Assembly (NCBI RefSeq): GCF_900187045.1
Contig: NZ_LT906453.1
Location: forward strand, 1,488,001-1,552,000
Direction: 5' to 3'
Length of the DNA stretch: 64,000 bases
Source of the DNA: Dermatophilus congolensis
GTDB taxonomy: Bacteria > Actinomycetota > Actinomycetes > Actinomycetales > Dermatophilaceae
Shown here: positions 1 to 64,000 of the stretch, piece after piece
Layout: each line of letters opens with the position of its first letter
Position numbering within the stretch: position 1 is the stretch's first letter
Notes under the pieces: model-generated
Databases searched by the model: none
What the model was told of the DNA's origin: nothing
Seen by the model: only the letters and a program-made list of their open reading frames with translations
Translations under genes and position numbers: made by a program

Positions 1-1226
1 TTCAGGTGTCGTATGGCTCGACGATGGGTAGCACGTTGGTGCCGGATTGGCGTCGTTTTGCGGTGGGTCCTGGGTTGACGACGTCGTTGGCGCGGGCGCT
101 GTTGGGGCCGGTTCCTTCGCATTTGGCTGGTGCGGTGCGTAGTGGTTTTCCGTCGGGGACGACGTTGGCTGTGGATGCGGTTCCGGTGGGTAATGGTGTG
201 GCCACGATGGATTTGACTGGTCGGGCCTTGGCGATGAATTCCTCTGAACGTCATACGGCGTGGGCGCAGACGTTGCGGACGATGCGCCAGGCAGGGACTG
301 TTGATCGGGTGGCGATGACGGCGGAGGGGCGGCCGCTGGAAGTGATGGGTTTGGGTTCGTTGCCCGAACGGGTGGGGGATGTGGGGTATTCGGGGGCGCC
401 TGCGCGTTCTCCGGTGGTGGTACGTCGTGTGGGTGATGTGTTGACGCCGTTGTCGTCGGCGTCTTTTCCTGCGGAGGTGGGTAAGGCGGCGTTGCCTGCG
501 TTGCCGAAGGTGCCAGAGGAGTGGTCGCGTGCGGCGATTTCTTTGGATTTGCGTGATGTGATGGCTGCTAATGAGTCGGGTACTGCGTTGGTTCGGTGGG
601 TGGATGGGCAGCGTGCGTCGGTGCAGAGTCCTGGTTCGGGAATGAGCGCGCCGGCTTATGACGTGATGGGGCATGTGTGGCTGGGGGGCCAGGATGCCAA
701 GAGTGAGGGGGCGGTGTGGGTCTTCCACCGGGTGGGGGACGCGGGGGCGGTTTCTGAGCCGCGTCCGGTGCGGGTTTCAGCGCCGTGGTTGCATGATCGG
801 CGGGTGATTGATGTGAGACCTTCTCCGGAGGGGCATCGGGTGGTGGTGTTGAGTAAGGATGCTGCTGGGGCGATGCATGTGGATGTTTCTGGGGTGGTGT
901 CGTCTTCGGGTGTACCTTCAGCTTTGCCTGAGCCGTTGGCGGTTGCGCAGGATGTGGTGGATGCGACGTCGGTGATGTGGGTAAATGACAGTACGTTGGC
1001 GTTTGTGGGCTCGCGTAATGCGGGGCAGCCGTTGGTGCCTTTGGTGGCGCCATTGGCGGGGGTGACGCAGGAGTATTCGGGTGTGGCTGGTGTTTCGAGG
1101 TTGATTTCGATGGGTGGTGAGCGTGGTTTGGTGGGGGTGGATCAGGCCAATCAGGTGCTGCGTAAGGTGGGTAGCCGGTGGCAGCGGATTGGTACGGCTT
1201 CGGATTTGTTGGTTCCTGCTCGCTAG
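1..1226 (+). CDS. lpqB: LpqB-family lipoprotein, C-terminal part (5' end outside window)
   Basis: An open frame runs in from the left edge with no convincing start; the GTG at 6 is probably internal. The visible 406 residues begin with a GerMN-like domain (about residues 1-115) followed by a beta-propeller-like region rich in short hydrophobic strands, as in LpqB. Full LpqB proteins are roughly 550-600 residues, so the signal peptide and lipobox should lie upstream. In this family LpqB is a surface lipoprotein that works with the MtrAB two-component system in envelope homeostasis. The gene downstream is comF, the usual actinobacterial order (lpqB, comF, hpf, secA). The assignment rests on domain style plus synteny. 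Confidence 0.8.
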   Translation, partial: QVSYGSTMGSTLVPDWRRFAVGPGLTTSLARALLGPVPSHLAGAVRSGFPSGTTLAVDAVPVGNGVATMDLTGRALAMNSSERHTAWAQTLRTMRQAGTVDRVAMTAEGRPLEVMGLGSLPERVGDVGYSGAPARSPVVVRRVGDVLTPLSSASFPAEVGKAALPALPKVPEEWSRAAISLDLRDVMAANESGTALVRWVDGQRASVQSPGSGMSAPAYDVMGHVWLGGQDAKSEGAVWVFHRVGDAGAVSEPRPVRVSAPWLHDRRVIDVRPSPEGHRVVVLSKDAAGAMHVDVSGVVSSSGVPSALPEPLAVAQDVVDATSVMWVNDSTLAFVGSRNAGQPLVPLVAPLAGVTQEYSGVAGVSRLISMGGERGLVGVDQANQVLRKVGSRWQRIGTASDLLVPAR

Positions 1227-1310
1227 GGCGTTGTCCGCAACCGTGGTGGTGTTGGTTCGGTGGTGGGGATAACCCGCTTTGGGGTGGGTGGGGTGGTTGA
1301 GGCTGTGGGG

Positions 1311-2048
1311 ATGGATTGGTGTGTGCGTTGGTGGCGTGGATGTGTGACGGCGGTGGTGGCGCTGTGTGAGTTGGTGTGGCCGGTGGTGTGTGCTGGGTGT
1401 GGGCGGCATGGGCAGTCGTGGTGTGCGCAGTGCGCGGATGTGGGGGCGTTGCCGGATGTAGAGCCGTTTACGGTGGTGGGGTCGGGTGAGGGGTTGGTGG
1501 TGTGGTCTGCTGCGGAGTTTATTGGGCCGGTTGCTGCTGCTGTGGTGGCGTTTAAGGATGGTGGTCGTCGGGATGTGGGGAGTGTGTTGGGGGTGGGGTT
1601 GGCGCGTGCGGTTGAGGCGGCTGTGGGGGTGGAGGTGTTGCGGGGTGGGCCAGTGGATGGTCCGGTTGTGGTGGTGCCGGTTCCTTCGCGTCCTTCGGCG
1701 CGGCGTCGGCGTGGTGATGTGCCGTTGTTTGAGTTGGTTGATGTGGCGTTGAGGTCGGGTGTGTTGTCTTTTCAGGTGGGTGCGGTTGAGTCTTTGCGGT
1801 GGGTGCGGCGGGTGCGAGATCAGCGTGGTTTGGGGCGGTTGGGCAGGGTGGTGAATGTGTGGGGGGCGATGGGTGTGGTGGAGCGTTGGAGTGCTGAGGT
1901 GGGTTCGTGGGGGTTGGTGGTGTTGGTTGATGATGTGTGTACGACGGGGGCGACGTTGGGTGAGGCGCAGCGGGTGTTGAGGCAGTGTGGTGTGCATCGG
2001 GTGGTGGGTGCGGTGGTTGCTGCGACTCCGGGTGGTCCTGGGGTGTGA
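1311..2048 (+). CDS. comF: ComF family protein (phosphoribosyltransferase-like)
   Basis: It has four cysteines spaced as a zinc ribbon (CAGC then CAQC, about residues 27-41 from this start), followed by a type I phosphoribosyltransferase fold. The PRPP-binding motif VLVDDVCTTGATL lies near the C-terminus. ComF proteins are linked to DNA uptake in competent bacteria, but the actinobacterial members have no proven reaction. I prefer ATG 1311 because it puts the zinc ribbon about 26 residues from the N-terminus, as in relatives; a GTG at 1260 in the same frame would add 17 residues. It follows lpqB after a short gap and is probably co-transcribed with it. The codons are rich in G and T at wobble positions, like the neighbouring genes. 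Confidence 0.85.
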   Translation: MDWCVRWWRGCVTAVVALCELVWPVVCAGCGRHGQSWCAQCADVGALPDVEPFTVVGSGEGLVVWSAAEFIGPVAAAVVAFKDGGRRDVGSVLGVGLARAVEAAVGVEVLRGGPVDGPVVVVPVPSRPSARRRRGDVPLFELVDVALRSGVLSFQVGAVESLRWVRRVRDQRGLGRLGRVVNVWGAMGVVERWSAEVGSWGLVVLVDDVCTTGATLGEAQRVLRQCGVHRVVGAVVAATPGGPGV

Positions 2049-2347
2049 GGTGGGTCACTGGGTGGGGGTGTTGGCTGAGTGGTGGATGCAAGTTGGCTGA
2101 CAAATATGCCGGGTTCCTTCCTCCTGGTCAGAGTTTCATCTACCGTTCTTTTATCGGGTGTTCACCTCATTGGGTGGCCGCCGGGATCCGATGTTTTGCG
2201 CGTTGTCGCGCATTGAAAGAGGTGATGCCTCACTCGCGTTAGCGAGTTGATTTCCGGGCCCGGTGTGGATTGCGTGTTTTCCCAGGGCCCATCTCAGCCC
2301 CGTAGTCCGGTTCGGGCCGTTCGGGACAGCGCTTCCAGGAGGAACTG
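2049..2347. other. Intergenic region upstream of hpf
   Basis: About 300 bases between comF and hpf. The open frames here are low-complexity shadows with no ribosome-binding site. The region presumably carries the hpf promoter and leader. A strong Shine-Dalgarno (AGGAGG, about 2338-2343) sits directly before the hpf ATG. I could not recognise a definite sigma-factor motif by eye. Confidence 0.5.
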
Positions 2348-2986
2348 ATGGAACTCACCGTCACTGCACGTCACGTCCAGGTGTCTGATCGTTTTCGCTC
2401 CGTGCTGGAGGAGAAAATAGAGAAGATTGAGCACTTGGCGCCTAGGGCGCAGCGTGTTGAGGTCATTGTGGGGCATGAGACGTCGCGGAATGCTCCGAAG
2501 GGCAGTGTGCGTGTGGAGATTACGTGCATTGCCAAGGGGCCGGTTCTTCGTGCTGAGGCTTTTGCTGATGATCCGTATTCGGCGTTGGATCTTGTTCTTG
2601 CGAAATTGTCTGAGCGGTTGCGTCGGGCGAATTCGAAGAAGAAGGTGCGTCGGCACCGTGGGCCGGATTTGGCGACGGCAACGGCTGATCTTGATGTGGT
2701 GGAGGCTATGCCGCCGGGTGGTTCTTCAGGCGGTGATGAGGTTAATCCGTTGGAGGCCAAGCTTGGTGTGACGGGTGATTCGCCGGTGCAGGTGCGTGAG
2801 AAGGTGCATGCTTCCTCGCCGATGACTTTGGATCAGGCTCTTTATGAGATGGAGCTGGTAGGGCACGATTTTTACCTCTTCCATGACAAGGATTCGGATA
2901 GTCCGTGCGTTGTGTATCGGCGTCGTGGTTGGGATTACGGCGTGATCCGTTTGGAAGTTTCTGAGGCGGAGGATGCCGCGCAGTAG
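2348..2986 (+). CDS. hpf: Ribosome hibernation-promoting factor, long form
   Basis: A 212-residue protein starting MELTVTARHVQVSD behind a good AGGAGG site. Residues 1-105 form the RaiA/YfiA-type domain that binds the 30S decoding region. A basic, Ser/Gly-rich linker follows, and residues about 157-208 form the C-terminal domain (from MTLDQALYEMELVGHDFYLF), which dimerises to join two ribosomes into 100S particles in long HPFs. It acts in the cytoplasm in stationary phase or stress. It lies directly upstream of secA, as in mycobacteria (Rv3241c-Rv3240c). The length is normal and no motif is missing. Confidence 0.95.
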   Translation: MELTVTARHVQVSDRFRSVLEEKIEKIEHLAPRAQRVEVIVGHETSRNAPKGSVRVEITCIAKGPVLRAEAFADDPYSALDLVLAKLSERLRRANSKKKVRRHRGPDLATATADLDVVEAMPPGGSSGGDEVNPLEAKLGVTGDSPVQVREKVHASSPMTLDQALYEMELVGHDFYLFHDKDSDSPCVVYRRRGWDYGVIRLEVSEAEDAAQ

Positions 2987-3366
2987 TTGCTTGTCGTGAC
3001 CCCGCGGCATCGATGTTTTTGGTGTTGCTGTGGTGGTTGTGAGTGTGTGGGGCTGTCGTGGTGTGTTGCGGCAGCCCTGCATTGTGTCTGAAGCGTCATA
3101 TCCTGTGTGAGCCCGGGTTTGGTTATCCGTGTGGGCGCGCCGCGATGAGGTCGGGGAACGCGTCGACGGTTGTAAGCGTTTAGCCTGGGTCTGGGGAGTG
3201 ACCGGTGGCATGTCCTCATGTGATCTCGTTGTGGGGTCGGCGTGAGGGCGCGGAGTTCGCTGTGTTGGCGTTTTCCGGCTGGTGTCGTTTCCTGGGTGCC
3301 CAGCCGATTACTAGGTGTTCGAGGGCCGGTTTTTCCGGTTTCTGCGTTACACAACGAGGAGTGTCC
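2987..3366. other. Intergenic region between hpf and secA
   Basis: About 380 bases without a supportable gene. An open frame joined to secA begins at 3205, but its first 54 residues do not resemble SecA and a good ribosome-binding site lies much closer to the conserved start. A short GC-rich inverted repeat (GGGCTG...CAGCCC, about 3049-3076) could be a weak terminator for hpf. The secA promoter is expected in the right half. Confidence 0.5.
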
Positions 3367-6087
3367 GTGCCGAAGATCATCGATCGAGTCCTGCGAGCAG
3401 GTGAGGGGCGTGTGCTGCGTCACCTAGAGGGCATCGTTGCTCAGGTGAACGCGATCGAGGAGGATTTTCTGTCGCTCTCTGATGCGGAGTTGCGGGCAGA
3501 GACGGACAGGTTTAAAGCGCGTATCGCTGATGGTGAGTCGTTGGATTCGCTGTTGCCGGAGGCATTTGCCGCGGTTCGTGAGGCGTCTTCTCGAACGATT
3601 GGTAAGCGTCACTTTGATGTGCAGGTGATGGGTGGAGCGGCGTTGCATATGGGCAATGTTGCTGAGATGAAGACCGGTGAGGGTAAGACGCTGGTCGCGA
3701 CTTTGCCGAGTTATTTGAATGCTTTGTCGGGTAAGGGTGTTCACGTTGTTACGGTGAACGACTTCTTGGCTAAGTATCAGTCTGAGCTGATGGGTCGTGT
3801 GCACCGCATGTTGGGGTTGGAGACGGGTGTGATCTTGTCTCATTTGACGCCGGCTCAGCGTCGGGCGGAGTACGCGAAGGACATCACGTACGGCACGAAC
3901 AATGAGTTCGGCTTTGATTACCTGCGTGACAATATGGCGTGGCAGACCGAAGAGTTGGTGCAGCGGGGGCACAACTTCGCGATTGTGGATGAGGTGGACT
4001 CGATCCTCATTGATGAGGCGCGTACGCCGTTGATCATTTCTGGTCCGGCTGATGGTGTGACGCGCTGGTATGTCGAGATGGCGAAGATGGTTAAGCATCT
4101 TGAGCGGGGGCGTGGCGCGGATCGTCTGCGTGGTATTGAGGCCGAGGGTGACTACGAGGTCGACGAGAAGAAAAAGACGGTAGGCATTCTTGAGCCGGGT
4201 ATTGCCAAGGTGGAGGACTACCTCGGCATTGACAACTTGTATGAGAGCAACAACACGCCTTTGATCGGGTATTTGAACAATGCGATCAAGGCGAAGGAGT
4301 TGTTTAAGCGGGATAAGGATTACGTGGTCATGGACGGTGAGGTGCTCATCGTTGATGAGCACACGGGCCGTATCTTGGCTGGTCGTCGTTATAACGAGGG
4401 GATGCACCAGGCTATTGAGGCCAAAGAGGGGGTGAAGATTCAGAACGAGAACCAAACGTTGGCGACGGTGACGTTGCAGAACTATTTCCGCTTGTACAAC
4501 AAGCTGTCGGGTATGACAGGTACGGCTCAGACGGAAGCTGCCGAGCTGCATCAGATTTACAAGGTTGGGGTGGTGCAGATTCGGACGAACCGTCCGATGG
4601 TGCGTCGTGATCAGCCGGACTTGGTGTACCGGACAGAGGTCGCGAAGTTTGACGCGGTGGTCAAGGACATCGTTGAGCGGCACCGTAAGGGCCAGCCGGT
4701 GCTGGTGGGTACGACCAGCGTGGAGAAGAGCGAATATCTTTCGCAGCAGTTGGATGCTCATGATGTGCCGCATGAGGTGCTGAATGCGAAGTATCACGAG
4801 CGTGAAGCGGCCATTGTGGCTGAGGCTGGCCGTCGGGGTGCGGTGACGGTTGCGACGAACATGGCTGGTCGTGGTACCGACATCATGCTGGGTGGTAACC
4901 CAGAGTTCCGTGCGGTGGATGCGTTGCGCCGTCGGGGGCTGTCGCCGGAGGAGACGCCTGAGGAGTACGAGGCGGCTTGGGATCAGGCTTTGGCTGAGGC
5001 TGAGGCTGCGGTGAAGTCTGAGCACGACGAGGTGTCGTTGCTGGGTGGTTTGTATGTGTTGGGTACCGAGCGGCACGAGTCGCGTCGTATCGATAACCAG
5101 TTGCGGGGTCGTTCTGGTCGTCAGGGCGACCCGGGGGAAAGCCGTTTCTATCTGTCATTGCAGGACGATTTGATGCGGTTGTTTAACGCCGAGCGCGTGA
5201 ACCGCTTCATGGTTGCTGTGAAGATGGATGATTCGGTTCCGATCTCGGCGAAGATGGTTACCCGTTCGATCCAAAGTGCCCAGACGCAGGTTGAGGGCCG
5301 TAACTTCGACATTCGTAAGAATGTTTTGAAGTACGACGATGTTTTGAACACTCAGCGCAAGGTTATTTACGGTGAGCGTCGTCGTGTGCTTGAGGGTGAG
5401 GATCTGCACGAGCAGATGCGTTACTTCATCAACGATGTGGTGACCGAGTATGTGCGTGCTGCGACGGAGGAGCAGCTTCCGGAGGATTGGAAGCTGGAGC
5501 AGTTGTGGTCTGATGTGGCTGAGTTGTTCCCGGTGTCGTTGTCGCTAGCGGATGTGGAGTCTGCTGCCGGTGGCCGTAGTTCGGTGACTCGGGAAATTCT
5601 TGTGCAAGAGCTGATCTCGGATGCTCAGTTCGCGCTGGATGCACGGGAGGCGCAGTTTGGTCGCCGTGCGATGCGTGAGGTGGAGCGTCGTGTGGTTCTC
5701 AGTGTTCTGGACCGTAAGTGGCGTGAGCACTTGTACGAGATGGACTACCTCAAAGAGGGTATTGGGCTGCGGGCGATGGCTCAGCGTGACCCGGTGGTGG
5801 AGTACAGCCGTGAGGGCCACCACATGTTCCAGGCGATGATTGAGGCCATCAAGGAAGACGCTGTGCGTCTTCTGTTCAACGCTGATATCAAGGTGGATGA
5901 AAGCCAGTTGCCTCCGGAGGAGGCGCCGGAGCAGAGCTCGGGTGAGGCTGTGCGTGGTGAGGGTGTCGAGCACCCTGATGCGCGTCGCTTTGCCTATTCC
6001 GGCGGTGGGGACACTGTGGGTGAGACTGAGCAGCGGGGTAACCGTCGTGAGCGTCGTTCGCGCAGATTGCGTCGTCGCGGGCGTTGA
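3367..6087 (+). CDS. secA: Preprotein translocase ATPase SecA
   Basis: A 906-residue SecA that drives Sec-dependent export through SecYEG at the membrane. The Walker A MKTGEGKT is near residue 101 and the DEAD-like Walker B with its [13 protein letters not shown] context is near residue 208. The preprotein cross-linking, helical scaffold and wing domains follow in normal order. The GTG at 3367 is chosen because AGGAG ends five bases before it and the protein then begins [15 protein letters not shown], as in relatives. The tail is Arg-rich and lacks the cysteine zinc motif of E. coli SecA. The position next to hpf matches the housekeeping SecA1 of actinobacteria. A terminator follows. Confidence 0.97.
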
Positions 6088-6116
6088 TGTGTTGTCCGTA
6101 GCGTTGTGAAACGTGA

Positions 6117-6150
6117 CTGAGGCCCGCACGGTGTTCTGTGCGGGCCTCAG
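6117..6150. terminator. Bidirectional terminator between secA and the S8 protease
   Basis: A perfect 13-bp stem (CTGAGGCCCGCAC and its complement) around an 8-base loop, lying between two convergent genes. It probably serves both transcripts. Confidence 0.8.
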
Positions 6151-6165
6151 CTATGTGCTGGTGGG

Positions 6166-9100
6166 TTACTTGGTGGTGATTTTTTCGATGCTGACTTTGG
6201 CTGAGCCGATGGCGGCGTTCTCGGAGTTCATGATTGTGAGTTCGCCGAACATGTGGCGGCCTTCGTCTGGTTGGGTGTTGGGGGTGATTTCACCCGTGAT
6301 GGGCAGGGTGGCTCCGTGTTCGAGGGTGCGCAGGGGGCCGTTGTTGATGGTGAGTTTGCCTAGCGTGCTGCTGTAGTAGACGTCTTGGTAGTCGTAGGCC
6401 ATTTTGCCGCCGGGGATTGTGTATCCGTCGATCTCGACTGTGTAGGTGCCCGCGGTGGGGTTAGTGAGGGTGACGGTTTCTTCGGCGGAGGATGTTGCTG
6501 CGCGGCCTACTTCGGTGCCGGAGGCGTCACGGACCACGATGTCCAGGTCAGAGTTGATGTCTGCTGGTTTGCCGGTGGAGATTTCCAGTCGGCTGGTTCC
6601 GGCGGGTACGGCTACTTTGTAGGTGTGTTTTTCGCCTTGGCTGATGCTGGGGCGTTCTTCGTGTGCGGAGCCGAGGGGGCCGCCGGTGCCGCGTACGGGG
6701 GTGCTACCGAAATCGTTTTTGATGTTCCAGTTGATTTCGGTTGGGCTGCCCACTGATGCGGTGGGGATGGTTTTTTCGGCGGGGTCGACAGTGACGCCTT
6801 GTGCTGAGGCGGTAAGGCGGAAGGAGTTGGATGTGACGGGTGTGCGTCGGCTGGCGTCGACGACGATTTCCCATACTCCGGGGCATGGGTTTGTGTATGC
6901 CCGTGAGGTGGGTGGGCAGACTTTGGCGTCACCGATGGAGGTGTAGCAGCGGTTTTGGATTTCTTCGCTTTCGACGGGCATGCCCAGTGGGTCGATTGCC
7001 AGGAAGCGCACGGCGGATCCGTGTGCGATTCCGGCGAGGTTGACCTGGAGTGCTTGGGTTTTTTCCGGGACGGTGACGAAGATGCTGCGTGCTCGGACGC
7101 GGTCGATGTTTCCGGCCATGGAGGCGGTGTATGGGGCGGTGTCGAGTGCGTTGGATGTGATGATGTCGGCCATCATGCGGGTGCCGCGGATGGCGTTGTC
7201 ACGAGGTGTGATGTCCAGGATGGCGGCGTGGGTTCCTAGTGTTTTGGGGGTTGCGGTCACCGGGATGGTGACGGGTTTTCCTAGGGGGAGTTCCACGGCG
7301 TTGGTTGAGGAGTAGGTTCCGTCGTTACCTATCCAGGTGAGGGTGTGTGATGTGGCCTCTTGGGGGCCAGCTGTACGGGTGATGGTCACGTTGTATGTGC
7401 GGTTTTGGCCAGCTTTGTGTCCGCCTTTGGTGGCGTCACAGCGGTTGTAGATGCCTTCGCCTTTGTTGGGTGTGGCTAGCAGGTGGGCTAGTGGTGTGCA
7501 CACGGGGGCGGAGATGGCGTATTTGTTGGAGGCTTCGGGTGCTTTGCGCAGTACTGGCCAGGCGCGGTCGATGCGGATAAGGCCGTTGCCTTGGGCAGTG
7601 GGTTCGAGCCCGGGGATGAATCGTGTTGTTGATTCTAGGGATGCGCGTAGTTGTGCCGGTGTGACGGGTAGGTCGTTTTGGCGTGCTGCAGAGAGTAGTA
7701 GTGCTGCTGCGCCGGTGGCTTGGGGGGAGGCCATGGAGGTTCCGTTGAACATGGATAGGCCAACGGGAAGTTTGTAGCTGACCTGTGGGATGTCTTCGGG
7801 GTCCATGAACATGGGGACAGCACTGATGGCTGACCCGGGGGCCATGATGTTGGGTTTGAATCCGCCGTCTTCGCGGGGGCCGCGAGAGGAGTAGTTCTGT
7901 GCCCAGTACTCTTCTTTGGCTTTAGCGCCGTAGTTGGCCAGCCAGGTGTCTTTGGATGCTCCGGCGGCGACGCTGACGGCGTCGGTTGCTACGGAGGGGT
8001 CACCGATGGTGTTGGTGCCTGCTCCGGAGTTGCCTGCGGAGATGAAGATTTGTACACCGTATTCGTCGATGATGCGGTTGTAGAGAGCGGAGCGGGTGTT
8101 GTTGCCGTCGTTGAGGGCGGGCAAGCCGCCGATGGACATGTTGACGATGTCGACGCGTTGGTTGGCAACGAGTTCGATCATGCCTTCGGTGAGGGCGACG
8201 GAGGTGCAGCCACCTGCGTAGACGCAGGCTTTGGCAGAGACAACTTTTGCTCCGGGGGCTGCTCCTTGCATTTTCCATCCGGGCATGTTTGCTGCGGCGA
8301 TTCCGGCGACATGGGTGCCGTGTGCGCTGGATACGGTGCCGATGTTGATGACGTCGGCTGTGGTTCCTGCATGGCCGATGGGGGTGAGGTCGACGTTTGT
8401 GCGGTATTCGACGACGAAGGGGACGTTTTCTTGGACGCGGGTGGAGGGGTTGTCTTTACCGAAGTGTCCGACTTGGTTTTTTTCGGCGTATGGCCGCATG
8501 GGGGTGTTGTTGGTGAAGTCGTGGTCGCCGTCGGTGTCGACCCAGATGTCGTGAGTTTGGTAGTCGTACAGGACTCCCCAGCTGTCGTCGGTTTTCCCGT
8601 TCCTGTCGATGTCTCCCTTGAATTCACTTCGTGCGGAGCTTGATTCACGGAATATGTCGATTGAGTATTGGGCGTCGTCGCGGTGGGGGAGTTTCCAGTT
8701 TGCTCCGCGGAATGTGGCTGTTTCGCCGGATACGCGGTTGAGCATGACTCGCCAGGTGGGGTCTGATTCCAGAAGTGGATCTGTTGCGGTGATCCAGTTG
8801 CTGATTTTGCGTTCACCGGTGGTGGTTGTTGCCAGGGCTGGGTGTTCTAGGTCTATGCCTGAGTCCAGGACACCGATGGTGATTCCTCGCCCGTCGTAGG
8901 TGGGGTTTTTCTTGGTGAAAGCAACTGCGCCGGTGTCAGCGGTGGGCAGGTAGGGGTTTTCGGCGGGGGTTTGTGGTGAGGGGCCGGTCCAGGGGCTGGA
9001 GCCGGTGCCGGTTCCTGGCGCGGGGTCAGGTTTGGGTTCGGAGACGATTTCATCGAGGTCTACGTATTTGACCTGCGGGATTGTGGAGACTTGTTCGGCT

Positions 9101-9450
9101 TTGCCGGTGGGTAGGGATGCGCGTACGTATCCGAGTTTGTCGTGGACGTAGCCGATGGTTGCCCCAAGTGAGGTGAGGTGTTTGACGACTTCGGCGGTTT
9201 TTCCTCGTTCAGTGGCGGTCATTACTGTGACGCGTGATTTGCCTGCGGCTTCTGCCTCGATGAGTAGCTCTTGGCTGTGGCTGCTCATTTTTTCTTTGTC
9301 GGGTGCGCCTTTGGCTCCGTCGGAGACCCCTCCTGTGGTGGAGGGAGGTGGCAGGGGTTCCGCGCTTGCGGGGATGGCGGTGGCTCCGCCGAGTGTGAGT
9401 GCCAGGGCGAGGGTGGCTACGTTGCCGATCCTCGACGTGCGTGCACGCAT
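6166..9450 (-). CDS. Secreted S8-family (subtilisin-like) serine protease
   Basis: A large exported protease of 1094 residues. ATG at 9450 is chosen because an AGGAC site precedes it and a signal peptide starts there (basic MRARTSR, hydrophobic stretch, cleavage near IPASA). An I9-like propeptide region follows. The catalytic triad motifs are all present: Asp in VLDSGID (about 196), His in AHGTHVAG (about 378), Ser in NGTSMASP (about 570). A long insert between Asp and His contains two Asp/Gly-rich loops (DIDRNGKTDD and DTDGDHDFTN) that look like calcium sites. The C-terminus has beta-sandwich domains including a pre-peptidase C-terminal (PPC)-like one. Family and secretion are clear; the substrate is unknown. 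Confidence 0.93.
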   Translation of the reverse strand: MRARTSRIGNVATLALALTLGGATAIPASAEPLPPPSTTGGVSDGAKGAPDKEKMSSHSQELLIEAEAAGKSRVTVMTATERGKTAEVVKHLTSLGATIGYVHDKLGYVRASLPTGKAEQVSTIPQVKYVDLDEIVSEPKPDPAPGTGTGSSPWTGPSPQTPAENPYLPTADTGAVAFTKKNPTYDGRGITIGVLDSGIDLEHPALATTTTGERKISNWITATDPLLESDPTWRVMLNRVSGETATFRGANWKLPHRDDAQYSIDIFRESSSARSEFKGDIDRNGKTDDSWGVLYDYQTHDIWVDTDGDHDFTNNTPMRPYAEKNQVGHFGKDNPSTRVQENVPFVVEYRTNVDLTPIGHAGTTADVINIGTVSSAHGTHVAGIAAANMPGWKMQGAAPGAKVVSAKACVYAGGCTSVALTEGMIELVANQRVDIVNMSIGGLPALNDGNNTRSALYNRIIDEYGVQIFISAGNSGAGTNTIGDPSVATDAVSVAAGASKDTWLANYGAKAKEEYWAQNYSSRGPREDGGFKPNIMAPGSAISAVPMFMDPEDIPQVSYKLPVGLSMFNGTSMASPQATGAAALLLSAARQNDLPVTPAQLRASLESTTRFIPGLEPTAQGNGLIRIDRAWPVLRKAPEASNKYAISAPVCTPLAHLLATPNKGEGIYNRCDATKGGHKAGQNRTYNVTITRTAGPQEATSHTLTWIGNDGTYSSTNAVELPLGKPVTIPVTATPKTLGTHAAILDITPRDNAIRGTRMMADIITSNALDTAPYTASMAGNIDRVRARSIFVTVPEKTQALQVNLAGIAHGSAVRFLAIDPLGMPVESEEIQNRCYTSIGDAKVCPPTSRAYTNPCPGVWEIVVDASRRTPVTSNSFRLTASAQGVTVDPAEKTIPTASVGSPTEINWNIKNDFGSTPVRGTGGPLGSAHEERPSISQGEKHTYKVAVPAGTSRLEISTGKPADINSDLDIVVRDASGTEVGRAATSSAEETVTLTNPTAGTYTVEIDGYTIPGGKMAYDYQDVYYSSTLGKLTINNGPLRTLEHGATLPITGEITPNTQPDEGRHMFGELTIMNSENAAIGSAKVSIEKITTK

Positions 9451-9637
9451 GGGTGTTGTCCTTTCGAGAGGGGGCGGAGTGTATGGCCTTCGTTCCCCCC
9501 TGGCCGCTCCGCTGTGCACACTCTCGCTGGAGGGGTGTTCTTTGGTGCGACATTTCGACGTGGTTTTTTCTGGTGTCGCGGCGAATTCCCAGGTGAATGG
9601 GTAAGTCTGTGGTTTTCGTGTCGTGTTGTTGGGGTAG

Positions 9638-9687
9638 CAGTAAGGCCGTGCTGGCCACTGTGGTTGGTGGCTGGCACGGCCTTACTG
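9638..9687. terminator. Strong terminator hairpin downstream of the Rv3235-family gene
   Basis: A 14-bp perfect stem (CAGTAAGGCCGTGC) extended by a further seven base pairs with G-U pairs and closed by an 8-base loop. It lies just beyond the restored stop of the gene on the minus strand and just upstream of the protease start. Confidence 0.75.
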
Positions 9688-9701
9688 AAGGGCGATGAGG
9701 G

Positions 9702-10263
9702 TTAGTCGAGGTAGAGCTCTGTGACGATCCAGCGCCCCCGGTTTTGGGTGATTCGTAGGGCCATGGTGTGGATGATACCTTCTTCTTCGAGGATGACGGC
9801 AGCGTCGTAGGTGCCGTTTTTTGGGGGTACTGCCGACGACGGTGCGTAGTCGGACGGGTTTGATTTTCATGGTGCTGCCTGCGCGGTGGCGGCGTCGGTC
9901 GAGGGATCCGTGGATTTTGGGGCTGACGAATCGGGCGAGTGTGGAAAGGGGGCGGCGGCCGCGGAGGACTTCGAAGAGGGTAACTGCGAGGCGGCCGACG
10001 TAGTTTTCGGCGGGTGGGAGTATTTCGGGTTCGGTGGGGCGGGTGGCAGTGGTGGTGCTGCGGGTGGGGGTGATTTGTATGTCGAGGCGGTCTTGGGCGT
10101 AGGGGGTGGGGTTTTCGGGTTCGAGGGTGGTGGGGCGGGTGCGGGTGATGACGGTGGTATGGGCGGGGATGTTGCGGGGGGAGGGGTAGACGCGCCATGA
10201 GCCGATGTTGGTGCTGGGAATGGTGCTGGGAATGGTGCTGCTGTTGGTGGCTGAGTCGGTCAT
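9702..10263 (-). pseudogene. Rv3235-family protein, apparent frameshift
   Basis: The N-terminal part (about 75 residues) is Thr/Pro-rich and disordered. It is followed by the conserved stretch NYVGRLAVTLFEVLRGRRPLS typical of the small Rv3235 family found near secA. The frame then breaks at the run CCCCCAAAAAA on the coding strand (plus-strand 9817-9827): the straight reading turns into Arg/His-rich nonsense ending at 9682. Removing one base gives GTYDAAVILEEEG through to RGRWIVTELYLD and a stop at 9702-9704, a convincing family ending. The call therefore covers the restored gene. Function is unknown in the family. It could be a sequencing indel, real decay or slippage; the sequence alone cannot decide. 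Confidence 0.75.
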
Positions 10264-10320
10264 GGCTGTCTCCGAGGGGTCAGTGAGGGTGCTTTTGTGG
10301 GGTGGGCTACAACCTCACCT

Positions 10321-10350
10321 TAATGCAGTTTGATGCAGTTTGATGCAGTT
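10321..10350. repeat. Three tandem 10-bp repeats in a divergent promoter region
   Basis: TAATGCAGTT, TGATGCAGTT, TGATGCAGTT in direct succession between the divergent genes starting at 10263 and 10452. A 10-bp period places each copy on the same DNA face, so it could be a regulator-binding array. This is inference. Confidence 0.6.
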
Positions 10351-10451
10351 TGTGGGTTTATAAGTCTTTTTAGACCTTGTTGATTTGTTGAGGTGGTTGC
10401 GGTGGTACGTAGCGGGTGTGTTGGCTTGGGGCACGTTTACAAGGAGGACGA

Positions 10452-11057
10452 ATGCGCTGGGAACGACTGTTTTCCGATCTCGAAGGCATGGCTGACGAGC
10501 AGGATCGGGCGTTTCTGGAATCCGAAATCGCGGACCGTGTTCGTCGCGAACTCGCCCGCGTAGAGCTTTCGGATCGCCTGCGGGCCAATGATGGCCGCAT
10601 CTGTCTGGTGTTGCGCGGAGGCCGAATGCTCTCCGGGGACCTCATTGATGCAGGTGCAGACTGGCTACTGATGGAGAACCGGGAGCAGGTTCTTGTGCCT
10701 CTTCATGCCGTCATGGAGGTCAACGGTCTAGGCAGAGCTGTTGCGGCGCCCTCTGATATGCGCAAGCGGTTGTCTATGTCACACGCTTTGCGTGTGATTG
10801 CGCGGCATCGAGTTCCGGTGGCTGTTGAGGATGAGATGCGGCGAGTGCGCACCGGCACGATCGATATCGTGGGCGCAGATTTCTTTGAGTTGGCTGGGCA
10901 CGCCCCTGACGTTCCGCGCTCGGCGCGTTACGTCCAGGGAGTGAAAATCGTGCCGTTTAGTGCTGTGGTAGCTGTGACGACTCTGGCTAATCAGCGCAAT
11001 TCATCAATGCGTTCATCAGCGGAGTCATCTGCGCTTTGGGGAGATTCGGCGAGGTAA
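10452..11057 (+). CDS. Conserved actinobacterial protein with LSm-like segment, function unknown
   Basis: A 201-residue soluble protein starting MRWERLFSDLEGMADEQDR behind a strong AGGAGG. Residues 1-40 are a charged helix. Residues about 45-85 (LRANDGRICLVLRGGRMLSGDLIDAGADWLLM) resemble the small beta-barrel of LSm-like proteins, and a second beta segment lies near 130-165. I know this arrangement from uncharacterised actinobacterial proteins and no reaction can be assigned. The last 67 bases overlap the 3' end of the convergent HTH gene, so the C-terminal 20 residues are shared DNA. Confidence 0.8.
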   Translation: MRWERLFSDLEGMADEQDRAFLESEIADRVRRELARVELSDRLRANDGRICLVLRGGRMLSGDLIDAGADWLLMENREQVLVPLHAVMEVNGLGRAVAAPSDMRKRLSMSHALRVIARHRVPVAVEDEMRRVRTGTIDIVGADFFELAGHAPDVPRSARYVQGVKIVPFSAVVAVTTLANQRNSSMRSSAESSALWGDSAR

Positions 11058-11242
11058 CGGCGCGTTTCGGCGTACATGCGTTGGATGTAGTTCTCTAGTT
11101 CCACTGATTCGACGCGCCATTGTCCGCGTCCTCCTACCCGAATGGCTGGTAGTTCGCCGCTACGCACGAGTGCGTATGCCTGGGCAGAGGAGATGTTGAG
11201 GACCTCGCAGACATCGGACAACAGCAAGAAGCGTGATGTCAT
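10991..11242 (-). CDS. Small helix-turn-helix DNA-binding protein (BldC/excisionase-like)
   Basis: 83 residues. Positions 5-55 form a MerR-type winged HTH of the excisionase/BldC class (LLLSDVCEVLNISSAQAYALVRSGELPAIRVGGRGQWRV), followed by an acidic tail. A good AAGGAGA lies before the ATG at 11242. Such proteins are single-domain DNA binders in actinobacteria, often close to the secA region. Targets cannot be read from the sequence. The gene is tail-to-tail with, and overlaps by 67 bases, the LSm-like gene. Confidence 0.85.
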   Translation of the reverse strand: MTSRFLLLSDVCEVLNISSAQAYALVRSGELPAIRVGGRGQWRVESVELENYIQRMYAETRRYLAESPQSADDSADERIDELR

Positions 11243-11481
11243 CGCTGGTCTCCTTCGTGGTTGCTGTGCAGGTGTGTCGACGTCAGAGATACCGGCACCT
11301 GGGTGTGGGTGGAGCCAGCGCCCGTACAGTCAACGGTCGACCGAGTTTAACCGCAGGTTGCGAGGCAAGTCGTATCGACTGTGGGCCCTGTGGATAACTG
11401 ACGTGGCGTGCGGGGAGCTGTTCGTGGCGGCGCTGTAGGGGGAGCTGCCGCGAGGGGCATTGAAGATCAAGGGGATTCGTG

Positions 11482-12789
11482 ATGCGGGCTGCGCGTGTAC
11501 GAGTGATAGTCGGGGGAAATATCGGCCTTTTGCGTGAGGCGCTGGCTATCTCACGTGGTGTCGACGTGGTTGCTGAGGAAGAAGAAATCGCCGGGGTGGC
11601 GGCTGCGGCAGAGGCAGCACTGGCAGATGTGGCCATCGTGAATCTCACAACCGTGAAGCTGCAACGATCTCTGGTGGAGAAAATGCGTCAGCGGGGTGTG
11701 GCAGTGCTGGCCGCAGTGCCACCAGGGGCAGTTGATGAGGCCCAAGCCGCGTTGCGGCTCGGGGGTGATGGGCACGTGTTTATGAATGCAGGGCCTGCCG
11801 ATGTTCCTCCACTCTTGCGGCAGGCCTGTGAGCGCGTGACCTGTGATGAGCAGGCACGCACACAGCGGCTGCGGGGGCGAGGGCCGCGAGGGCGCGAACT
11901 CCAGGCCGCCAAAACCGGAGAACTCGGCGCAGCTGTGGAAGGACAGTTGGGAAGCGTCATTGCGTTGTGGGGGCCTGCGGGGGCTCCAGGACGGACAACG
12001 ATTGCTGTGGGGGTGGCGGCAGCGTTAGCTGGGCGCGGTGTGCGCACACTGCTCATTGATGCCGACACTTACGGCGGCGCGGTGGCTGGTTCGTTAGGTC
12101 TTGAGCAGGAGTCCCCGGGACTCGTGGCGGCGCTGCGGCTAGCCGATCGGGGGCTTTTGGAGCCTGTCGATGTTGAGCTGCTTTCAGTACAGGCTGGATC
12201 GCGGCTGCAGGTGTTGACTGGTTTGGATCGCGTTGACCGGTGGCCAGCTTTGGTTCCTGAGTTGATTGGCCCGGTTTTTGACGTGGCACGCCGGTACGCG
12301 CAAGTAACGGTTGTTGACTGTGGTTTTGCGTTGGAAGATGACCCGGAGTTGAGCTATGACACGTATGCTCCGCGCCGTAATGGGGCGACTTTAGCTGCGC
12401 TTGAGGCAGCGGATCACGTAGTCGCGGTGGGGTGTGATGACCCGGTTGGGCTGTCGCGTTTAGAGGATGGGTTGTTGGAGTTGGCCGCCGTGGGTAGCCC
12501 AGCGGAACGAGTTGTGGTTAATCAGGTGCGAACGCCGTTGCCCAAGATTACGCGAAGCGGGGTGCAGGAGGGGGAGTCCGGGCCAGTAATGGCGCGATCT
12601 GCGGCGTGGCGGCGATTGTATTTGGGGCACACGGTGCATTTGGTCCCTGCTGACCCGGAAGGCGTGTGGGCTGCTCGGATGAGGGGAGTACCGGTTACTG
12701 CGCTGCAGGAGCGTTCACCTGCAGGGGCGGGCATTGACCATTTGGCGCAAGGGCTGCTGGAGCAGGTGGCACAGTACTCGTCGGTGTGA
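11482..12789 (+). CDS. CpaE/TadZ-like ParA-type ATPase with altered P-loop
   Basis: 435 residues. An N-terminal receiver-like domain (about 1-120, VRVIVGGNIGLLREAL) is followed by a MinD/ParA-type ATPase domain from about residue 155. The deviant Walker A reads GPAGAPGRTT, so the usual P-loop lysine is replaced by arginine. Walker A-prime (TLLIDADTYGGAVAG) and Walker B (VTVVDCGFALEDD) are recognisable. CpaE/TadZ proteins position pilus-assembly machinery, but no tad genes are visible here, so localisation of some other complex is possible. I prefer ATG 11482 over the adjacent GTG 11479 because of spacing from AAGGGGA. Confidence 0.8.
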   Translation: MRAARVRVIVGGNIGLLREALAISRGVDVVAEEEEIAGVAAAAEAALADVAIVNLTTVKLQRSLVEKMRQRGVAVLAAVPPGAVDEAQAALRLGGDGHVFMNAGPADVPPLLRQACERVTCDEQARTQRLRGRGPRGRELQAAKTGELGAAVEGQLGSVIALWGPAGAPGRTTIAVGVAAALAGRGVRTLLIDADTYGGAVAGSLGLEQESPGLVAALRLADRGLLEPVDVELLSVQAGSRLQVLTGLDRVDRWPALVPELIGPVFDVARRYAQVTVVDCGFALEDDPELSYDTYAPRRNGATLAALEAADHVVAVGCDDPVGLSRLEDGLLELAAVGSPAERVVVNQVRTPLPKITRSGVQEGESGPVMARSAAWRRLYLGHTVHLVPADPEGVWAARMRGVPVTALQERSPAGAGIDHLAQGLLEQVAQYSSV

Positions 12790-12815
12790 GGTCAGGCAGC
12801 TAGTTACCTGGCCTC
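12788..12815 (+). terminator. Possible weak terminator after the CpaE-like gene
   Basis: A 9-bp stem (GAGGTCAGG with CCTGGCCTC, one G-U pair) with a 10-base loop overlapping the stop codon. It lacks a clear T-run. Confidence 0.4.
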
Positions 12816-12909
12816 AATCTCTGCTGGGAAGGCAAGAAACGTACGATGACAGTGAAGGCGTGATTAATCGGTCACGTTATGTGTGTTGCTGAAGCTGTGG
12901 AGGGTTCGG

Positions 12910-13311
12910 ATGGGTGAGGTGAGGGTGTTCATCGGGGTGGGGCAAGAGGTGCCTGCTGCAGTGGCGCAGGGAGATGCATTGCTTGCTGCTGGGGGGCGTG
13001 CGCACATGATCACGCCGACGTTGTCTGCGGTTTTCCCAGAGCATGATGAAGAAGACTTGGAGTATGAAGCGCTGTGGGAGGCAGCGGCAGATTGTCCTGG
13101 CCGTATTGCTGTTGCAGCTGCAGATGTTCCAGCGGCATGGGTAAGTGAACAGCCAGAAGAAGATGCGCCGGGGCATGTGGTGGTATCGGCGCAGATTCCA
13201 CTTTCAGCTGTGGTGAGTTGGCATATCGAGTTAGCTGAAGATGGCCCCGACGATGAGCTTTCCTGGTACGACGTGACAGAGACGCATGAGGTTGCGCGGC
13301 TCATGGCGTGA
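12910..13311 (+). CDS. DUF6912 family protein
   Basis: 133 residues starting MGEVRVFIGVGQEVPAAVAQG, with GGAGGG placed before the ATG. The pattern is that of the actinobacterial DUF6912 family: an N-terminal strand, a central VFPEHDEEDLEYEALWEAA segment, then alternating beta strands with VVVSAQIPLSAVVSWHI. It looks soluble and has no catalytic motif. Function is unknown. The last codons and the stop lie inside a strong hairpin shared with the convergent DUF2505 gene. Confidence 0.75.
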   Translation: MGEVRVFIGVGQEVPAAVAQGDALLAAGGRAHMITPTLSAVFPEHDEEDLEYEALWEAAADCPGRIAVAAADVPAAWVSEQPEEDAPGHVVVSAQIPLSAVVSWHIELAEDGPDDELSWYDVTETHEVARLMA

Positions 13312-13327
13312 GCCGCGCAACCTCATG
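13285..13327. terminator. Convergent terminator embedded in the 3' ends of two genes
   Basis: A perfect 19-bp stem (CATGAGGTTGCGCGGCTCA) around a 5-base loop. The right arm contains the TGA of the DUF6912 gene (13309-13311) and the stop of the DUF2505 gene on the other strand (13323-13325). Confidence 0.85.
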
Positions 13328-13811
13328 CGGGCGTCCCTATTTCCTGGGCGATAGCCCGGATTGTCTCTACCAGTGCTGGGGCAGCTGCTTTTTCGATGCT
13401 GGGTCCGAACAGTGGTACGGCGGCGGTGATGTCGGCGTCGAGTTCTAGCTGGCAGCTGTCGGGGCCGGTGGGGCGCAGGCTTAGGGTTCCGTTTCCGGTA
13501 ACCGGGGTTCCCGGGGCGGTGATGTTGACAGATGAGGTGCGGGATCCCTCCGCTGTGGCTGATTCCCAGTGTTGGGTGAGTCGGACAGTCAATGTGGGGC
13601 CAGCTAGCCGCGCTGCTGCTGAAGGCATGCCGGTTGTGGGTAGAGCGAAAGTAGCTTCGACGTTAAAAGCGTCTTCCTGTTGTGTGATGTGCACGTCTGC
13701 GTTATGGGCGCCGATGTGTTCGGCACCGCGATGATAGATCGCCTCATCAGTAAGACGGCGACCAGCCTCTGCCGCGGTTGTAGCGACTAGAAATGTCTCG
13801 TGCACATGCAT
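13323..13811 (-). CDS. DUF2505 domain protein
   Basis: 162 residues, MHVHETFLVATTAAEAGRRLTDEAIYH. The fold pattern is START/SRPBCC-like: an N-terminal strand, a short helix region, then long beta strands and a C-terminal amphipathic helix (EKAAAPALVETIRAIAQEIG). This matches the actinobacterial DUF2505 family, which probably binds a hydrophobic ligand, but no ligand is known. It starts 10 bases after the upstream gene at 13822-14475 and is likely co-transcribed with it. Confidence 0.85.
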   Translation of the reverse strand: MHVHETFLVATTAAEAGRRLTDEAIYHRGAEHIGAHNADVHITQQEDAFNVEATFALPTTGMPSAAARLAGPTLTVRLTQHWESATAEGSRTSSVNITAPGTPVTGNGTLSLRPTGPDSCQLELDADITAAVPLFGPSIEKAAAPALVETIRAIAQEIGTPA

Positions 13812-13821
13812 GGGCGACAGG

Positions 13822-14475
13822 CTACCGGGTTCCTGTTTCCTGGCCGGAGTGGGGGAGTGAGGCGTTTGTGTGAGGTAGTTCTGGTTCGGGGCATCCGTGC
13901 CGGACCTGTTCGGTGGCTAAACGTAGGCGGTAGCGCGCTTTACCGGTGGCGGTGGCGGTGGCGTGGCGGTGGCGGCGAACATCGTCGTCAGATTCGGCGC
14001 TTGTTGGGCGAAGCAGGTCGGCGCGTAGGGCGCGCATGTTTTCTGTGAATGCGTGTAGGGCTTGTCCGAGGAACTCAGCGTCGGTGGCGACCATGAGCGA
14101 AGAGGGCATTGCATCGGGGGAGTGGGTGATTGTTGCGGCGTGGGCAAGGAGTTTGCTTGCGAGCGCGGCGCAGGAGTCTACGTCTGCGTGGCATTCCAGG
14201 GATGTTGCGTTTTCTTTGTCGTTGTTGGTGCTGGTGTGGCAGCGGCGGTTGGTGCGTTCGGTGGTGGCGCCGGGGGTGGGGATAGGGGCATGTTGGGTTG
14301 CGGCGCGGACGTGTTCGCTTGTTGGGTGGGCGAGGGAGGCGCGTCTGGCGATGGTGGCTAGGGCGTCGAGTAGGTGTTCTTGGGTGTGGTGGTCGCCGAC
14401 GTCTACGCAGGTTGTTGCTGGCAGTCTGGCCAGGGCGTGGAGGGCGATTTCGTGGGGGGTGGGGTGGTTGGTCAC
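13822..14475 (-). CDS. Hypothetical protein
   Basis: 217 residues, MTNHPTPHEIALHALARL. I do not recognise the family. It is predicted helical and soluble, with an Ala/His/Thr-rich composition and a middle segment (about 75-100) rich in polar residues. A helical part with DAEFLGQALHAFTENMRALRADLL follows. There is no signal peptide or membrane segment. It is the first gene of a likely two-gene unit with DUF2505 and is divergent from the pdtaS-like kinase 124 bases away. Support comes from a clean full-length frame, codon use like its neighbours and tight spacing. Confidence 0.6.
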   Translation of the reverse strand: MTNHPTPHEIALHALARLPATTCVDVGDHHTQEHLLDALATIARRASLAHPTSEHVRAATQHAPIPTPGATTERTNRRCHTSTNNDKENATSLECHADVDSCAALASKLLAHAATITHSPDAMPSSLMVATDAEFLGQALHAFTENMRALRADLLRPTSAESDDDVRRHRHATATATGKARYRLRLATEQVRHGCPEPELPHTNASLPHSGQETGTR

Positions 14476-14599
14476 GGGAACACCCTAGGGCGCGGGGGCG
14501 CTGGGAGGGGTGTTGCGATGTGTGCCTGTGGATGGGGTGTTTGTGGTGGGTGTTGTTGGGGATGAGTTGGTTGTTGTTGGGCGGCGCTAGTCTGGGGAT

Positions 14600-16144
14600 A
14601 TGGCGACGTTCAGCGAGAAATTGCAGTTCGTTCCAGGGCTGCGCAGTAAGGACGTCGATTGGTTGCACATGCTGGTCGGCGATTGGCAGTTAATCGCTGA
14701 TTTGGCGATTGGTGATCTTGTTTTGTGGGGGCTTGCTCGTGATGAGGAGCAGGTTTGCCAGGGTGGTTTTGATCAGGCTGCGGATGAGGCGGCGTTGTTG
14801 GCTGGCCGTCGTCCTGAGGGGACGAAGTGGACGGTTTTGGCGCATGTGCGGCCTAATACGGGGCCGTTGGTGTTTTATGACGATTTGGTGGGGGATCAGG
14901 CGAATGAGGCCAGCACCTTGATGTTGGATCAGGCTGTTGCTGCGCGGGCGATTGTGACTGCGGGGCAGTGGCCGCACAGTGTGTTGCGGCGGGTGGAGGC
15001 TACGCCGGTGGTGCATCGGGGGGCGGCTATCGCGGTGGTGACGCGGCATCAGTCTGTGGCGCAGGTGCGTGCTGCTAGTCAGTTGGAGCGGGTGTATCAA
15101 GCGACGGCAGATACGTTGATGGGGATGATCCGTGATGGTGGTTTTCCGTTGTCGGGTCAGCCCAAGTCGCAGCGTCATGGCACTCCGCGGGCTGGGGATG
15201 GGGTTATTCGTATCGACAATGATGGTGTTATTGAGTATTTGTCGCCGAATGCCACGAGTGCGTTGTTGCGGTTGGGGCATGAGGGCCCTTTGAAGGGTGC
15301 GTATTTGTCGAAGGTTGTGATTGACCTTCTGCAGGGGCATACGAATGTGGATGAGACGTTGCCGTTAGTGACGATGGGGCGCGCGGCGTGGCGCACTGAT
15401 GTTGAGGCTGATGGCGGCGTGATGGCCATGCGGGCGGTGCCGTTGCGGCAGGGCAAGGAACGTTTGGGGGCGTTAATCCTTGTTCGTGACATCAGTGAGC
15501 TGCGTAGGCAGGAAGAGCAGCTTCTTACAAAAGATGCGACTATCCGCGAGATTCATCACCGGGTGAAAAACAACCTGCAGACGGTTGCTGCGTTGTTACG
15601 GTTGCAGGCTCGTCGTGTAACGGATACCTCTGCGCAGGCTTCGTTAGCTGAGGCTGGTAGGAGGGTGTCAACGATTGCGTTGGTGCATGAGACGCTTTCG
15701 CGTAGTTTGGATGAGAGCGTGGGATTTGATGAGATCGCTACTCGGGTGATTAACGCGATTCTTGAGGTGGCTGGTGGGACGGTCTCATGGTCGCGGCAAG
15801 GCAGTTTTGGTCATCTTGATGCTGCTGAGGCGACACCGATGGCGTTGGTGCTAGCTGAGCTGGTGCAGAACACGGTTGACCACGCATTTGGTCCTGATGG
15901 GGGTCATGTGGTGTTGAGTGTTGCTGAGGAGGATGCTGGGGTTTTACGGGTGGATATTTTTGATGATGGGGTCGGGTTGCCGGAAGGATTCAAACCGGGG
16001 CGTTCAGGGTTGGGTACGCAGATTGTGCGTGCTTTTGTGCAGGACTTGCGGGGGAAAATTACGTGGCAGGCGCGCCCTGAGGGGGGAACGAAGGTGACTT
16101 TTACTGCGCGTAAACGCCTCACGGCGCACTCCCGCGCTGGGTGA
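14600..16144 (+). CDS. pdtaS: Sensor histidine kinase, PdtaS-like
   Basis: 514 residues, cytoplasmic. The N-terminal region (about 10-160) is the GAF-like domain of PdtaS, with DWLHMLVGDWQLIADLAIGDLV and the VRPNTGP motif. A PAS domain (about 200-300) follows, then a HisKA_2 dimerisation domain with the phospho-acceptor His in EIHHRVKNNLQTV (about residue 319), and a HATPase domain with N-box ELVQNTVDHAFG and G-box DDGVGLP. In mycobacteria PdtaS signals to PdtaR, an RNA-binding antiterminator, and responds to copper and nitric oxide. No pdtaR lies in this window. It is tail-to-tail with whiB1, exactly as in M. tuberculosis (Rv3220c-Rv3219). Confidence 0.92.
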   Translation: MATFSEKLQFVPGLRSKDVDWLHMLVGDWQLIADLAIGDLVLWGLARDEEQVCQGGFDQAADEAALLAGRRPEGTKWTVLAHVRPNTGPLVFYDDLVGDQANEASTLMLDQAVAARAIVTAGQWPHSVLRRVEATPVVHRGAAIAVVTRHQSVAQVRAASQLERVYQATADTLMGMIRDGGFPLSGQPKSQRHGTPRAGDGVIRIDNDGVIEYLSPNATSALLRLGHEGPLKGAYLSKVVIDLLQGHTNVDETLPLVTMGRAAWRTDVEADGGVMAMRAVPLRQGKERLGALILVRDISELRRQEEQLLTKDATIREIHHRVKNNLQTVAALLRLQARRVTDTSAQASLAEAGRRVSTIALVHETLSRSLDESVGFDEIATRVINAILEVAGGTVSWSRQGSFGHLDAAEATPMALVLAELVQNTVDHAFGPDGGHVVLSVAEEDAGVLRVDIFDDGVGLPEGFKPGRSGLGTQIVRAFVQDLRGKITWQARPEGGTKVTFTARKRLTAHSRAG

Positions 16145-16166
16145 GCGTGGTGAGTGCGCCGTGAGG
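16117..16166. terminator. Convergent terminator overlapping the pdtaS 3' end
   Basis: A 15-bp perfect stem (CCTCACGGCGCACTC) enclosing a 20-base loop. It includes the last codons and stop of pdtaS and lies 32 bases from the stop of whiB1. Confidence 0.8.
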
Positions 16167-16197
16167 TTTCGCCGGTGGTTGACCGGCGGGTGTGAAG

Positions 16198-16446
16198 TTA
16201 GCTGGCGCGGCGGGCGCGGGCGTTGCGGCGCTTGAGGGCGCGGCGTTCGTCTTCAGACATGCCGCCCCATACGCCGGCGTCTTGGCCGGATTCGATGGCC
16301 CACTGCAGGCAGGTGTCCATGACTGCGCAGCGGCGGCATACGGTTTTGGCTTCTTCAACCTGGAGCAGGGCGGGTCCGGTGTTTCCGATGGGGAAGAAAA
16401 GCTCGGGGTCCTCGGTCAGACATTCTGCTCGGCTGCGCCAATCCAT
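16198..16446 (-). CDS. whiB1: WhiB1-type iron-sulfur transcriptional regulator
   Basis: 82 residues, MDWRSRAECLTEDPELFFPIGN. The four cluster-binding cysteines are at 9, 37, 40 and 46 (C, then CxxC, then x5-C), followed by the beta-turn GVWGGMSEDERRALKRR and a basic tail. It is nearly collinear with M. tuberculosis WhiB1, an essential [4Fe-4S], nitric-oxide-sensitive protein that partners the primary sigma factor. AAGGAG lies in front of the ATG. Its tail-to-tail arrangement with pdtaS supports orthology. Confidence 0.97.
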   Translation of the reverse strand: MDWRSRAECLTEDPELFFPIGNTGPALLQVEEAKTVCRRCAVMDTCLQWAIESGQDAGVWGGMSEDERRALKRRNARARRAS

Positions 16447-17408
16447 GAGGAGTTCTCCTTGAAGTACGTAACGGGGAAAGTGGTTGGTGGACCGATTGAG
16501 TCGTCGAGTTGTTCACCGAGGTGTGGTGTGGAGGCCACATCTCGGACATGTGCTTCCGGCATTCTGTGGAACAGATGGGCACGTGGTGGGTGTGTCTGTT
16601 CCGTTGAACGTGTGACATCACAGGAGGATGTGTGTTCGTTAGCCGGTGTGCGTGACGCCAGGGCGTCGCACGGCAACATCCACTGACCTGTGGTGGCCAA
16701 TGGGCCGCTGCCCTACGACGTCGAGAGCAGTCATGCTCGCGATGTTTGGGTCCGGTCTGTTTCACGTGCGTCTTTGCACCCCTCGTTCTGGAGGAGGAGG
16801 GTGAGTGAAACAGGTCGATCCTGTGCGCAACTCAAGATGAGTTGACCGTGGTGTGAGGGATTGATCAGTGCTTTGGTGCAAAGCGTGGTGAATGACCGCC
16901 TTCACCGCGGTGCTGTAACAGCGAAAGTTGCGGGTGGAACTGCTCAAGCATCACAGTGTGACCCGCTTTAGGGAAGAGATCTCTCAAAATTTGCGCACAA
17001 AAACTACGTCCGTTGCATACGGACGCTGCGTCAAAGTACCGCTACGCATCACGGATGGATGCCTGTGGGCGGCAATTCCGTCAGGAAGGCGTGCGACCCA
17101 TAGAGGAACGCTGCATATCAGCGGCTCACTGATAGAGCCTGGCCCTGTGGGTCGCCTTGACTGTCCAGACACTGCTGACTCTAACCCCAGTGAGTCCATA
17201 TCGATAAATCGCGCACCATGCGACGCGATTTGCAAATGCCCACATCGCATGCTTCTGCCATCGCTCAATACGTCTAACGAAAGGTCTAGACGAGAAAGTT
17301 TCGCTGCCGTAACCTACGGAACCGTAGCCTAAAGTTACGTAACCGTAGGTTGCGGTCATTGTGGCCGCCCACACACACGTGCGCCACCACCGCACGGAGA
17401 GGACGGCA
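16447..17408. other. Long intergenic region between whiB1 and the NMO-like gene
   Basis: About 960 bases without a supportable gene; the open frames on either strand have no ribosome-binding site and unlikely composition. The left half should hold the whiB1 promoter and a long leader (minus strand), a gene often regulated by a Crp-family factor. The motif TGTGACATCACA near 16614 is palindromic but has the wrong spacing for a canonical Crp site. The right end has dyad repeats described separately. Strand composition changes from G/T-rich to C/A-rich across this region. Confidence 0.5.
17311..17351. promoter_or_regulatory. Clustered CTACGG/CCGTAG dyads upstream of the NMO-like gene
   Basis: AACCTACGGAACCGTAG contains the palindrome CTACGG-AA-CCGTAG (17314-17327). 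It is followed by TTACGTAA (17335-17342) and CCGTAGGTT (17343-17351), which is the inverse of the opening AACCTACGG (17311-17319). The cluster ends about 57 bases before the start codon. It looks like a TetR- or GntR-type operator, but the regulator is unknown. Confidence 0.6.
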
Positions 17409-18896
17409 ATGAACACCTCGCTACCAACAGTCATCCAAGGCGGCATGGGAGTAGCGATCTCCTCATGGTGGATGGCGCGCAAAGTCGCCCAAACCGGCCA
17501 ACTTGGTGTCGTCTCAGGAACAGCCATGGACTCAGTCCTCGCCAGAACCCTCGAAGACGGAGATCCTGGCGGCCACTACCGCCGCGCACTCCAACACTTC
17601 CCAGACCAAGACATGGTCAAACGCGCACTCCAGACCTACTACCGCCCCCATGGGCGCAATGGGGCTCCCTACCGACCCAACCCAAAAATCACTATCAACA
17701 TCTCCCGCAAAGCAGTCGAACTAGCAGTTCTAGGTAACTTCGCCGAAGTCTGGCTCGCCAAAGAAGGCCACGATGGACCCGTCGGCATCAACTTCCTCGA
17801 AAAAATCCAAATGGCCACCCCCAGCGCAGCACTGGGTGCCATGCTCGCCGGAGTCGACTACGTCCTCATGGGCGCAGGCATCCCCCGCGAAATACCAGCC
17901 CTGCTGCGCAACTACGCAGCACACAAACCCGCAACCCTCACCATCGATGTAGCCAACGCCACCTGCACCCACACCACCACCCTCGACCCAACCAGCATTC
18001 TGAGCACCCCCCTACCGCCACTAACCCGCCCCCACTTCCTCGCCATCATCTCCTTGCACTCCCTAGCCACCTACCTGCACCGCGATGAAGAAATCCGTCC
18101 CGACGGATTCATCGTCGAAGGTGCCACCGCTGGCGGACACAGCGCACCCCCACGCGGAAAACTCACCCTTGACCACCATGGCGACCCCATCTACGGCCCC
18201 CGCGACACTCCCAACCTCACCGCCATCGCCCGCCTAGGCCTACCGTTCTGGCTCGCCGGAGGAGAATCCACCCCGCAAGCCCTCAAACAAGCCAAACAAG
18301 CCGGAGCCACCGGCGTCCAATGCGGCACCATCTTCGCCCTAAGTAACGACTCCGGCCTCGCCCCCCACATCCTGGCCACCCTGCACCACCACCTACGCAC
18401 AAACACACTCACCATCCGCAACGACCCCCGCGCATCCCCCACCGGATTCCCCTTCAAAATCGCCACCCTCACCGACACCCTCTCCGACCCCACCGTCTAC
18501 GAACAACGCCCCCGCATCTGCGACCTCTCCTACCTACGCACCCCCTACGAACGCCCCGACGGCAGCATTGGCTACCGATGCCCCGCCGAACCTCAAGACG
18601 CATACATCAAAAAAGGCGGAGACATCGCCGAGACCATCGGCCGCAAATGCCTCTGCAACGCACTCCTGACCAACCACGGCCTCGGACAACGCCGCAAAAC
18701 CGGATACGAAGAACCACCCGGCGTCACCCTCGGCCAAGACCTCACCGGCGCACAACGCCTACTCGACCTCTACCCCAACGGCTGGAGCGCCCAAACCGCC
18801 ACACACTGGCTACTCAGCGCAACCCGCACCCCACACAACGCCAGCGACAACCACCCTCAACTGATCTCAACCCGACGCCACTCATCAGAACGATAA
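17409..18896 (+). CDS. Nitronate monooxygenase-like FMN enzyme
   Basis: 495 residues, starting [27 protein letters not shown] after GGAGAGGA. This is a TIM-barrel flavoenzyme of the nitronate monooxygenase/2-nitropropane dioxygenase family: an N-terminal IQGGMG, a central [14 protein letters not shown] (phosphate/FMN loop), then [18 protein letters not shown] and a [18 protein letters not shown] motif. It is longer than typical class I enzymes because of extra C-terminal segments with several cysteines ([21 protein letters not shown]), and it resembles the larger actinobacterial group near fatty-acid-type enzymes. The likely role is oxidative denitrification of nitronates, but substrate specificity is open. 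The dyad cluster upstream suggests it is regulated. Confidence 0.85.
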
Positions 18897-19153
18897 AAAC
18901 GCCTAACCTCCTCAAACACCCCCGCCCGCACATACGCAACAAGCAACACCCCCGAAAAATCATCCCGCCGCGCCGTCCACTGCCCATCCCGAGGATGACC
19001 AAAATCCTCCCGACGACCATCACGCAACCACACCCGCACCCCCACCGACCCCTCCTCCTGACCCGCAACGACGAACACCACCCCCCACCCACAACAATCG
19101 GCCCCCACCAGGGCACAGTGAGCACAACAACCAACATGGTGAGAACCAGCCAC
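18857..19153 (-). CDS. Possible small protein antisense to the NMO-prfB gap
   Basis: A 98-codon GTG frame on the minus strand that overlaps the NMO 3' end by 40 bases. The C-terminal 60 residues ([20 protein letters not shown], then [20 protein letters not shown]) have varied, protein-like composition, unlike the repetitive shadow frames nearby. The N-terminal third is Cys/Gly/Val-rich and may not belong; a start at an inner GTG GTG (about 19078-19083, behind GGGTGGGGG) would give about 73 residues. There is no family I can name. It could still be a fortuitous frame. Confidence 0.45.
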
Positions 19154-19177
19154 AAGCGTCGCGTAACCTTGATCATT

Positions 19178-20284
19178 GTGGCTGTTGACTTCGAATCCGA
19201 ACTGACCGACCTACGGACGACCATGAAGTCGGTCCGTGACGTGACCGACGTGGACGCCCTACGCGCCAAAATCGCCGACCTCGAAAAACAGTCCGGCGCC
19301 CCAGACCTGTGGGGTGACGTCGACCACGCACAAAAAGTCACCTCAGCTCTCTCACGCGCCAACGCCGAACTAGAACGCGTCGAAAGCCTCGACTCCCGCA
19401 TCGAAGACCTCGAAGTACTCATCGAACTCGGCCGTGAAGAAAACGACGCCGACACCCTCGCCGAAGCCGAACAAACCCTCGAACGACTCAAAAAATCCGT
19501 TGGAGAACTCGAGGTCAAAACCCTCCTCGCCGGCGAATACGACGAACGAGAAGCTGTCGTGACCATCCGCGCCGGAGCAGGCGGCGTCGACGCAGCCGAC
19601 TTCGCTGAACAACTCATGCGCATGTACCTACGTTGGGCCGAACGTAACGACTACCCAACCAAAGTCATGGACACCTCCTACGCCGAAGAAGCCGGCCTGA
19701 AATCCGCGACCTTCGAAGTAAACGTTTCTTACGCCTACGGCCACCTATCTGTCGAAGCAGGCACACACCGCCTCGTACGCATCAGCCCCTTCGACAACCA
19801 AGGGCGACGTCAAACATCATTCGCCGCGGTTGAAGTTGTTCCCCTCATCGAACAAACCGACCACATTGACATCCCCGAAAACGAACTAAAAATTGACGTA
19901 TTCCGCTCCTCTGGCCCCGGTGGACAAAGCGTTAACACCACCGACTCCGCCGTCCGCATGACACACATCCCCACCGGCATCGTCGTGTCTATGCAGAACG
20001 AAAAATCCCAGATCCAAAACCGCGCCGCCGCATACCGCGTGCTCCAATCCCGACTCCTACTGCAAAAACAGCAAGAAGAAGCCGCCGCAAAGAAAGAACT
20101 CGCCGGAGACGTCAAAGCCACCTGGGGTGACCAGATGCGCAGCTACGTCCTCAACCCGTACCAAATGGTTAAAGACCTGCGCACCGGCTACGAAGTTGGT
20201 AACCCTGACTCGGTCTTCGACGGCGACATCGACGCATTCATCGAAGCTGGCATCCGTTGGAAACGAGCAGCTGAAAAAGAGTGA
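19178..20284 (+). CDS. prfB: Peptide chain release factor 2
   Basis: 368 residues starting [19 protein letters not shown]. It contains the RF2 codon-recognition SPF tripeptide (in [14 protein letters not shown], recognising UGA/UAA) and the catalytic GGQ in [20 protein letters not shown] that triggers peptidyl-tRNA hydrolysis. The reading frame is continuous, so there is no programmed frameshift of the E. coli type. The frame stays open far upstream but becomes low complexity. GTG 19178 is chosen by similarity; the Shine-Dalgarno is poor. In many actinobacteria prfB sits directly before ftsEX and smpB; here a universal stress gene and the transcarboxylase locus lie between. Confidence 0.96.
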
Positions 20285-20431
20285 CCCCCTAACGAGTGTG
20301 TTGCCTTTCCAACACACTCAACAACGGAACACGTAAACCGCTCAGCACGCTTCTAGACTCGAAAAATCGGGTGTCAGCGACGCACCACGGCCGCGGGCGC
20401 CTGCCCACCCAGACGAGACCTGGAGGCCACC

Positions 20432-21316
20432 ATGACTGACGAGACTCGTGCCTACACCAACCGCATCGTTGTTGGCTACGACGGCTCACCCGTCTCCCAA
20501 CGAGCTCTCACATGGGCTGCCGACGCCGCCGAACACAGCGGCGTCGGCTTAACCGTCCTCACCGCAGTCCAACTCACCGCACCCACCATCGGCGAAGGCA
20601 GCTGGTACGAGCCAGCCACCGACGTGCTCCTCGACGTGGCCCGCCGCGAATGCGCCGAAGGTGTCGAAACAGTACGCGCACACCACCGTGAACTTGACGT
20701 AGACGCAGTGACAAGCACCGGCTCACCTGCCCGCCTACTCATCGAAGCTTCAAACCACGCCCGCATGACCGTTCTGGGATCACACGGGCGCGGCCAAGTA
20801 AGCGGACTGCTTCTCGGCAGCGTCTCCAACGCCGTCGCCGGACACGCACACGGAGTAGTGACCGTCGTGCCCGAAAGCACTACCGCAGATAAGAGCGCTC
20901 CGGTAGTTGTTGGAGTCAGCGACAGCCCTGATGGCCGCGCCGCAACACGCTTCGCTGCCCAAATGGCATCCGACCTCAACGTTCCACTCATCGCCGTGCG
21001 CTGCTGGGGCGCGCTGCGCAGCTGGACCATGACAGACGAAGACCACGCACGTTTCGCCACTGCAATCGAAAACTCATCACGAGCTGTGCTCGAGGAAATC
21101 ATTGCCACCGAAACCACCACCCACCCACACCTGAAGGTGGAAAAACGCCTCATCCACGGCGGCCCCGAACAAGCTCTACTGGCCACCGCCCAGAACGCTC
21201 AACTGATTGTTGTCGGATCACGAGGCAGAGGCGGATTCCAGGGGCTGCTCATGGGATCAACTTCCCGCAGCATCCTGCACGCCGCTCCTGTGCCAGTGAC
21301 AGTAGTGCACGCCTAA
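20432..21316 (+). CDS. Universal stress protein with two Usp domains
   Basis: 294 residues behind GGAGG. There are two tandem Usp domains (about 8-145 and 158-294), each ending with the ATP-binding pattern G-x2-G-x9-G-S (GSHGRGQVSGLLLGSVS and GSRGRGGFQGLLMGSTS), so ATP binding is predicted for both halves. Cytoplasmic. Tandem Usps of this kind in actinobacteria are often induced by hypoxia or starvation, but no dormancy-regulator box was identified upstream. A strong terminator follows. Confidence 0.93.
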   Translation: MTDETRAYTNRIVVGYDGSPVSQRALTWAADAAEHSGVGLTVLTAVQLTAPTIGEGSWYEPATDVLLDVARRECAEGVETVRAHHRELDVDAVTSTGSPARLLIEASNHARMTVLGSHGRGQVSGLLLGSVSNAVAGHAHGVVTVVPESTTADKSAPVVVGVSDSPDGRAATRFAAQMASDLNVPLIAVRCWGALRSWTMTDEDHARFATAIENSSRAVLEEIIATETTTHPHLKVEKRLIHGGPEQALLATAQNAQLIVVGSRGRGGFQGLLMGSTSRSILHAAPVPVTVVHA

Positions 21317-21348
21317 CCGCACCAGAATCCAATACACGCCACAACTAA

Positions 21349-21384
21349 CAGGGGTGGTGTAGCCAGCTGGATACACCACCCCTG
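21349..21384. terminator. Bidirectional terminator between usp and the transcarboxylase locus
   Basis: A perfect 13-bp stem (CAGGGGTGGTGTA) around a 10-base loop, between two convergent genes. Confidence 0.8.
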
Positions 21385-21400
21385 AACAGTGAAAACGTGT

Positions 21401-21772
21401 TTAGCTTTCCGCCCACTGCAGGAGCACCTGGCCGTTCTGCACGGCCTGCCCCACAGTGACCTCAACTGAAGCAACCACACCATCCTTGGGTGCGGTCACT
21501 TCCGTTTCCATCTTCATCGCTTCCAAGATGAGCAAAGTGTCACCGGACTTGACCTCGGCACCATCTTCAACAAGCACTTTGACAACCGTGCCAGCGATGT
21601 TGGCCGTCAAAGCACTCGCCGAGGAGGCAGGAGCTTTCACCGCGGAGGTAGCAGGAATACCACCACCGAAACCGCCAACCTGGATCGCGCCGAGCTGTTT
21701 CTGTTTACGCGTGTCCTCGACCTCGACCTCGACGTCGTAGACCGAGCCGTTGACTGTGATCTTGAGCTTCAT
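21401..21772 (-). CDS. Biotin carboxyl carrier subunit (transcarboxylase 1.3S-like)
   Basis: 123 residues, the same length as the 1.3S subunit of propionibacterial transcarboxylase. The N-terminal 25 residues (MKLKITVNGSVYDVEVEVED) bind the larger subunits in relatives. A Gly/Ala/Pro linker follows, then a biotinyl domain with the lysine in LEAMKMETEV (Lys87). It carries the carboxyl group between the 12S and 5S active sites. ATG 21772 is chosen because GAGGGAAGAT precedes it and the 1.3S-type N-terminus starts there. It is the last gene of the minus-strand set. No biotin ligase gene is in the window. Confidence 0.92.
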   Translation of the reverse strand: MKLKITVNGSVYDVEVEVEDTRKQKQLGAIQVGGFGGGIPATSAVKAPASSASALTANIAGTVVKVLVEDGAEVKSGDTLLILEAMKMETEVTAPKDGVVASVEVTVGQAVQNGQVLLQWAES

Positions 21773-21813
21773 ATCTTCCCTCGTATGGCTCTTGCTGGTC
21801 ATTCACCGGCTGA

Positions 21814-22107
21814 TCATCGAACGTTCGACGACTGCGGTCGGATGGTGTGCGAATGCTGAATATCGCTGCGGCCTTGGTCAGCCCAGCCCGATCCAGACTT
21901 CGAGGCGAAGTGGATCTGTTTGATGGTGGCGCGCTTGCCCAAGGCCGCGGCCACCGCCGCAGAGATAGCGAGAATGACGTCTTCGCTGATCTCTTCGGGA
22001 TCGTGAAGTTCAGCAAGCCTGCTTTCTAGGCGTTCTACGCGGGCGCTGAGGTCTTGCACGAGTACGCGCAACTGCTCGAGCTCAGAAGGCTCAGTCACAT
22101 CACTCAT
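21814..22107 (-). CDS. Small accessory protein of the transcarboxylase/decarboxylase locus
   Basis: 97 residues. An N-terminal coiled coil (about 8-36, LEQLRVLVQDLSARVERLESRLAEL) is followed by EEISEDVILAISAAVAAALGKRATIKQIHF. That second part resembles the short helix-strand motif in the delta/gamma-type small subunits of sodium-pump decarboxylases and in small genes between 12S and 1.3S in some propionate-metabolising actinobacteria. No membrane helix is convincing. It probably aids assembly of the large enzyme; this is inference from position and partial similarity. It lies 50 bases from the 12S gene. Confidence 0.7.
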   Translation of the reverse strand: MSDVTEPSELEQLRVLVQDLSARVERLESRLAELHDPEEISEDVILAISAAVAAALGKRATIKQIHFASKSGSGWADQGRSDIQHSHTIRPQSSNVR

Positions 22108-22158
22108 GGTGTGTTCTCCGTTCTCGTCGACGTGTTCGTCGTGGTGAAACGTCGCCGA

Positions 22159-23718
22159 TCACATCGGGATGAGGCCGTGCTTCTTGGGCGGTCGGATATC
22201 GCGTTTGTTCGCGAGGTATTCCAAGGATTGCGCGATCATTCGGCGGGTGCTGGCTGGTTCGATGATGTCGTCGACCTGGCTGCGCGCCCCGGCAACGTAA
22301 GGGGTGGAGAACGCCTCGCGGTAATGCTGGACCAGTTCGGCTCGTTTGGCTTCGGGGTCTTCAGCGTTGGCGATTTCTTTGCGGAAGACTACGCCTGCAG
22401 CGCCCTCGGCACCCATCACAGCGATCTCAGCGGTAGGCCACGCGAATACCCGGTCCGCGCCAAGGTCTTTGGAACACATGGCTAGGTAAGAGCCGCCGTA
22501 TGCCTTCCGGAGAACAACGGTGATCTTAGGAACCGTGGCCGAGCTGTAGGCGAAGAGCATTTTGGCGCCGTGGCGGATGATGCCGCCGTACTCCTGCTCA
22601 ACACCAGGCAAGAAGCCGGGAACGTCAACGAGGTTGACTACAGGAATGTTGAAGGCGTTGCAGAAGCGCACGAACCGGGCAACTTTGTCGGAGGCGTTGA
22701 TGTCTAGAGAACCAGCGAGGAAGTTGGGCTGATTCGCGATGATTCCCACAGAGCGACCAGTCACTCGTCCGAAACCGATGACAACGTTCATTGCCCAACC
22801 GGCCTGCACTTCGAGGAAATCCGCATCATCAACGATGAGCGAGATGACCTCGCGGATGTCGTATCCGCGTTTGGTGTCTTCGGGAATGATGTCGTTGAGC
22901 TCAGGGATGTCTTCGACATCATCGTTGCCATCGACGATGGGGGGCATTTCGGAGTTGTTGCTGGGCAGGAAGCTCAGAAGTTTCTTCGCGATGAGCATTG
23001 CTTGAGCGTCATCGTCGGCAACAAAGTGCGTGACACCGGAGCGGGTCATGTGCGCGCCCGGGCCGCCGAGATCTTCAGCGGATACTTCCTCTCCCGTGAC
23101 CTGCTTGATCACACCAGGACCGGTGATGAACATGCGAGATTCTTTGGTCTGGATGATGAAGTCGGTGAGTGCGGGGGAGTAGGCAGCACCGCCAGCACAC
23201 GGACCAGCGATGATGGAGATCTGTGGCACCACCCCGGAGAGCGCGACGTTCTGGAAGAACACTTTGCCGTATCCGGATAGCGAGTCAATGCCTTCTTGAA
23301 CGCGGGCGCCACCGGAGTCGTTGATGAAGATAAAGGGCGTCCCATTTTCCAGTGATGCTTTTTGAACGACCGTGACTTTTTCGGACTGTTTTTCACCGGC
23401 GGAGCCGCCCATGACGGTGAAGTCCTGGCTGGCGATGTGAACGGGGCGCCCCAGCACGGTAGCGGAGCCAGTGACGACGCCGTCGGCGGGGGCTTTGGCT
23501 TTGTCCATGCCGAACAAAGTGGTGCGGTGTTGGGCGAAGAGACCTAGTTCAGCGAAGCTGCCTTCGTCAGCGAGTTCGGTAATGCGCTCACGGGCTGTGA
23601 GTTTGCCTTGCTCATGCTGTTTTTCGATGCGGGCTTCGCCGCCGCCAGCTTCGAGTTCTGCGCGGCGGGCGCGGAGTTCTTTGTTCCGCTCCGCCATGGT
23701 TGCGGGTTTGTCAGCCAT
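22159..23718 (-). CDS. Acyl-CoA carboxyltransferase subunit (methylmalonyl-CoA carboxyltransferase 12S-like)
   Basis: 519 residues with two crotonase-like halves. Glycine-rich oxyanion motifs are visible (NDSGGARVQEGIDSLSGYG and IAGPCAGGAAYSPALTDF in the first half, VDVPGFLPGVEQEYGGIIRHGAKMLFAY in the second). The protein transfers CO2 from methylmalonyl-CoA to biotin on the 1.3S carrier. A propionyl-CoA carboxylase beta subunit would look similar. The neighbouring 5S and 1.3S genes, and the absence of a biotin carboxylase gene, favour transcarboxylase. The length is normal and the motifs are intact. Confidence 0.92.
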   Translation of the reverse strand: MADKPATMAERNKELRARRAELEAGGGEARIEKQHEQGKLTARERITELADEGSFAELGLFAQHRTTLFGMDKAKAPADGVVTGSATVLGRPVHIASQDFTVMGGSAGEKQSEKVTVVQKASLENGTPFIFINDSGGARVQEGIDSLSGYGKVFFQNVALSGVVPQISIIAGPCAGGAAYSPALTDFIIQTKESRMFITGPGVIKQVTGEEVSAEDLGGPGAHMTRSGVTHFVADDDAQAMLIAKKLLSFLPSNNSEMPPIVDGNDDVEDIPELNDIIPEDTKRGYDIREVISLIVDDADFLEVQAGWAMNVVIGFGRVTGRSVGIIANQPNFLAGSLDINASDKVARFVRFCNAFNIPVVNLVDVPGFLPGVEQEYGGIIRHGAKMLFAYSSATVPKITVVLRKAYGGSYLAMCSKDLGADRVFAWPTAEIAVMGAEGAAGVVFRKEIANAEDPEAKRAELVQHYREAFSTPYVAGARSQVDDIIEPASTRRMIAQSLEYLANKRDIRPPKKHGLIPM

Positions 23719-23760
23719 GTGTGGTCCTTAAGAATGTGTGGAGGCGGTTAGGGGCTGTGG

Positions 23761-25263
23761 TCAGGCCGGTTTAACGGTGACGGAGTGGCTCTTGCCTCCG
23801 ACGGTGACGTTGTAGGTGATGGGGACGCGGATGGGTCCGTTCTTGGTGTCTCCGGCTTGGGCTGCACGTTCCGCTTCGAGCTCTTCGGGGCTTTGGCCGA
23901 CGTTCTTGGGTCCTTCAGGCCGGGTAGCCCAGAAGCCAGGGGCGACTTTGGGGAACATGGCGTAGGTGAGGACGTCTTCATCAGTGCCGTCGAAGCCGGG
24001 GATGTTGGCTGCTTCCTCTTTGAGCTTGTCCCATTCGGGTTCGATGAGGTCGGCAGGCCGGACAGTGATGGGCTCTTTGCCTGTTTGCGCTTTGGCTTGT
24101 TCGACCACCTCGGGGTTCATATCGCCGATGGTGGTGCCGTAGTAGCCAAGCATGAGGTCGGCGAACTCGGCGGTGAGGACTTTGTATTTGCCCATGAGTA
24201 CGTTGAACACCGCTTGCGTGCCAACGATTTGGCTCGAGGGAGTCACGAGTGGGGGGTATCCGGCGTCTTTGCGGACGCGGGGTACCTCTTCGAGTACTTC
24301 TTCGAGGCGGTCGGCAGCTCCCTGCTGTTTGAGCTGGGACTCCATGTTGGAGATCATGCCGCCGGGGATTTGGCTATCGAAGATGGCGGTGTCGACGGTG
24401 TAGCTCGACATGAACTTCTGGTAGCGGGGTTTGATTTTGGCGAAGTGCTGTTTGACGTTTTTCAGTAGCTCTTTGTTGAGGTTAGCGATGTAACCGGTGC
24501 CTTCGAGCATTTCCTGGAGGGACTCGGTGGGATTGTGGCCCGGCCCTAGGGACATGGAGCTGATGGCGGTGTCGACGACGTCTGCACCTGCCTCGATAGC
24601 CTTCATGAGGGAGACCAGGGTTACTCCGGTGGTGGAGTGGCAGTGGATGTTGATCTGCATGTCAGGCAGTTCATTTTTGATGGCTTTGACGATGTCGTAA
24701 GCCGGTTGGGGTTTGAGTAGGGCTGCCATGTCTTTGAGAGCGATGGAGTCCACACCCATGTCGGCTAGCTGTTTGGCTAGCTCGACGTAGCCCTCAACGG
24801 TGTGTAGCGGGCTGGTGGTGTAGCAGACGGTGCCTTGGGCGTGCCCGCCGGCGCGTTTAACAGCAGCGATGGCGTGTTCGAGGTTGCGAGGGTCGTTGAG
24901 GGCATCGAAGACCCGGAAAACATCCATGCCGTTTTCGACGGCTTTTTCAACGAAGTGGTCGACAACATCGTCCCCGTAGTGGCGGTAACCCAGGAGGTTT
25001 TGCCCGCGCAGCAACATTTGTGTGCGCGTGTTTGGCATGAGTTTGCGGAAGGTGCGTAGGCGCTCCCACGGGTCTTCGTTGAGGAACCGGATGCAGGAGT
25101 CGAAAGTGGCTCCGCCCCAGCATTCGACGCTCCAGAAACCTGCTTGGTCCAGGTCTGCGCAGGCGTCGACCATGTCTTCGAGTGCCATGCGCGTTGCCAT
25201 GAGGCTTTGGTGTGCATCGCGGAGTGCGAGTTCGGTGACGCCGATCTGTCGCTGCGTGGTCAT
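23761..25263 (-). CDS. Transcarboxylase 5S subunit / pyruvate carboxylase carboxyltransferase-like
   Basis: 500 residues (propionibacterial 5S is about 505). The N-terminal HMGL-like TIM barrel begins VTELALRDAHQSLMATRM, has the carboxylatable lysine in SIALKDMAALL and the metal-binding HxH in INIHCHSTTG. A C-terminal conserved carboxylase domain follows. It moves the carboxyl group from biotin to pyruvate, giving oxaloacetate. Alternatives are the oxaloacetate decarboxylase alpha subunit or pyruvate carboxylase B, but the first normally carries its own biotin domain, absent here. It is the first gene of the unit, divergent from ftsE, with 217 bases between for both promoters. Confidence 0.92.
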   Translation of the reverse strand: MTTQRQIGVTELALRDAHQSLMATRMALEDMVDACADLDQAGFWSVECWGGATFDSCIRFLNEDPWERLRTFRKLMPNTRTQMLLRGQNLLGYRHYGDDVVDHFVEKAVENGMDVFRVFDALNDPRNLEHAIAAVKRAGGHAQGTVCYTTSPLHTVEGYVELAKQLADMGVDSIALKDMAALLKPQPAYDIVKAIKNELPDMQINIHCHSTTGVTLVSLMKAIEAGADVVDTAISSMSLGPGHNPTESLQEMLEGTGYIANLNKELLKNVKQHFAKIKPRYQKFMSSYTVDTAIFDSQIPGGMISNMESQLKQQGAADRLEEVLEEVPRVRKDAGYPPLVTPSSQIVGTQAVFNVLMGKYKVLTAEFADLMLGYYGTTIGDMNPEVVEQAKAQTGKEPITVRPADLIEPEWDKLKEEAANIPGFDGTDEDVLTYAMFPKVAPGFWATRPEGPKNVGQSPEELEAERAAQAGDTKNGPIRVPITYNVTVGGKSHSVTVKPA

Positions 25264-25480
25264 GGTGTGAGGTTGTCACGGTCTTGGTGGGATGCGCGCA
25301 ACCTTTGGAGAAACCGGGACCAGAGTCACATGAAAGGTGTGAGCTGGGTTACGGGCTGGTGGATGGGGTTGCGACGCGCCGCTGCAGGAACGGGGTTCGT
25401 GTGGGCGCGGCGGCTAGGGTGCTGTGGGGTGTAGCCGGGGGGGTTTCTTGTTCGTTTCGTGTTCTGGGAGGGCAGGAGTT

Positions 25481-26200
25481 GTGATCTCGTTCACGGATGT
25501 GGTCAAGACGTATCGGCGTGGTGTGAAGCCGGCGTTGGATGGGGTTTCTTTTGAGGTGGGGGAGGGTGAGTTTGTTTTTGTGGTGGGTGCTTCGGGGTCG
25601 GGTAAGTCGACGTTGATTCGGTTGCTGTTGGCTGAGGAGAAGGTTTCTTCGGGGGAGCTGTCGGCATTGGGGTGGGATGTGGTGCGGCTGCCGCGTCGGC
25701 GGGTGCCGCAGTTGCGTCGTCAGATTGGGGTTGTTTTTCAGGATTATCGGTTGTTGCCGGATCGGGATGTGCAGGCGAATGTGGCGTATGTGCTGCATGT
25801 GTTGGGGTACAACCCTGCGGATGTGGATCGGTTAGTGCCACAGACGTTGGATTTGGTGGGAGTGGGGTCGTTAGCGCGGCGGTTGCCCCATGAGTTGAGT
25901 GGTGGGGAGCAGCAGCGGGTGGCGTTGGCGCGGGCGTTGGTGAAACGGCCGTCGTTGTTGTTGGCGGATGAGCCGACGGGAAATCTGGATCCGGAGGCGA
26001 CCGAGAGCATTGTTGAGTTGTTGGGGCGGGTGAATGCGGAGGGAACGACAGTGTTGATGGCTACGCATGATGATCGGGTGGTGGATATGGCTGGTCGGCG
26101 GGTGATTGAGCTGTGTGATGGGGTGGTTGTTCGAGATGAGGTTGGTGGTAGGTATCGGGTGGTGGCTTCGGGTGAGGGGCATGGGGGTGAGCTGCTGTGA
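25481..26200 (+). CDS. ftsE: Cell division ATP-binding protein FtsE
   Basis: 239 residues, an ABC ATPase. Walker A GASGSGKST, Q-loop VVFQDYRLLPDR, signature LSGGEQQRVALARAL, Walker B LLLADEPTGNLD and the H-loop MATHDDRVVD are all present. With FtsX it couples ATP hydrolysis to periplasmic or wall-side peptidoglycan hydrolase activation at division. GTG 25481 is chosen because AGGAG precedes it and the family N-terminus (VISFTDVVKTYRRG) starts there. The stop overlaps the ftsX start by 4 bases, so translation is probably coupled. Confidence 0.97.
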   Translation: MISFTDVVKTYRRGVKPALDGVSFEVGEGEFVFVVGASGSGKSTLIRLLLAEEKVSSGELSALGWDVVRLPRRRVPQLRRQIGVVFQDYRLLPDRDVQANVAYVLHVLGYNPADVDRLVPQTLDLVGVGSLARRLPHELSGGEQQRVALARALVKRPSLLLADEPTGNLDPEATESIVELLGRVNAEGTTVLMATHDDRVVDMAGRRVIELCDGVVVRDEVGGRYRVVASGEGHGGELL

Positions 26201-27102
26201 GGCCGACGTTTTTGGTGCAGGAGGTGGGGGCGGGGTTGCGTCGCAATCTGGGGGCGTTTGTGTCGATTGTGATTGTGGCGATGGTCAGTGTTGTGTTTTT
26301 GGGGGTGGGGATGTTGTCGGGGCGGCAGGTGGATGCCGCGAAGGGGTATTGGTACGACAAGGTTGAGGTGTCGATTTTTTTGTGTACGGCTTCGTCGCCG
26401 GATGCGGGGTGTGGGGGTAAGCCGGTGACTGCGGTGCAGCAGGCGGCGGTGCGGGAGTTGCTAGATGCCTCTTCGAAGGTGGTGGCGTCGTATGAGTTTG
26501 AGTCTCAGCATCAGGCGTATGAGCGGTTCCGGGCGCAGTTTGCGGGTAATCCAGCGTTTGCGCGTACTCCGGCTTCGGCTATTCCGGCGGCGTTTCGGGT
26601 GAAGTTGGTGGATCCGGGGGAGTATGCGGTGGTTCATCAAATGTTTGGTGGGATGCCGGGGGTGGCGGCGGTGAAGGATATTCGCCAGGTGGTGGATCCG
26701 TTGATTCGGGTGTTGGACTTTTTGCGGGTGACTGCGTGGGGAGTTGCTGGGGTGATGTCGGTGGCGATGGTGTTGTTGTTGGTGACGACGATTCGTCAGG
26801 TGGCGTGGACGAGGCGTCGTGAGACTGGGGTGAAGCGGGTGGTGGGGGCTTCGAAGGGGGCTTTGCAGTTGCCTTTTATGGTGGAGATGGTTGCTGCGGT
26901 GCTGGTGGCGTGTGTGCTGGCGGTGGGGGTTTTGTGGGGGGCGGTGCGTTTTGGGGTGGCTGAGTTGGCTGCAAAGTTTTCTGATTTTGGGTGGATTACT
27001 CCGGTGGATGTGTTGGTGGTGGCGCCGGTGTTGGTGGGGTGTGGGGTTGGGGTGGCGGTGGTTGTGTCGTGGGTGGCGTTGGGTCGGTATGTGCGGGTGT
27101 GA
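26197..27102 (+). CDS. ftsX: Cell division permease FtsX
   Basis: 301 residues, four predicted membrane helices. Helix 1 is at about 22-45. A large external loop of about 130 residues includes two cysteines (in CTASSPDAGCGG), and three helices form the C-terminal FtsX-type domain with the coupling segment TRRRETGVKRVVGAS. The GTG start overlaps the ftsE stop (GTGA). It is the partner of FtsE in activating RipC-type endopeptidases in actinobacteria. The length is normal. Confidence 0.96.
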   Translation: MRPTFLVQEVGAGLRRNLGAFVSIVIVAMVSVVFLGVGMLSGRQVDAAKGYWYDKVEVSIFLCTASSPDAGCGGKPVTAVQQAAVRELLDASSKVVASYEFESQHQAYERFRAQFAGNPAFARTPASAIPAAFRVKLVDPGEYAVVHQMFGGMPGVAAVKDIRQVVDPLIRVLDFLRVTAWGVAGVMSVAMVLLLVTTIRQVAWTRRRETGVKRVVGASKGALQLPFMVEMVAAVLVACVLAVGVLWGAVRFGVAELAAKFSDFGWITPVDVLVVAPVLVGCGVGVAVVVSWVALGRYVRV

Positions 27103-27226
27103 GTCAGGGACGCTGGGTGCTGTTGGGGTGCCTGTACGGTGGTGGAGTCTGAGCGTGAGCTATGGAGTGGTTTGCGCGGTAGTTGTGTGACCAGTGGGAG
27201 CACTGGGTTGAGGAAGGCAGTGGCAG

Positions 27227-27706
27227 ATGGCCAAGGAGTCGGGTGTGAAGGTGATCGCGCGTAACAAGAAGGCGCGTCACGATTATTTGATTGAGGACAC
27301 CTATGAGGCCGGTCTGGCGTTGATGGGTACTGAGGTGAAGTCGCTGCGGTTGGGGCGGGCTTCGTTGGTGGATGGGTTTGCGTCGTTTTCACGTTCGGGT
27401 GAGGTGTGGTTGGAGGGTGTGCACATCCCGGAGTATGTGCAGGGGACGTGGACGAATCATTCGGCTCGGCGTCGGCGCAAGTTGTTGTTGCATCGAGCTG
27501 AGATCGACAAGTTGGAGTCCAAGGCCAGGGAGGCAGGACACACGGTGGTGCCGTTGTCGCTGTATTTCAAGGATGGTCGGGTGAAGGTGGAGATCGCGTT
27601 GGCCAAAGGTAAGCGGGAGTACGACAAGCGTCAGGCGTTGCGTGAGCGTCAGGATCGTCGTGAGGCGGAGAGAGCGATGTCGGTGGCGTTTAAGCGGGGT
27701 CGGTGA
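27227..27706 (+). CDS. smpB: SsrA-binding protein SmpB
   Basis: 159 residues with the OB-fold core ([33 protein letters not shown]), the VHIPEY region and a basic C-terminal tail ([20 protein letters not shown]). The tail is the helix that reads the empty mRNA channel on stalled ribosomes. It delivers charged tmRNA, whose gene lies 2.7 kb downstream. SmpB following ftsX is the standard actinobacterial order. Confidence 0.97.
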
Positions 27707-27746
27707 GGCGCGGCTGTTTTTTCGTGGATGGGATTGGGGCGTAGTG

Positions 27747-29756
27747 ATGGGGTTGTTGATGGGTGTGGCTCGGGTAGGGGTTGCCTCGGGGGCGCGTCGG
27801 TGGGTGGGGCGTGGCATGTCGGGGTTGTGTGTGGCTGCGATGTTGGTTGGTGTGGGTGTTGGTGGGGCGTGGGCGCAGCAGGGGGACCGTATCGCTGATT
27901 ATCGGGTGGAGTATTCGCTGCGTCCTGATGGTGAGGTGTGGGCGCGAGAGACGGTGGATTACGTGTTCGGTGGTGGCAAGGACCGGCACGGCATTTTTAT
28001 GGATTGGACTGTGCGGCGGAATCTTCCGGAAAGTCCGGGGCATTTCCGTGAGTACGAGATGTCGATTGTGAATGTGACGAGCCCTACGGGCGCTTCGACG
28101 GTGTATGAGAAGCGGGACCGGGGTGGTGCGTTGCGGTTACAGATCGGGGATAAGAAGCGGTCTGTGTCGGGGCGGCAGCGTTACGTGGTCGAGTATCGCG
28201 TTAAGGGCGTGGTGAACCGGATTCCGGGTAAGGATGGCGCTGCCGATACGCAGGAGTTGTTTCTGAACCCGGTGGCGACTCATTGGGAGGCGCCGATTGA
28301 TCAGGCGACGGTGACGGTGACAGGTCCGGTTGGTTCTGAGCGTCGGGAATGCTGGGTGGGGGAGGAAGGATCCAGGAATAAGTCTGGGTGTGTGGGGGAG
28401 GCTGTGGGGGGTACAGATACTTTCACTGCGACAGGGCTAGGGATGCAGGGTGAGAAGCATCTGGGCATGACTGTGGTGACGGGGTATCAGGGTGGGACGG
28501 TTAGTAATGATCAGCCGATCATCCGGGAGGGTGATGCTGAGGGTGGGCGTGCGTTGACGGAGTTTGTGCCGCAGTGGGTGGCTACGGCGATGGGTGCGGG
28601 CAGTGTTGGTGTGGGTGGGTTGGCGTTTGTGGGCGCGGTTGTGGGGATGGGGGCTGCGTATCGGCGTCGTGGTCGCGATGAGCAGTTTGTTGGGTTGACT
28701 CCTGGGGTTTTGCCTGGTGATGAGGATGCGGCGACGGAGACGGTGCGGTTGTCTGCGTCTGCTCCGGTGGCGGTGCGTTTTGAGCCTCCGCAGGATTCGC
28801 TGCCGGGGTTGATTGGGACGTTGCAGGATGAGTCCGCCGACATGGTGGATGTGACGGCCTCGATCGTTGACTTGGCGGTGCGTGGGGTTGTGGTTATTGA
28901 GGAGGTTCCGCATCAGCGGAGTGATCCGGATTGGCGGATTCGTCGCGGCGAGAACTTCGATGAGGATCAGTTGCTTAGGTATGAGCGGACTTTGGTGCAG
29001 GCGTTGTTGGGGTCTTCGCAGACGGCGTTGTTGTCCTCTCGTCGTCAGCAGATGGCTACGCGGGTTGATCTGGTCAAGTCGCATATGTATGACGAGGTGA
29101 CTGCGCGTGGGTGGTTTAGAAAGAACCCGAAGCAGACACGTTCAGTGTGGGCTGGTTTGGGTGTGGTTTTGCTGATCGCGGGTGCTGTTTTGGCTGCTCC
29201 GTTGCTGTTTATGTCCGGGACTGTGGCGTTGACTGGTGCGCAGTTTGGGATGTTTTTGTGTGCTGGTGCTGGGGTCGCTGCTGCTGGCGTGGTGGTGTTG
29301 TTGATGGCGCGTTCGATGGTGGCGCGTACGGCGGCAGGTACAGCTGTGTTGCATCAGGCTCGTGGTTTTAAGGAGTACTTGGTGACGGCTGAGGCGGGGC
29401 AGATCCGTTTTGAGGAGGCGGAAAAGATTTTCAGTCGCTATTTGCCGTATGCGATTGTTTTTGGGGTGGCAGAGAAGTGGGCGAAGATCTTCGATGAGGT
29501 TGTGGCTGCGGCTAAAGCTGAGGGCGCGGTAGTGGATTCACCGTCGTGGTATTCCGGTGGCGCTACGGCGTGGGATTACGTGGTTTTCACCTCGATGCTG
29601 CGTGATTTTTCGGGCAGTGCTGAGAGTGCTTTCTCTGCCCCGGTTGACAGCGGTAGTGGTGGGGGCTCTGCGGGCGCTTCAGGACAGAGTGGTTTTGGTG
29701 GAGGCGGTTCAGTTGGTGGTGGTGGTTTTGGTGGGGGCGGTGGTGGTTCGTGGTGA
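27747..29756 (+). CDS. DUF2207 family membrane protein
   Basis: 669 residues. The N-terminal signal/anchor (about 15-40) ends near GGAWAQQGD. It is followed by the extracellular DUF2207 beta domain (IADYRVEYSLRPDGEVWARETVDYVF, about 45-215). A transmembrane helix lies near 285-310, then a cytoplasmic part, two more helices near 470-525, and a Gly/Ser-rich tail (FGGGGSVGGGGFGGGGGGSW). The family is widespread and uncharacterised, probably envelope related. ATG 27747 is used; the frame is open upstream into the smpB end. The Shine-Dalgarno is weak. Confidence 0.88.
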   Translation: MGLLMGVARVGVASGARRWVGRGMSGLCVAAMLVGVGVGGAWAQQGDRIADYRVEYSLRPDGEVWARETVDYVFGGGKDRHGIFMDWTVRRNLPESPGHFREYEMSIVNVTSPTGASTVYEKRDRGGALRLQIGDKKRSVSGRQRYVVEYRVKGVVNRIPGKDGAADTQELFLNPVATHWEAPIDQATVTVTGPVGSERRECWVGEEGSRNKSGCVGEAVGGTDTFTATGLGMQGEKHLGMTVVTGYQGGTVSNDQPIIREGDAEGGRALTEFVPQWVATAMGAGSVGVGGLAFVGAVVGMGAAYRRRGRDEQFVGLTPGVLPGDEDAATETVRLSASAPVAVRFEPPQDSLPGLIGTLQDESADMVDVTASIVDLAVRGVVVIEEVPHQRSDPDWRIRRGENFDEDQLLRYERTLVQALLGSSQTALLSSRRQQMATRVDLVKSHMYDEVTARGWFRKNPKQTRSVWAGLGVVLLIAGAVLAAPLLFMSGTVALTGAQFGMFLCAGAGVAAAGVVVLLMARSMVARTAAGTAVLHQARGFKEYLVTAEAGQIRFEEAEKIFSRYLPYAIVFGVAEKWAKIFDEVVAAAKAEGAVVDSPSWYSGGATAWDYVVFTSMLRDFSGSAESAFSAPVDSGSGGGSAGASGQSGFGGGGSVGGGGFGGGGGGSW

Positions 29757-29870
29757 GGGACGTTTGGGCACCACGGGCCGTGATGTGGGGTTAGCGTGGG
29801 TGAGGTGGGCGCTGCGTGCAGTGTCGGGTATTTCGTTGTTGCACAAGGATGTACGAGGTCAGGAGCGGCT

Positions 29871-30284
29871 ATGGGTGACGAGATGATTCATGAGATGACC
29901 AAGGAAGAAGCCGTCGAGGTTCTGGAGTCGTTGAGGTTTGGGCGGCTTGCTACAGCGGTAGCTGGGGTTCCTTTTATTACGCCGTTGAATTATGTGGCGC
30001 GTGATGGTGCTGTTTATTTCCGGACGGCCGAGGGAAACAAATTAATGGGGTTGACCATCAATGCGGATGTGGCTTTTGAGGCGGATCGTTTCGTTGATGG
30101 GTGTGCTGAGAGTGTGATTGTGATGGGGCGCGCTGAAGAGGTAGTTGCCGGGCAGGAACGAGAGTTTGCTGAGTCGCTGCCATTGCAGCCGTGGATTGAG
30201 ACCGATAAGCAGCATGTGGTGAAGATTGCGGTGGGGGAGATTTCTGGTCGACGGTTCCGGCTGAATGAGTTTGCACAGTTGTGA
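29871..30284 (+). CDS. Pyridoxamine 5'-phosphate oxidase-like flavin-binding protein
   Basis: 137 residues behind AGGAG. It is a split-barrel protein of the PNPOx-like/F420 or FMN-binding superfamily: EEAVEVLESLRFGRLATAVAGVPFITPLNYVARDGAVYFRT, then a second barrel half with SVIVMGRAEEV. Members bind FMN, F420 or haem, and the cofactor cannot be chosen from sequence. It follows DUF2207 and precedes ssrA. No catalytic residues are missing in an obvious way. Confidence 0.88.
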   Translation: MGDEMIHEMTKEEAVEVLESLRFGRLATAVAGVPFITPLNYVARDGAVYFRTAEGNKLMGLTINADVAFEADRFVDGCAESVIVMGRAEEVVAGQEREFAESLPLQPWIETDKQHVVKIAVGEISGRRFRLNEFAQL

Positions 30285-30421
30285 TGGGTGCGTAGTAGTA
30301 GTGGTGTGTTTCTGGTGAGGGGTTTCGCCGCTGGAGCGCGCTGAGCTATCGTTGGTTTCCCGGTCTGTGGTGTACAGGCAGGGCGTGCTACTGGATAACA
30401 AAACAGTGTGAGACACCCCAT

Positions 30422-30794
30422 GGGGGTGATCGGTTTCGACGTCGATAGTTCGGCCAGGGGAAGCGGGCCGAGGATGCAGGGTTATCTCGTTAACGCTCCC
30501 TGTAAACCAATAGGTGCCGATTCCAAGCGCACCGACTTCGCCCTCGCCGCCTGAGCGAGCGCATAAAGAAGTCCGTCAGCCTAGGTTTGATTCCGGCCTA
30601 GTTCCTGGCGTCATCTAGGAATCTTGCTGCATTGTCATGTCGGGGGGCATTGCGGGACTTTTACTCGACTGGGCCTGTGTTCGGGAACGTGTGCGTGCGT
30701 GCCCGAAGGCTGAGAAACACCTAAGCGCACTGCGCCCGGAGAAGTCCTGGTCTTTCATCGGCGGACGCGGGTTCGATTCCCGCCACCTCCACCA
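30422..30794 (+). ncRNA. ssrA: Transfer-messenger RNA (tmRNA)
   Basis: 373 nt. The 5' end GGGGGTGATCGGTTTCGAC and the 3' end GGTTCGATTCCCGCCACCTCCACCA form the tRNA-like acceptor (7 bp, one G-U) and T-arm. The tag reading frame (30516-30554) begins at GCC and encodes ADSKRTDFALAA followed by TGA; the hydrophobic ALAA end is the usual ClpXP/ClpAP degradation signal. The encoded CCA is present. It rescues ribosomes stalled on broken mRNA together with SmpB. A strong terminator follows at 30826. Confidence 0.97.
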
Positions 30795-30825
30795 TTTGTG
30801 TGTCTCGCACTGGTTATCTGTGCAA

Positions 30826-30861
30826 GTGAAGGCCGGGCCCCTGGTGGGGCCCGGCCTTCAC
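30826..30861. terminator. Terminator between ssrA and trxA
   Basis: A perfect 16-bp stem (GTGAAGGCCGGGCCCC) with loop TGGT, followed by TTTAT on the plus strand. It lies between convergent genes. Confidence 0.9.
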
Positions 30862-30875
30862 TTTATGGGTGGGTT

Positions 30876-31262
30876 TTAGTTGTTGTCGCCAGCTTGTTCG
30901 TTGCCCTGGCGTTCTTCCATTTCTTTGCGTACCTGTTCCATATCCAGGTTGCGGGCCTGGGTGATGAGGTCTTCGAGAGCAGGTGCTGACAGCGCGCCGG
31001 CTTGGGAGAAGACTGGGATGCCTTCTTTGACGATCATGATCGTGGGGATGGAGGTGATGTTGGCGGCGGCGGCGATGGATTGTTCGGCCTCGGTGTCGAG
31101 CTTGGCGAACGTGATGTCTTCGTGCTTTTCAGATACCTGTTCGAAGATGGGCGCGAACTGGCGGCAGGGGCCGCACCAGGAGGCCCAGAAGTCGATGAGG
31201 ACGATGTCGGTCGCGGAGATCGTCTGCTCGAAGTTCTGTTCGGTCAGTGCCACTGTGGTCAT
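30876..31262 (-). CDS. trxA: Thioredoxin
   Basis: 128 residues, with the classical active site FWASWCGPC (Cys30 and Cys33), the cis-proline region SIPTIMIV and a normal core fold to about residue 108, then a charged tail rich in Glu and Asn (MEERQGNEQAGDNN). It is a cytoplasmic disulfide reductase that depends on thioredoxin reductase, which is not in the window. Unlike many actinobacteria, it is not next to trxB here. Confidence 0.95.
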   Translation of the reverse strand: MTTVALTEQNFEQTISATDIVLIDFWASWCGPCRQFAPIFEQVSEKHEDITFAKLDTEAEQSIAAAANITSIPTIMIVKEGIPVFSQAGALSAPALEDLITQARNLDMEQVRKEMEERQGNEQAGDNN

Positions 31263-31465
31263 GGTGGCGGCAACGTCGGGCAGGGGGTGTTTGATTCCTT
31301 AGTCGATGAATCTGTCCTTGCGCCGGAAAATGAGACACCGCCCGCTCGCTAGAGCCTGTAGACGTGTCGCGCGCCGTATCCGGGGGAGTTGTGTGATGAG
31401 TTAGCCATCAGCAGCTGGGGTGACAGCGGTCGTCGTGCGTAAGACGACTCCGCGAACGTGGAGGT

Positions 31466-33165
31466 GTGAGTCGTGCAGACCGTGATTGCTTATGCAGGTG
31501 GGGGCTCTCTGCGGAGCGTGTGCAGCAGGGGTTGCTTCGGGTGGAGCGAGCCTACGAGAGGAGGTGGGGTGTTCGACCTAAGCCGCGTGCGCGTCACTGT
31601 GCAACGTGCGGGCTAGTTGAGTGGTCGCGCTGCCCGTCGACGTTCCGTTGGCCCGCATGGGTGCTGCAAGGGTCGCAGGCTGTGGCCTCGGTAGGCACCC
31701 CATTGGGTGTTGAGCGCATCACTCAGAAGGCGCCTGTAGATGCGGCGATCGAGGTGGCGCGGGTTCTGCGCAGTTCTCCTCGCAGGATTTTGGATCTAAC
31801 TCCTCCGTTCGTCCTCGGATGCATCGATGCTGACGCCGACCGGCTGGACCTTTTTACAGACGCGCTTGGGTGTCGGGCGGCTATTTGAGGTGCGCACTGA
31901 GTGGGGATGGGTGTGGAGTAACGGGCCTGTTGCGGCCATCAAGTTCGCTGGGTTGCCGCTGGTGCCAGACCCGCTCGGTTGGTCGCAGATGGCAGTAGCG
32001 GATGAACTCTTTGGCGAGGTAACCCCGTTAAGAGGAGTCCGGGCCGTTGGGCCAGCGACGCGGGTGAGTTGGCGGCGCTCACGTCTGACAGTTCACAGCT
32101 TGGACACCGTATCGAGTCAGCTCTGGCATGAAGGGGAGCTGGATGACCTGGTGGAGGAGGCAGCCGCGGACCTGAAGGGCGCAGTGGCCTCTATAGGTCG
32201 CTGGTTTGATGGCGCCCCGACGGTGGACTTGAGCGGCGGGCGGGACTCCCGTCTGGTCGCGGCTGCGTTCCTCGTTAGCGGAACGGCTATCACGCTTCAC
32301 AGCCACGATGCCGTCCCGGGAGACCTCGTTATTGCCAAGGAGTTAGTTGGGCTCTTGGGGCGAGAAGTCGAACACCGCATCAAGCACACGGAGTCTGGGG
32401 GTACTGGAGCTGTTCAGATGCCCTCTGGAATGGATGCTGCCTATGCCTGGCATGCATACGCCGAAGGGCTGCGCCCTTCATCGTTCTTGCTCCATCGCCC
32501 CCCGAACTCTGGATGCTGAGACCAACGTCGTCGTCGGTGGTGTTGGCGGAGAAGCAGCGCACTCCTATTACGGACCCCTCGGGAGAGTGGGCGAGCCCCA
32601 AGGGTTGCAAAGTGACCTCCTGAGAGGAATCGAACGCGCATCCCAAGAGGAGGATTTGCTGAAGGCGTGCGCTGATCGGATTGTCCGGCGTCACTGCACT
32701 GGCGAGGCAGTCGTGGATCGTTATCGACAAGACGTGTTCATGCACGTTCTGTCAGTTCTTTGGAGGATCAGCCGTTCAGGTGTCCCCAGCTCGGCTGTTC
32801 TGGATCATTACTACGTGCTCGAGCGGATGCGCAGGTGGGGCACAATGGGCGAAAGGAATGGTGTTTGTTCGCCCTTGCTGACGCCCAGTTTTCAACGAGC
32901 AGCTCTCGCTCTTGCCCCTGGGCAACGCCGTGCAAATATGCTCCATCGCAGGCTTACTGAACGACTGGTCCCTGAGTGGAATGGGGTCCCTTTTTCCCCG
33001 GCGAAGTTCCGCACACTTCCCCGCGGCGCGGCGCTCTCACGTAGCGAAGGCGGTCGCAGCGAGCAGACTATGGAGGTATTGCCGGACCACGCGGTTCGGC
33101 CGAATGCTTCGGAGGGTGTTTTTCGCCTGATCATTCGGGTACGGGCATCGTCTTCTTTGGGATAG
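31466..33165 (+). pseudogene. Asparagine-synthase-like protein, broken by two frameshifts
   Basis: Three overlapping frames together make one protein of about 565 residues. Frame 1 (31466-31888) gives an N-terminal amidotransferase-like fold without a catalytic Cys1, up to ADADRLDLFTDALG. After an indel between 31851 and 31870, frame 2 (to 32519) continues VGRLFEVRTEWGWVWSN and carries the PP-loop VDLSGGRDSRLVAAAFL of the AMP-forming synthase domain. A second indel in the C6 run at 32498-32503 leads to frame 3 (to 33165), LDAETNVVVGGVGGEAAHSYYG. Such stand-alone proteins form amides or macrolactams (asparagine, lasso or beta-lactam pathways). No partner genes were seen. Composition differs from the surroundings. 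Confidence 0.75.
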
Positions 33166-33709
33166 AGTTGGTCACGGATGCCTGTGTTTGTGCAGGAACG
33201 ATCCGTGTGTCATGTAGTTGCTGACTCCGTATGTGCGTGTGTGCATGGGATGTGGAACATGGCGGACGGTATCGGGAAGAAGTAGGCCAGCAGCACATAC
33301 GCGGCGGTCCTTTGTGACTGCTGCACTGAGTGGCCTGTCCAGAGATTTCTCGGTTGCCGAGGAATTGGTGTTGTCCGGTTCGTTATGGGTACGGGCGATA
33401 GCCACAGACAGGCAATAACGGCCCGCTTGACAGGTTGCTCACCTGAGTCAGCCGGCCGAACAGCATCCGTTCTGCACGCAAACGCAATGTTGTGTCGTGC
33501 ATACCAGCAGTCGTTCACATGCGCGGACTCCTCGAGCACGTTGCGTCCACGTCCCCGAAGACTGCTCATGAGATCGGTCCGACGAGGGGCCGAGCACGCG
33601 ACGATGTGACGCGTGCATGTGAAAACGACGTAATGGCTCGTTCTCGACAGCGCATTCGATGTGTGCCCGGGTGAACGCGCCTGCCCGAGAACGAGAAGCG
33701 AGAGAGCAG
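33166..33709. other. Gene-free stretch with possible gene remains
   Basis: About 540 bases before the helicase. Short open frames (for example 33218-33418 and 33178-33285) have no ribosome-binding site and no recognised family. Composition is less strand-skewed than its neighbours and continues that of the broken asparagine-synthase-like gene, so it may be a degraded part of the same acquired segment. No tRNA-like repeat or integrase remnant was found. Confidence 0.45.
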
Positions 33710-36061
33710 ATGCCAGACTTTCAGCAGGAAACCAACTCCGACAGCGGTACTTCTAGCCGTTCTGAACGCCACTCCGGCCCTAAACAGCGCTGGAGCCCAG
33801 CCCGCAAGGCGCAAGCCCGTAAAGCAAAAGAAAAACCGTTAAGCCCGCGTGAGCAGCGCCGAGCAGCCGAGTTCGGCAAAGACCGTCGTGATGGTGACCG
33901 CGGTGGGTTCCGTGGTGGCAGGGACTTCCGTGATGGCGACCGCGGTGGCTTCCGTGGTGAGCGCGGCGGCTACCAGGGCGGTCGTGGCTTTGACCGGCCT
34001 GGTCGTTTCGATGAGGACCGCCGTGATGAGCGTCGCGGGGACCGTGATGACCGTGGCGGATTCCGAGGGAACCGTCGGGACTTCCGTGATGGCGACCGGG
34101 GCGGGTTCCGTGGTGAGCGCGGTTTTGACCGTGGCGAGCGGGGCGGTTATCGCGGTGATCGGGACAACCGTCGTGATGGTGACCGCGGTGGGTTCCGTGG
34201 TGGCAGGGACTTCCGTGATGGCGACCGCGGTGGCTTCCGTGGTGAGCGCGGCGGCTACCAGGGCGGTCGTGGCTTTGACCGGCCTGGTCGTTTCGATGAG
34301 GACCGCCGTGATGAGCGTCGCGGGGACCGTGATGACCGTGGCGGATTCCGAGGGAACCGTCGGGACTTCCGTGATGGCGACCGGGGCGGGTTCCGTGGTG
34401 AGCGCGGTTTTGACCGTGGCGAGCGGGGCGGTTATCGCGGTGATCGGGACAACCGTCGTGATGGTGACCGCGGTGGCTTCCGTGGTGAGCGCGGCTTCGA
34501 CCGCGACAACCACCGCGAAGAGCGCGGCAGCTACCGTCGCAACGACGAACACAAGCACCACGAAAAACGCGAATTCCGTGGACGTGACGAGCAACGCCAC
34601 ACCCACAGCGGCTCCGACTTCGCTCGGGACAAACACCGCCGCCCCCGCTCATACGACCCAGCCCGCATAGAAGAAGCCCCCCGCGAATACGAAGCCGAAC
34701 GGATGCGCCGCGCCGAACGGCCCCGCCGCGTGGAGATCCCCGAAGACCCAAACCAGGGCTTCCAAGGCCTAGGCGTGCCGATGCCCATCGTTGAGCGCCT
34801 CGCCCGGGATGGAATCGCTGAACCATTCCCCATCCAAACCGCCACCATTCCCGACGCCATCGCTGGCCGTGACGTTCTAGGTCGCGGGCGCACCGGCTCG
34901 GGAAAAACAATGGCATTCGGGATTCCCGTACTGACCCGCCTGGCAGGACGCAGCAGCGAACCTCGCTGCCCGCGCGCCGTGATCCTTTCGCCCACGCGCG
35001 AACTTGCGATGCAAATCGGGGACGCTATCGGCCCGCTCGCTAAAGAGATGAACCTGCGTCACAAACTCGTCGCTGGCGGCATGCCCTACGAACCTCAAAT
35101 CAACGCCCTCGAGCGCGGCGTAGACATCCTGGTGGCCACCCCCGGTCGTATCAACGACCTCGTCGAGCGCGGCGCCGCCTGTCTAGACAACGTGGAAATT
35201 TTCGTCCTTGACGAAGCAGATCTGATGGCCGACATGGGATTCCTCCCCGACATCACCACCCTGCTCGAGGCAATCCCCGAAACCGGTCAGCGTCTGTTGT
35301 TCTCCGCAACCCTCGACAAAGGTATCGACGACGTCGTCGAAAAATACCTCCACGACCCGGTCGTGCACTCCACCGACGAAGCAAAAGCCTCCGTCGCGAC
35401 GATGTCACACCACATCTTCCTCGTGGACCCCAAGTACAAGAAACCCATCACTGGTGACATCGCTAACCGTCCAGGCCGCACCGTGGTGTTCGTCCGCACC
35501 AAGCTCGGCGCCGACCGTGTTGCCATGCAGCTACGTGAGCAAGGCGTGTTCGCAGCTGCCCTGCACGGTGGCCTCAACCAAGGCATGCGAACCCGCATTC
35601 TGGCCGCCTTCAAAGACGGCACCCTCCCAGTGCTAGTCGCTACCGATGTCGCATCCCGTGGTATCCACGTCGATGACGTCTCAGCAGTGCTGCAGGTCGA
35701 CCCACCCCGTGACCACAAGGACTACCTACACCGCGCAGGCCGCACCGCACGCGCCGGCTCCAACGGTGTTGTTGTCACCCTGGCGTTGCCGCACCAGCGC
35801 AAACTGATGAAGCGCATCGCCAACGACGCTGGCCTTGAGGTAGAACCGCAGAAAGTCGACCTCGGTCACCGTGAAATCATCGAAACCACAGGTGCATCAC
35901 GCCCCAGCGGTGAACCGATTTCCGAAGAATGCCTCCGCGCCATCACCGACCCGCCCCGCCGCCCCCGCGGCGGCTTCAAAGGCGGACGCGGCGGCTTCAA
36001 AGGTGGTCGCGGACACGGCCGCGGCGGACACGACCGTCCCCGTCGCCGCTACGAGGACTGA
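33710..36061 (+). CDS. DEAD-box RNA helicase with Arg-Gly-rich N-terminal extension
   Basis: 783 residues. Residues about 55-320 are low complexity, rich in Arg, Gly, Asp and Phe (RGGFRG and RDGDRGG type), encoded by an exact 285-bp tandem repeat. The helicase core follows: Q motif (FPIQTATIPD), motif I GRTGSGKT (near 393), SPTREL, DEAD (near 500), SAT, then domain 2 with TDVASRGIH and HRAGRTARAG. The short C-terminal tail is again RGG-like. It unwinds short RNA duplexes, probably in cold adaptation, ribosome assembly or RNA decay. Most bacterial relatives carry RGG-type extensions at the C-terminus. ATG 33710 is chosen; the Shine-Dalgarno is weak. Confidence 0.93.
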   Translation: MPDFQQETNSDSGTSSRSERHSGPKQRWSPARKAQARKAKEKPLSPREQRRAAEFGKDRRDGDRGGFRGGRDFRDGDRGGFRGERGGYQGGRGFDRPGRFDEDRRDERRGDRDDRGGFRGNRRDFRDGDRGGFRGERGFDRGERGGYRGDRDNRRDGDRGGFRGGRDFRDGDRGGFRGERGGYQGGRGFDRPGRFDEDRRDERRGDRDDRGGFRGNRRDFRDGDRGGFRGERGFDRGERGGYRGDRDNRRDGDRGGFRGERGFDRDNHREERGSYRRNDEHKHHEKREFRGRDEQRHTHSGSDFARDKHRRPRSYDPARIEEAPREYEAERMRRAERPRRVEIPEDPNQGFQGLGVPMPIVERLARDGIAEPFPIQTATIPDAIAGRDVLGRGRTGSGKTMAFGIPVLTRLAGRSSEPRCPRAVILSPTRELAMQIGDAIGPLAKEMNLRHKLVAGGMPYEPQINALERGVDILVATPGRINDLVERGAACLDNVEIFVLDEADLMADMGFLPDITTLLEAIPETGQRLLFSATLDKGIDDVVEKYLHDPVVHSTDEAKASVATMSHHIFLVDPKYKKPITGDIANRPGRTVVFVRTKLGADRVAMQLREQGVFAAALHGGLNQGMRTRILAAFKDGTLPVLVATDVASRGIHVDDVSAVLQVDPPRDHKDYLHRAGRTARAGSNGVVVTLALPHQRKLMKRIANDAGLEVEPQKVDLGHREIIETTGASRPSGEPISEECLRAITDPPRRPRGGFKGGRGGFKGGRGHGRGGHDRPRRRYED
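33882..34451 (+). repeat. Exact 285-bp tandem duplication inside the helicase gene
   Basis: Unit 1 is 33882-34166 and unit 2 is 34167-34451. Reading them side by side I found no difference. Each encodes 95 residues in frame. A third partial copy begins at 34452 and matches for about 25 bases before diverging. Confidence 0.92.
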
Positions 36062-36074
36062 GAACTTCACACAC

Positions 36075-36138
36075 TGACTGCAATTGCAGGTGGGGCCCAA
36101 CCGATCAATCGGTTGGGCCCCACCTGCAATTGCAGTCA
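36075..36138. terminator. 64-bp near-perfect palindrome (terminator between helicase and hutG)
   Basis: The arms are 31 bp with no mismatch around a 2-base centre (CA). The motif starts TGACTGCAATTGCAGGTGG and the centre is CCGATCAATCGG. It lies between convergent genes, 13 bases after the helicase stop. It would form a very stable hairpin on either transcript. Confidence 0.85.
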
Positions 36139-36148
36139 ATCACCGCAG

Positions 36149-37114
36149 CTATGGCTGTGCATTCACACCAGGAAGTGAATGCACACACGTAGTGATCAAC
36201 CGTGCCGCTGTCCTGGCAGTGCGCCCATCAATATCCAGCCGCGGACACAGCTCCACAACATCAAGCACAACCAACTTGCCCGTAGCCGCTACCCGACGAC
36301 ACAACGCCTCAACTACCTCCACCGGCACACCAAACCCCGCAGGTGCGCTCACCCCCGGCGCAACAGCAGCAGGAAGCACATCCAAATCAATCGATAAATG
36401 AATAGCATCAACACGGGCAGCAAGCTCATCTACCAGCTGCTCCAGCGCAGGAAGATGTGCAACCCCCGCCGCGGTGTCCAGCACATACCGCACCCCCAAC
36501 GCATCAGCAGTATCGAAAAGAACCCGCGTATTCGAGGCCTGCGCAATCCCCACCACCGTGTAATCAAACACACGACCAGCGGCGGCATCAGCAGCTGCCA
36601 TCTGCAAAAACGGTGTACCCGACGTAGGCCGATCAGCCTGACGAAGATCGAAATGAGCGTCAAGATTCAGCACTCCCACTCGAGCGCCACCCCACCGCGA
36701 AGACTCAACCCGCCCTACGTAGCTACCCCACGCCGTCTCATGGCCGCCACCGAGCACCACCACCAAACGATGCGATTCCACAAGGTCAGCTACCCGCTGA
36801 CCCAACGCGGCCTGGCCAGACTCCAAATCCTCACCCACAACCGCGACAGTGCCGCCATCAAACAACGGCACCTGCGTATGCACCGCCATGGGCGCTAACG
36901 CAGCCCGCAACGCATCAGGCGCGGCAGCAGCACCAACCCGGCCACCATTACGACGCACCCCCTCATCACTAGCGAACCCCACCAGCGCAACCCCACCAGC
37001 ATCAGCAGAGGGCATCGAGGCAGAACATACCCGCTGATGCCACCGCCAATGTTCGCGGCCATGCCCATCAAACCGCCCCTGCCACACCGACGCCCCCGCC
37101 TCGCTATCGCTCAT
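36149..37114 (-). CDS. hutG: Formimidoylglutamase (ureohydrolase family)
   Basis: 321 residues starting [19 protein letters not shown]. It has the binuclear manganese motifs of the arginase/agmatinase fold: [19 protein letters not shown] and [14 protein letters not shown]. It hydrolyses N-formimidoyl-glutamate to glutamate and formamide, the last step of histidine breakdown. Substrate choice is inferred from its place beside hutUIH; by sequence alone agmatinase or arginase would also fit the family. The frame is open 24 codons upstream, but the chosen ATG gives the usual N-terminus. Divergent from hutU. Confidence 0.92.
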
Positions 37115-37195
37115 GCGCTCGACTCTAAAACCACACGCTGCGGTTGTCTTGCAGACGCAACGGTCAATGCCCCGCTCACACAACACCCCACCCAG

Positions 37196-37215
37196 GTGTC
37201 TGGTATCCCAGACAC
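37196..37215. promoter_or_regulatory. HutR-like operator between hutG and hutU
   Basis: GTGTCTGG-TATC-CCAGACAC is a perfect 8-bp dyad. Its core TCTGGTATCCCAGA matches, at 12 of 14 positions, the box TCTGwwATwCCAGA that I recall for the IclR-type regulator HutR of Corynebacterium. It lies in the divergent hutG/hutU promoter region. No hutR gene is in this window. Confidence 0.65.
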
Positions 37216-37301
37216 AAACTGCCCCATCTGCGCTGACCCGACTGCGCCCGAAGCGTTCTCATGGTGACCAGATCCATACGCAGACGAAGGAGTCACCGGA
37301 T

Positions 37302-38993
37302 ATGGCACTGCCCGGAGCACGCGAAGTCCGCGCCCCACGCGGACCCGGCATCACCGCAAAAAGCTGGCAAACCGAAGCACCCCTACGCATGCTCTGCAAC
37401 AACCTCGACCCCGAAGTCGCCGAACGCCCCGACGACCTCGTCGTCTACGGAGGCACCGGACGCGCCGCCCGCTCCTGGGAAGCCTTCGACTCCATCATCG
37501 CCACCCTCACCGACCTCGAAGACGACGAAACCCTCCTCATCCAATCCGGCAAACCCGTCGGTGTATTCCGCACCAACACCTGGGCGCCACGCGTACTCAT
37601 CGCCAACTCCAACCTCGTCGGCGACTGGGCAACCTGGCCCGAATTCCGCCGCCTCGAAGCCGAAGGCCTCATGATGTACGGCCAAATGACCGCCGGATCC
37701 TGGATCTACATCGCCACCCAAGGCATCCTCCAAGGCACCTTCGAAACATTCGCTGCCGTAGCCAAAAAACGCTTCAACGGAACCCTCGCCGGCACCATCA
37801 CCCTCACCGCAGGCTGCGGAGGCATGGGCGGAGCCCAACCCCTAGCCGTCACCCTCAACGGCGGCGTAGCCATCGTTGTTGACGTCGACCGCACGCGGCT
37901 CCAACGCCGCGTCTCCAAGCGATACCTCGACCTCATCGCCGACTCCCTCGAAGAAGCCATCACCAAAGCCAACGCCGCCAAAAACGACAAAAAAGCCCTC
38001 TCTATTGGCCTCGAAGGCAACGCCGCCGACATATTCCCCGAACTACTCGAACGCCACAAAAACGGACAAATCCACATCGACGTCGTCACCGACCAAACCA
38101 GCGCCCACGACCCCCTGTCCTACCTACCCAGCGAAATCCCCATCGACGAATGGGCAGATGAAGCAACAGCCGACCCCATCGAATTCACCAAAAAAGCCGA
38201 AGAATCCATGGCCCGACACGTCCAAGCCATGGTCGAATTCCAAGACACCGGCGCAGAAGTCTTCGACTACGGCAACTCCATCCGCGACGAAGCCCGCAAA
38301 GCCGGATACACCCGCGCATTCGAATTCCCCGGATTCGTTCCCGCATACATCCGCCCCCTCTTCTGCGAAGGCCTCGGCCCCTTCCGATGGGTTGCCCTCT
38401 CCGGAGACCCCGAAGACATCAAAGTCACCGACGACGCCCTCAAAGAACTCTTCCCCCACAACGAACACCTCCACCGATGGCTCGACGCCGCCGAAGAATT
38501 CGTCGAATTCGAAGGCCTACCCGCCCGCATCTGCTGGCTCGGATACGGCGAACGAGACAAAGCCGGAAAACTCTTCAACGACCTCGTCCGCGACGGCAAA
38601 GTCAAAGCCCCCATCGTCATCGGCCGCGACCACCTCGACTCCGGCTCCGTAGCCTCCCCCTACCGCGAAACCGAAGGCATGAAAGACGGCTCCGACGCCA
38701 TCGCTGACTGGCCACTGCTGAACGCCCTCACCGCCACAAGCTCCGGAGCCACCTGGGTCTCCATCCACCACGGCGGCGGCGTCGGCATCGGACGCTCCAT
38801 CCACGCAGGCCAAGTAGGTGTCGCAGACGGCACAGACCTCGCCGCAGAAAAACTCACCCGCCTACTGCTCAACGACCCAGGCATGGGAGTGATCCGCCAC
38901 GCCGACGCTGGATACGAACGCGCACAACACGTAGCCGACGAACGCGGCGTGCGCATCCCCATGCGCGAACACAGCAAAAGAGGCGACGCGTGA
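37302..38993 (+). CDS. hutU: Urocanate hydratase
   Basis: 563 residues (normal for urocanase). Conserved blocks seen include [12 protein letters not shown] near residue 52, the NAD-binding glycine-rich stretch [22 protein letters not shown] near 165, and the catalytic-region cysteine in [17 protein letters not shown] near 370. It converts urocanate to 4-imidazolone-5-propionate with tightly bound NAD+. The start is ATG 37302 with AAGGAG about ten bases upstream; upstream codons in the same frame are not urocanase-like. It overlaps hutI by 4 bases. Confidence 0.97.
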
Positions 38994-40180
38994 GCGAACT
39001 CATCACCGGCATCACCGAACTGCTCACCAACAACCCTGACCGCCCCCGCATCACCGATGCCGCCATCGTCATCGACGGCGAACGCATCGCATGGGTCGGC
39101 CACGCCAACGCAGCCCCAGCCACAGACTCACGCACCGACGTAGCCGGACGCGCCGTCCTACCCGGATGGGTCGACTCCCACAGCCACCTCGTCTTCGCAG
39201 GCGACCGCTCCGCCGAATTCGAAGCCCGCATGGCCGGAGAACCATATGCAGCCGGAGGAATCGGCGTCACCACCGCAGCAACCCGCGCCGCCAGCGACGA
39301 GGAACTCACCCGCCTCGTGACACAGCGCATAGCCGAAGCCCACGCTGGCGGAACCACCTACCTAGAAACCAAAACCGGATACGGCCTCGACGTGGAACAA
39401 GAAGCCCGCGCCGCACGCATCGCCGCCAACGCCGTCGACGAAGTAACGTACCTAGGCGCCCACCTGATCCCCCCAGGACCTGACGGGCACCCCATGGACG
39501 CCGACACGTACATCGACCTCGTCACCGGCCCGATGCTCCACGCAGTACGGCCATACGTGCAATGGGCCGACGTGTTCTGCGAAGAGGGCGCCTTCACCGT
39601 TGAACAATCACGCCACATCCTCACCGCCTGCAAAAACGCCGGACTCGGGCTACGCGTACACGGAAACCAAATCGGCCATTCCGGGGGAGTGGCCCTGGCA
39701 GTCGAGATGGGCGCAGCTAGCGTCGACCACTGCAACCACCTCGACGACAACGACATCAACGCCCTAGCCGCAACAGAAACAGTCGCCACCGCGCTACCAG
39801 CGTGCGACCTATCCACCCGAGCGCCCCTGGTGCCAGCACGACGACTCCTCGACGCCGGGGTAACGATGGCCATCGCCACCAACTGCAACCCCGGCACCAG
39901 CTACACCAGCTCAATGAACTTCTGCGTCGGCATCGCCGTGCTGCAAATGGGCATGACCATACTCGAAGCAGTCCGCGCCGCAACCTGGGGCGGAGCCCGA
40001 GCGCTCCGCCGCGAAACCGGCACCGACACCCGCCCAGCCATCGGCTCAATCATTCCCGGAGCACGCGCAGACCTGCACGTCCTCGACGCCCCAGCGGCCA
40101 TCCACCTGGCCTACCGGCCCGGAATGCCCCTCACCTGGGGTGTCTGGCGTGCCGGAGCCCGTGTGCACAGCAACCGCTGA
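38990..40180 (+). CDS. hutI: Imidazolonepropionase
   Basis: 396 residues, an amidohydrolase-superfamily TIM barrel. Metal-binding HSH in [22 protein letters not shown] (near residue 62), the ETKTGYGLD segment, later histidines in [12 protein letters not shown] and [10 protein letters not shown], and the aspartate-containing [17 protein letters not shown] are all present. It opens the imidazolone ring to N-formimidoyl-glutamate. It starts with GTG inside the hutU stop (GTGA), suggesting translational coupling. Confidence 0.96.
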
Positions 40181-40229
40181 CCCCACAAACCCTTCCCGCA
40201 CTGGGCCCTTGACCCACGAAAGGTTCCAC

Positions 40230-41777
40230 ATGACACGTCATCAGACCGACGCAGTAACCGTTTCCACTCACGCACTGCGCACGAGCGATGTCATCGCCGT
40301 AGCCCGCCACGGCGCCCACATCACCCTCAGTGAAGACAGCATCACCAAAGTCACCACCGTTCGGGCACACATCGATGCACTTGCCTCCTCCTCCACCCCC
40401 GTCTACGGCATCTCCACCGGCTTTGGGGCCCTGGCAACCGAACACATCCCCGTCGACAAACGCACCAAACTGCAACAGTCCCTCGTGCGTTCCCACGCCG
40501 CAGGCATCGGCCCAGAAGTAGAAAAAGAAGTAGTACGAGCACTCATGCTGCTCCGCCTCAAAACACTGGCCTCCGGGCACACCGGCGTACGCCCAGAAAC
40601 CATGACCACCCTGGCTGCCCTTCTCAACGCCGGAATCACACCCATCGTCCACGAATTTGGGTCACTAGGCTGCTCCGGAGACCTGGCACCCCTAGCCCAC
40701 TGTGCCCTGGTACTCATGGGGGAGGGGCGCGCCACCGGCCCCGACGGGATCGAACGGCCCGTCCCTGAACTGCTCAGCGACGCCGGAATCACACCCATCG
40801 TTCTCGCCGAAAAAGAAGGCCTTGCCCTCATCAACGGCACCGACGGGATGCTCGGGCAACTCATTCTCGCCCTTGAAGACCTCCGCACCCTCGTCGATAT
40901 CGCCGACGTCACCGCAGCACTATCTGTAGAAGCCCTCGGCGGCACCGACCAAGTATTCCTTCCCGAACTGCACCTGCCTCTGCGCCCCCATCTAGGCCAA
41001 TCCGTATCCGCCGACAGAATGCTGCGCACCCTGGCCGTATCCAGAATCGTGAACCACAACAGAAACAACGAAATCCGAGTACAAGACGCGTACTCACTGC
41101 GCTGCGCCCCACAAGTGTCCGGATCCCTGCGAGACACCCTCACCTACGCCACCAGTGTCGCTGAACGCGAACTCGCCGCCGCCATCGACAACCCTGTCGT
41201 TCTGGACGACGGACGGGTGCTGTCCAACGGCAACTTCCACGGCGCCCCCATCGCGCACGTCCTGGACTTCATCGCTATCCCCGTCGCCGACCTGGCCTCT
41301 ATGGCTGAACGCCGCACCGACCGAATGCTCGACGTCAAACGCAGCCATGGGCTGCCCCCGTTCCTTGCTGATGACCCAGGAACAGACTCCGGGTTGATGA
41401 TCGCCCAATACACCCAAGCCGGCATCGTCTCAGAACTCAAACGCCTGGCCAACCCCGCATCAGTGGACTCCATTCCCAGCTCAGCGATGCAAGAAGACCA
41501 CGTCTCCATGGGGTGGCACGGTGCCCGCAAACTGCGCAAAGCCGTCGAAGGGCTCCGCCGGGTGCTCAGTATCGAGCTCGTCGCGGCAACCCGTGCCATA
41601 CAACTACGAGCCCCTCTTGAACCTGGCCCCGTTGCCCGCGCCATCATCGAGGCCCTCCCCGCGCAGATCGAGGCTCCCGGGCCCGACAGCTTCATGACCC
41701 CACAGCTACAAGCCGCGGAGGAAATGCTCACTGACGGAACATTCACCACCATCGTGGCAGCCGCACTCGGAGACTAA
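40230..41777 (+). CDS. hutH: Histidine ammonia-lyase
   Basis: 515 residues. The MIO cofactor triad is Cys-Ser-Gly (residues 148-150, in GSLGCSGDLAPLAH) rather than the Ala-Ser-Gly of Pseudomonas; the Cys form is familiar in actinobacteria and should still cyclise. YGISTGFG near residue 58 supplies the catalytic tyrosine, and the QEDHVSMG block is intact. It deaminates histidine to urocanate, the first step of the pathway encoded here. ATG 40230 follows AAAGG; the open frame begins earlier inside hutI. Codons are C/A-rich at wobble positions, like the whole hut segment. Confidence 0.97.
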   Translation: MTRHQTDAVTVSTHALRTSDVIAVARHGAHITLSEDSITKVTTVRAHIDALASSSTPVYGISTGFGALATEHIPVDKRTKLQQSLVRSHAAGIGPEVEKEVVRALMLLRLKTLASGHTGVRPETMTTLAALLNAGITPIVHEFGSLGCSGDLAPLAHCALVLMGEGRATGPDGIERPVPELLSDAGITPIVLAEKEGLALINGTDGMLGQLILALEDLRTLVDIADVTAALSVEALGGTDQVFLPELHLPLRPHLGQSVSADRMLRTLAVSRIVNHNRNNEIRVQDAYSLRCAPQVSGSLRDTLTYATSVAERELAAAIDNPVVLDDGRVLSNGNFHGAPIAHVLDFIAIPVADLASMAERRTDRMLDVKRSHGLPPFLADDPGTDSGLMIAQYTQAGIVSELKRLANPASVDSIPSSAMQEDHVSMGWHGARKLRKAVEGLRRVLSIELVAATRAIQLRAPLEPGPVARAIIEALPAQIEAPGPDSFMTPQLQAAEEMLTDGTFTTIVAAALGD

Positions 41778-41858
41778 AAGCGCACGAACATCTCACATAG
41801 TCACAGCGATTCCTGCGATCAACTTTTCACAAAGGCCTCACGGATCGAAGATGGTCTA

Positions 41859-42410
41859 GTGAGATCCACCATTGGAAAGCTCCTAGTCGCCACCCCGACG
41901 ATGGAAGGTGACATTTTTCAACGTTCGGTCGTGTTCGTGCTTCATCACGACGCTGACGGGGCGCACGGGGTTGTGCTGAACAAACCTCTCGAAACTGACC
42001 TGACCCCTGTGCTCCCCGATTGGCAGCCCTACGTCAGTGAGCCTGCCCAACTGTTCCAAGGCGGACCTGTCGGTCTGGACAGCGCTATGGGGTTGGCTTC
42101 TGTGCCAGGGCAAACACAGACCGCTGGTGTGGTGTCTTTGTTCGGGTCGATTGGCGTGGTCGATCTCGACCACGCCCCGGAGGTGTTGGCGCAGCACGTA
42201 GCTTCCTTGCGGGTGTTCGCTGGCTACGCAGGATGGTCAGCAGGGCAGCTTGAAGAAGAACTCAGCGCAGATGCGTGGTACGTCGTCGAAGCCGAAGTCG
42301 GTGACGTGTTCACCCCGTGCCCCGAGGAGCTATGGCAGTCAGTGCTGGCTCGCCAGCGCGGGCGGTTGTCCTGGGTGGCGAGGTTCCCTGACGACCCAAC
42401 GATGAACTGA
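41859..42410 (+). CDS. YqgE/AlgH family protein (UPF0301)
   Basis: 183 residues with the family pattern: TIGKLLVATPTMEGDIFQRSVVFVLHHDADGAHGVVLNKPL at the start, FQGGPVGLDSAMGL, then FAGYAGWSAGQLEEELSADAWYVV. It is soluble with no known enzymatic activity; in Pseudomonas AlgH was linked to alginate control. GTG 41859 is used without a strong Shine-Dalgarno. It is separated from hutH by 81 bases and followed by a perfect hairpin, so it may be its own unit. Confidence 0.93.
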   Translation: MRSTIGKLLVATPTMEGDIFQRSVVFVLHHDADGAHGVVLNKPLETDLTPVLPDWQPYVSEPAQLFQGGPVGLDSAMGLASVPGQTQTAGVVSLFGSIGVVDLDHAPEVLAQHVASLRVFAGYAGWSAGQLEEELSADAWYVVEAEVGDVFTPCPEELWQSVLARQRGRLSWVARFPDDPTMN

Positions 42411-42411
42411 A

Positions 42412-42437
42412 GTGACGCCCCTGCGCAGGGGCGTCAC
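42412..42437. terminator. Terminator between yqgE-like and deacetylase genes
   Basis: A perfect 26-bp palindrome (GTGACGCCCCTGC and its complement) immediately after the stop of the YqgE-like gene. Convergent context. Confidence 0.8.
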
Positions 42438-42442
42438 GTGCC

Positions 42443-43264
42443 TCAAAGCAGCCCTGCCTCGCTGGCTCGCCTATACGTTGCTACGCGGGCAGATTCGATA
42501 CGTCGACGATTCAGCGCGGCGGGGAAAAGGTTGAAGTGGGGACGGGTAACTACCTGTCCGCCAGCACTCAGCGCACCCCCCAACGAGCGTCCGCGCAACC
42601 CACGCTCCTCACCCGCGGCAAGAACCCGGTTGAGCAGGTCATAGCGATCCAACGCAGGCTCAGGGCCATCATCAGCGCCATCAGCATGGGAGGCGAACCC
42701 GTCGTGGAACAACACGATGGCGCCTCGCTCTAGCGAGCTAGTGGCTTTCGCGACACGGGTGTCATTGTCGACAAACGGGTTCCAATCGTGGCTGGTGCTG
42801 CTCCACAACACAGAAGTCATCCCAGCTGAAGTGATCTCACGCCAGGCGGCAATAGTTTGATCACCGTACGGCGGGCGGTACCAGCGCACCTGCTGCCCCA
42901 AAACATCTTCCAGGTCTGCTTTAGCCACTCGCAGGTTCTCGCGGATCTGCTGCGGATCCAACAATGAAAGATGCTGGTGATCCAACCCATGCAGGCCGAT
43001 CTCATGGCCAGCAGCCACAACCTCACGCAACAACCCCGGGTCATTGCGCACCGATGTCGACAACACAAAAAACGTGCCGGTGGCGTCATGCTCAGCCAAC
43101 GCCCGCAGGATCTGCGGAGTGCGTTCAGCGGTAGGGCCATCATCAAAAGTAGGAACCCAGTGGCCCTGGTCTGTGCGAAGCGAACTGACAGAGCCAATGG
43201 AGTCCGGTGCGTGTTCAAGCACCTTCATAACTGCCAGTTTCGCGGTATGGACCAGGTCGCTCAT
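42443..43264 (-). CDS. Polysaccharide deacetylase family protein
   Basis: 273 residues with a NodB homology domain: catalytic-base motif TFDDGP (Asp41-Asp42), metal histidines in HEIGLHGLDHQH (His92 and His96), RWYRPPYGD and the final VLFHDG. It therefore keeps the residues for metal-dependent removal of N- or O-acetyl groups from a glycan. No signal peptide is seen, so it may act in the cytoplasm on a precursor or leave by another route. ATG 43264 has AAGG in front of it; a longer frame is less likely. Divergent from the DUF3039 gene. Confidence 0.92.
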   Translation of the reverse strand: MSDLVHTAKLAVMKVLEHAPDSIGSVSSLRTDQGHWVPTFDDGPTAERTPQILRALAEHDATGTFFVLSTSVRNDPGLLREVVAAGHEIGLHGLDHQHLSLLDPQQIRENLRVAKADLEDVLGQQVRWYRPPYGDQTIAAWREITSAGMTSVLWSSTSHDWNPFVDNDTRVAKATSSLERGAIVLFHDGFASHADGADDGPEPALDRYDLLNRVLAAGEERGLRGRSLGGALSAGGQVVTRPHFNLFPAALNRRRIESARVATYRRASEAGLL

Positions 43265-43359
43265 AGAATGCCTTCCCCGTTTGTGTATGCACTTGAGTGT
43301 AGGGGCGTGGCTATGCAGGAGCAGCGGGCGTGGTACCAGTCGCGGCATACTTGATGGTT

Positions 43360-43677
43360 ATGAGTACTCCGTCGACACCCGAACCCATCCGGCCTCAGGA
43401 GATGCCGAGCAGGGGCACCTCGACCTCCACCCTGGAACGCACACAGGCCGAGCCCGACTACCGCCTCGACGATGGCGATCACGAACGATTCGCCCACTAC
43501 GTACGCAAAGAAAAAATCACCTCCTCCGCCGTCACAGGCGAGCCAGTCATCGCGCTATGCGGCAAAGTGTGGGTTCCCGGGCGCGACCCGAACCGGTTCC
43601 CCGTATGCCCCATGTGCAAAGAAATCTACGAAGGCCTGCGCGACCCGCAAGACGGCGGAGACAACCCCAAAGAGTGA
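43360..43677 (+). CDS. DUF3039 domain protein
   Basis: 105 residues. The conserved part is residues about 40-95: HERFAHYVRKEKITSSAVTGEPVIALCGKVWVPGRDPNRFPVCPMCKEIYEGL. Three cysteines (LCGK and CPMC) suggest a zinc-ribbon. The family is restricted to actinobacteria, with function unknown. It usually sits just upstream of the SF2 helicase found here, so the two may work together. Starts at 43354 and 43360 are both possible; neither has a Shine-Dalgarno, so the mRNA may be leaderless. Confidence 0.88.
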   Translation: MSTPSTPEPIRPQEMPSRGTSTSTLERTQAEPDYRLDDGDHERFAHYVRKEKITSSAVTGEPVIALCGKVWVPGRDPNRFPVCPMCKEIYEGLRDPQDGGDNPKE

Positions 43678-43821
43678 GGTAGCCCGGGAAGGAACCCCGG
43701 CTACCTAACCCAGCCCGCAGCCACGCCCCACACGGGTGCCTTTCATGCGCAACCCTTCGACGGACAACGAGGCGTGGACGGCGGGCTGAAGTGAGGTGGT
43801 CGGGATACAGTCAGGTCCGAT

Positions 43822-45591
43822 ATGAGTACTTCTGCCGCATCGCATTTGTCTCCGTCCTTCCCAGCGAAGGCTGCTTGGGGTACCGCCACGAAATTGCGGG
43901 CATGGCAGGCCGAAGCGTTAGCGAAGTACCTGGAGAACTCCCCACGTGACTTCCTCGCTGTCGCTACCCCCGGCGCCGGTAAAACCACGTTCGCTTTGCG
44001 TATCGCCACCGAGCTTCTCGCCCGTGGCGAAGTAGAGCGAGTCATCGTTGTCGCCCCAACCGAACACCTCAAAACCCAATGGGCCGACGCTGCCGCACGC
44101 GTCGGCGTGCAAATCAACCCCACCTACAGCAACTCCGGCGCAGCCCTCAGCAAGGACTACATCGGCGTGGCCGTCACATACGCCGGAGTGGCCAGCCGAC
44201 CCACCGTCTACGAACAGATCGTGCAACGGCACCGCACCCTGGTCATCATGGACGAGGTTCACCACGGCGGAGACGCTCTGGCCTGGGGGGACGCGATGCG
44301 AGAAGCGTTCACCGGCGCCACCCGACGGCTCTGCCTGACCGGAACCCCGTTCCGCAGCGACACCAGCCCTATCCCCTTCGTCAGATACGCCCCCGACAGC
44401 GAAGGCATCCGCAGATCAGAGGCCGACTACACATACGGATACGCCGACGCCCTGCGTGATGGCGTTGTGCGTCCAGTGCTCTTCCTCGCCTACGGCGGAG
44501 CCATGCGATGGCGCACCAGCGCAGGCGACGAAATCGCTGCCCAACTCGGAGAACCAGCCACCAAAGACGTCATCAAACACGCTTGGCGCACCGCCCTAGA
44601 CCCCAAAGGCGAATGGATCCCCTCCGTACTGCGCGCCGCCGATAAACGCCTCTCCGAAGTGCGTAGGCACGTCCCCGACGCCGGTGGTCTGGTAATCGCC
44701 TCCAACCAGACCAAAGCACGCGCCTACGCCAAAGTGCTCACCGAAATGACAGGAGTCAGCCCCACCGTCGTGCTATCCGACGACGGCACAGCAGGTAAAA
44801 AAATCGAAGCATTCGCCGCCAGCGACGACCGGTGGATGGTCGCAGTCCGGATGGTCTCCGAAGGTGTTGACGTGCCCCGCCTGGCCGTAGGGGTCTACGC
44901 CACCAGCACCTCCACGCCGTTGTACTTTGCCCAGGCCGTGGGACGGTTCGTGCGAGCACGGCGCCGCGGGGAAACAGCCAGTGTCTTCCTGCCCACAGTG
45001 CCCGTTCTGCTTAGCCACGCCGCCAGCATGGAAGCCCAACGCGACCACGCCCTAGACCGCCCCCAGAAAGAAGGGCGCGACGAAATCTGGCAAGAAGATT
45101 CCCTCATCGAGGCAGCCAACCGCACAGAAAAAACAGTTGACTTCGACGCCCCGAAATTCGAAGCCCTCGAATCCGATGCCCACCTGGACCACGTCCTCTT
45201 CGATGCCGAACAGTTCGGCATGGGAGGAGTAGTCGGCTCCGAAGATGAAGCCGACTACCTAGGGCTCCCTGGCCTACTCGAACCCGACCAAGTCTCTCAA
45301 CTGCTACGACAACGACAAACCGCCCAACTCAAACGCTCCAGCAAACGCGCATCACGAGACAAAGCACAACAACGCGACGAACCCCTCGCCGCGCACCGTG
45401 CACTGACCGCCCACCGCAAAGAACTGAACTCCCTCGTGGCGGCATACGCCCGCAAAACAGGCAAAGCCCACGCCCAAATCCACCTCGACCTGCGCAGCAC
45501 CTGCGGAGGGCCAGCCGTGGACGAAGCCACCGCAGAACAAGTGCAAGCCCGCATCAACAAAATCCGTAACTGGTTCGTAGGACGCCGCTGA
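43822..45591 (+). CDS. SF2 DEAD/DEAH-type helicase
   Basis: 589 residues. Helicase motifs: RAWQAEAL (Q-like), TPGAGKT (motif I, near residue 50), APTEHL (Ia), DEVHH (II), TGTPFR (III), then domain 2 with ASNQTKARAYAKVL, VRMVSEGVDVPRLAVGVYAT (V) and QAVGRFVRARR (VI). The C-terminal 150 residues are helical and charged. It resembles the uncharacterised actinobacterial helicases next to DUF3039. The substrate may be DNA or RNA. It is not clearly linked to restriction or defence genes here. A terminator hairpin follows. Confidence 0.92.
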   Translation: MSTSAASHLSPSFPAKAAWGTATKLRAWQAEALAKYLENSPRDFLAVATPGAGKTTFALRIATELLARGEVERVIVVAPTEHLKTQWADAAARVGVQINPTYSNSGAALSKDYIGVAVTYAGVASRPTVYEQIVQRHRTLVIMDEVHHGGDALAWGDAMREAFTGATRRLCLTGTPFRSDTSPIPFVRYAPDSEGIRRSEADYTYGYADALRDGVVRPVLFLAYGGAMRWRTSAGDEIAAQLGEPATKDVIKHAWRTALDPKGEWIPSVLRAADKRLSEVRRHVPDAGGLVIASNQTKARAYAKVLTEMTGVSPTVVLSDDGTAGKKIEAFAASDDRWMVAVRMVSEGVDVPRLAVGVYATSTSTPLYFAQAVGRFVRARRRGETASVFLPTVPVLLSHAASMEAQRDHALDRPQKEGRDEIWQEDSLIEAANRTEKTVDFDAPKFEALESDAHLDHVLFDAEQFGMGGVVGSEDEADYLGLPGLLEPDQVSQLLRQRQTAQLKRSSKRASRDKAQQRDEPLAAHRALTAHRKELNSLVAAYARKTGKAHAQIHLDLRSTCGGPAVDEATAEQVQARINKIRNWFVGRR

Positions 45592-45599
45592 ACTACGCA

Positions 45600-45643
45600 C
45601 GCCGCGCGCCGACCCAAAGAGTTCGGCGGATCAGCGCGCGGCG
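45600..45643 (+). terminator. Terminator after the SF2 helicase
   Basis: A 10-bp GC stem (CGCCGCGCGC paired with GCGCGCGGCG) enclosing a 24-base loop, a few bases after the stop. Confidence 0.65.
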
Positions 45644-45695
45644 AACTCAGCAGTGGAGATCAAATCAATGCCGTTGCGCATGGAAAACTTGCCTC

Positions 45696-46496
45696 ATGGA
45701 TGCGCGCCCTTCCGGCTGGTACGACGACCCCGACGACCCCGAGCTGCTCCGCTACTGGGACGGAGTCCTATGGACTGAACACACAGCGCTTCGCCGCCCA
45801 CCACAAAACCGCACCGACCAACCCCCAGCCACACCAAACCCCACCCCCACACCAGTGGTTCAACCCGCCGTAACACCCCTGACCCCACCAGGGGGAAACG
45901 GCATGCTCACCGCCAGCGGAGCATGGCGCGGCATGGGAATCATCGCCGCCGACGGGCACGAACTCGCCCACTGGTGGCGCCGAGCAGTGGGTTACATCAT
46001 CGACGTTTTTGTTCTCGCCGCCATCGCGCTGCCCTTCCTCTACGCCCCCATCTCCGCAGCCCTACCGCAACTGCAGGCATGGATTGAGCGCACCGTAGCC
46101 GTAGCTCAACAAGGTGGCACCACCCCGCCAGAAATGCCCCAAGAGCTCCTCTCGGCGCTAGCTAACGCTAGTTTGATGCTCGTCCTCATCAGACTCACCT
46201 ACGAAGTCGTCACCGTGCATCAATGGGGTGGCGGCGTCGGCAAACTGCTCCTAGGGCTACGGGTACGCGGATACGGCCACACAGGCACCCTCGGATGGGC
46301 CCCAGCATTACGCCGAGCCGTCATCAAAAACATCTACAGCATGGTTGGCGGCCTGCCCCTGCTGGGGGCATTAGCTCTCGGATTCCAAGTAGCCAGTTTC
46401 GCCTGGCCTCTCTGGGATAAACAACGCCAGGCACTACACGACAAAATCGCCACTACCGAGGTCATACGCATCACTCGCGGCACGCAACAGTGGTGA
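45696..46496 (+). CDS. RDD family membrane protein with N-terminal DUF2510 domain
   Basis: 266 residues. The N-terminal DUF2510 motif reads GWYDDPDDPELLRYWDGVLWTEH (7-29), a small domain common at the start of actinobacterial membrane proteins. A Pro/Thr-rich linker follows, then an RDD domain (from WWRRAVGYIIDVFVLAAIALPF, about 88) with three membrane helices and the KLLLGLRVRG segment. Function is unknown; RDD proteins are proposed transporters or membrane-stress factors. The Shine-Dalgarno is weak. Confidence 0.88.
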   Translation: MDARPSGWYDDPDDPELLRYWDGVLWTEHTALRRPPQNRTDQPPATPNPTPTPVVQPAVTPLTPPGGNGMLTASGAWRGMGIIAADGHELAHWWRRAVGYIIDVFVLAAIALPFLYAPISAALPQLQAWIERTVAVAQQGGTTPPEMPQELLSALANASLMLVLIRLTYEVVTVHQWGGGVGKLLLGLRVRGYGHTGTLGWAPALRRAVIKNIYSMVGGLPLLGALALGFQVASFAWPLWDKQRQALHDKIATTEVIRITRGTQQW

Positions 46497-46502
46497 CCAA
46501 CG

Positions 46503-46557
46503 CTGTGAGTCAGGCTCCTCCTGCCAGAACACCAGGCAGGAGGAGCCTGACTCACAG
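46503..46557. terminator. Bidirectional terminator between RDD and pncB genes
   Basis: A 23-bp perfect stem (CTGTGAGTCAGGCTCCTCCT as its first 20 bases) with a 9-base loop, between convergent genes. Confidence 0.9.
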
Positions 46558-46569
46558 CAGGAACACACC

Positions 46570-47907
46570 TCAGCCAGGAATGTCACCAACGATCCGCACC
46601 GTCTGATCACCCTCGACCCACATCGTCGGAATGACCGGCGAGCCCTTAGACAACCGCAACGCCTTACTTGGCAACTCCGCCAACGCAGCCAAACGCCGCT
46701 GGCGTGCCGCATGCGGATCATCCTGCGCCACGATCTGGCCCTGCTGAACCAACGGAACCAACAGCAGTCGATCATTCGACCCCATAGCGGGAGCCTCGCC
46801 GATACCAATCACCTCGGCCTCAGCAATACCATCAGCACCCAACCGCCGCGCTGCGACCTTACGGCCACCCACTGAATCCTTCGCGACGCTCCGCTTGGCC
46901 ACATTCACCATCGTCCCCGTCGAGTTCTCATGCGCGACAAGCTTGTACACCAGCCCCGCAGTGGGGGCTCCCGAACCGGTTACAAGCTGCGTCCCCACGC
47001 CATACACATCCACAGGCGCAGCCGCCAACGCAGCAATCGCATACTCATCCAAATCCGAGGTCACAACAATGCGTGTCTGAGTAGCCCCCAACTCATCAAG
47101 CTGGGCACGCACCTCACGCGCCTGAGTCACCAAATCACCCGAATCGATCCGAACCCCACCCAATTCAGGCCCAGCGATACGCACTGCCGTCTCCACAGCA
47201 CGACGCACATCGTAGGTATCGACCAAAAGCGTGGTCCCCTTGCCCATGCTCGCCACCTGCGCCGCGAACGCTTCCTCTTCGGAGTCATGCAGCAACGCAA
47301 ACGAATGCGCACTCGTCCCCGCAGTAGGGATGCCGTGCCTACGGCCAGCCTCCAAATCACTTGTCGTGTTGAAACCACAGATATACGCCGCACGCGAGGC
47401 CGCCACCGCCGCCTGCTCATGCGTACGCCGAGCCCCCATCTCGATCAAAGGCCGTGACCCGGCAGCCGTAGCCATCCGCGAAGCCGCACCAGCCACCGCG
47501 CAATCGAAGTTGTAGATCGACAGCGCCACCGTCTCAAGCAGCACCGCCTCAGCGAACGTGCTCTCCACAATGAGCAACGGAGAACCAGGGAAAAACACTT
47601 CACCCTCGGGGTAACCCCAAATATCACCTGAGAAACGGAAATTCGCGAGGAACTCCAAGGTGTCCGCATCCACCACCTTGTTCTCCCGCAGGAATGACAA
47701 CTCCTCATCCCCGAAACGGAAGTTCTGCAAAGCATTCAATAAACGCCCAGTCCCAGCTACGACGCCGTATCGACGCCCCTCTGGAAGGCGGCGCCCGAAA
47801 AGCTCGAACACACTCCGACGGTGCGCCGCCCCTGAACGGAGCGCAGCCTGCACCATCGTCAACTCGTAATGGTCTGTCAACAACGCCGTACTGATCACAG
47901 CCGACAC
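46570..47907 (-). CDS. pncB: Nicotinate phosphoribosyltransferase
   Basis: 445 residues, starting from GTG. Family motifs: TDHYELTMVQAAL (16 residues from the start region), FELFGRRLPEGRRYGVVAG, EMGARRTHEQAAVAASRAAYICGF, the substrate-loop GTSAHSFALLHDSEEEAF, and RIDSGDLVTQAREVRAQLD. It makes nicotinate mononucleotide from nicotinic acid and PRPP with ATP, in the NAD salvage path. The divergent partner is clpS, the same order as Rv1330c-Rv1331. Confidence 0.96.
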   Translation of the reverse strand: MSAVISTALLTDHYELTMVQAALRSGAAHRRSVFELFGRRLPEGRRYGVVAGTGRLLNALQNFRFGDEELSFLRENKVVDADTLEFLANFRFSGDIWGYPEGEVFFPGSPLLIVESTFAEAVLLETVALSIYNFDCAVAGAASRMATAAGSRPLIEMGARRTHEQAAVAASRAAYICGFNTTSDLEAGRRHGIPTAGTSAHSFALLHDSEEEAFAAQVASMGKGTTLLVDTYDVRRAVETAVRIAGPELGGVRIDSGDLVTQAREVRAQLDELGATQTRIVVTSDLDEYAIAALAAAPVDVYGVGTQLVTGSGAPTAGLVYKLVAHENSTGTMVNVAKRSVAKDSVGGRKVAARRLGADGIAEAEVIGIGEAPAMGSNDRLLLVPLVQQGQIVAQDDPHAARQRRLAALAELPSKALRLSKGSPVIPTMWVEGDQTVRIVGDIPG

Positions 47908-48091
47908 CCTAGGCGCTTCCTCGAAGAAGAAGTGACGCCCGTAGTGCGTTCCACACAGGCCACAGTGAAGAAAACTCCATCACTACCTCAGCGAAGTGGC
48001 GTGATCTATCACGCTTCACTGCGTTCTACCCTGTTTCTACAACCACACCACCACACGCCTCCTACACCACACCCCGACCGTTGAGGACACC

Positions 48092-48424
48092 ATGACGCCC
48101 ACACAACACCCCGAGGTGATGAGCACCGCACCCACGGGCCCATCCGAGGGCACAGCCACCCTCGAACTACCTGAGATGGATCAACTCCCAGACACCCCAT
48201 GGATCACGCTGGTGTGGAACGATCCAGTGAACCTCATGTCATACGTGACATACGTGTTCCAGACCTACTTTGGCTACAGCAAAGACAAAGCAACCGCCCT
48301 CATGCTGGACGTACACCACAAAGGCCGCGCCGTGGTTGCAACCGGACCCCGCGAACAAATGGAACGCCACGTCGAAGCGCTACAGAGCTACGGCCTATGG
48401 GCCACATTCCAGAAAGACGAATGA
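48092..48424 (+). CDS. clpS: ATP-dependent Clp protease adaptor ClpS
   Basis: 110 residues. The family core begins at [27 protein letters not shown] (about 36-62) with the conserved N-D-P-V-N substrate-binding segment and [37 protein letters not shown]. It delivers N-degron substrates to ClpC. The 35-residue N-terminal extension is disordered and longer than in E. coli. GAGGA lies in front of the ATG. The stop overlaps the next gene. Confidence 0.96.
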
Positions 48425-49074
48425 TGAACTACGGATTCACTCGCGACGGCGACCGCTTTGTCGCAGACCTCGACGACGAAGAACGCGAAATCATCGTCGG
48501 CCTCATCGAACAAACCACCGAACTCCTGGAACAGGCCGCACCGGCCGAGCCCGAAGACCATCACCCGGACAGCGGGGAAACCACCGGCGACGTGGGAGGT
48601 GAATTCGAACGCATGATGACCGCCGCCGGGTTGGGGCCAACCAACCAGGACCCCAGCAGCAACCCTCCAACCACAGGGTTCATCAACGAGAACGCTCTGG
48701 CCGCCGACCCTGCCCTCGGACGCCTCCTACCTGATGCTCACCACGACGACCCACTCGCCGCAGCCGAATTCCGTGCCTGGTCTGGCGACACCGTCCGCCG
48801 CACCAAACTGAACCGCCTTCACGCCGCCGCAGACGCTCTCCGTCCCGACGGAACCCCCCTGAACATCGACGAAGACACAGCCGTCACCGTACTCATCGCC
48901 CTCACCGACCTTCGACTGGTCTTAGCTGAACGTCTAGGGCTCCACGACGAAGAGGACGTTGACCGACTCGAACAAGCAATCCAAGACGGCCAGATGAACG
49001 ACGCCACAGCGCTGATCCTCACCTACGACTTCCTCACCTGGCTGCAAGAAACCCTCGCCAGCTCACTAACCTGA
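48421..49074 (+). CDS. DUF2017 family protein
   Basis: 217 residues, starting [38 protein letters not shown]. The acidic helical protein matches the actinobacterial DUF2017 family always found after clpS (Rv1332). The C-terminal part ([28 protein letters not shown]) is the best conserved. Function is unknown; position suggests a role with the Clp adaptor. Its ATG overlaps the clpS stop (ATGATG with TGA), so translation is coupled; starting at 48424 is equally possible. Confidence 0.9.
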
Positions 49075-49148
49075 CCCAGCAATCCGGCACAGCCCTAGCC
49101 GACTCTGCAAATAGGTGGTAGTCACCCACGAGCGCATATATTCACCCC

Positions 49149-49970
49149 GTGGTTGAACGCGACGCACCCATCGGCATCTTCGACTCCAGCCTCGGCGGCC
49201 TCACCGTCGCCCGTGCAGTGCTGGACCAGCTTCCCAACGAGTCGATCGCCTACCTAGGAGACACGGCCAGGGCCCCCTACGGGCCCCGACCCATCGCCCA
49301 AACCCGCGAATACGCCCTCTCCTGCTTGGACCGCCTCGTCGACAAAGGCGTCAAAATCCTCGTCATCGCGTGCAACACAGCCAGCGCCGCAGTCCTACAC
49401 GACGCCCGCGAACGCTACGACGTGCCTGTCGTAGAAGTGATCCGTCCTGCAGTACGCCGCGCCGCAGCCACAACCCGAAATGGATCGGTCGGCGTCATAT
49501 CGACCGAAGGAACCCACAAATCACGGGCCTACATAGATGCTTTCGCCGCCGCCCCCCAGCTCACCGTCGTCAGTCAGCCATGCCCACGATTCGTGGAATT
49601 CGTGGAACAAGGCACCACCAGCGGAGAAGAACTCCACCACGTCGCCCACGAATACCTCGACCCGCTCATCGAACGCGGAGTTGACACCCTCATCCTCGGA
49701 TGCACCCACTACCCACTCCTGACCGGCGTGATCAGTTACGTCGTCGGTGAGTCCGTGACACTGGTCTCTTCTGCCGAAGAAACGGCGCGGGACGTGTACC
49801 GCATCCTCGCTGATCGTGATGCACTGCGTCCTGACACCGCTACCCCACCCGTACACACCTTCAACACCACGGGTGACCCGGCCGAATTCGCGCGCCTAGC
49901 CCGCCGGTTCCTCGGACCGGAAGTCGACAGCGTTCAACCCGAAGGGAATGCGGTATCAGCCCAGCCCTAA
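49149..49970 (+). CDS. murI: Glutamate racemase
   Basis: 273 residues, from GTG. It has the two catalytic cysteines in [16 protein letters not shown] and [13 protein letters not shown], the N-terminal [17 protein letters not shown] and the [11 protein letters not shown] substrate-binding loop. It supplies D-glutamate for peptidoglycan. In the same direction as, and likely co-transcribed with, the metallo-beta-lactamase-fold gene 59 bases downstream, as in M. tuberculosis Rv1338-Rv1339. Confidence 0.97.
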
Positions 49971-50029
49971 CTGGGCATTGGATAGCCAGCCGCGGTCAAC
50001 CCTGCCCGCACTGCTCAAGGAGGAAGTAC

Positions 50030-50800
50030 GTGTTCGTCACCGCCGTAGGTAATTCGGGCAGTTACCCTGGGCCGCAATCGGCCGCCTCGTGCTACCTAGT
50101 ACAAGCCGAGCACCACGGACGAACCTGGAACATCGTGCTGGACCTAGGCAGCGGATCCCTGGGATACCTGCAACGCTACGTTGAACCAGCCGACCTCGAC
50201 GCAGTCCTGCTCACCCACCTGCACCCCGACCACTGCCTCGACATATGCCCCCTATACGTGCTGCTCAGCCACCACCCCACTCACCGTCGAGACAACCCCA
50301 TGCCCGTACACGCACCTCCTGGCGCTGCAGAACGACTCGCCCGGGCCTACCACGTTGACGAAACCGAAACCCTCACCGACCGATACACCTTCACTGACCT
50401 CATTGATCGCACCCCCATCACCATCGGCCCATTCCACATCACCCCCATTCGCATGCGCCACCCCGTCACCACCTTCGGATTCCGGATCGAAGCCGACGGC
50501 GCCACCTTCGCCTACACCGGCGACACCGACACCACCCCCAACCTCACCCCCCTGCTACGCAACGCAGACCTCGTGCTAGCCGACAGCGCCTTCATCGAAG
50601 GCCGCGACACCGTCCCAGGCATCCACATGCACGGACGCGCCGTCGCCCAAGCAGCCCTGACCGCAGGAGGAGTCAAACGGCTCGTCCTGACCCACATCCC
50701 TGCCTGGAACGACCCCGAAATCTGCCGAGCACAAGCCGCCACGCTCTGGCCCAACGTGGAACTCTGCCACCCCGGTCAACGCTTCACCGTCACACGGTGA
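50030..50800 (+). CDS. Metallo-beta-lactamase-fold phosphodiesterase (Rv1339-like)
   Basis: 256 residues behind GGAGGAAGTAC and GTG. Metal ligands HLHPDHCLD (motif HxHxDH, near residue 64), RMRHPVTTFGFRIE, a later YTGDTDTTPN aspartate and LTHIPAWNDP histidine are all present. It resembles Rv1339, an atypical cyclic-AMP phosphodiesterase, and RNase Z-like hydrolases. The synteny (murI, this gene, rph, rdgB) strongly supports Rv1339 orthology. The reaction here is inferred from that, not shown by the sequence. Confidence 0.9.
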   Translation: MFVTAVGNSGSYPGPQSAASCYLVQAEHHGRTWNIVLDLGSGSLGYLQRYVEPADLDAVLLTHLHPDHCLDICPLYVLLSHHPTHRRDNPMPVHAPPGAAERLARAYHVDETETLTDRYTFTDLIDRTPITIGPFHITPIRMRHPVTTFGFRIEADGATFAYTGDTDTTPNLTPLLRNADLVLADSAFIEGRDTVPGIHMHGRAVAQAALTAGGVKRLVLTHIPAWNDPEICRAQAATLWPNVELCHPGQRFTVTR

Positions 50801-50845
50801 CAACCGCACCCACCACCAAAACGCCCGCACCGATACGGTGAGTCC

Positions 50846-51589
50846 ATGACTCGACACGACGGACGACTAGACGACCAACTCCGCGAAGTACGCATCACCC
50901 GTAACTGGCTCGACCACGCCGAAGGCAGCGTGCTCGTCGAATTCGGCCGCACCCGTGTCCTATGCGCAGCCTCCTTCACTGAAGGAGTCCCGCGCTGGAA
51001 AAAAGGAAGCGGAACCGGCTGGCTCACCGCCGAGTACGCCATGCTTCCCCGCGCAACCAATACCCGCAGCGACCGCGAATCCCGCAAAGGAAAAATCGGA
51101 GGCCGCACCCACGAAATCTCCCGCCTCATCGGACGCAGCCTGCGCGCCTGCATCGACCTAAAACAACTTGGCGAAAACACCATCGTCCTGGACTGTGACG
51201 TACTCCAAGCCGACGGAGGAACCCGCACCGCAGCCATCACCGGAGCCTACGTCGCCCTCGTCGACGCAGTCCGCGCCGGACGGAAAATGGGCGCCATCCG
51301 CCCCTCCGCCACCCCCATCACCGGCTCTATTGCCGCAGTCAGCGTCGGCGTCGTCGAAGGACACCCAGTCCTAGACCTCGACTATCCAGAAGACTCCACA
51401 GCTGACACCGACATGAACGTTGTCATGACCGGCGATGGCCGCTTCGTCGAAGTACAAGGAACAGCCGAAGGTGACCCCTTCGACCGTGAACTCCTCGGCG
51501 CACTCCTAGACCTAGCTACCACCGGATGCGCTGAACTCACCCGCCGCCAGCAAGAAGCACTCGAAGCTACCCCGCGGGAGCAGATGTGA
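50846..51589 (+). CDS. rph: Ribonuclease PH
   Basis: 247 residues with the RNase PH core: [33 protein letters not shown], the phosphate-binding arginines in [31 protein letters not shown], and [25 protein letters not shown]. It trims tRNA 3' ends with inorganic phosphate. The stop overlaps the rdgB start by 4 bases. Confidence 0.97.
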
Positions 51590-52197
51590 GCCGCCGCATT
51601 GTCCTGGCCACCCGCAACGCCGGCAAAGTCAACGAACTACGCGACATCCTCGCCGACGTCCTCACCGACCTCGACCTCGAACTCGTGGGCATCGACGCAT
51701 TCCCAGAGGCCCACGACGTAGTGGAAACCGGAGTGACGTTCCAAGCTAACGCCCTCCTTAAAGCACAAGCCGCCGTCGCAGCCACGGGGCTACCCTGCCT
51801 AGCCGACGACTCCGGGCTAGCAGTCGACGTTCTCGGCGGAGCCCCAGGAGTGTTCAGTGCACGCTGGGCCGGGAAACACGGAGACGACCAAGCGAACCTC
51901 GACCTTCTCCTAGCTCAAATCGCCGACGTTCCCGACGAACACCGCGCAGCCGCTTTCGTGTGCGCAGCAGCGCTAGTTCTCCCCGATGGCCGCTCAGCCG
52001 TACGCATGGGCCGATTCACCGGCACTATCGTGCGCGAACCCCGCGGAACCAACGGATTCGGATACGACCCCATCCTCCTTGTCGACGGAGACACCCGCAC
52101 TAGCGCCGAACTGTCCCCACAAGAGAAAAACGAACGCTCCCACAGAGGCAAAGCCTTCGCGGCCTTAGCCAGCGACCTGCGCGAACTCCTCAGCTAA
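51586..52197 (+). CDS. rdgB: XTP/dITP diphosphatase (RdgB/HAM1)
   Basis: 203 residues from a GTG inside the rph stop. Motifs: [17 protein letters not shown] at the N-terminus, [25 protein letters not shown], and [12 protein letters not shown] with [15 protein letters not shown] near the end. It removes non-canonical purine triphosphates before they enter DNA or RNA. It is the last gene of the murI-to-rdgB run and is followed by a terminator. Confidence 0.97.
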
Positions 52198-52212
52198 CCC
52201 AGCCGGCACAAA

Positions 52213-52249
52213 CGGCGCCCCACTTTCACACACAGAAAGTGGGGCGCCG
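52213..52249 (+). terminator. Terminator after rdgB
   Basis: A 15-bp perfect stem (CGGCGCCCCACTTTC) with a 7-base loop, sixteen bases past the stop. Confidence 0.8.
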
Positions 52250-52321
52250 CCTTCACCCCGGAGTTCTCGTCTACGCCCCCTGTGCCGCTATGTTTAGCCG
52301 GTGCACGCTACACCAGTAGTG

Positions 52322-53504
52322 ATGCGAAAAATTTCGGCTCGGGGGATGCTGAGGTTTGGGGGGATCATCGTGCCTGTCGCGATCACACACATCATTGCTG
52401 CTCTTTTCACGGCAGCCACCATCGTCGGTGCACCAGCCACCGGCGGCGCAGCCGTGGAAAACACCCCAACCCCAACAACAACTCCACCGCACCACCAGCC
52501 CATCACCGCCCTATGGCGTGATCTCACCCCAACCTGCACTGGCACCGGGAACGACGGCGCCCGCGTCCAAGCTGTCTACGCCTACGAAGCTGGCACGCAC
52601 AGCCAATTCCACCGCGCCGAACCCATCATCCGCCGCGAACTAGCCCGCATCGACTCCACTTTCGACCTATCCGCCAGAAAAACCGGAAGCGGACGCCGAG
52701 CCCGCTGGGTCAGCACACACTGCCGCCCCCACATCGCCACCATCACCGTTCCCCCCGGAACCTTCACTGCATCCACCGGCATAGAAACCACCGAAAAAGC
52801 ACTCCTCGCCCAAGGAATGGGCTCCCCCCAACGCAAATATCTCGTCTTCGCTCAAGCCCGGAACATCTGCGGTGTCTCCACCATTTATCGAGACTCATCA
52901 CACCGCGACAACGCAAGCAACGGCCGCTACACCGCCCACGCTCGTATCGACGAAACCTGCTGGATCTCACCGGACTGGTCTGTGGCGGCGCACGAGTTGG
53001 TGCACATGCTCGGTGGTGTACAGCCAGACGCGCCGCACGCGTCCGGCAAATATCACTGCGACGACGCCAACGACCTGATGTGCTACCGCGAAACCCCGAC
53101 AACGCGGCTGCGCCCGGTATGTGGCCTCGAGCATGTGGGGCTGCTCGACTGCGGCGGTGATGATTATTTCTCTACCGCACCTCGCCGCGGCGGCTATCTG
53201 GCATCGCACTGGAATGTTGCCGATTCAGTTTTCCTGGACCGCACCCCCCACGTTGTCTGCTGCGCAAGGAGCACCGATCGTTGTGCGCGGCAAACTGAAA
53301 CCTGGACGGACCCTGGCTCTAAGAATCCCCGCCGTTCCAGGCGCGCAGAAGTACACCTGGCGCGGACCGGGAATCAGGAACAATAACCGGTCACGTACCC
53401 GCGCGGTGCTGCCAGATCAACCCGCAGTGGTGACATACCGGCTGTTGATCAACATGCCCGATGGTGTAGTTCAGGAATCGACACGCACTCTACGAGTTCG
53501 GTAG
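52322..53504 (+). pseudogene. Secreted zinc metalloprotease-like protein with a frameshift
   Basis: The frame starting at 52301 or 52322 has an N-terminal signal/anchor, then a reprolysin-like region. The zinc site HELVHMLGGVQPDAPH (HExxHxxG...H) is near residue 224, followed by DLMCY and a CGGDDYFSTAPRRGGYLASHWNVADSVFL block seen in secreted actinobacterial metallopeptidases. The frame breaks in the C6 run at 53244-53249. Dropping one C continues TLSAAQGAPIVVRGKLKPGR to a stop at 53504, giving a beta-sandwich ending; without it the protein ends in nonsense at 53386. If the base is a sequencing error the gene is intact. The substrate is unknown. Confidence 0.7.
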
Positions 53505-53536
53505 CGCAGCGCTCCTGTTCCTAACCGGGGGAGTGG

Positions 53537-54517
53537 TTACCGGACGCGGGGTGGGAACTGGTGTTCAGTGACTAATGCGCCGATGAGGTACTTCGCTAGA
53601 GCCTGGTTAGGGCCGCGCTCTTGGCCGTGCTTCGATGAGAATTTGGCGGTGGCGTCAGTGCCGCACAAGCTCTTGATGCGAGCTGGGCCACCAGGGTGTC
53701 GTGAAATCCAGGCCGTGAGGTCATAGACATTGTTGTTGACGACCGCCCAGCAACTCGACGATGTTGCATGCTGCTTCACCTGCGCGACGGTGATTGGGCG
53801 ACGCTTTCCGGTGGGGCTAGAGCTGGGGGTGCTGCCTCGAGTGCTGGAGGGAGCTGAACGTGTTGGAGAAGAGGTCGAAGAAACGAAAGGCCCGGTAGGT
53901 GCGCCTGTCGGCTGGGTCGTAGTGGGGGAAGTGGCTGTCCCTTCCCCTTGCATACCGGAGGTAGGGGTGGTCTTAGCAATTTGGTCTTGCCACGTGGCAG
54001 TGGCACCGGTGTGCCCAACCATGACGACAAGAATCAAAACGGCAACGGAAAGTACGGCGATGAGCAAGCCGAGCACCTGGGAAGCAATCGAAAAGATTGG
54101 GGAAGGCGTGGTTCCGAGGTTCTCTTTTTCACCGTTCTCTTCTGCGTAGGTGGGTGCAGGCGAGGTGGCTTGGCGTGCTTTCCGTGCAGCGAGGAACCCC
54201 AAGAGCCACCAAAGCATGGTGGCGAGCACGGTGAGGCCGGTGACGAGGGTGAGGATGTCTGCATATTCGACGTGTACACCAGGGGCACCGATGCGGTGTT
54301 CGAGGGCCTCACCAGATTCTTTAGTAACGAGTGTGAGCAGCCCCATCAGCATCACCACGATGGTGATAGGAGTACGCAGGCGAGACTGGAGACGCTTGGT
54401 GAAGATGACAATGACCAGCCCGATTAGCGCCAGGGGAAGCAAGATAACCGTGGCGTGCAAGGTGAGGGCATGCACAGGCAGCCCGCCGATAAGGTCGAAA
54501 GGTCCTGATGATTGCAT
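53537..54517 (-). CDS. Membrane protein (DUF2231-like) with C-terminal cytochrome b5-like domain
   Basis: 326 residues behind AGGAGA. Residues 1-185 form a DUF2231-type membrane domain with four helices (GGLPVHALTLHATVILLPLALIGLVIV at the start). A Ser/Thr/Pro-rich linker (about 195-240) follows. The last 85 residues are a cytochrome b5-like haem domain: ITVAQVKQHATSSSCWAVVNNNVYDLTAWISRHPGG with the haem His274 in HPGG and a second His near 297 (SSKHG). It probably carries electrons between the membrane and an extracytoplasmic partner. The fusion is unusual. It is tail-to-tail with the broken metalloprotease. Confidence 0.88.
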   Translation of the reverse strand: MQSSGPFDLIGGLPVHALTLHATVILLPLALIGLVIVIFTKRLQSRLRTPITIVVMLMGLLTLVTKESGEALEHRIGAPGVHVEYADILTLVTGLTVLATMLWWLLGFLAARKARQATSPAPTYAEENGEKENLGTTPSPIFSIASQVLGLLIAVLSVAVLILVVMVGHTGATATWQDQIAKTTPTSGMQGEGTATSPTTTQPTGAPTGPFVSSTSSPTRSAPSSTRGSTPSSSPTGKRRPITVAQVKQHATSSSCWAVVNNNVYDLTAWISRHPGGPARIKSLCGTDATAKFSSKHGQERGPNQALAKYLIGALVTEHQFPPRVR

Positions 54518-54749
54518 GTTGGGTCTCCTGCGTCGGACTGGTTCGACCTGGCGGGGTGTTCGCCGGTGAGGGGCGTCCGGTCTACGTGATGGCACAGCGG
54601 AGTGGGAGCTCCGTATGCCTCATCGTGCAGGAGAGAAGGAAACTGAGCTGGTAGCTCAAGAAACGACGCGCCGTTTCTTGGTGATTTAAAGAAGAAGTTG
54701 AAGATTTTGATGCCCGCGCGCCCTTGTTTGGGGGCCTTAAGAAAGCGGG

Positions 54750-54770
54750 ACACGGCCCGTGGGGCCGTGT
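54750..54770 (-). terminator. Terminator downstream of tRNA-Leu
   Basis: A 9-bp stem (ACACGGCCC) with a 3-base loop, followed on the minus strand by CCCGCTTTCTTAAG. Confidence 0.6.
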
Positions 54771-54785
54771 TGGTGAAGAAAAGAG

Positions 54786-54867
54786 TGCGCCAGGCGGGAG
54801 TTGAACCCGCACGCCCGGAGGCACAGGAACCTAAATCCTGCGTGTCTGCCAATTCCACCACTGGCGC
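54786..54867 (-). tRNA. tRNA-Leu (anticodon TAG)
   Basis: A 7-bp acceptor stem GCGCCAG/CTGGCGC, D-loop, anticodon loop TTTAGGT (TAG), a long variable arm (as in class II tRNAs) and a T-arm with GTTCAACTC. The 3' CCA is not encoded. A terminator lies downstream on the minus strand. Confidence 0.95.
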
Positions 54868-54939
54868 GTCTGCCTACTGACCTTACCGGTATTGGTGCCG
54901 AAGGTGGGAATCGGCGTGGTCAGCGGGGGAGTGGAGGCT

Positions 54940-55413
54940 TCAGGTGAGGTTGAGTTTCATCTGTTTAGCCAGGGATGCGACGTGTCCGGTTGCCTTGACG
55001 TTGTAGCGGGCGAGCTCCACGGTGCCGTCGGTGTCGATGACGATGGTGGAGCGAATAATGCCGATCGATACTTTGCCGTAGAGCTTCTTTTCACCGTGGG
55101 TGCCATAGGCGTCGGCGACGGCTTTGTCTGGGTCGGATAGCAAGGGGTAGGTGAGAGCATCGCGCTCAATGAACTTGGTGAGTTTTTCGGGGGAGTCAGG
55201 GCTGATGCCGATCACGTCGTATCCAGCTTGCTGTAGAGGTGCGAGCGAGTCACGGAAGTCACATGCTTCTTTGGTGCATCCAGGGGTCATCGCGGCGGGG
55301 TAGAAGAAGATGATGAGTTTGCGGCCGGCGTAGTCGGCGAGGGAAACGGTGGAGCCGTCGGCGGCGGTGAGAGAGAACGCGGGGGCTTTTTGGCCGGTTT
55401 CGAGACGGGGCAT
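54940..55413 (-). CDS. bcp: Thioredoxin-dependent peroxiredoxin (Bcp/PrxQ type)
   Basis: 157 residues, MPRLETGQKAPAFSLTAADGSTVSL. The peroxidatic cysteine and the resolving cysteine five residues later are in TPGCTKEACDFRD, the PrxQ pattern. It reduces hydrogen peroxide and organic hydroperoxides with electrons from thioredoxin; trxA is 24 kb away. AGGAG is correctly placed before the ATG at 55413. The longer upstream frame is a shadow. Confidence 0.96.
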   Translation of the reverse strand: MPRLETGQKAPAFSLTAADGSTVSLADYAGRKLIIFFYPAAMTPGCTKEACDFRDSLAPLQQAGYDVIGISPDSPEKLTKFIERDALTYPLLSDPDKAVADAYGTHGEKKLYGKVSIGIIRSTIVIDTDGTVELARYNVKATGHVASLAKQMKLNLT

Positions 55414-55575
55414 GCATGGCTCCTGTGAGTGAATGAATGGGTAGCGGTTCGCGAGGTAAAGGATGCTGCGATAACCGTTGGGCGGAAGGTCGCGTCGCGG
55501 GGGAGGCCTGTTCCGCGTCAGTAGATTATCGTCGGATTGAGGGTTTAACCGACCATCTCTATCGAAAGGCAAGCC

Positions 55576-55839
55576 ATGAGCAACGGCACCCGTTCTCCCC
55601 AAGAGATCGAGAACGACATTGTCCGGTCCCGGAACCGTTTGGCCGCGACGGTCGACGAGCTGGCGTACCGAGTCAAGCCGAAGACGATTGTCGCTCGCCA
55701 GGCGGAGTCTGCGCGGGAAACACTGAACAAGGCTGTGAAGAATGAGCATGGTGAGCCTCGTCTTGAGGTGATTGCCCCGGCAGCGATCGTGGTGGTCGGT
55801 TTGACTGCTGTGGCTATCGCACGTCGTGCGCGTGGCTGA
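55576..55839 (+). CDS. DUF3618 small membrane-associated protein
   Basis: 87 residues, MSNGTRSPQEIENDIVRSRNRLAATVDELAYRVKPKTIV. The conserved DUF3618 N-terminal helix is followed by a C-terminal membrane helix (LEVIAPAAIVVVGLTAVAIA, about 62-82). A GAAAGGCAAGCC site precedes it. The family is confined to actinobacteria and relatives, function unknown. The 3' end overlaps the GroES-like start by 14 bases. Confidence 0.88.
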   Translation: MSNGTRSPQEIENDIVRSRNRLAATVDELAYRVKPKTIVARQAESARETLNKAVKNEHGEPRLEVIAPAAIVVVGLTAVAIARRARG

Positions 55840-56179
55840 AGTGGCAGCGCAGGCACGAACCTCATCTGGATTGCCGATCCGGATGCTCGGTGACCGCGTG
55901 TTGTTGCGGCCTGAGGATAAAGAGGGTGAGCGGCAGTCTGGCGGCGGATTGTTGATTCCTGCCACGGCTAGCCTTGGCAAGAGGCTTGCCTGGGCGGAGG
56001 TTGTTGCTGTGGGGCAGCATGTGCGGCAGGTCTCGTTGGAGGATTACGCGCTGTTTGACCCTAGCGAGCAGCCGGATGTGGAGCTTGATGGCGTGCGGTA
56101 TGTGTTGGCGCGTGAGCGTGATCTGCATGCGGTGCGGGCTGCGCCTGGCGATGACGCTGCCGCTGGTCTGTATCTGTGA
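55826..56179 (+). CDS. GroES-family co-chaperone-like protein
   Basis: 117 residues. From residue 17 (LPIRMLGDRVLLRPEDKEGERQSGGGLLIPATASLGKRLAWAEVVAVG) it follows the GroES beta-barrel, with a recognisable mobile-loop segment (EGERQSGGGLLIP) and a 15-residue N-terminal extension. It is a second GroES-like type, not next to groEL. Such stand-alone copies are known in actinobacteria, with no proven client. The GTG start overlaps DUF3618. A terminator follows. Confidence 0.85.
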   Translation: MRVAEVAAQARTSSGLPIRMLGDRVLLRPEDKEGERQSGGGLLIPATASLGKRLAWAEVVAVGQHVRQVSLEDYALFDPSEQPDVELDGVRYVLARERDLHAVRAAPGDDAAAGLYL

Positions 56180-56195
56180 ATATCGCTGAAGTTTT

Positions 56196-56241
56196 CACCG
56201 CGGCGCCCTCCTTGCAGTGCTGCAAGGAGGGCGCCGCGGTG
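56196..56241 (+). terminator. Terminator after the GroES-like gene
   Basis: A 21-bp perfect stem (CACCGCGGCGCCCTCCTTGC) with a 4-base loop. Confidence 0.85.
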
Positions 56242-56406
56242 TATCGAGATGCCCCTGATGAGGGCAGGTGGTGCCGGTGTGTCGCTTGTGGTGAGCGGTG
56301 AATTTTGCTCTTCCCGCAGAGCCGTGTAATGTTTCAGGAGTCGTCAGGGCGAGGCCCGGAAAGCGATCACAAAGATCAGCTAACCGAGACGCAAACTGAA
56401 GACCAA

Positions 56407-56479
<73 letters not shown>

Positions 56480-56485
56480 CAAGCA

Positions 56486-56515
56486 AACCCAGCAGCTAAG
56501 CCTGCTGGGTTTTTT
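56486..56515 (+). terminator. Intrinsic terminator of tRNA-Lys
   Basis: A 10-bp stem (AACCCAGCAG / CTGCTGGGTT) with a 6-base loop, running into six T residues. The clearest rho-independent terminator in the window. Confidence 0.9.
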
Positions 56516-56585
56516 GGTACCCTCACAGCGAAGAATCGACATGGCAGGATCGGGTGTGACCTTTGTTGTGTGAAGGAGATCTCTC

Positions 56586-57200
56586 ATGTCGCGTCCGGCT
56601 ACGCACCCTCACCTGAACTACCCCGTTAAAAAAATCCCCACGCCACCCCTGAGAAGATCTCTCACCACTGCCGCAGCTTCCCTGTTGTGCTTCCTGATGG
56701 CATCCCCAGCATGGGCACACTCACAACTGGTCGACTCAAACCCAGAAAACGGGGCCCGCCTAGAGGCCATGCCCAGCTCGGTCACATTCACCTTCAACGA
56801 AGAAATCAACTCTCAGTTCTCCCAGATCGTGCTGGTCGGCAATGACGGCAAACCCCACCCCGCCACAGACATACAAACCAAAGGCGAAAAAGTAACCGCT
56901 GCCATCCCTCAAGGTCTCACCGGCCCATCCGTGAAAGCGAAATACCGCATCGTCTCCGCTGACGGGCACCCCGTCGGAGGAGAAGTGACCTTCACTGTGC
57001 CGGCAACAACACCTACACCCTCTGCGCCCGCGCCAGCAGCCTCCAGCAGCGCCGCCAGCCCCGCACCGGCACCCACAGACACCAGCACCCCAGAAAACGC
57101 CTCAGAAAGCTCAAAACCATGGCTTATTGGCGCTGCTGCAGCAGCCGCGCTCCTCATCGGCGGAGCGATCCTCCTCGCCCGCCGCAAGCGCAAGCAATAA
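56586..57200 (+). CDS. Copper-binding CopC domain protein, secreted/anchored
   Basis: 204 residues behind AAGGAGATCTCTC. The signal peptide ends at SPAWA, so the mature protein begins His-Ser, the N-terminal copper-binding His of CopC. The CopC fold (QLVDSNPENGARL...SADGHPVGGEVTFTV) follows, then a Pro/Ala/Ser linker, and a C-terminal membrane helix (about 178-197) with an RRKRKQ tail that anchors it. A csoR-type repressor about 6 kb away suggests copper handling in this region. No CopD permease is fused or adjacent. Confidence 0.92.
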   Translation: MSRPATHPHLNYPVKKIPTPPLRRSLTTAAASLLCFLMASPAWAHSQLVDSNPENGARLEAMPSSVTFTFNEEINSQFSQIVLVGNDGKPHPATDIQTKGEKVTAAIPQGLTGPSVKAKYRIVSADGHPVGGEVTFTVPATTPTPSAPAPAASSSAASPAPAPTDTSTPENASESSKPWLIGAAAAAALLIGGAILLARRKRKQ

Positions 57201-57207
57201 CCACCCG

Positions 57208-57240
57208 CCCTTGGCGCCTGAACACATCAGGCGCCAAGGG
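57208..57240 (+). terminator. First of two hairpins after copC
   Basis: A 14-bp stem (CCCTTGGCGCCTGA) with a 5-base loop. Confidence 0.75.
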
Positions 57241-57244
57241 CATG

Positions 57245-57280
57245 AAGTAGGCCCCCGCAGATATCTGCGGGGGCCTACTT
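57245..57280. terminator. Second hairpin after copC, before tRNA-His
   Basis: A perfect 36-bp palindrome (18-bp arms beginning AAGTAGGCCCCCGC) followed by TTTT on the plus strand. It also lies downstream of the minus-strand tRNA-His, so it may be bidirectional. Confidence 0.8.
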
Positions 57281-57283
57281 TTG

Positions 57284-57359
57284 TGGGGTGAGTGACGGGA
57301 CTTGAACCCGCGACCACCTGGACCACAACCAGGTGCTCTACCAGCTGAGCTACACCCAC
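57284..57359 (-). tRNA. tRNA-His (anticodon GTG)
   Basis: Acceptor GTGGGTG with CACTCAC, discriminator C (typical of tRNA-His), encoded CCA, and anticodon GTG in loop TTGTGGT. The 5' extra G (57360) expected for tRNA-His is in place. Confidence 0.95.
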
Positions 57360-57483
57360 CATCGAACACGCTCACATCAACGATGCGGGCGATCCGTTGC
57401 CGGTGAAACCGAACGAGACGAACTTACGGCACAAACCCGCCTGACTCAAAATCGAGTGGGAAAACCGTGGTGTCCACGTCCAC

Positions 57484-58128
57484 TCACGACACCCCAGCAC
57501 CACCATCAGGAACCGGCAACTCATGCCGCGCCGCGATCTCTTTAGCCGTAGCAGAATCCGGCCCCGGATCAGCCACAAACACCGCCTCACGGTAATACCG
57601 CAGCTCATTGATGCTGTCCCGGATATCTCCCAACGCCCGGTGCCCACCATGCTTAGCCGGCGCATTGAAATACGCCCGCGGGAACCACCGACGCGACAAC
57701 TCCTTAACCGAACTCACATCAATATTCCGGTAGTGAAGATGCCCCTCCAGCTCCGGCATATCCCGCGCCAAAAACGCCCGATCCGTGCCCACCGTGTTAC
57801 CCCCCAAAGGTGTCTTACCTGCCTCAGGAGCATGACCACGCACATACTCAAGAACCTGCCGCTGCGCCTCATCCAGCGACACCCCACCATCCAACTCCGC
57901 AAGCAAACCCGAATCGACATGCATCTGATGCACAAAATCATTCATCTGAGCCAACGCCTCCGCCGGAGGTTTGATGATCACATCAACCCCCTCATCCAAC
58001 GGCTCAAGATCAAAGTTCGTCACAATCGCAGCCACCTCAATCAAGGCGTCATGCTCCAAAGACAAACCCGTCATCTCACAGTCGATCCACACGATGCGGT
58101 CATTAACACTCTTCGCAGAATTGCTCAC
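57484..58128 (-). CDS. orn: Oligoribonuclease
   Basis: 214 residues, DEDDh exonuclease: IVWIDCEMTGLS (Exo I), the central NTVGTDRAFLARDMPELEGHLHYRNIDVSSVKEL block (Exo II), and KHGGHRALGDIRDSINELRYY (Exo III with the final His and Asp). It degrades oligoribonucleotides of two to five nucleotides, including linear pGpG. It starts at a GTG close to the DNA end of the divergent prsW promoter region. The C-terminal 35 residues are an Ala/Asp-rich tail, common in actinobacterial Orn. Confidence 0.96.
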   Translation of the reverse strand: MSNSAKSVNDRIVWIDCEMTGLSLEHDALIEVAAIVTNFDLEPLDEGVDVIIKPPAEALAQMNDFVHQMHVDSGLLAELDGGVSLDEAQRQVLEYVRGHAPEAGKTPLGGNTVGTDRAFLARDMPELEGHLHYRNIDVSSVKELSRRWFPRAYFNAPAKHGGHRALGDIRDSINELRYYREAVFVADPGPDSATAKEIAARHELPVPDGGAGVS

Positions 58129-58260
58129 CGCACCAGGTTACGCACCCGCTGCGGCAAGCCACCCGACCCTGACACCAACGCCACGTACTCTTAACCCACA
58201 TCGTGGATCCGCACGCCACGGCCCCGGCACCCTCAGCGCACAGCCCAAGGAGACCCAGGA

Positions 58261-59400
58261 ATGGACCAGCGGTCCACGCACCCCACCACCACACAAACCG
58301 TGCGCACCCAACGCTCACGGCGACAACGCCTCCGCCGCGGCTTTGTCTTCGCCGCCGTACTACTAGCATTCGGCGTCACCGGATGGCTCCTGCCCACCGT
58401 CATCGGACTCGAACTCGGCGGAGCCACCGGACTACTCGCCCTGACCGTGTCCCTGCTGCCCGTGGGCATCGTCATGCCACTACTGCTCTGGCTCGACGCC
58501 TACGAAGCCGAACCCCCCGCTATGGTCATGCTCGCCTTCCTCTGGGGCGCAGTCATCGCCACCGGAACCGCCCTAGCCCTCAACACCGGATCCACCCTGC
58601 TCCTAGCCTCAGCCACCGCCGACCCAGACGCCGTCAGCGCCGTACTCGTAGCCCCCATCGTCGAAGAATCACTCAAAGGAGCAGGACTGCTATTCATCCT
58701 GTTCTGGCGACGCGAAGAATTCGACGGCATCATCGACGGAATCGTCTACGCCGGCGTCATCGCCTGCGGCTTCGCATTCGCCGAAAACATCCTCTACCTC
58801 GGCCGCGCCTTCAACGAGAGCGGCACCGAAGGCCTCGTAGCCGTCTTCGTCATCCGCGGCCTCATCTCCCCATTCGCCCACCCCCTATTCACCGGCGTAA
58901 CCGGCGTAGCACTCGGCTGGAGCCTGCAGCGCGGCCCCTTCCTACGCTGCATCATCCCGCCACTAGGCCTCTGCGCCGCCATGACCCTCCACGCCGCCTG
59001 GAACCTCTCCTCCGTCACCGGCGCAGGCGGATTCTGGTCCGCCTACCTCGTATTCCAAATGCCCATCTTCGTCGCATTTACCGCCTTCGCGATCTGGGTA
59101 CGCGTACGCGAACGCGGACTCATCCGCAGCCACCTGACCGTCTACGCCGACTACGGATGGATCTCCCCAGCCGAAGTGCGCATGCTCACCAGCATCTCCG
59201 AACGCCGCACCGCACGATCCTGGGCCCACGCCGTCGGCGGACGAGAAGGCAAAACAGCAATGCGCGACTTCCAAGACGACGCCGTCGAACTAGCCATGCT
59301 CCGTCGCCGCATGACCAACGGCAGCGCCGGACCCGGCGCCCCCGCCGAAGAACGCCGCCTCCTCGAAGCCATGACAGCCGCACGCGCCGTACTGGGCTAA
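58261..59400 (+). CDS. PrsW-family intramembrane metalloprotease-like protein
   Basis: 379 residues with about eight membrane helices. The PrsW signature is present: VAPIVEESLKGAGLLFILFWRR (EExxK), YAGVIACGFAFAENILYL (E and N), HPLFTGVTGVALGW and HAAWNLSS. AAGGAG lies before the ATG. The nitrilase-family gene starts 25 bases after the stop, so the two may form an operon. PrsW cleaves anti-sigma factors in Bacillus; no anti-sigma gene is in this window. Substrate unknown. Confidence 0.92.
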   Translation: MDQRSTHPTTTQTVRTQRSRRQRLRRGFVFAAVLLAFGVTGWLLPTVIGLELGGATGLLALTVSLLPVGIVMPLLLWLDAYEAEPPAMVMLAFLWGAVIATGTALALNTGSTLLLASATADPDAVSAVLVAPIVEESLKGAGLLFILFWRREEFDGIIDGIVYAGVIACGFAFAENILYLGRAFNESGTEGLVAVFVIRGLISPFAHPLFTGVTGVALGWSLQRGPFLRCIIPPLGLCAAMTLHAAWNLSSVTGAGGFWSAYLVFQMPIFVAFTAFAIWVRVRERGLIRSHLTVYADYGWISPAEVRMLTSISERRTARSWAHAVGGREGKTAMRDFQDDAVELAMLRRRMTNGSAGPGAPAEERRLLEAMTAARAVLG

Positions 59401-59424
59401 CCCACCACCACAGAGGAAAGAACA

Positions 59425-60216
59425 ATGCGCATCGCGTTGGCACAAATCACCACCAGCCGAGACCTAAACACAAACCTCGACCTCGTACACACCTGGGCAC
59501 ACAAAGCCGCCACCCACAACGCCGACCTCGTCATCTTCCCCGAAGCAACAATGCGCGCCTTCGGCAACCGCCTTACCGACATCGCCGAACCCCTCGACGG
59601 CCCCTGGGCAAACCACATCCGCCACATCGCCGCCACCACCAACATCACCATCGCCGTCGGCATGTTCACCCCCGCCACCACCCCCGGCAAAGTACGCAAC
59701 ACCCTGCTCATCACCGGCAAAAACATCGACACCCACTACGACAAAATCCACCTCTACGACGCCTTCGGATTCGCCGAATCCGACACAGTAGAACCCGGAA
59801 ACACCCCCGTCACCGTCGACATCGCAGGCATGCGCATCGGCCTAACCACCTGCTACGACATCCGATTCCCCAACCTCTACACCACCCTCGCCAAAGCCGG
59901 CGCCCACGCCACCATCGTTGCCGCCTCATGGGGCACCGGAGTAGGAAAAATCCACGCCTGGGAAACCCTCACCACCGCCCGCGCGCTCGACTCCACCACC
60001 TACATCCTCGCCTGCGGCCAAGCACGCCCCGCCGGCGCCACCACCAGCACAGCACCAACCGGCGCCGGGCACTCCCGCATCATCACCCCCACCGGAGAAA
60101 CCCTCACCGCCGCACACGAAGCTCCCGAACTCCTCATCGCCGACATCGACAGCGACACCGTCACCATCGCCCGCCGCGAACTGCCCGTCCTCGCCAACAC
60201 CCACGAATTCCACTAG
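59425..60216 (+). CDS. Carbon-nitrogen hydrolase (nitrilase family)
   Basis: 263 residues. The Glu-Lys-Cys catalytic triad is visible: FPEAT (Glu), YDKIHLYD (Lys) and LTTCYDIRFP (Cys). A second Glu-containing region is also seen. It follows prsW by 25 bases behind AGAGGAAAG. It hydrolyses amide, nitrile or deaminated-glutathione-type bonds; the substrate cannot be fixed by sequence, and omega-amidase or deaminated-glutathione amidase activity is plausible. A hairpin follows. Confidence 0.94.
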   Translation: MRIALAQITTSRDLNTNLDLVHTWAHKAATHNADLVIFPEATMRAFGNRLTDIAEPLDGPWANHIRHIAATTNITIAVGMFTPATTPGKVRNTLLITGKNIDTHYDKIHLYDAFGFAESDTVEPGNTPVTVDIAGMRIGLTTCYDIRFPNLYTTLAKAGAHATIVAASWGTGVGKIHAWETLTTARALDSTTYILACGQARPAGATTSTAPTGAGHSRIITPTGETLTAAHEAPELLIADIDSDTVTIARRELPVLANTHEFH

Positions 60217-60242
60217 CAGCCACACCCCACACGCACTGACTT

Positions 60243-60289
60243 TTCACGGCCACCACTGCCGATAACTGCGCGGCAGTAGTGGCCGTGAA
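60243..60289. terminator. Terminator between nitrilase-family and DUF985 genes
   Basis: A 19-bp stem with a single mismatch (TTCACGGCCACCACTGCCG) and a 9-base loop. Convergent context. Confidence 0.8.
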
Positions 60290-60322
60290 CGCTACGGCGC
60301 CGAATCTGCAGGCCTGTGCCCG

Positions 60323-60775
60323 CTAGGCCCTATACAGCTCAAAATCCGCGAAATCAAAACCCGGCGTGACAATGCAAGAAACAAGCGAAGGCTGCGCATC
60401 CAGCGGATACGCACGCTGCCACACCCCAGCTGGAACCAACCCCTGGACCACGTCACCAGCCGAAGGATCAGGACCAATGACAAGCCTGTCAGTCACCTCA
60501 GGAACATCCCCAACACCACCCAACTCCAGCGCCACCCGGCCACCACGCGTATACAGCCACAACTCATCCGAGACCACTCGATGCCAGGCAGACTGCTCAC
60601 CCGGCAACAGCATGAACTGAATACCCGTCGCGCTCGCACGGTCACCACCATGCTCTGCAAGCATGCTCCCAGGAATCACCGTCGAAGAACGGTACGTCTC
60701 GACATACCAACCACCCTCTGGGTGCGGAACCATGCCAAGCGGTTTAGCCCAATCGGGCAGCTCTACATCACTCAT
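60323..60775 (-). CDS. DUF985 cupin-domain protein
   Basis: 150 residues with the DUF985 pattern: MVPHPEGGWYVETYRSS near the N-terminus, then SATGIQFMLLPGEQSAWHRVVSDELWLYTRGG, and the closing VIGPDPSAGDVVQGLVPAGVWQRAYPL...SCIVTPGFDFADFEL. This is a single cupin barrel with candidate metal His residues in WHRV. Function is unknown. Not close to a sugar or other pathway gene that would suggest one. Confidence 0.9.
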   Translation of the reverse strand: MSDVELPDWAKPLGMVPHPEGGWYVETYRSSTVIPGSMLAEHGGDRASATGIQFMLLPGEQSAWHRVVSDELWLYTRGGRVALELGGVGDVPEVTDRLVIGPDPSAGDVVQGLVPAGVWQRAYPLDAQPSLVSCIVTPGFDFADFELYRA

Positions 60776-60942
60776 CCCACCATTCTCCCCACCCCACGTA
60801 AGGAGCTACCACCTGCTGAACCTTCCACTGCGTGAATCTGATGTACACGCATCGGATGCGTCACGTCCGACAGTGCATCTGCACCCCTAGAGAAAAGGGC
60901 AAGAAACGCGTAGATGCAGCCACACGCAAAGCAAAAACGAAA

Positions 60943-62373
60943 TCACTTAGCCTGCATACGGAACACACCCGTCATCGCGCCCTGCCACCACACGCCATCC
61001 TTAGTGATGGTGCCAACCATCTCCAACGTGTCCCGCAACGCAGAACGCGCGATCTTCGTGCGAGAAGTCACTGCTCCCGTATTCGGATCCACCGTCACCG
61101 CCTCAAACGTGCTGCCCGTCACCACTCCAGCAGCAGGACGAACAATGGTGTAAATCGTGTCATCGGCGACAGACCAACGCGGCACCGCAGAAGACAACAC
61201 CGGAACAGACCACACACGCCGACACCCCGACCCATCAGCAGCAACCTCAAACCGCTCCATACCACCAGCGGTAAACGACGCCACCCCAGGCTTACTCCTG
61301 CCCGCCCCCTGAGGCAACGCCGGATACGGATACCCATACGTACTCGCCACAATCACAGACCGGCCATGCCCCATCGCAGAGTTCTCCGTCCCACTGGCCC
61401 CCCGCGCAAAAACCCCAGCCGAACACACCAACGAACCATCCGACACCTTGTACACCAGCAGATGCTCCTGCTCATCGGCGTTATCAGTGATCGTGACGTA
61501 CTCATCAGAGCCCTTCGGCCCAAAAAACGTCGGCGTAGCCCCCGTACCCCAACTCAACTGCCCAGGCTTACGTGCACTGCCACGGTCATACCCTTTACGC
61601 CACAGCACCCGCGGCACATCGTCATCAGAAGCATCCAGCATGTACAACGCATGCGAACTCGCGATCGCCACACCCCGCGGCGACGACGAAATCGAATTAT
61701 CTACACGCTCACCAACCCCCAAACGCAGACTCTTCACCCCCGCAGAACCAGCAGAAAACACCCCCACCTTGCCCTGCCGCGTCGCCAACCAGATACGCCC
61801 CCGCCGATCCGGAGCCAAACCCACCACCGCATCCGCCGAATCAGCACCACCAGCGGTAACAAACGCAGAAATGTCATACGACTGCGCAGCAGAAACCACC
61901 CACGACCCATTACCCGCCCGCGACTTACCGATTTTCAACAGCCGATGCTTACCATCCACCATCACCAAACGGTTCTGATTATCCACATACGCATACACGC
62001 CACCAAGCAACGCACCCTTGGCAACTGGCATTGACGCCAACGTCGCCCCAGTAGTCGAATCCAACAAATTCACCACCGGAGCACGGTTAGCAATCTGTGT
62101 GCACAGCGACCACACCATGCCCTCACGATCAGCTAACACCGTGGGGCACGCAGCCTGCTTACCAGAAAAAACGCTCCTTACACCCCGCGATCCAGGGCCG
62201 GGATTCGGTGTGGTGTCACTGGACTGCGCATCCCCATGCATCGTCGCAGTACCCACCGGACCCAAACCATGCACCCCGCCCCGCGAGCCCGGATCAGGAG
62301 CAGCCAACGCCACCGGCGCTACCAGCACCGACAACCCCAAAGCAGCAGTAACAGCCCAAAAGCCACAGCGCAT
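60943..62373 (-). CDS. Secreted beta-propeller-like protein, function unknown
   Basis: 476 residues with AGGAG before the ATG. The signal peptide (MRCGFWAVTAALGLSVLVAPVALAAPD) has a likely cut after ALA. The rest is beta-rich with repeats resembling PQQ- or NHL-type blades (for example DRRGRIWLATRQGKVGVFS, then LVMVDGKHRLLKIG). It is reminiscent of extracellular proteins with scattered blades, not a standard family I can name. No lipobox Cys follows the signal, so it should be free or loosely bound. Confidence 0.8.
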   Translation of the reverse strand: MRCGFWAVTAALGLSVLVAPVALAAPDPGSRGGVHGLGPVGTATMHGDAQSSDTTPNPGPGSRGVRSVFSGKQAACPTVLADREGMVWSLCTQIANRAPVVNLLDSTTGATLASMPVAKGALLGGVYAYVDNQNRLVMVDGKHRLLKIGKSRAGNGSWVVSAAQSYDISAFVTAGGADSADAVVGLAPDRRGRIWLATRQGKVGVFSAGSAGVKSLRLGVGERVDNSISSSPRGVAIASSHALYMLDASDDDVPRVLWRKGYDRGSARKPGQLSWGTGATPTFFGPKGSDEYVTITDNADEQEHLLVYKVSDGSLVCSAGVFARGASGTENSAMGHGRSVIVASTYGYPYPALPQGAGRSKPGVASFTAGGMERFEVAADGSGCRRVWSVPVLSSAVPRWSVADDTIYTIVRPAAGVVTGSTFEAVTVDPNTGAVTSRTKIARSALRDTLEMVGTITKDGVWWQGAMTGVFRMQAK

Positions 62374-62435
62374 GACTCGACTCCTGAGAATCGGGTGATC
62401 TTGATCTAGCCGAGCGCGCAGCCATAGGTGACCAA

Positions 62436-62512
62436 TGGCGCCCCCGGCAGGATTCGAACCTGCGACCGGGAGATTAGAAGGCTCCTGCTCTGTCCAGCTG
62501 AGCTACGGGGGC
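62436..62512 (-). tRNA. tRNA-Arg (anticodon TCT)
   Basis: Acceptor GCCCCCG/CGGGGGC, D-arm GCTCAGCTGGACAGAGC, anticodon loop CTTCTAA (TCT), T-arm GGTTCGAATC; CCA is encoded at 62436-62438. Confidence 0.95.
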
Positions 62513-62587
62513 GAGTGCACAAGTGGCTGTGCGGGATCAAGTGTAGGGGGCTATGTGGGGGAGTGGTAACGCACCTCGTGGTGTGGT

Positions 62588-62941
62588 TCAGGATTTTACG
62601 AGCCGCCGGATAGCCGCAGTGGCCTCCGCGAGCTTAGCGTCAGCGACATCACCGCCGGTGCGGGCAGCATCAGCAACACAATGACGCAGGTGATCCTCCA
62701 ACAACCCCAAGGCAACGTTCTCTAACGCTGAATCCAACGCAGAAATCTGCGTCAAAATGTCAATACAGTATTGGCCTTCGTCAACCATCCGAGCAATCCC
62801 ACGCACCTGCCCCTCAATCCGCCGCAACCGCTTGAGATACCTCTCCTTCTCACCCACATACCCCGGATCAACCACACCACTATCCGTGCAACAAATCTGC
62901 GCCGACTCTGACACTGACGCATCGCTTCTATCGACAGGCAC
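62588..62941 (-). CDS. csoR: CsoR-family copper-sensing repressor
   Basis: 117 residues from a GTG with AGGAG five bases upstream (the frame is open to 62971, but that start has no ribosome-binding site). The CsoR core begins YVGEKERYLKRLRRIEGQVRG. The copper ligands are visible: Cys in YCIDILTQ, then His and Cys in LEDHLRHCV. The N-terminal 25 residues are an extension with a CC pair (AQICC). It should repress copper-efflux genes and itself until Cu(I) binds. A dyad at 63011 upstream looks like its own operator. copC is 6 kb away on the other strand. Confidence 0.92.
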   Translation of the reverse strand: MPVDRSDASVSESAQICCTDSGVVDPGYVGEKERYLKRLRRIEGQVRGIARMVDEGQYCIDILTQISALDSALENVALGLLEDHLRHCVADAARTGGDVADAKLAEATAAIRRLVKS

Positions 62942-63010
62942 AGGCACTCCTGGCAACTTGGGTGAACACACGAGAAAAAGAGGGGCCCAGCCAGTCTAAC
63001 GAAGCAGCAC

Positions 63011-63027
63011 ATACCCCCCGAAGGTAT
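63011..63027. promoter_or_regulatory. Possible CsoR operator upstream of csoR
   Basis: ATACCCCCCGAAGGTAT, a dyad with 5-bp arms (ATACC/GGTAT) and a GC-rich centre, about 70 bases before the csoR start. It has the general ATACC...GGTAT form of CsoR sites. By eye only. Confidence 0.5.
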
Positions 63028-63190
63028 CCAGACAGACCCCCAAGCAGCCCAACCACCCAAAAGTTGTCGACAAACCCCCCACCCCCACAACTCAGTGTCC
63101 TCTTAGGGTTCAAAAGGCGCCACAACAGCGCCACACCAACAACTGGCGTCTCTGCACCAGGGGCGTCGCCACCCGGGGGGGAACAACTAC

Positions 63191-63700
63191 GTGACGGTCA
63201 GCGACATCATGATGGGCAGCATGACAGGGTGGAGCTACCACCAAGCCGGACACCTCATCGCCGCAGCCCTACGCGGAGCCACCCCAACCACCACACTGCA
63301 CATCCGCGACTGCATCGACCGCAACGCCGTCGATGCAGCAGCCGCACCATTCCTCGCCTTCGCAGGACCCTGGAGCGAACGCGAATGCGGAGCCGCAGAC
63401 GTAGAAATCATCCAAGGAAAAGACGCCTTCGACCCAGCCCACGCCAGCGCACAATGCGCCGACGCAGACATCATTGACGACGCCAACCACAAAGTCGTCG
63501 ACCTCCTACGCAGCGGAGGAATCGACGAAACCCGCTCCTGGGGATGGGTTCCCGGCGTCACCGCCGCATGGCGCGGCGAACTACGCGAAGCCTGGCCCGT
63601 CATCCACTGGGCAGCCACCGCCCTCCTCAACGAACAAACACTCAGCGTTGCACAGGTACAAACCCGGCTGCGCGAAGAAGGAATTCCGCATAAGGGTTAA
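63191..63700 (+). CDS. FtsH-peptidase (M41)-like protein with altered zinc motif
   Basis: 169 residues behind GGGGGGA. The N-terminal motif SYHQAGHLIAAALRG is where M41-like small proteins have HEAGH. Here the catalytic Glu is replaced by Gln, so peptidase activity is doubtful. Later parts resemble the helical half of that fold (AFAGPWSERECGAADVEIIQG and EAWPVIHWAATALLNEQTLS). Alternatively it is an unrelated hypothetical. The last 59 bases overlap the convergent small gene. Confidence 0.7.
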   Translation: MTVSDIMMGSMTGWSYHQAGHLIAAALRGATPTTTLHIRDCIDRNAVDAAAAPFLAFAGPWSERECGAADVEIIQGKDAFDPAHASAQCADADIIDDANHKVVDLLRSGGIDETRSWGWVPGVTAAWRGELREAWPVIHWAATALLNEQTLSVAQVQTRLREEGIPHKG

Positions 63701-63878
63701 CCACCCCACCCTGAGCAAAATCAGCAAGCTGCGCATCCAGCCACACAGCCGGATCGCCCGCCGCCGACCGCCGCACCTGCGCCACCGCCTCAACCGTGGC
63801 AAGCACCGCAGCATGCTGCAAAGCAGCCACCACACCCACATCAACACCACTAGGGCCAGACAACACACTCTCGTACAT
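63642..63878 (-). CDS. Small hypothetical protein
   Basis: 78 residues starting MYESVLSGPSGVDVGVVAALQHAAVLATVEAVAQVRRSAAGD. A strong GGAGGAG lies just before the ATG at 63878, which supports a real gene, and composition is like its neighbours. It is mainly helical, with no motif I know. It overlaps the convergent M41-like gene by 59 bases. The 120 bases further right hold no supportable gene. Confidence 0.6.
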   Translation of the reverse strand: MYESVLSGPSGVDVGVVAALQHAAVLATVEAVAQVRRSAAGDPAVWLDAQLADFAQGGVVNPYAEFLLRAAGFVPVQR

Positions 63879-64000
63879 GACCGTTCTCCTCCATGAGGTC
63901 CACTTCGCCATCCATAGCGAAACGCGGCGCCAAGAGCTCAACAACCACTCCCACAACCGCGCGCCAGCCCCCTCATCGGCTCACCCGAACCGAGCATGAG

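Follow-up and report, generated by a model that had tools for sequence, protein, structure and literature searches.

A recently duplicated or homogenized, in-frame tandem repeat in the predicted disordered tail of a Dermatophilus DEAD-box RNA helicase

A DEAD-box RNA helicase gene of Dermatophilus congolensis, an actinomycete that lives on skin, carries, within its coding sequence, two copies of a 285-bp unit side by side, and we asked how these copies arose, how recently, and whether selection maintains the protein segment that they encode. The gene lies in the 64-kb stretch of DNA that was analysed as a whole (the window), and the features of the locus are listed in Table 1. The encoded protein consists of an N-terminal tail rich in arginine, glycine and aspartate, a helicase core and a short C-terminal RGG tail. 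Its open reading frame matched the Pfam families DEAD (1.8e-43) and Helicase_C (7.6e-25), both past the cut-offs, and motifs I (TGSGKT), II (DEAD), III (SAT) and VI (HRAGRTAR) were found in invariant columns, which places the protein in the DEAD-box superfamily 2. The equivalogs RhlE, CshA, DeaD, DbpA and SrmB were rejected, all NCBIfam scores lying far under the cut-offs (CshA, the best, 314.6 bits against 646; RhlE 302 against 743; DbpA 301 against 524). The sole other match to the helicase gene in the genome was a second helicase core elsewhere. Because relatives begin, with MPE, MSE or MPK, shortly before a K-K-x-R-W-[ST] motif, translation likely starts at the ATG given in Table 1. In family members whose N-terminus is intact, the extended motif K-K-x-R-W-[ST]-x-x-x-K nearly always precedes the tail; it is possibly a docking motif.

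Table 1 Features of the helicase locus (positions in the window)
Feature	Position	Strand	Evidence and remarks
tmRNA gene	30422–30794		Rfam RF00023; adjoins minus-strand thioredoxin gene
DEAD-box RNA helicase gene	33710–36061	+	783 aa from the likely start ATG 33710; longest ORF 33659–36061
N-terminal motif K-x-x-R-W-[ST]-x-x-x-K (here PKQRWSPARKAQARK)	33776–33826	+	Kept in relatives; predicted short helix
Copy 1 of exact 285-bp unit	33882–34166	+	Repeat search, TRF; codon phase 33884–34168
Copy 2 of exact 285-bp unit	34167–34451	+	Repeat search, TRF; codon phase 34169–34453
Partial third copy	34452–34487	+	25 bp exact, then mismatch; TRF extends to 34487
Helicase core (DEAD and Helicase_C) with DEAD, SAT and HRAGRTAR motifs	34760–35900	+	Pfam, translation, alignment
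C-terminal 21-bp tandem repeat coding RGGFKGG-type repeats	35966–36012	+	TRF; translation

The repeat search found the two 285-nt copies to be adjacent and 100% identical, and TRF reported an array at 33882–34487 with a period of 285, 2.1 copies and a score of 1205; no other array in the window had a unit longer than 21 bp. The exact self-match at offset 285 measured 310 bp and reached 25 bp into the partial third copy. Not one codon differed between the two 95-codon copies in the helicase reading frame. The initial annotation had claimed an exact 285-bp tandem duplication that doubles a 95-residue Arg/Gly/Asp module in frame, and both parts of that claim were borne out. Each 95-residue unit contains 29 R, 28 G, 18 D, 9 F, 5 E and 2 Y, with 7 RGG and 15 RG motifs, and is itself made up of older, diverged sub-repeats of ~40 bp, so that the repeat is hierarchical. 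A chance origin is excluded, because the longest exact match in 60 codon shuffles of the array region did not exceed 15 bp. No further copies of the 285-bp unit were found in the rest of the genome (2,627,820 bp, single contig). Two long alternative frames cross the array, a minus-strand open frame at 33780–34916 (378 aa) and another forward frame at 33849–34670 (273 aa); they arise because the GC-rich repeat has a length divisible by three.

The age of the copies was assessed against a sister species. Dermatophilus is now split into the genomic species D. congolensis and D. congolensis_A, with an average nucleotide identity (ANI) below 95% (PMC13402898), and the ANI between Dermatophilus genomic species has been given as ~94.6% (PMC8267673). 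We compared one genome per species. In the sister genome (G001, locus L004) the helicase gene occupies the same place between the same flanks, with synteny between ~33.1 and 37.6 kb of the window, and its array repeats a 243-bp unit three times without any difference (exact run of 495 bp at offset 243, ~738 bp in total); this shorter unit is the 285-bp unit less 42 bp. The copy number is therefore two (285 bp) in the window and three (243 bp) in the sister. The units did not differ at all within either species, whereas 13 nucleotide differences per 243 bp were counted between the species over the common 81 codons, all of them synonymous and none changing an amino acid, as in intragenic repeats under concerted evolution. 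At four-fold sites, 36 of 259 (13.9%) differed between the species in the final 420 codons of the helicase, against 0 of 57 between the two copies of the window. Were the copies older than the species split, the probability of no four-fold difference would be ~2e-4 for the window and ~4e-7 for the three copies of the sister; their origin or last homogenization therefore postdates the split. These data agree with the earlier suggestion of a recent duplication or ongoing homogenization, and we regard the sequence facts on the array, its recency included, as near certain. They suggest separate duplication or homogenization of the tail in the two Dermatophilus lineages.

Two histories could have led to this state. 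An array of at least two units may have existed before the split, with gene conversion or unequal crossing-over homogenizing it repeatedly, or the duplications may have been independent; to the ancestral array we assign a chance only just short of even. The arrays stand at the same place and in the same phase in both species. In the sister, the first junction is 12 bases and the last 24 bases longer than the inner ones, and these extra bases resemble parts of the longer unit and look like its remnants, which mildly favours an old array with homogenized inner units. However, independent duplication of one ancestral unit bearing the same direct repeats would give an equal pattern. The core pattern of the unit was absent from the other fetched loci, including that of a Dermatophilus MAG used as outgroup (G002/L005), so that the outgroup provides no polarization. 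With the unit common to only two close genomes, expansion from one ancestral unit and a homogenized old array both appear to fit.

In both species, direct repeats of ~25–40 bp (CGTCGTGATGGTGACCGxGGTGGxTTCCGTGGTG) flank and separate the units. These short repeats, including the one in the partial third copy, could be sufficient to seed unequal recombination or slippage, and we propose that the array would grow, shrink and homogenize through recombination or replication slippage between them. Every length change seen in the array (285, 243, 42, 12 and 24 bp) kept the reading frame. A MutS-type mismatch repair protein is absent from the genome and NucS is present, as expected in actinobacteria.

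We scanned 30 orthologue loci: that of the window, two further Dermatophilus loci, 26 loci of the same family that belong to other genera, and a single locus of the same order from a different family; some of these loci end early at contig edges. An R/D(/G)-rich, repeat-built tail follows the KKxRW motif in nearly all family orthologues with an intact N-terminus, and in 26 of the 30 loci the longest exact self-repeat exceeded that of each of 60 codon shuffles, the periods spanning 15–315 bp. The repeat period and unit change from genus to genus while the helicase core is conserved, and in exact repeat length the window and its sister lie at the extreme of the 30 loci. The tails of relatives are mostly of RDD/RRD type, not RGG, and measure about 170–480 residues where complete. 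Outside the family, the N-terminus of the orthologue (L032) is short and free of repeats. In the tail at locus L019 (genome G016), many near-exact copies of the 13-residue RRDDRTSERRPFE were observed, with a 39-bp period and an exact run of 140 bp. Two within-genus comparisons in other genera showed a like tail style with diverged units, at distances too great for a homogenization test. Over the long term, the composition and position of the tail are retained and the units replaced.

Over the short term, the amino-acid sequence itself appears to be constrained. The common 81 codons hold ~61.7 synonymous and 181.3 non-synonymous sites, and the probability that all 13 changes would be synonymous without constraint is ~2e-8 if they are counted as separate fixations, which is an assumption, since homogenization spreads or erases changes jointly. 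Because 13 synonymous and no non-synonymous changes are very unlikely in an unconstrained sequence, the module is, on this evidence and with that assumption, under purifying selection. The conservation bears on an alternative to which we give appreciable weight, somewhat below even, namely that the array is a neutral by-product of GC-rich, low-complexity direct repeats that slip and recombine, with no functional effect of unit number and with the frame kept since frameshifts would destroy the helicase. The complete replacement of units between genera over a conserved core fits such neutrality, as do the widely differing tail lengths tolerated in relatives, and the short direct repeats alone suffice for expansion with no need of selection. 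However, the amino acids of the unit stayed unchanged between the species despite the 13 synonymous changes, so the sequence is not drifting freely, and nearly all family members retain an R/D-rich composition. Both kinds of conservation are silent on copy number itself.

As to what selection would act on, AlphaFold gave pLDDT values of about 28–36 over the array and up to ~90 in the core, from a weak model built on only 7 sequences, which suggests that the tail is disordered. The RGG and RG motifs are clustered within this predicted disordered region, as in RGG/RG-motif proteins. The unit has 29 R against 23 D and E, and the tail is thus of mixed charge, unlike a classical RGG box. Our search of the genome for a PRMT5-type arginine methyltransferase, the only type sought, gave no match, and eukaryote-like methylation of this type was rejected as a candidate. 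The likeness to RGG repeats of eukaryotic RNA-binding proteins drawn in the initial annotation therefore holds in part: an N-terminal, R/G-rich, predicted disordered tail is joined to a DEAD-box core, but its charge is mixed, its relatives are of RDD/RRD type and the corresponding enzyme was not found. RGG boxes that bind RNA more typically consist of arginine and glycine than of so acid-rich a sequence, which counts against the RNA-binding reading.

DeaD, RhlE and SrmB share condensates in E. coli, where DEAD-box proteins mark RNA condensates (PMC12758526), and Caulobacter RhlE joins the RNase E degradosome (PMC5472812). Because of these precedents, our best guess is that the tail may serve as a multivalent RNA-tethering and self-association element, and this role is the weak step of the whole explanation. 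By the same analogy, tuning of RNA binding or condensates by the array is plausible. We thus favour, as reasonably probable, the view that the locus holds an in-frame recombining array in a disordered helicase tail that is selected as a tether for RNA and self-association. Under this explanation, the tail would act as a low-specificity, multivalent tether that binds RNA and associates with itself, and for this reason selection would keep its composition and, in the short term, also its exact sequence of amino acids. The tether would keep the helicase at RNA or at precursors of the ribosome and may bring it into RNA–protein condensates, and the copy number would chiefly determine the length and valence of the tail. 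We consider it unlikely that the tail works as a heritable knob, in which exact-unit recombination shifts the module number from strain to strain and thereby alters RNA affinity or condensates, with homogenization keeping the modules functional. An assembly artefact that hides a copy number other than two is very improbable: assemblers do err at exact repeats and the number was judged from the assembly, but the genome was assembled as a single contig, short reads normally collapse a 310-bp exact repeat rather than create one, and the sister genome independently carries a homogenized array with its own unit.

Several observations concern the neighbourhood of the gene. Between the two species, the 545 bp that precede the helicase gene (33114–33658) show 16 substitutions and one gap (96.9% identity), in contrast to the 13.9% four-fold difference within the gene. 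The segment 33260–33720 folds better than its shuffles (z −3.05) and had no Rfam match; the upstream region is possibly a long, conserved 5' leader with a regulatory role for the helicase. Further upstream, 31466–33165 contains overlapping open reading frames in different frames (31827–32519 and 32347–33165), one of them with the stretch LSGGRDSRL, which recalls asparagine-synthase-like proteins. The frames in this segment had no Pfam match, and it looks like a broken gene. Apart from a short 92-bp piece, the alignment with the sister species ends near 33.1 kb.

The array is a clean new case of a known phenomenon, an intragenic tandem repeat in a disordered tail, and among the papers searched we found none that deals with an N-terminal RGG tail in DEAD-box helicases of actinobacteria. 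It provides a natural experiment in which one module is present in two and in three exact copies in sister species, with the protein constant while the DNA drifts, and, across the family, the tail of each genus is rebuilt from its own repeat of like composition. From the copies in the sister species and the turnover of tails in the family, what a disordered helicase tail conserves, be it length, composition or exact sequence, is therefore directly testable.

Among known systems, the bacterial helicases RhlE, DeaD/CsdA, SrmB and CshA share the same core and have basic or disordered tails outside it; unlike theirs, the long tail in Dermatophilus is N-terminal, rich in R, G and D, and built of exact tandem units. 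RGG-type tails occur on the eukaryotic DEAD-box proteins LAF-1/DDX3 and Vasa/DDX4. The Dermatophilus core matches the structures of DDX17, DDX42, Vasa and DDX3X by sequence, and the architecture of an N-terminal, R/G-rich tail, here predicted to be disordered, on a DEAD-box core is likewise shared. In contrast to those proteins, the Dermatophilus helicase is bacterial, its tail is of mixed-charge R/D rather than RGG/FG type, and its genome gave no PRMT5-type enzyme. Like the bacterial intragenic variable-number tandem repeats (VNTRs) that undergo concerted evolution, the array has in-frame units, likeness within species, diverged edge units and a variable number, here between sister species (two against three, one genome each). 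The coding tandem repeats described in bacteria are mostly in surface proteins; unlike most of these, the Dermatophilus array lies in the tail of an intracellular RNA helicase.
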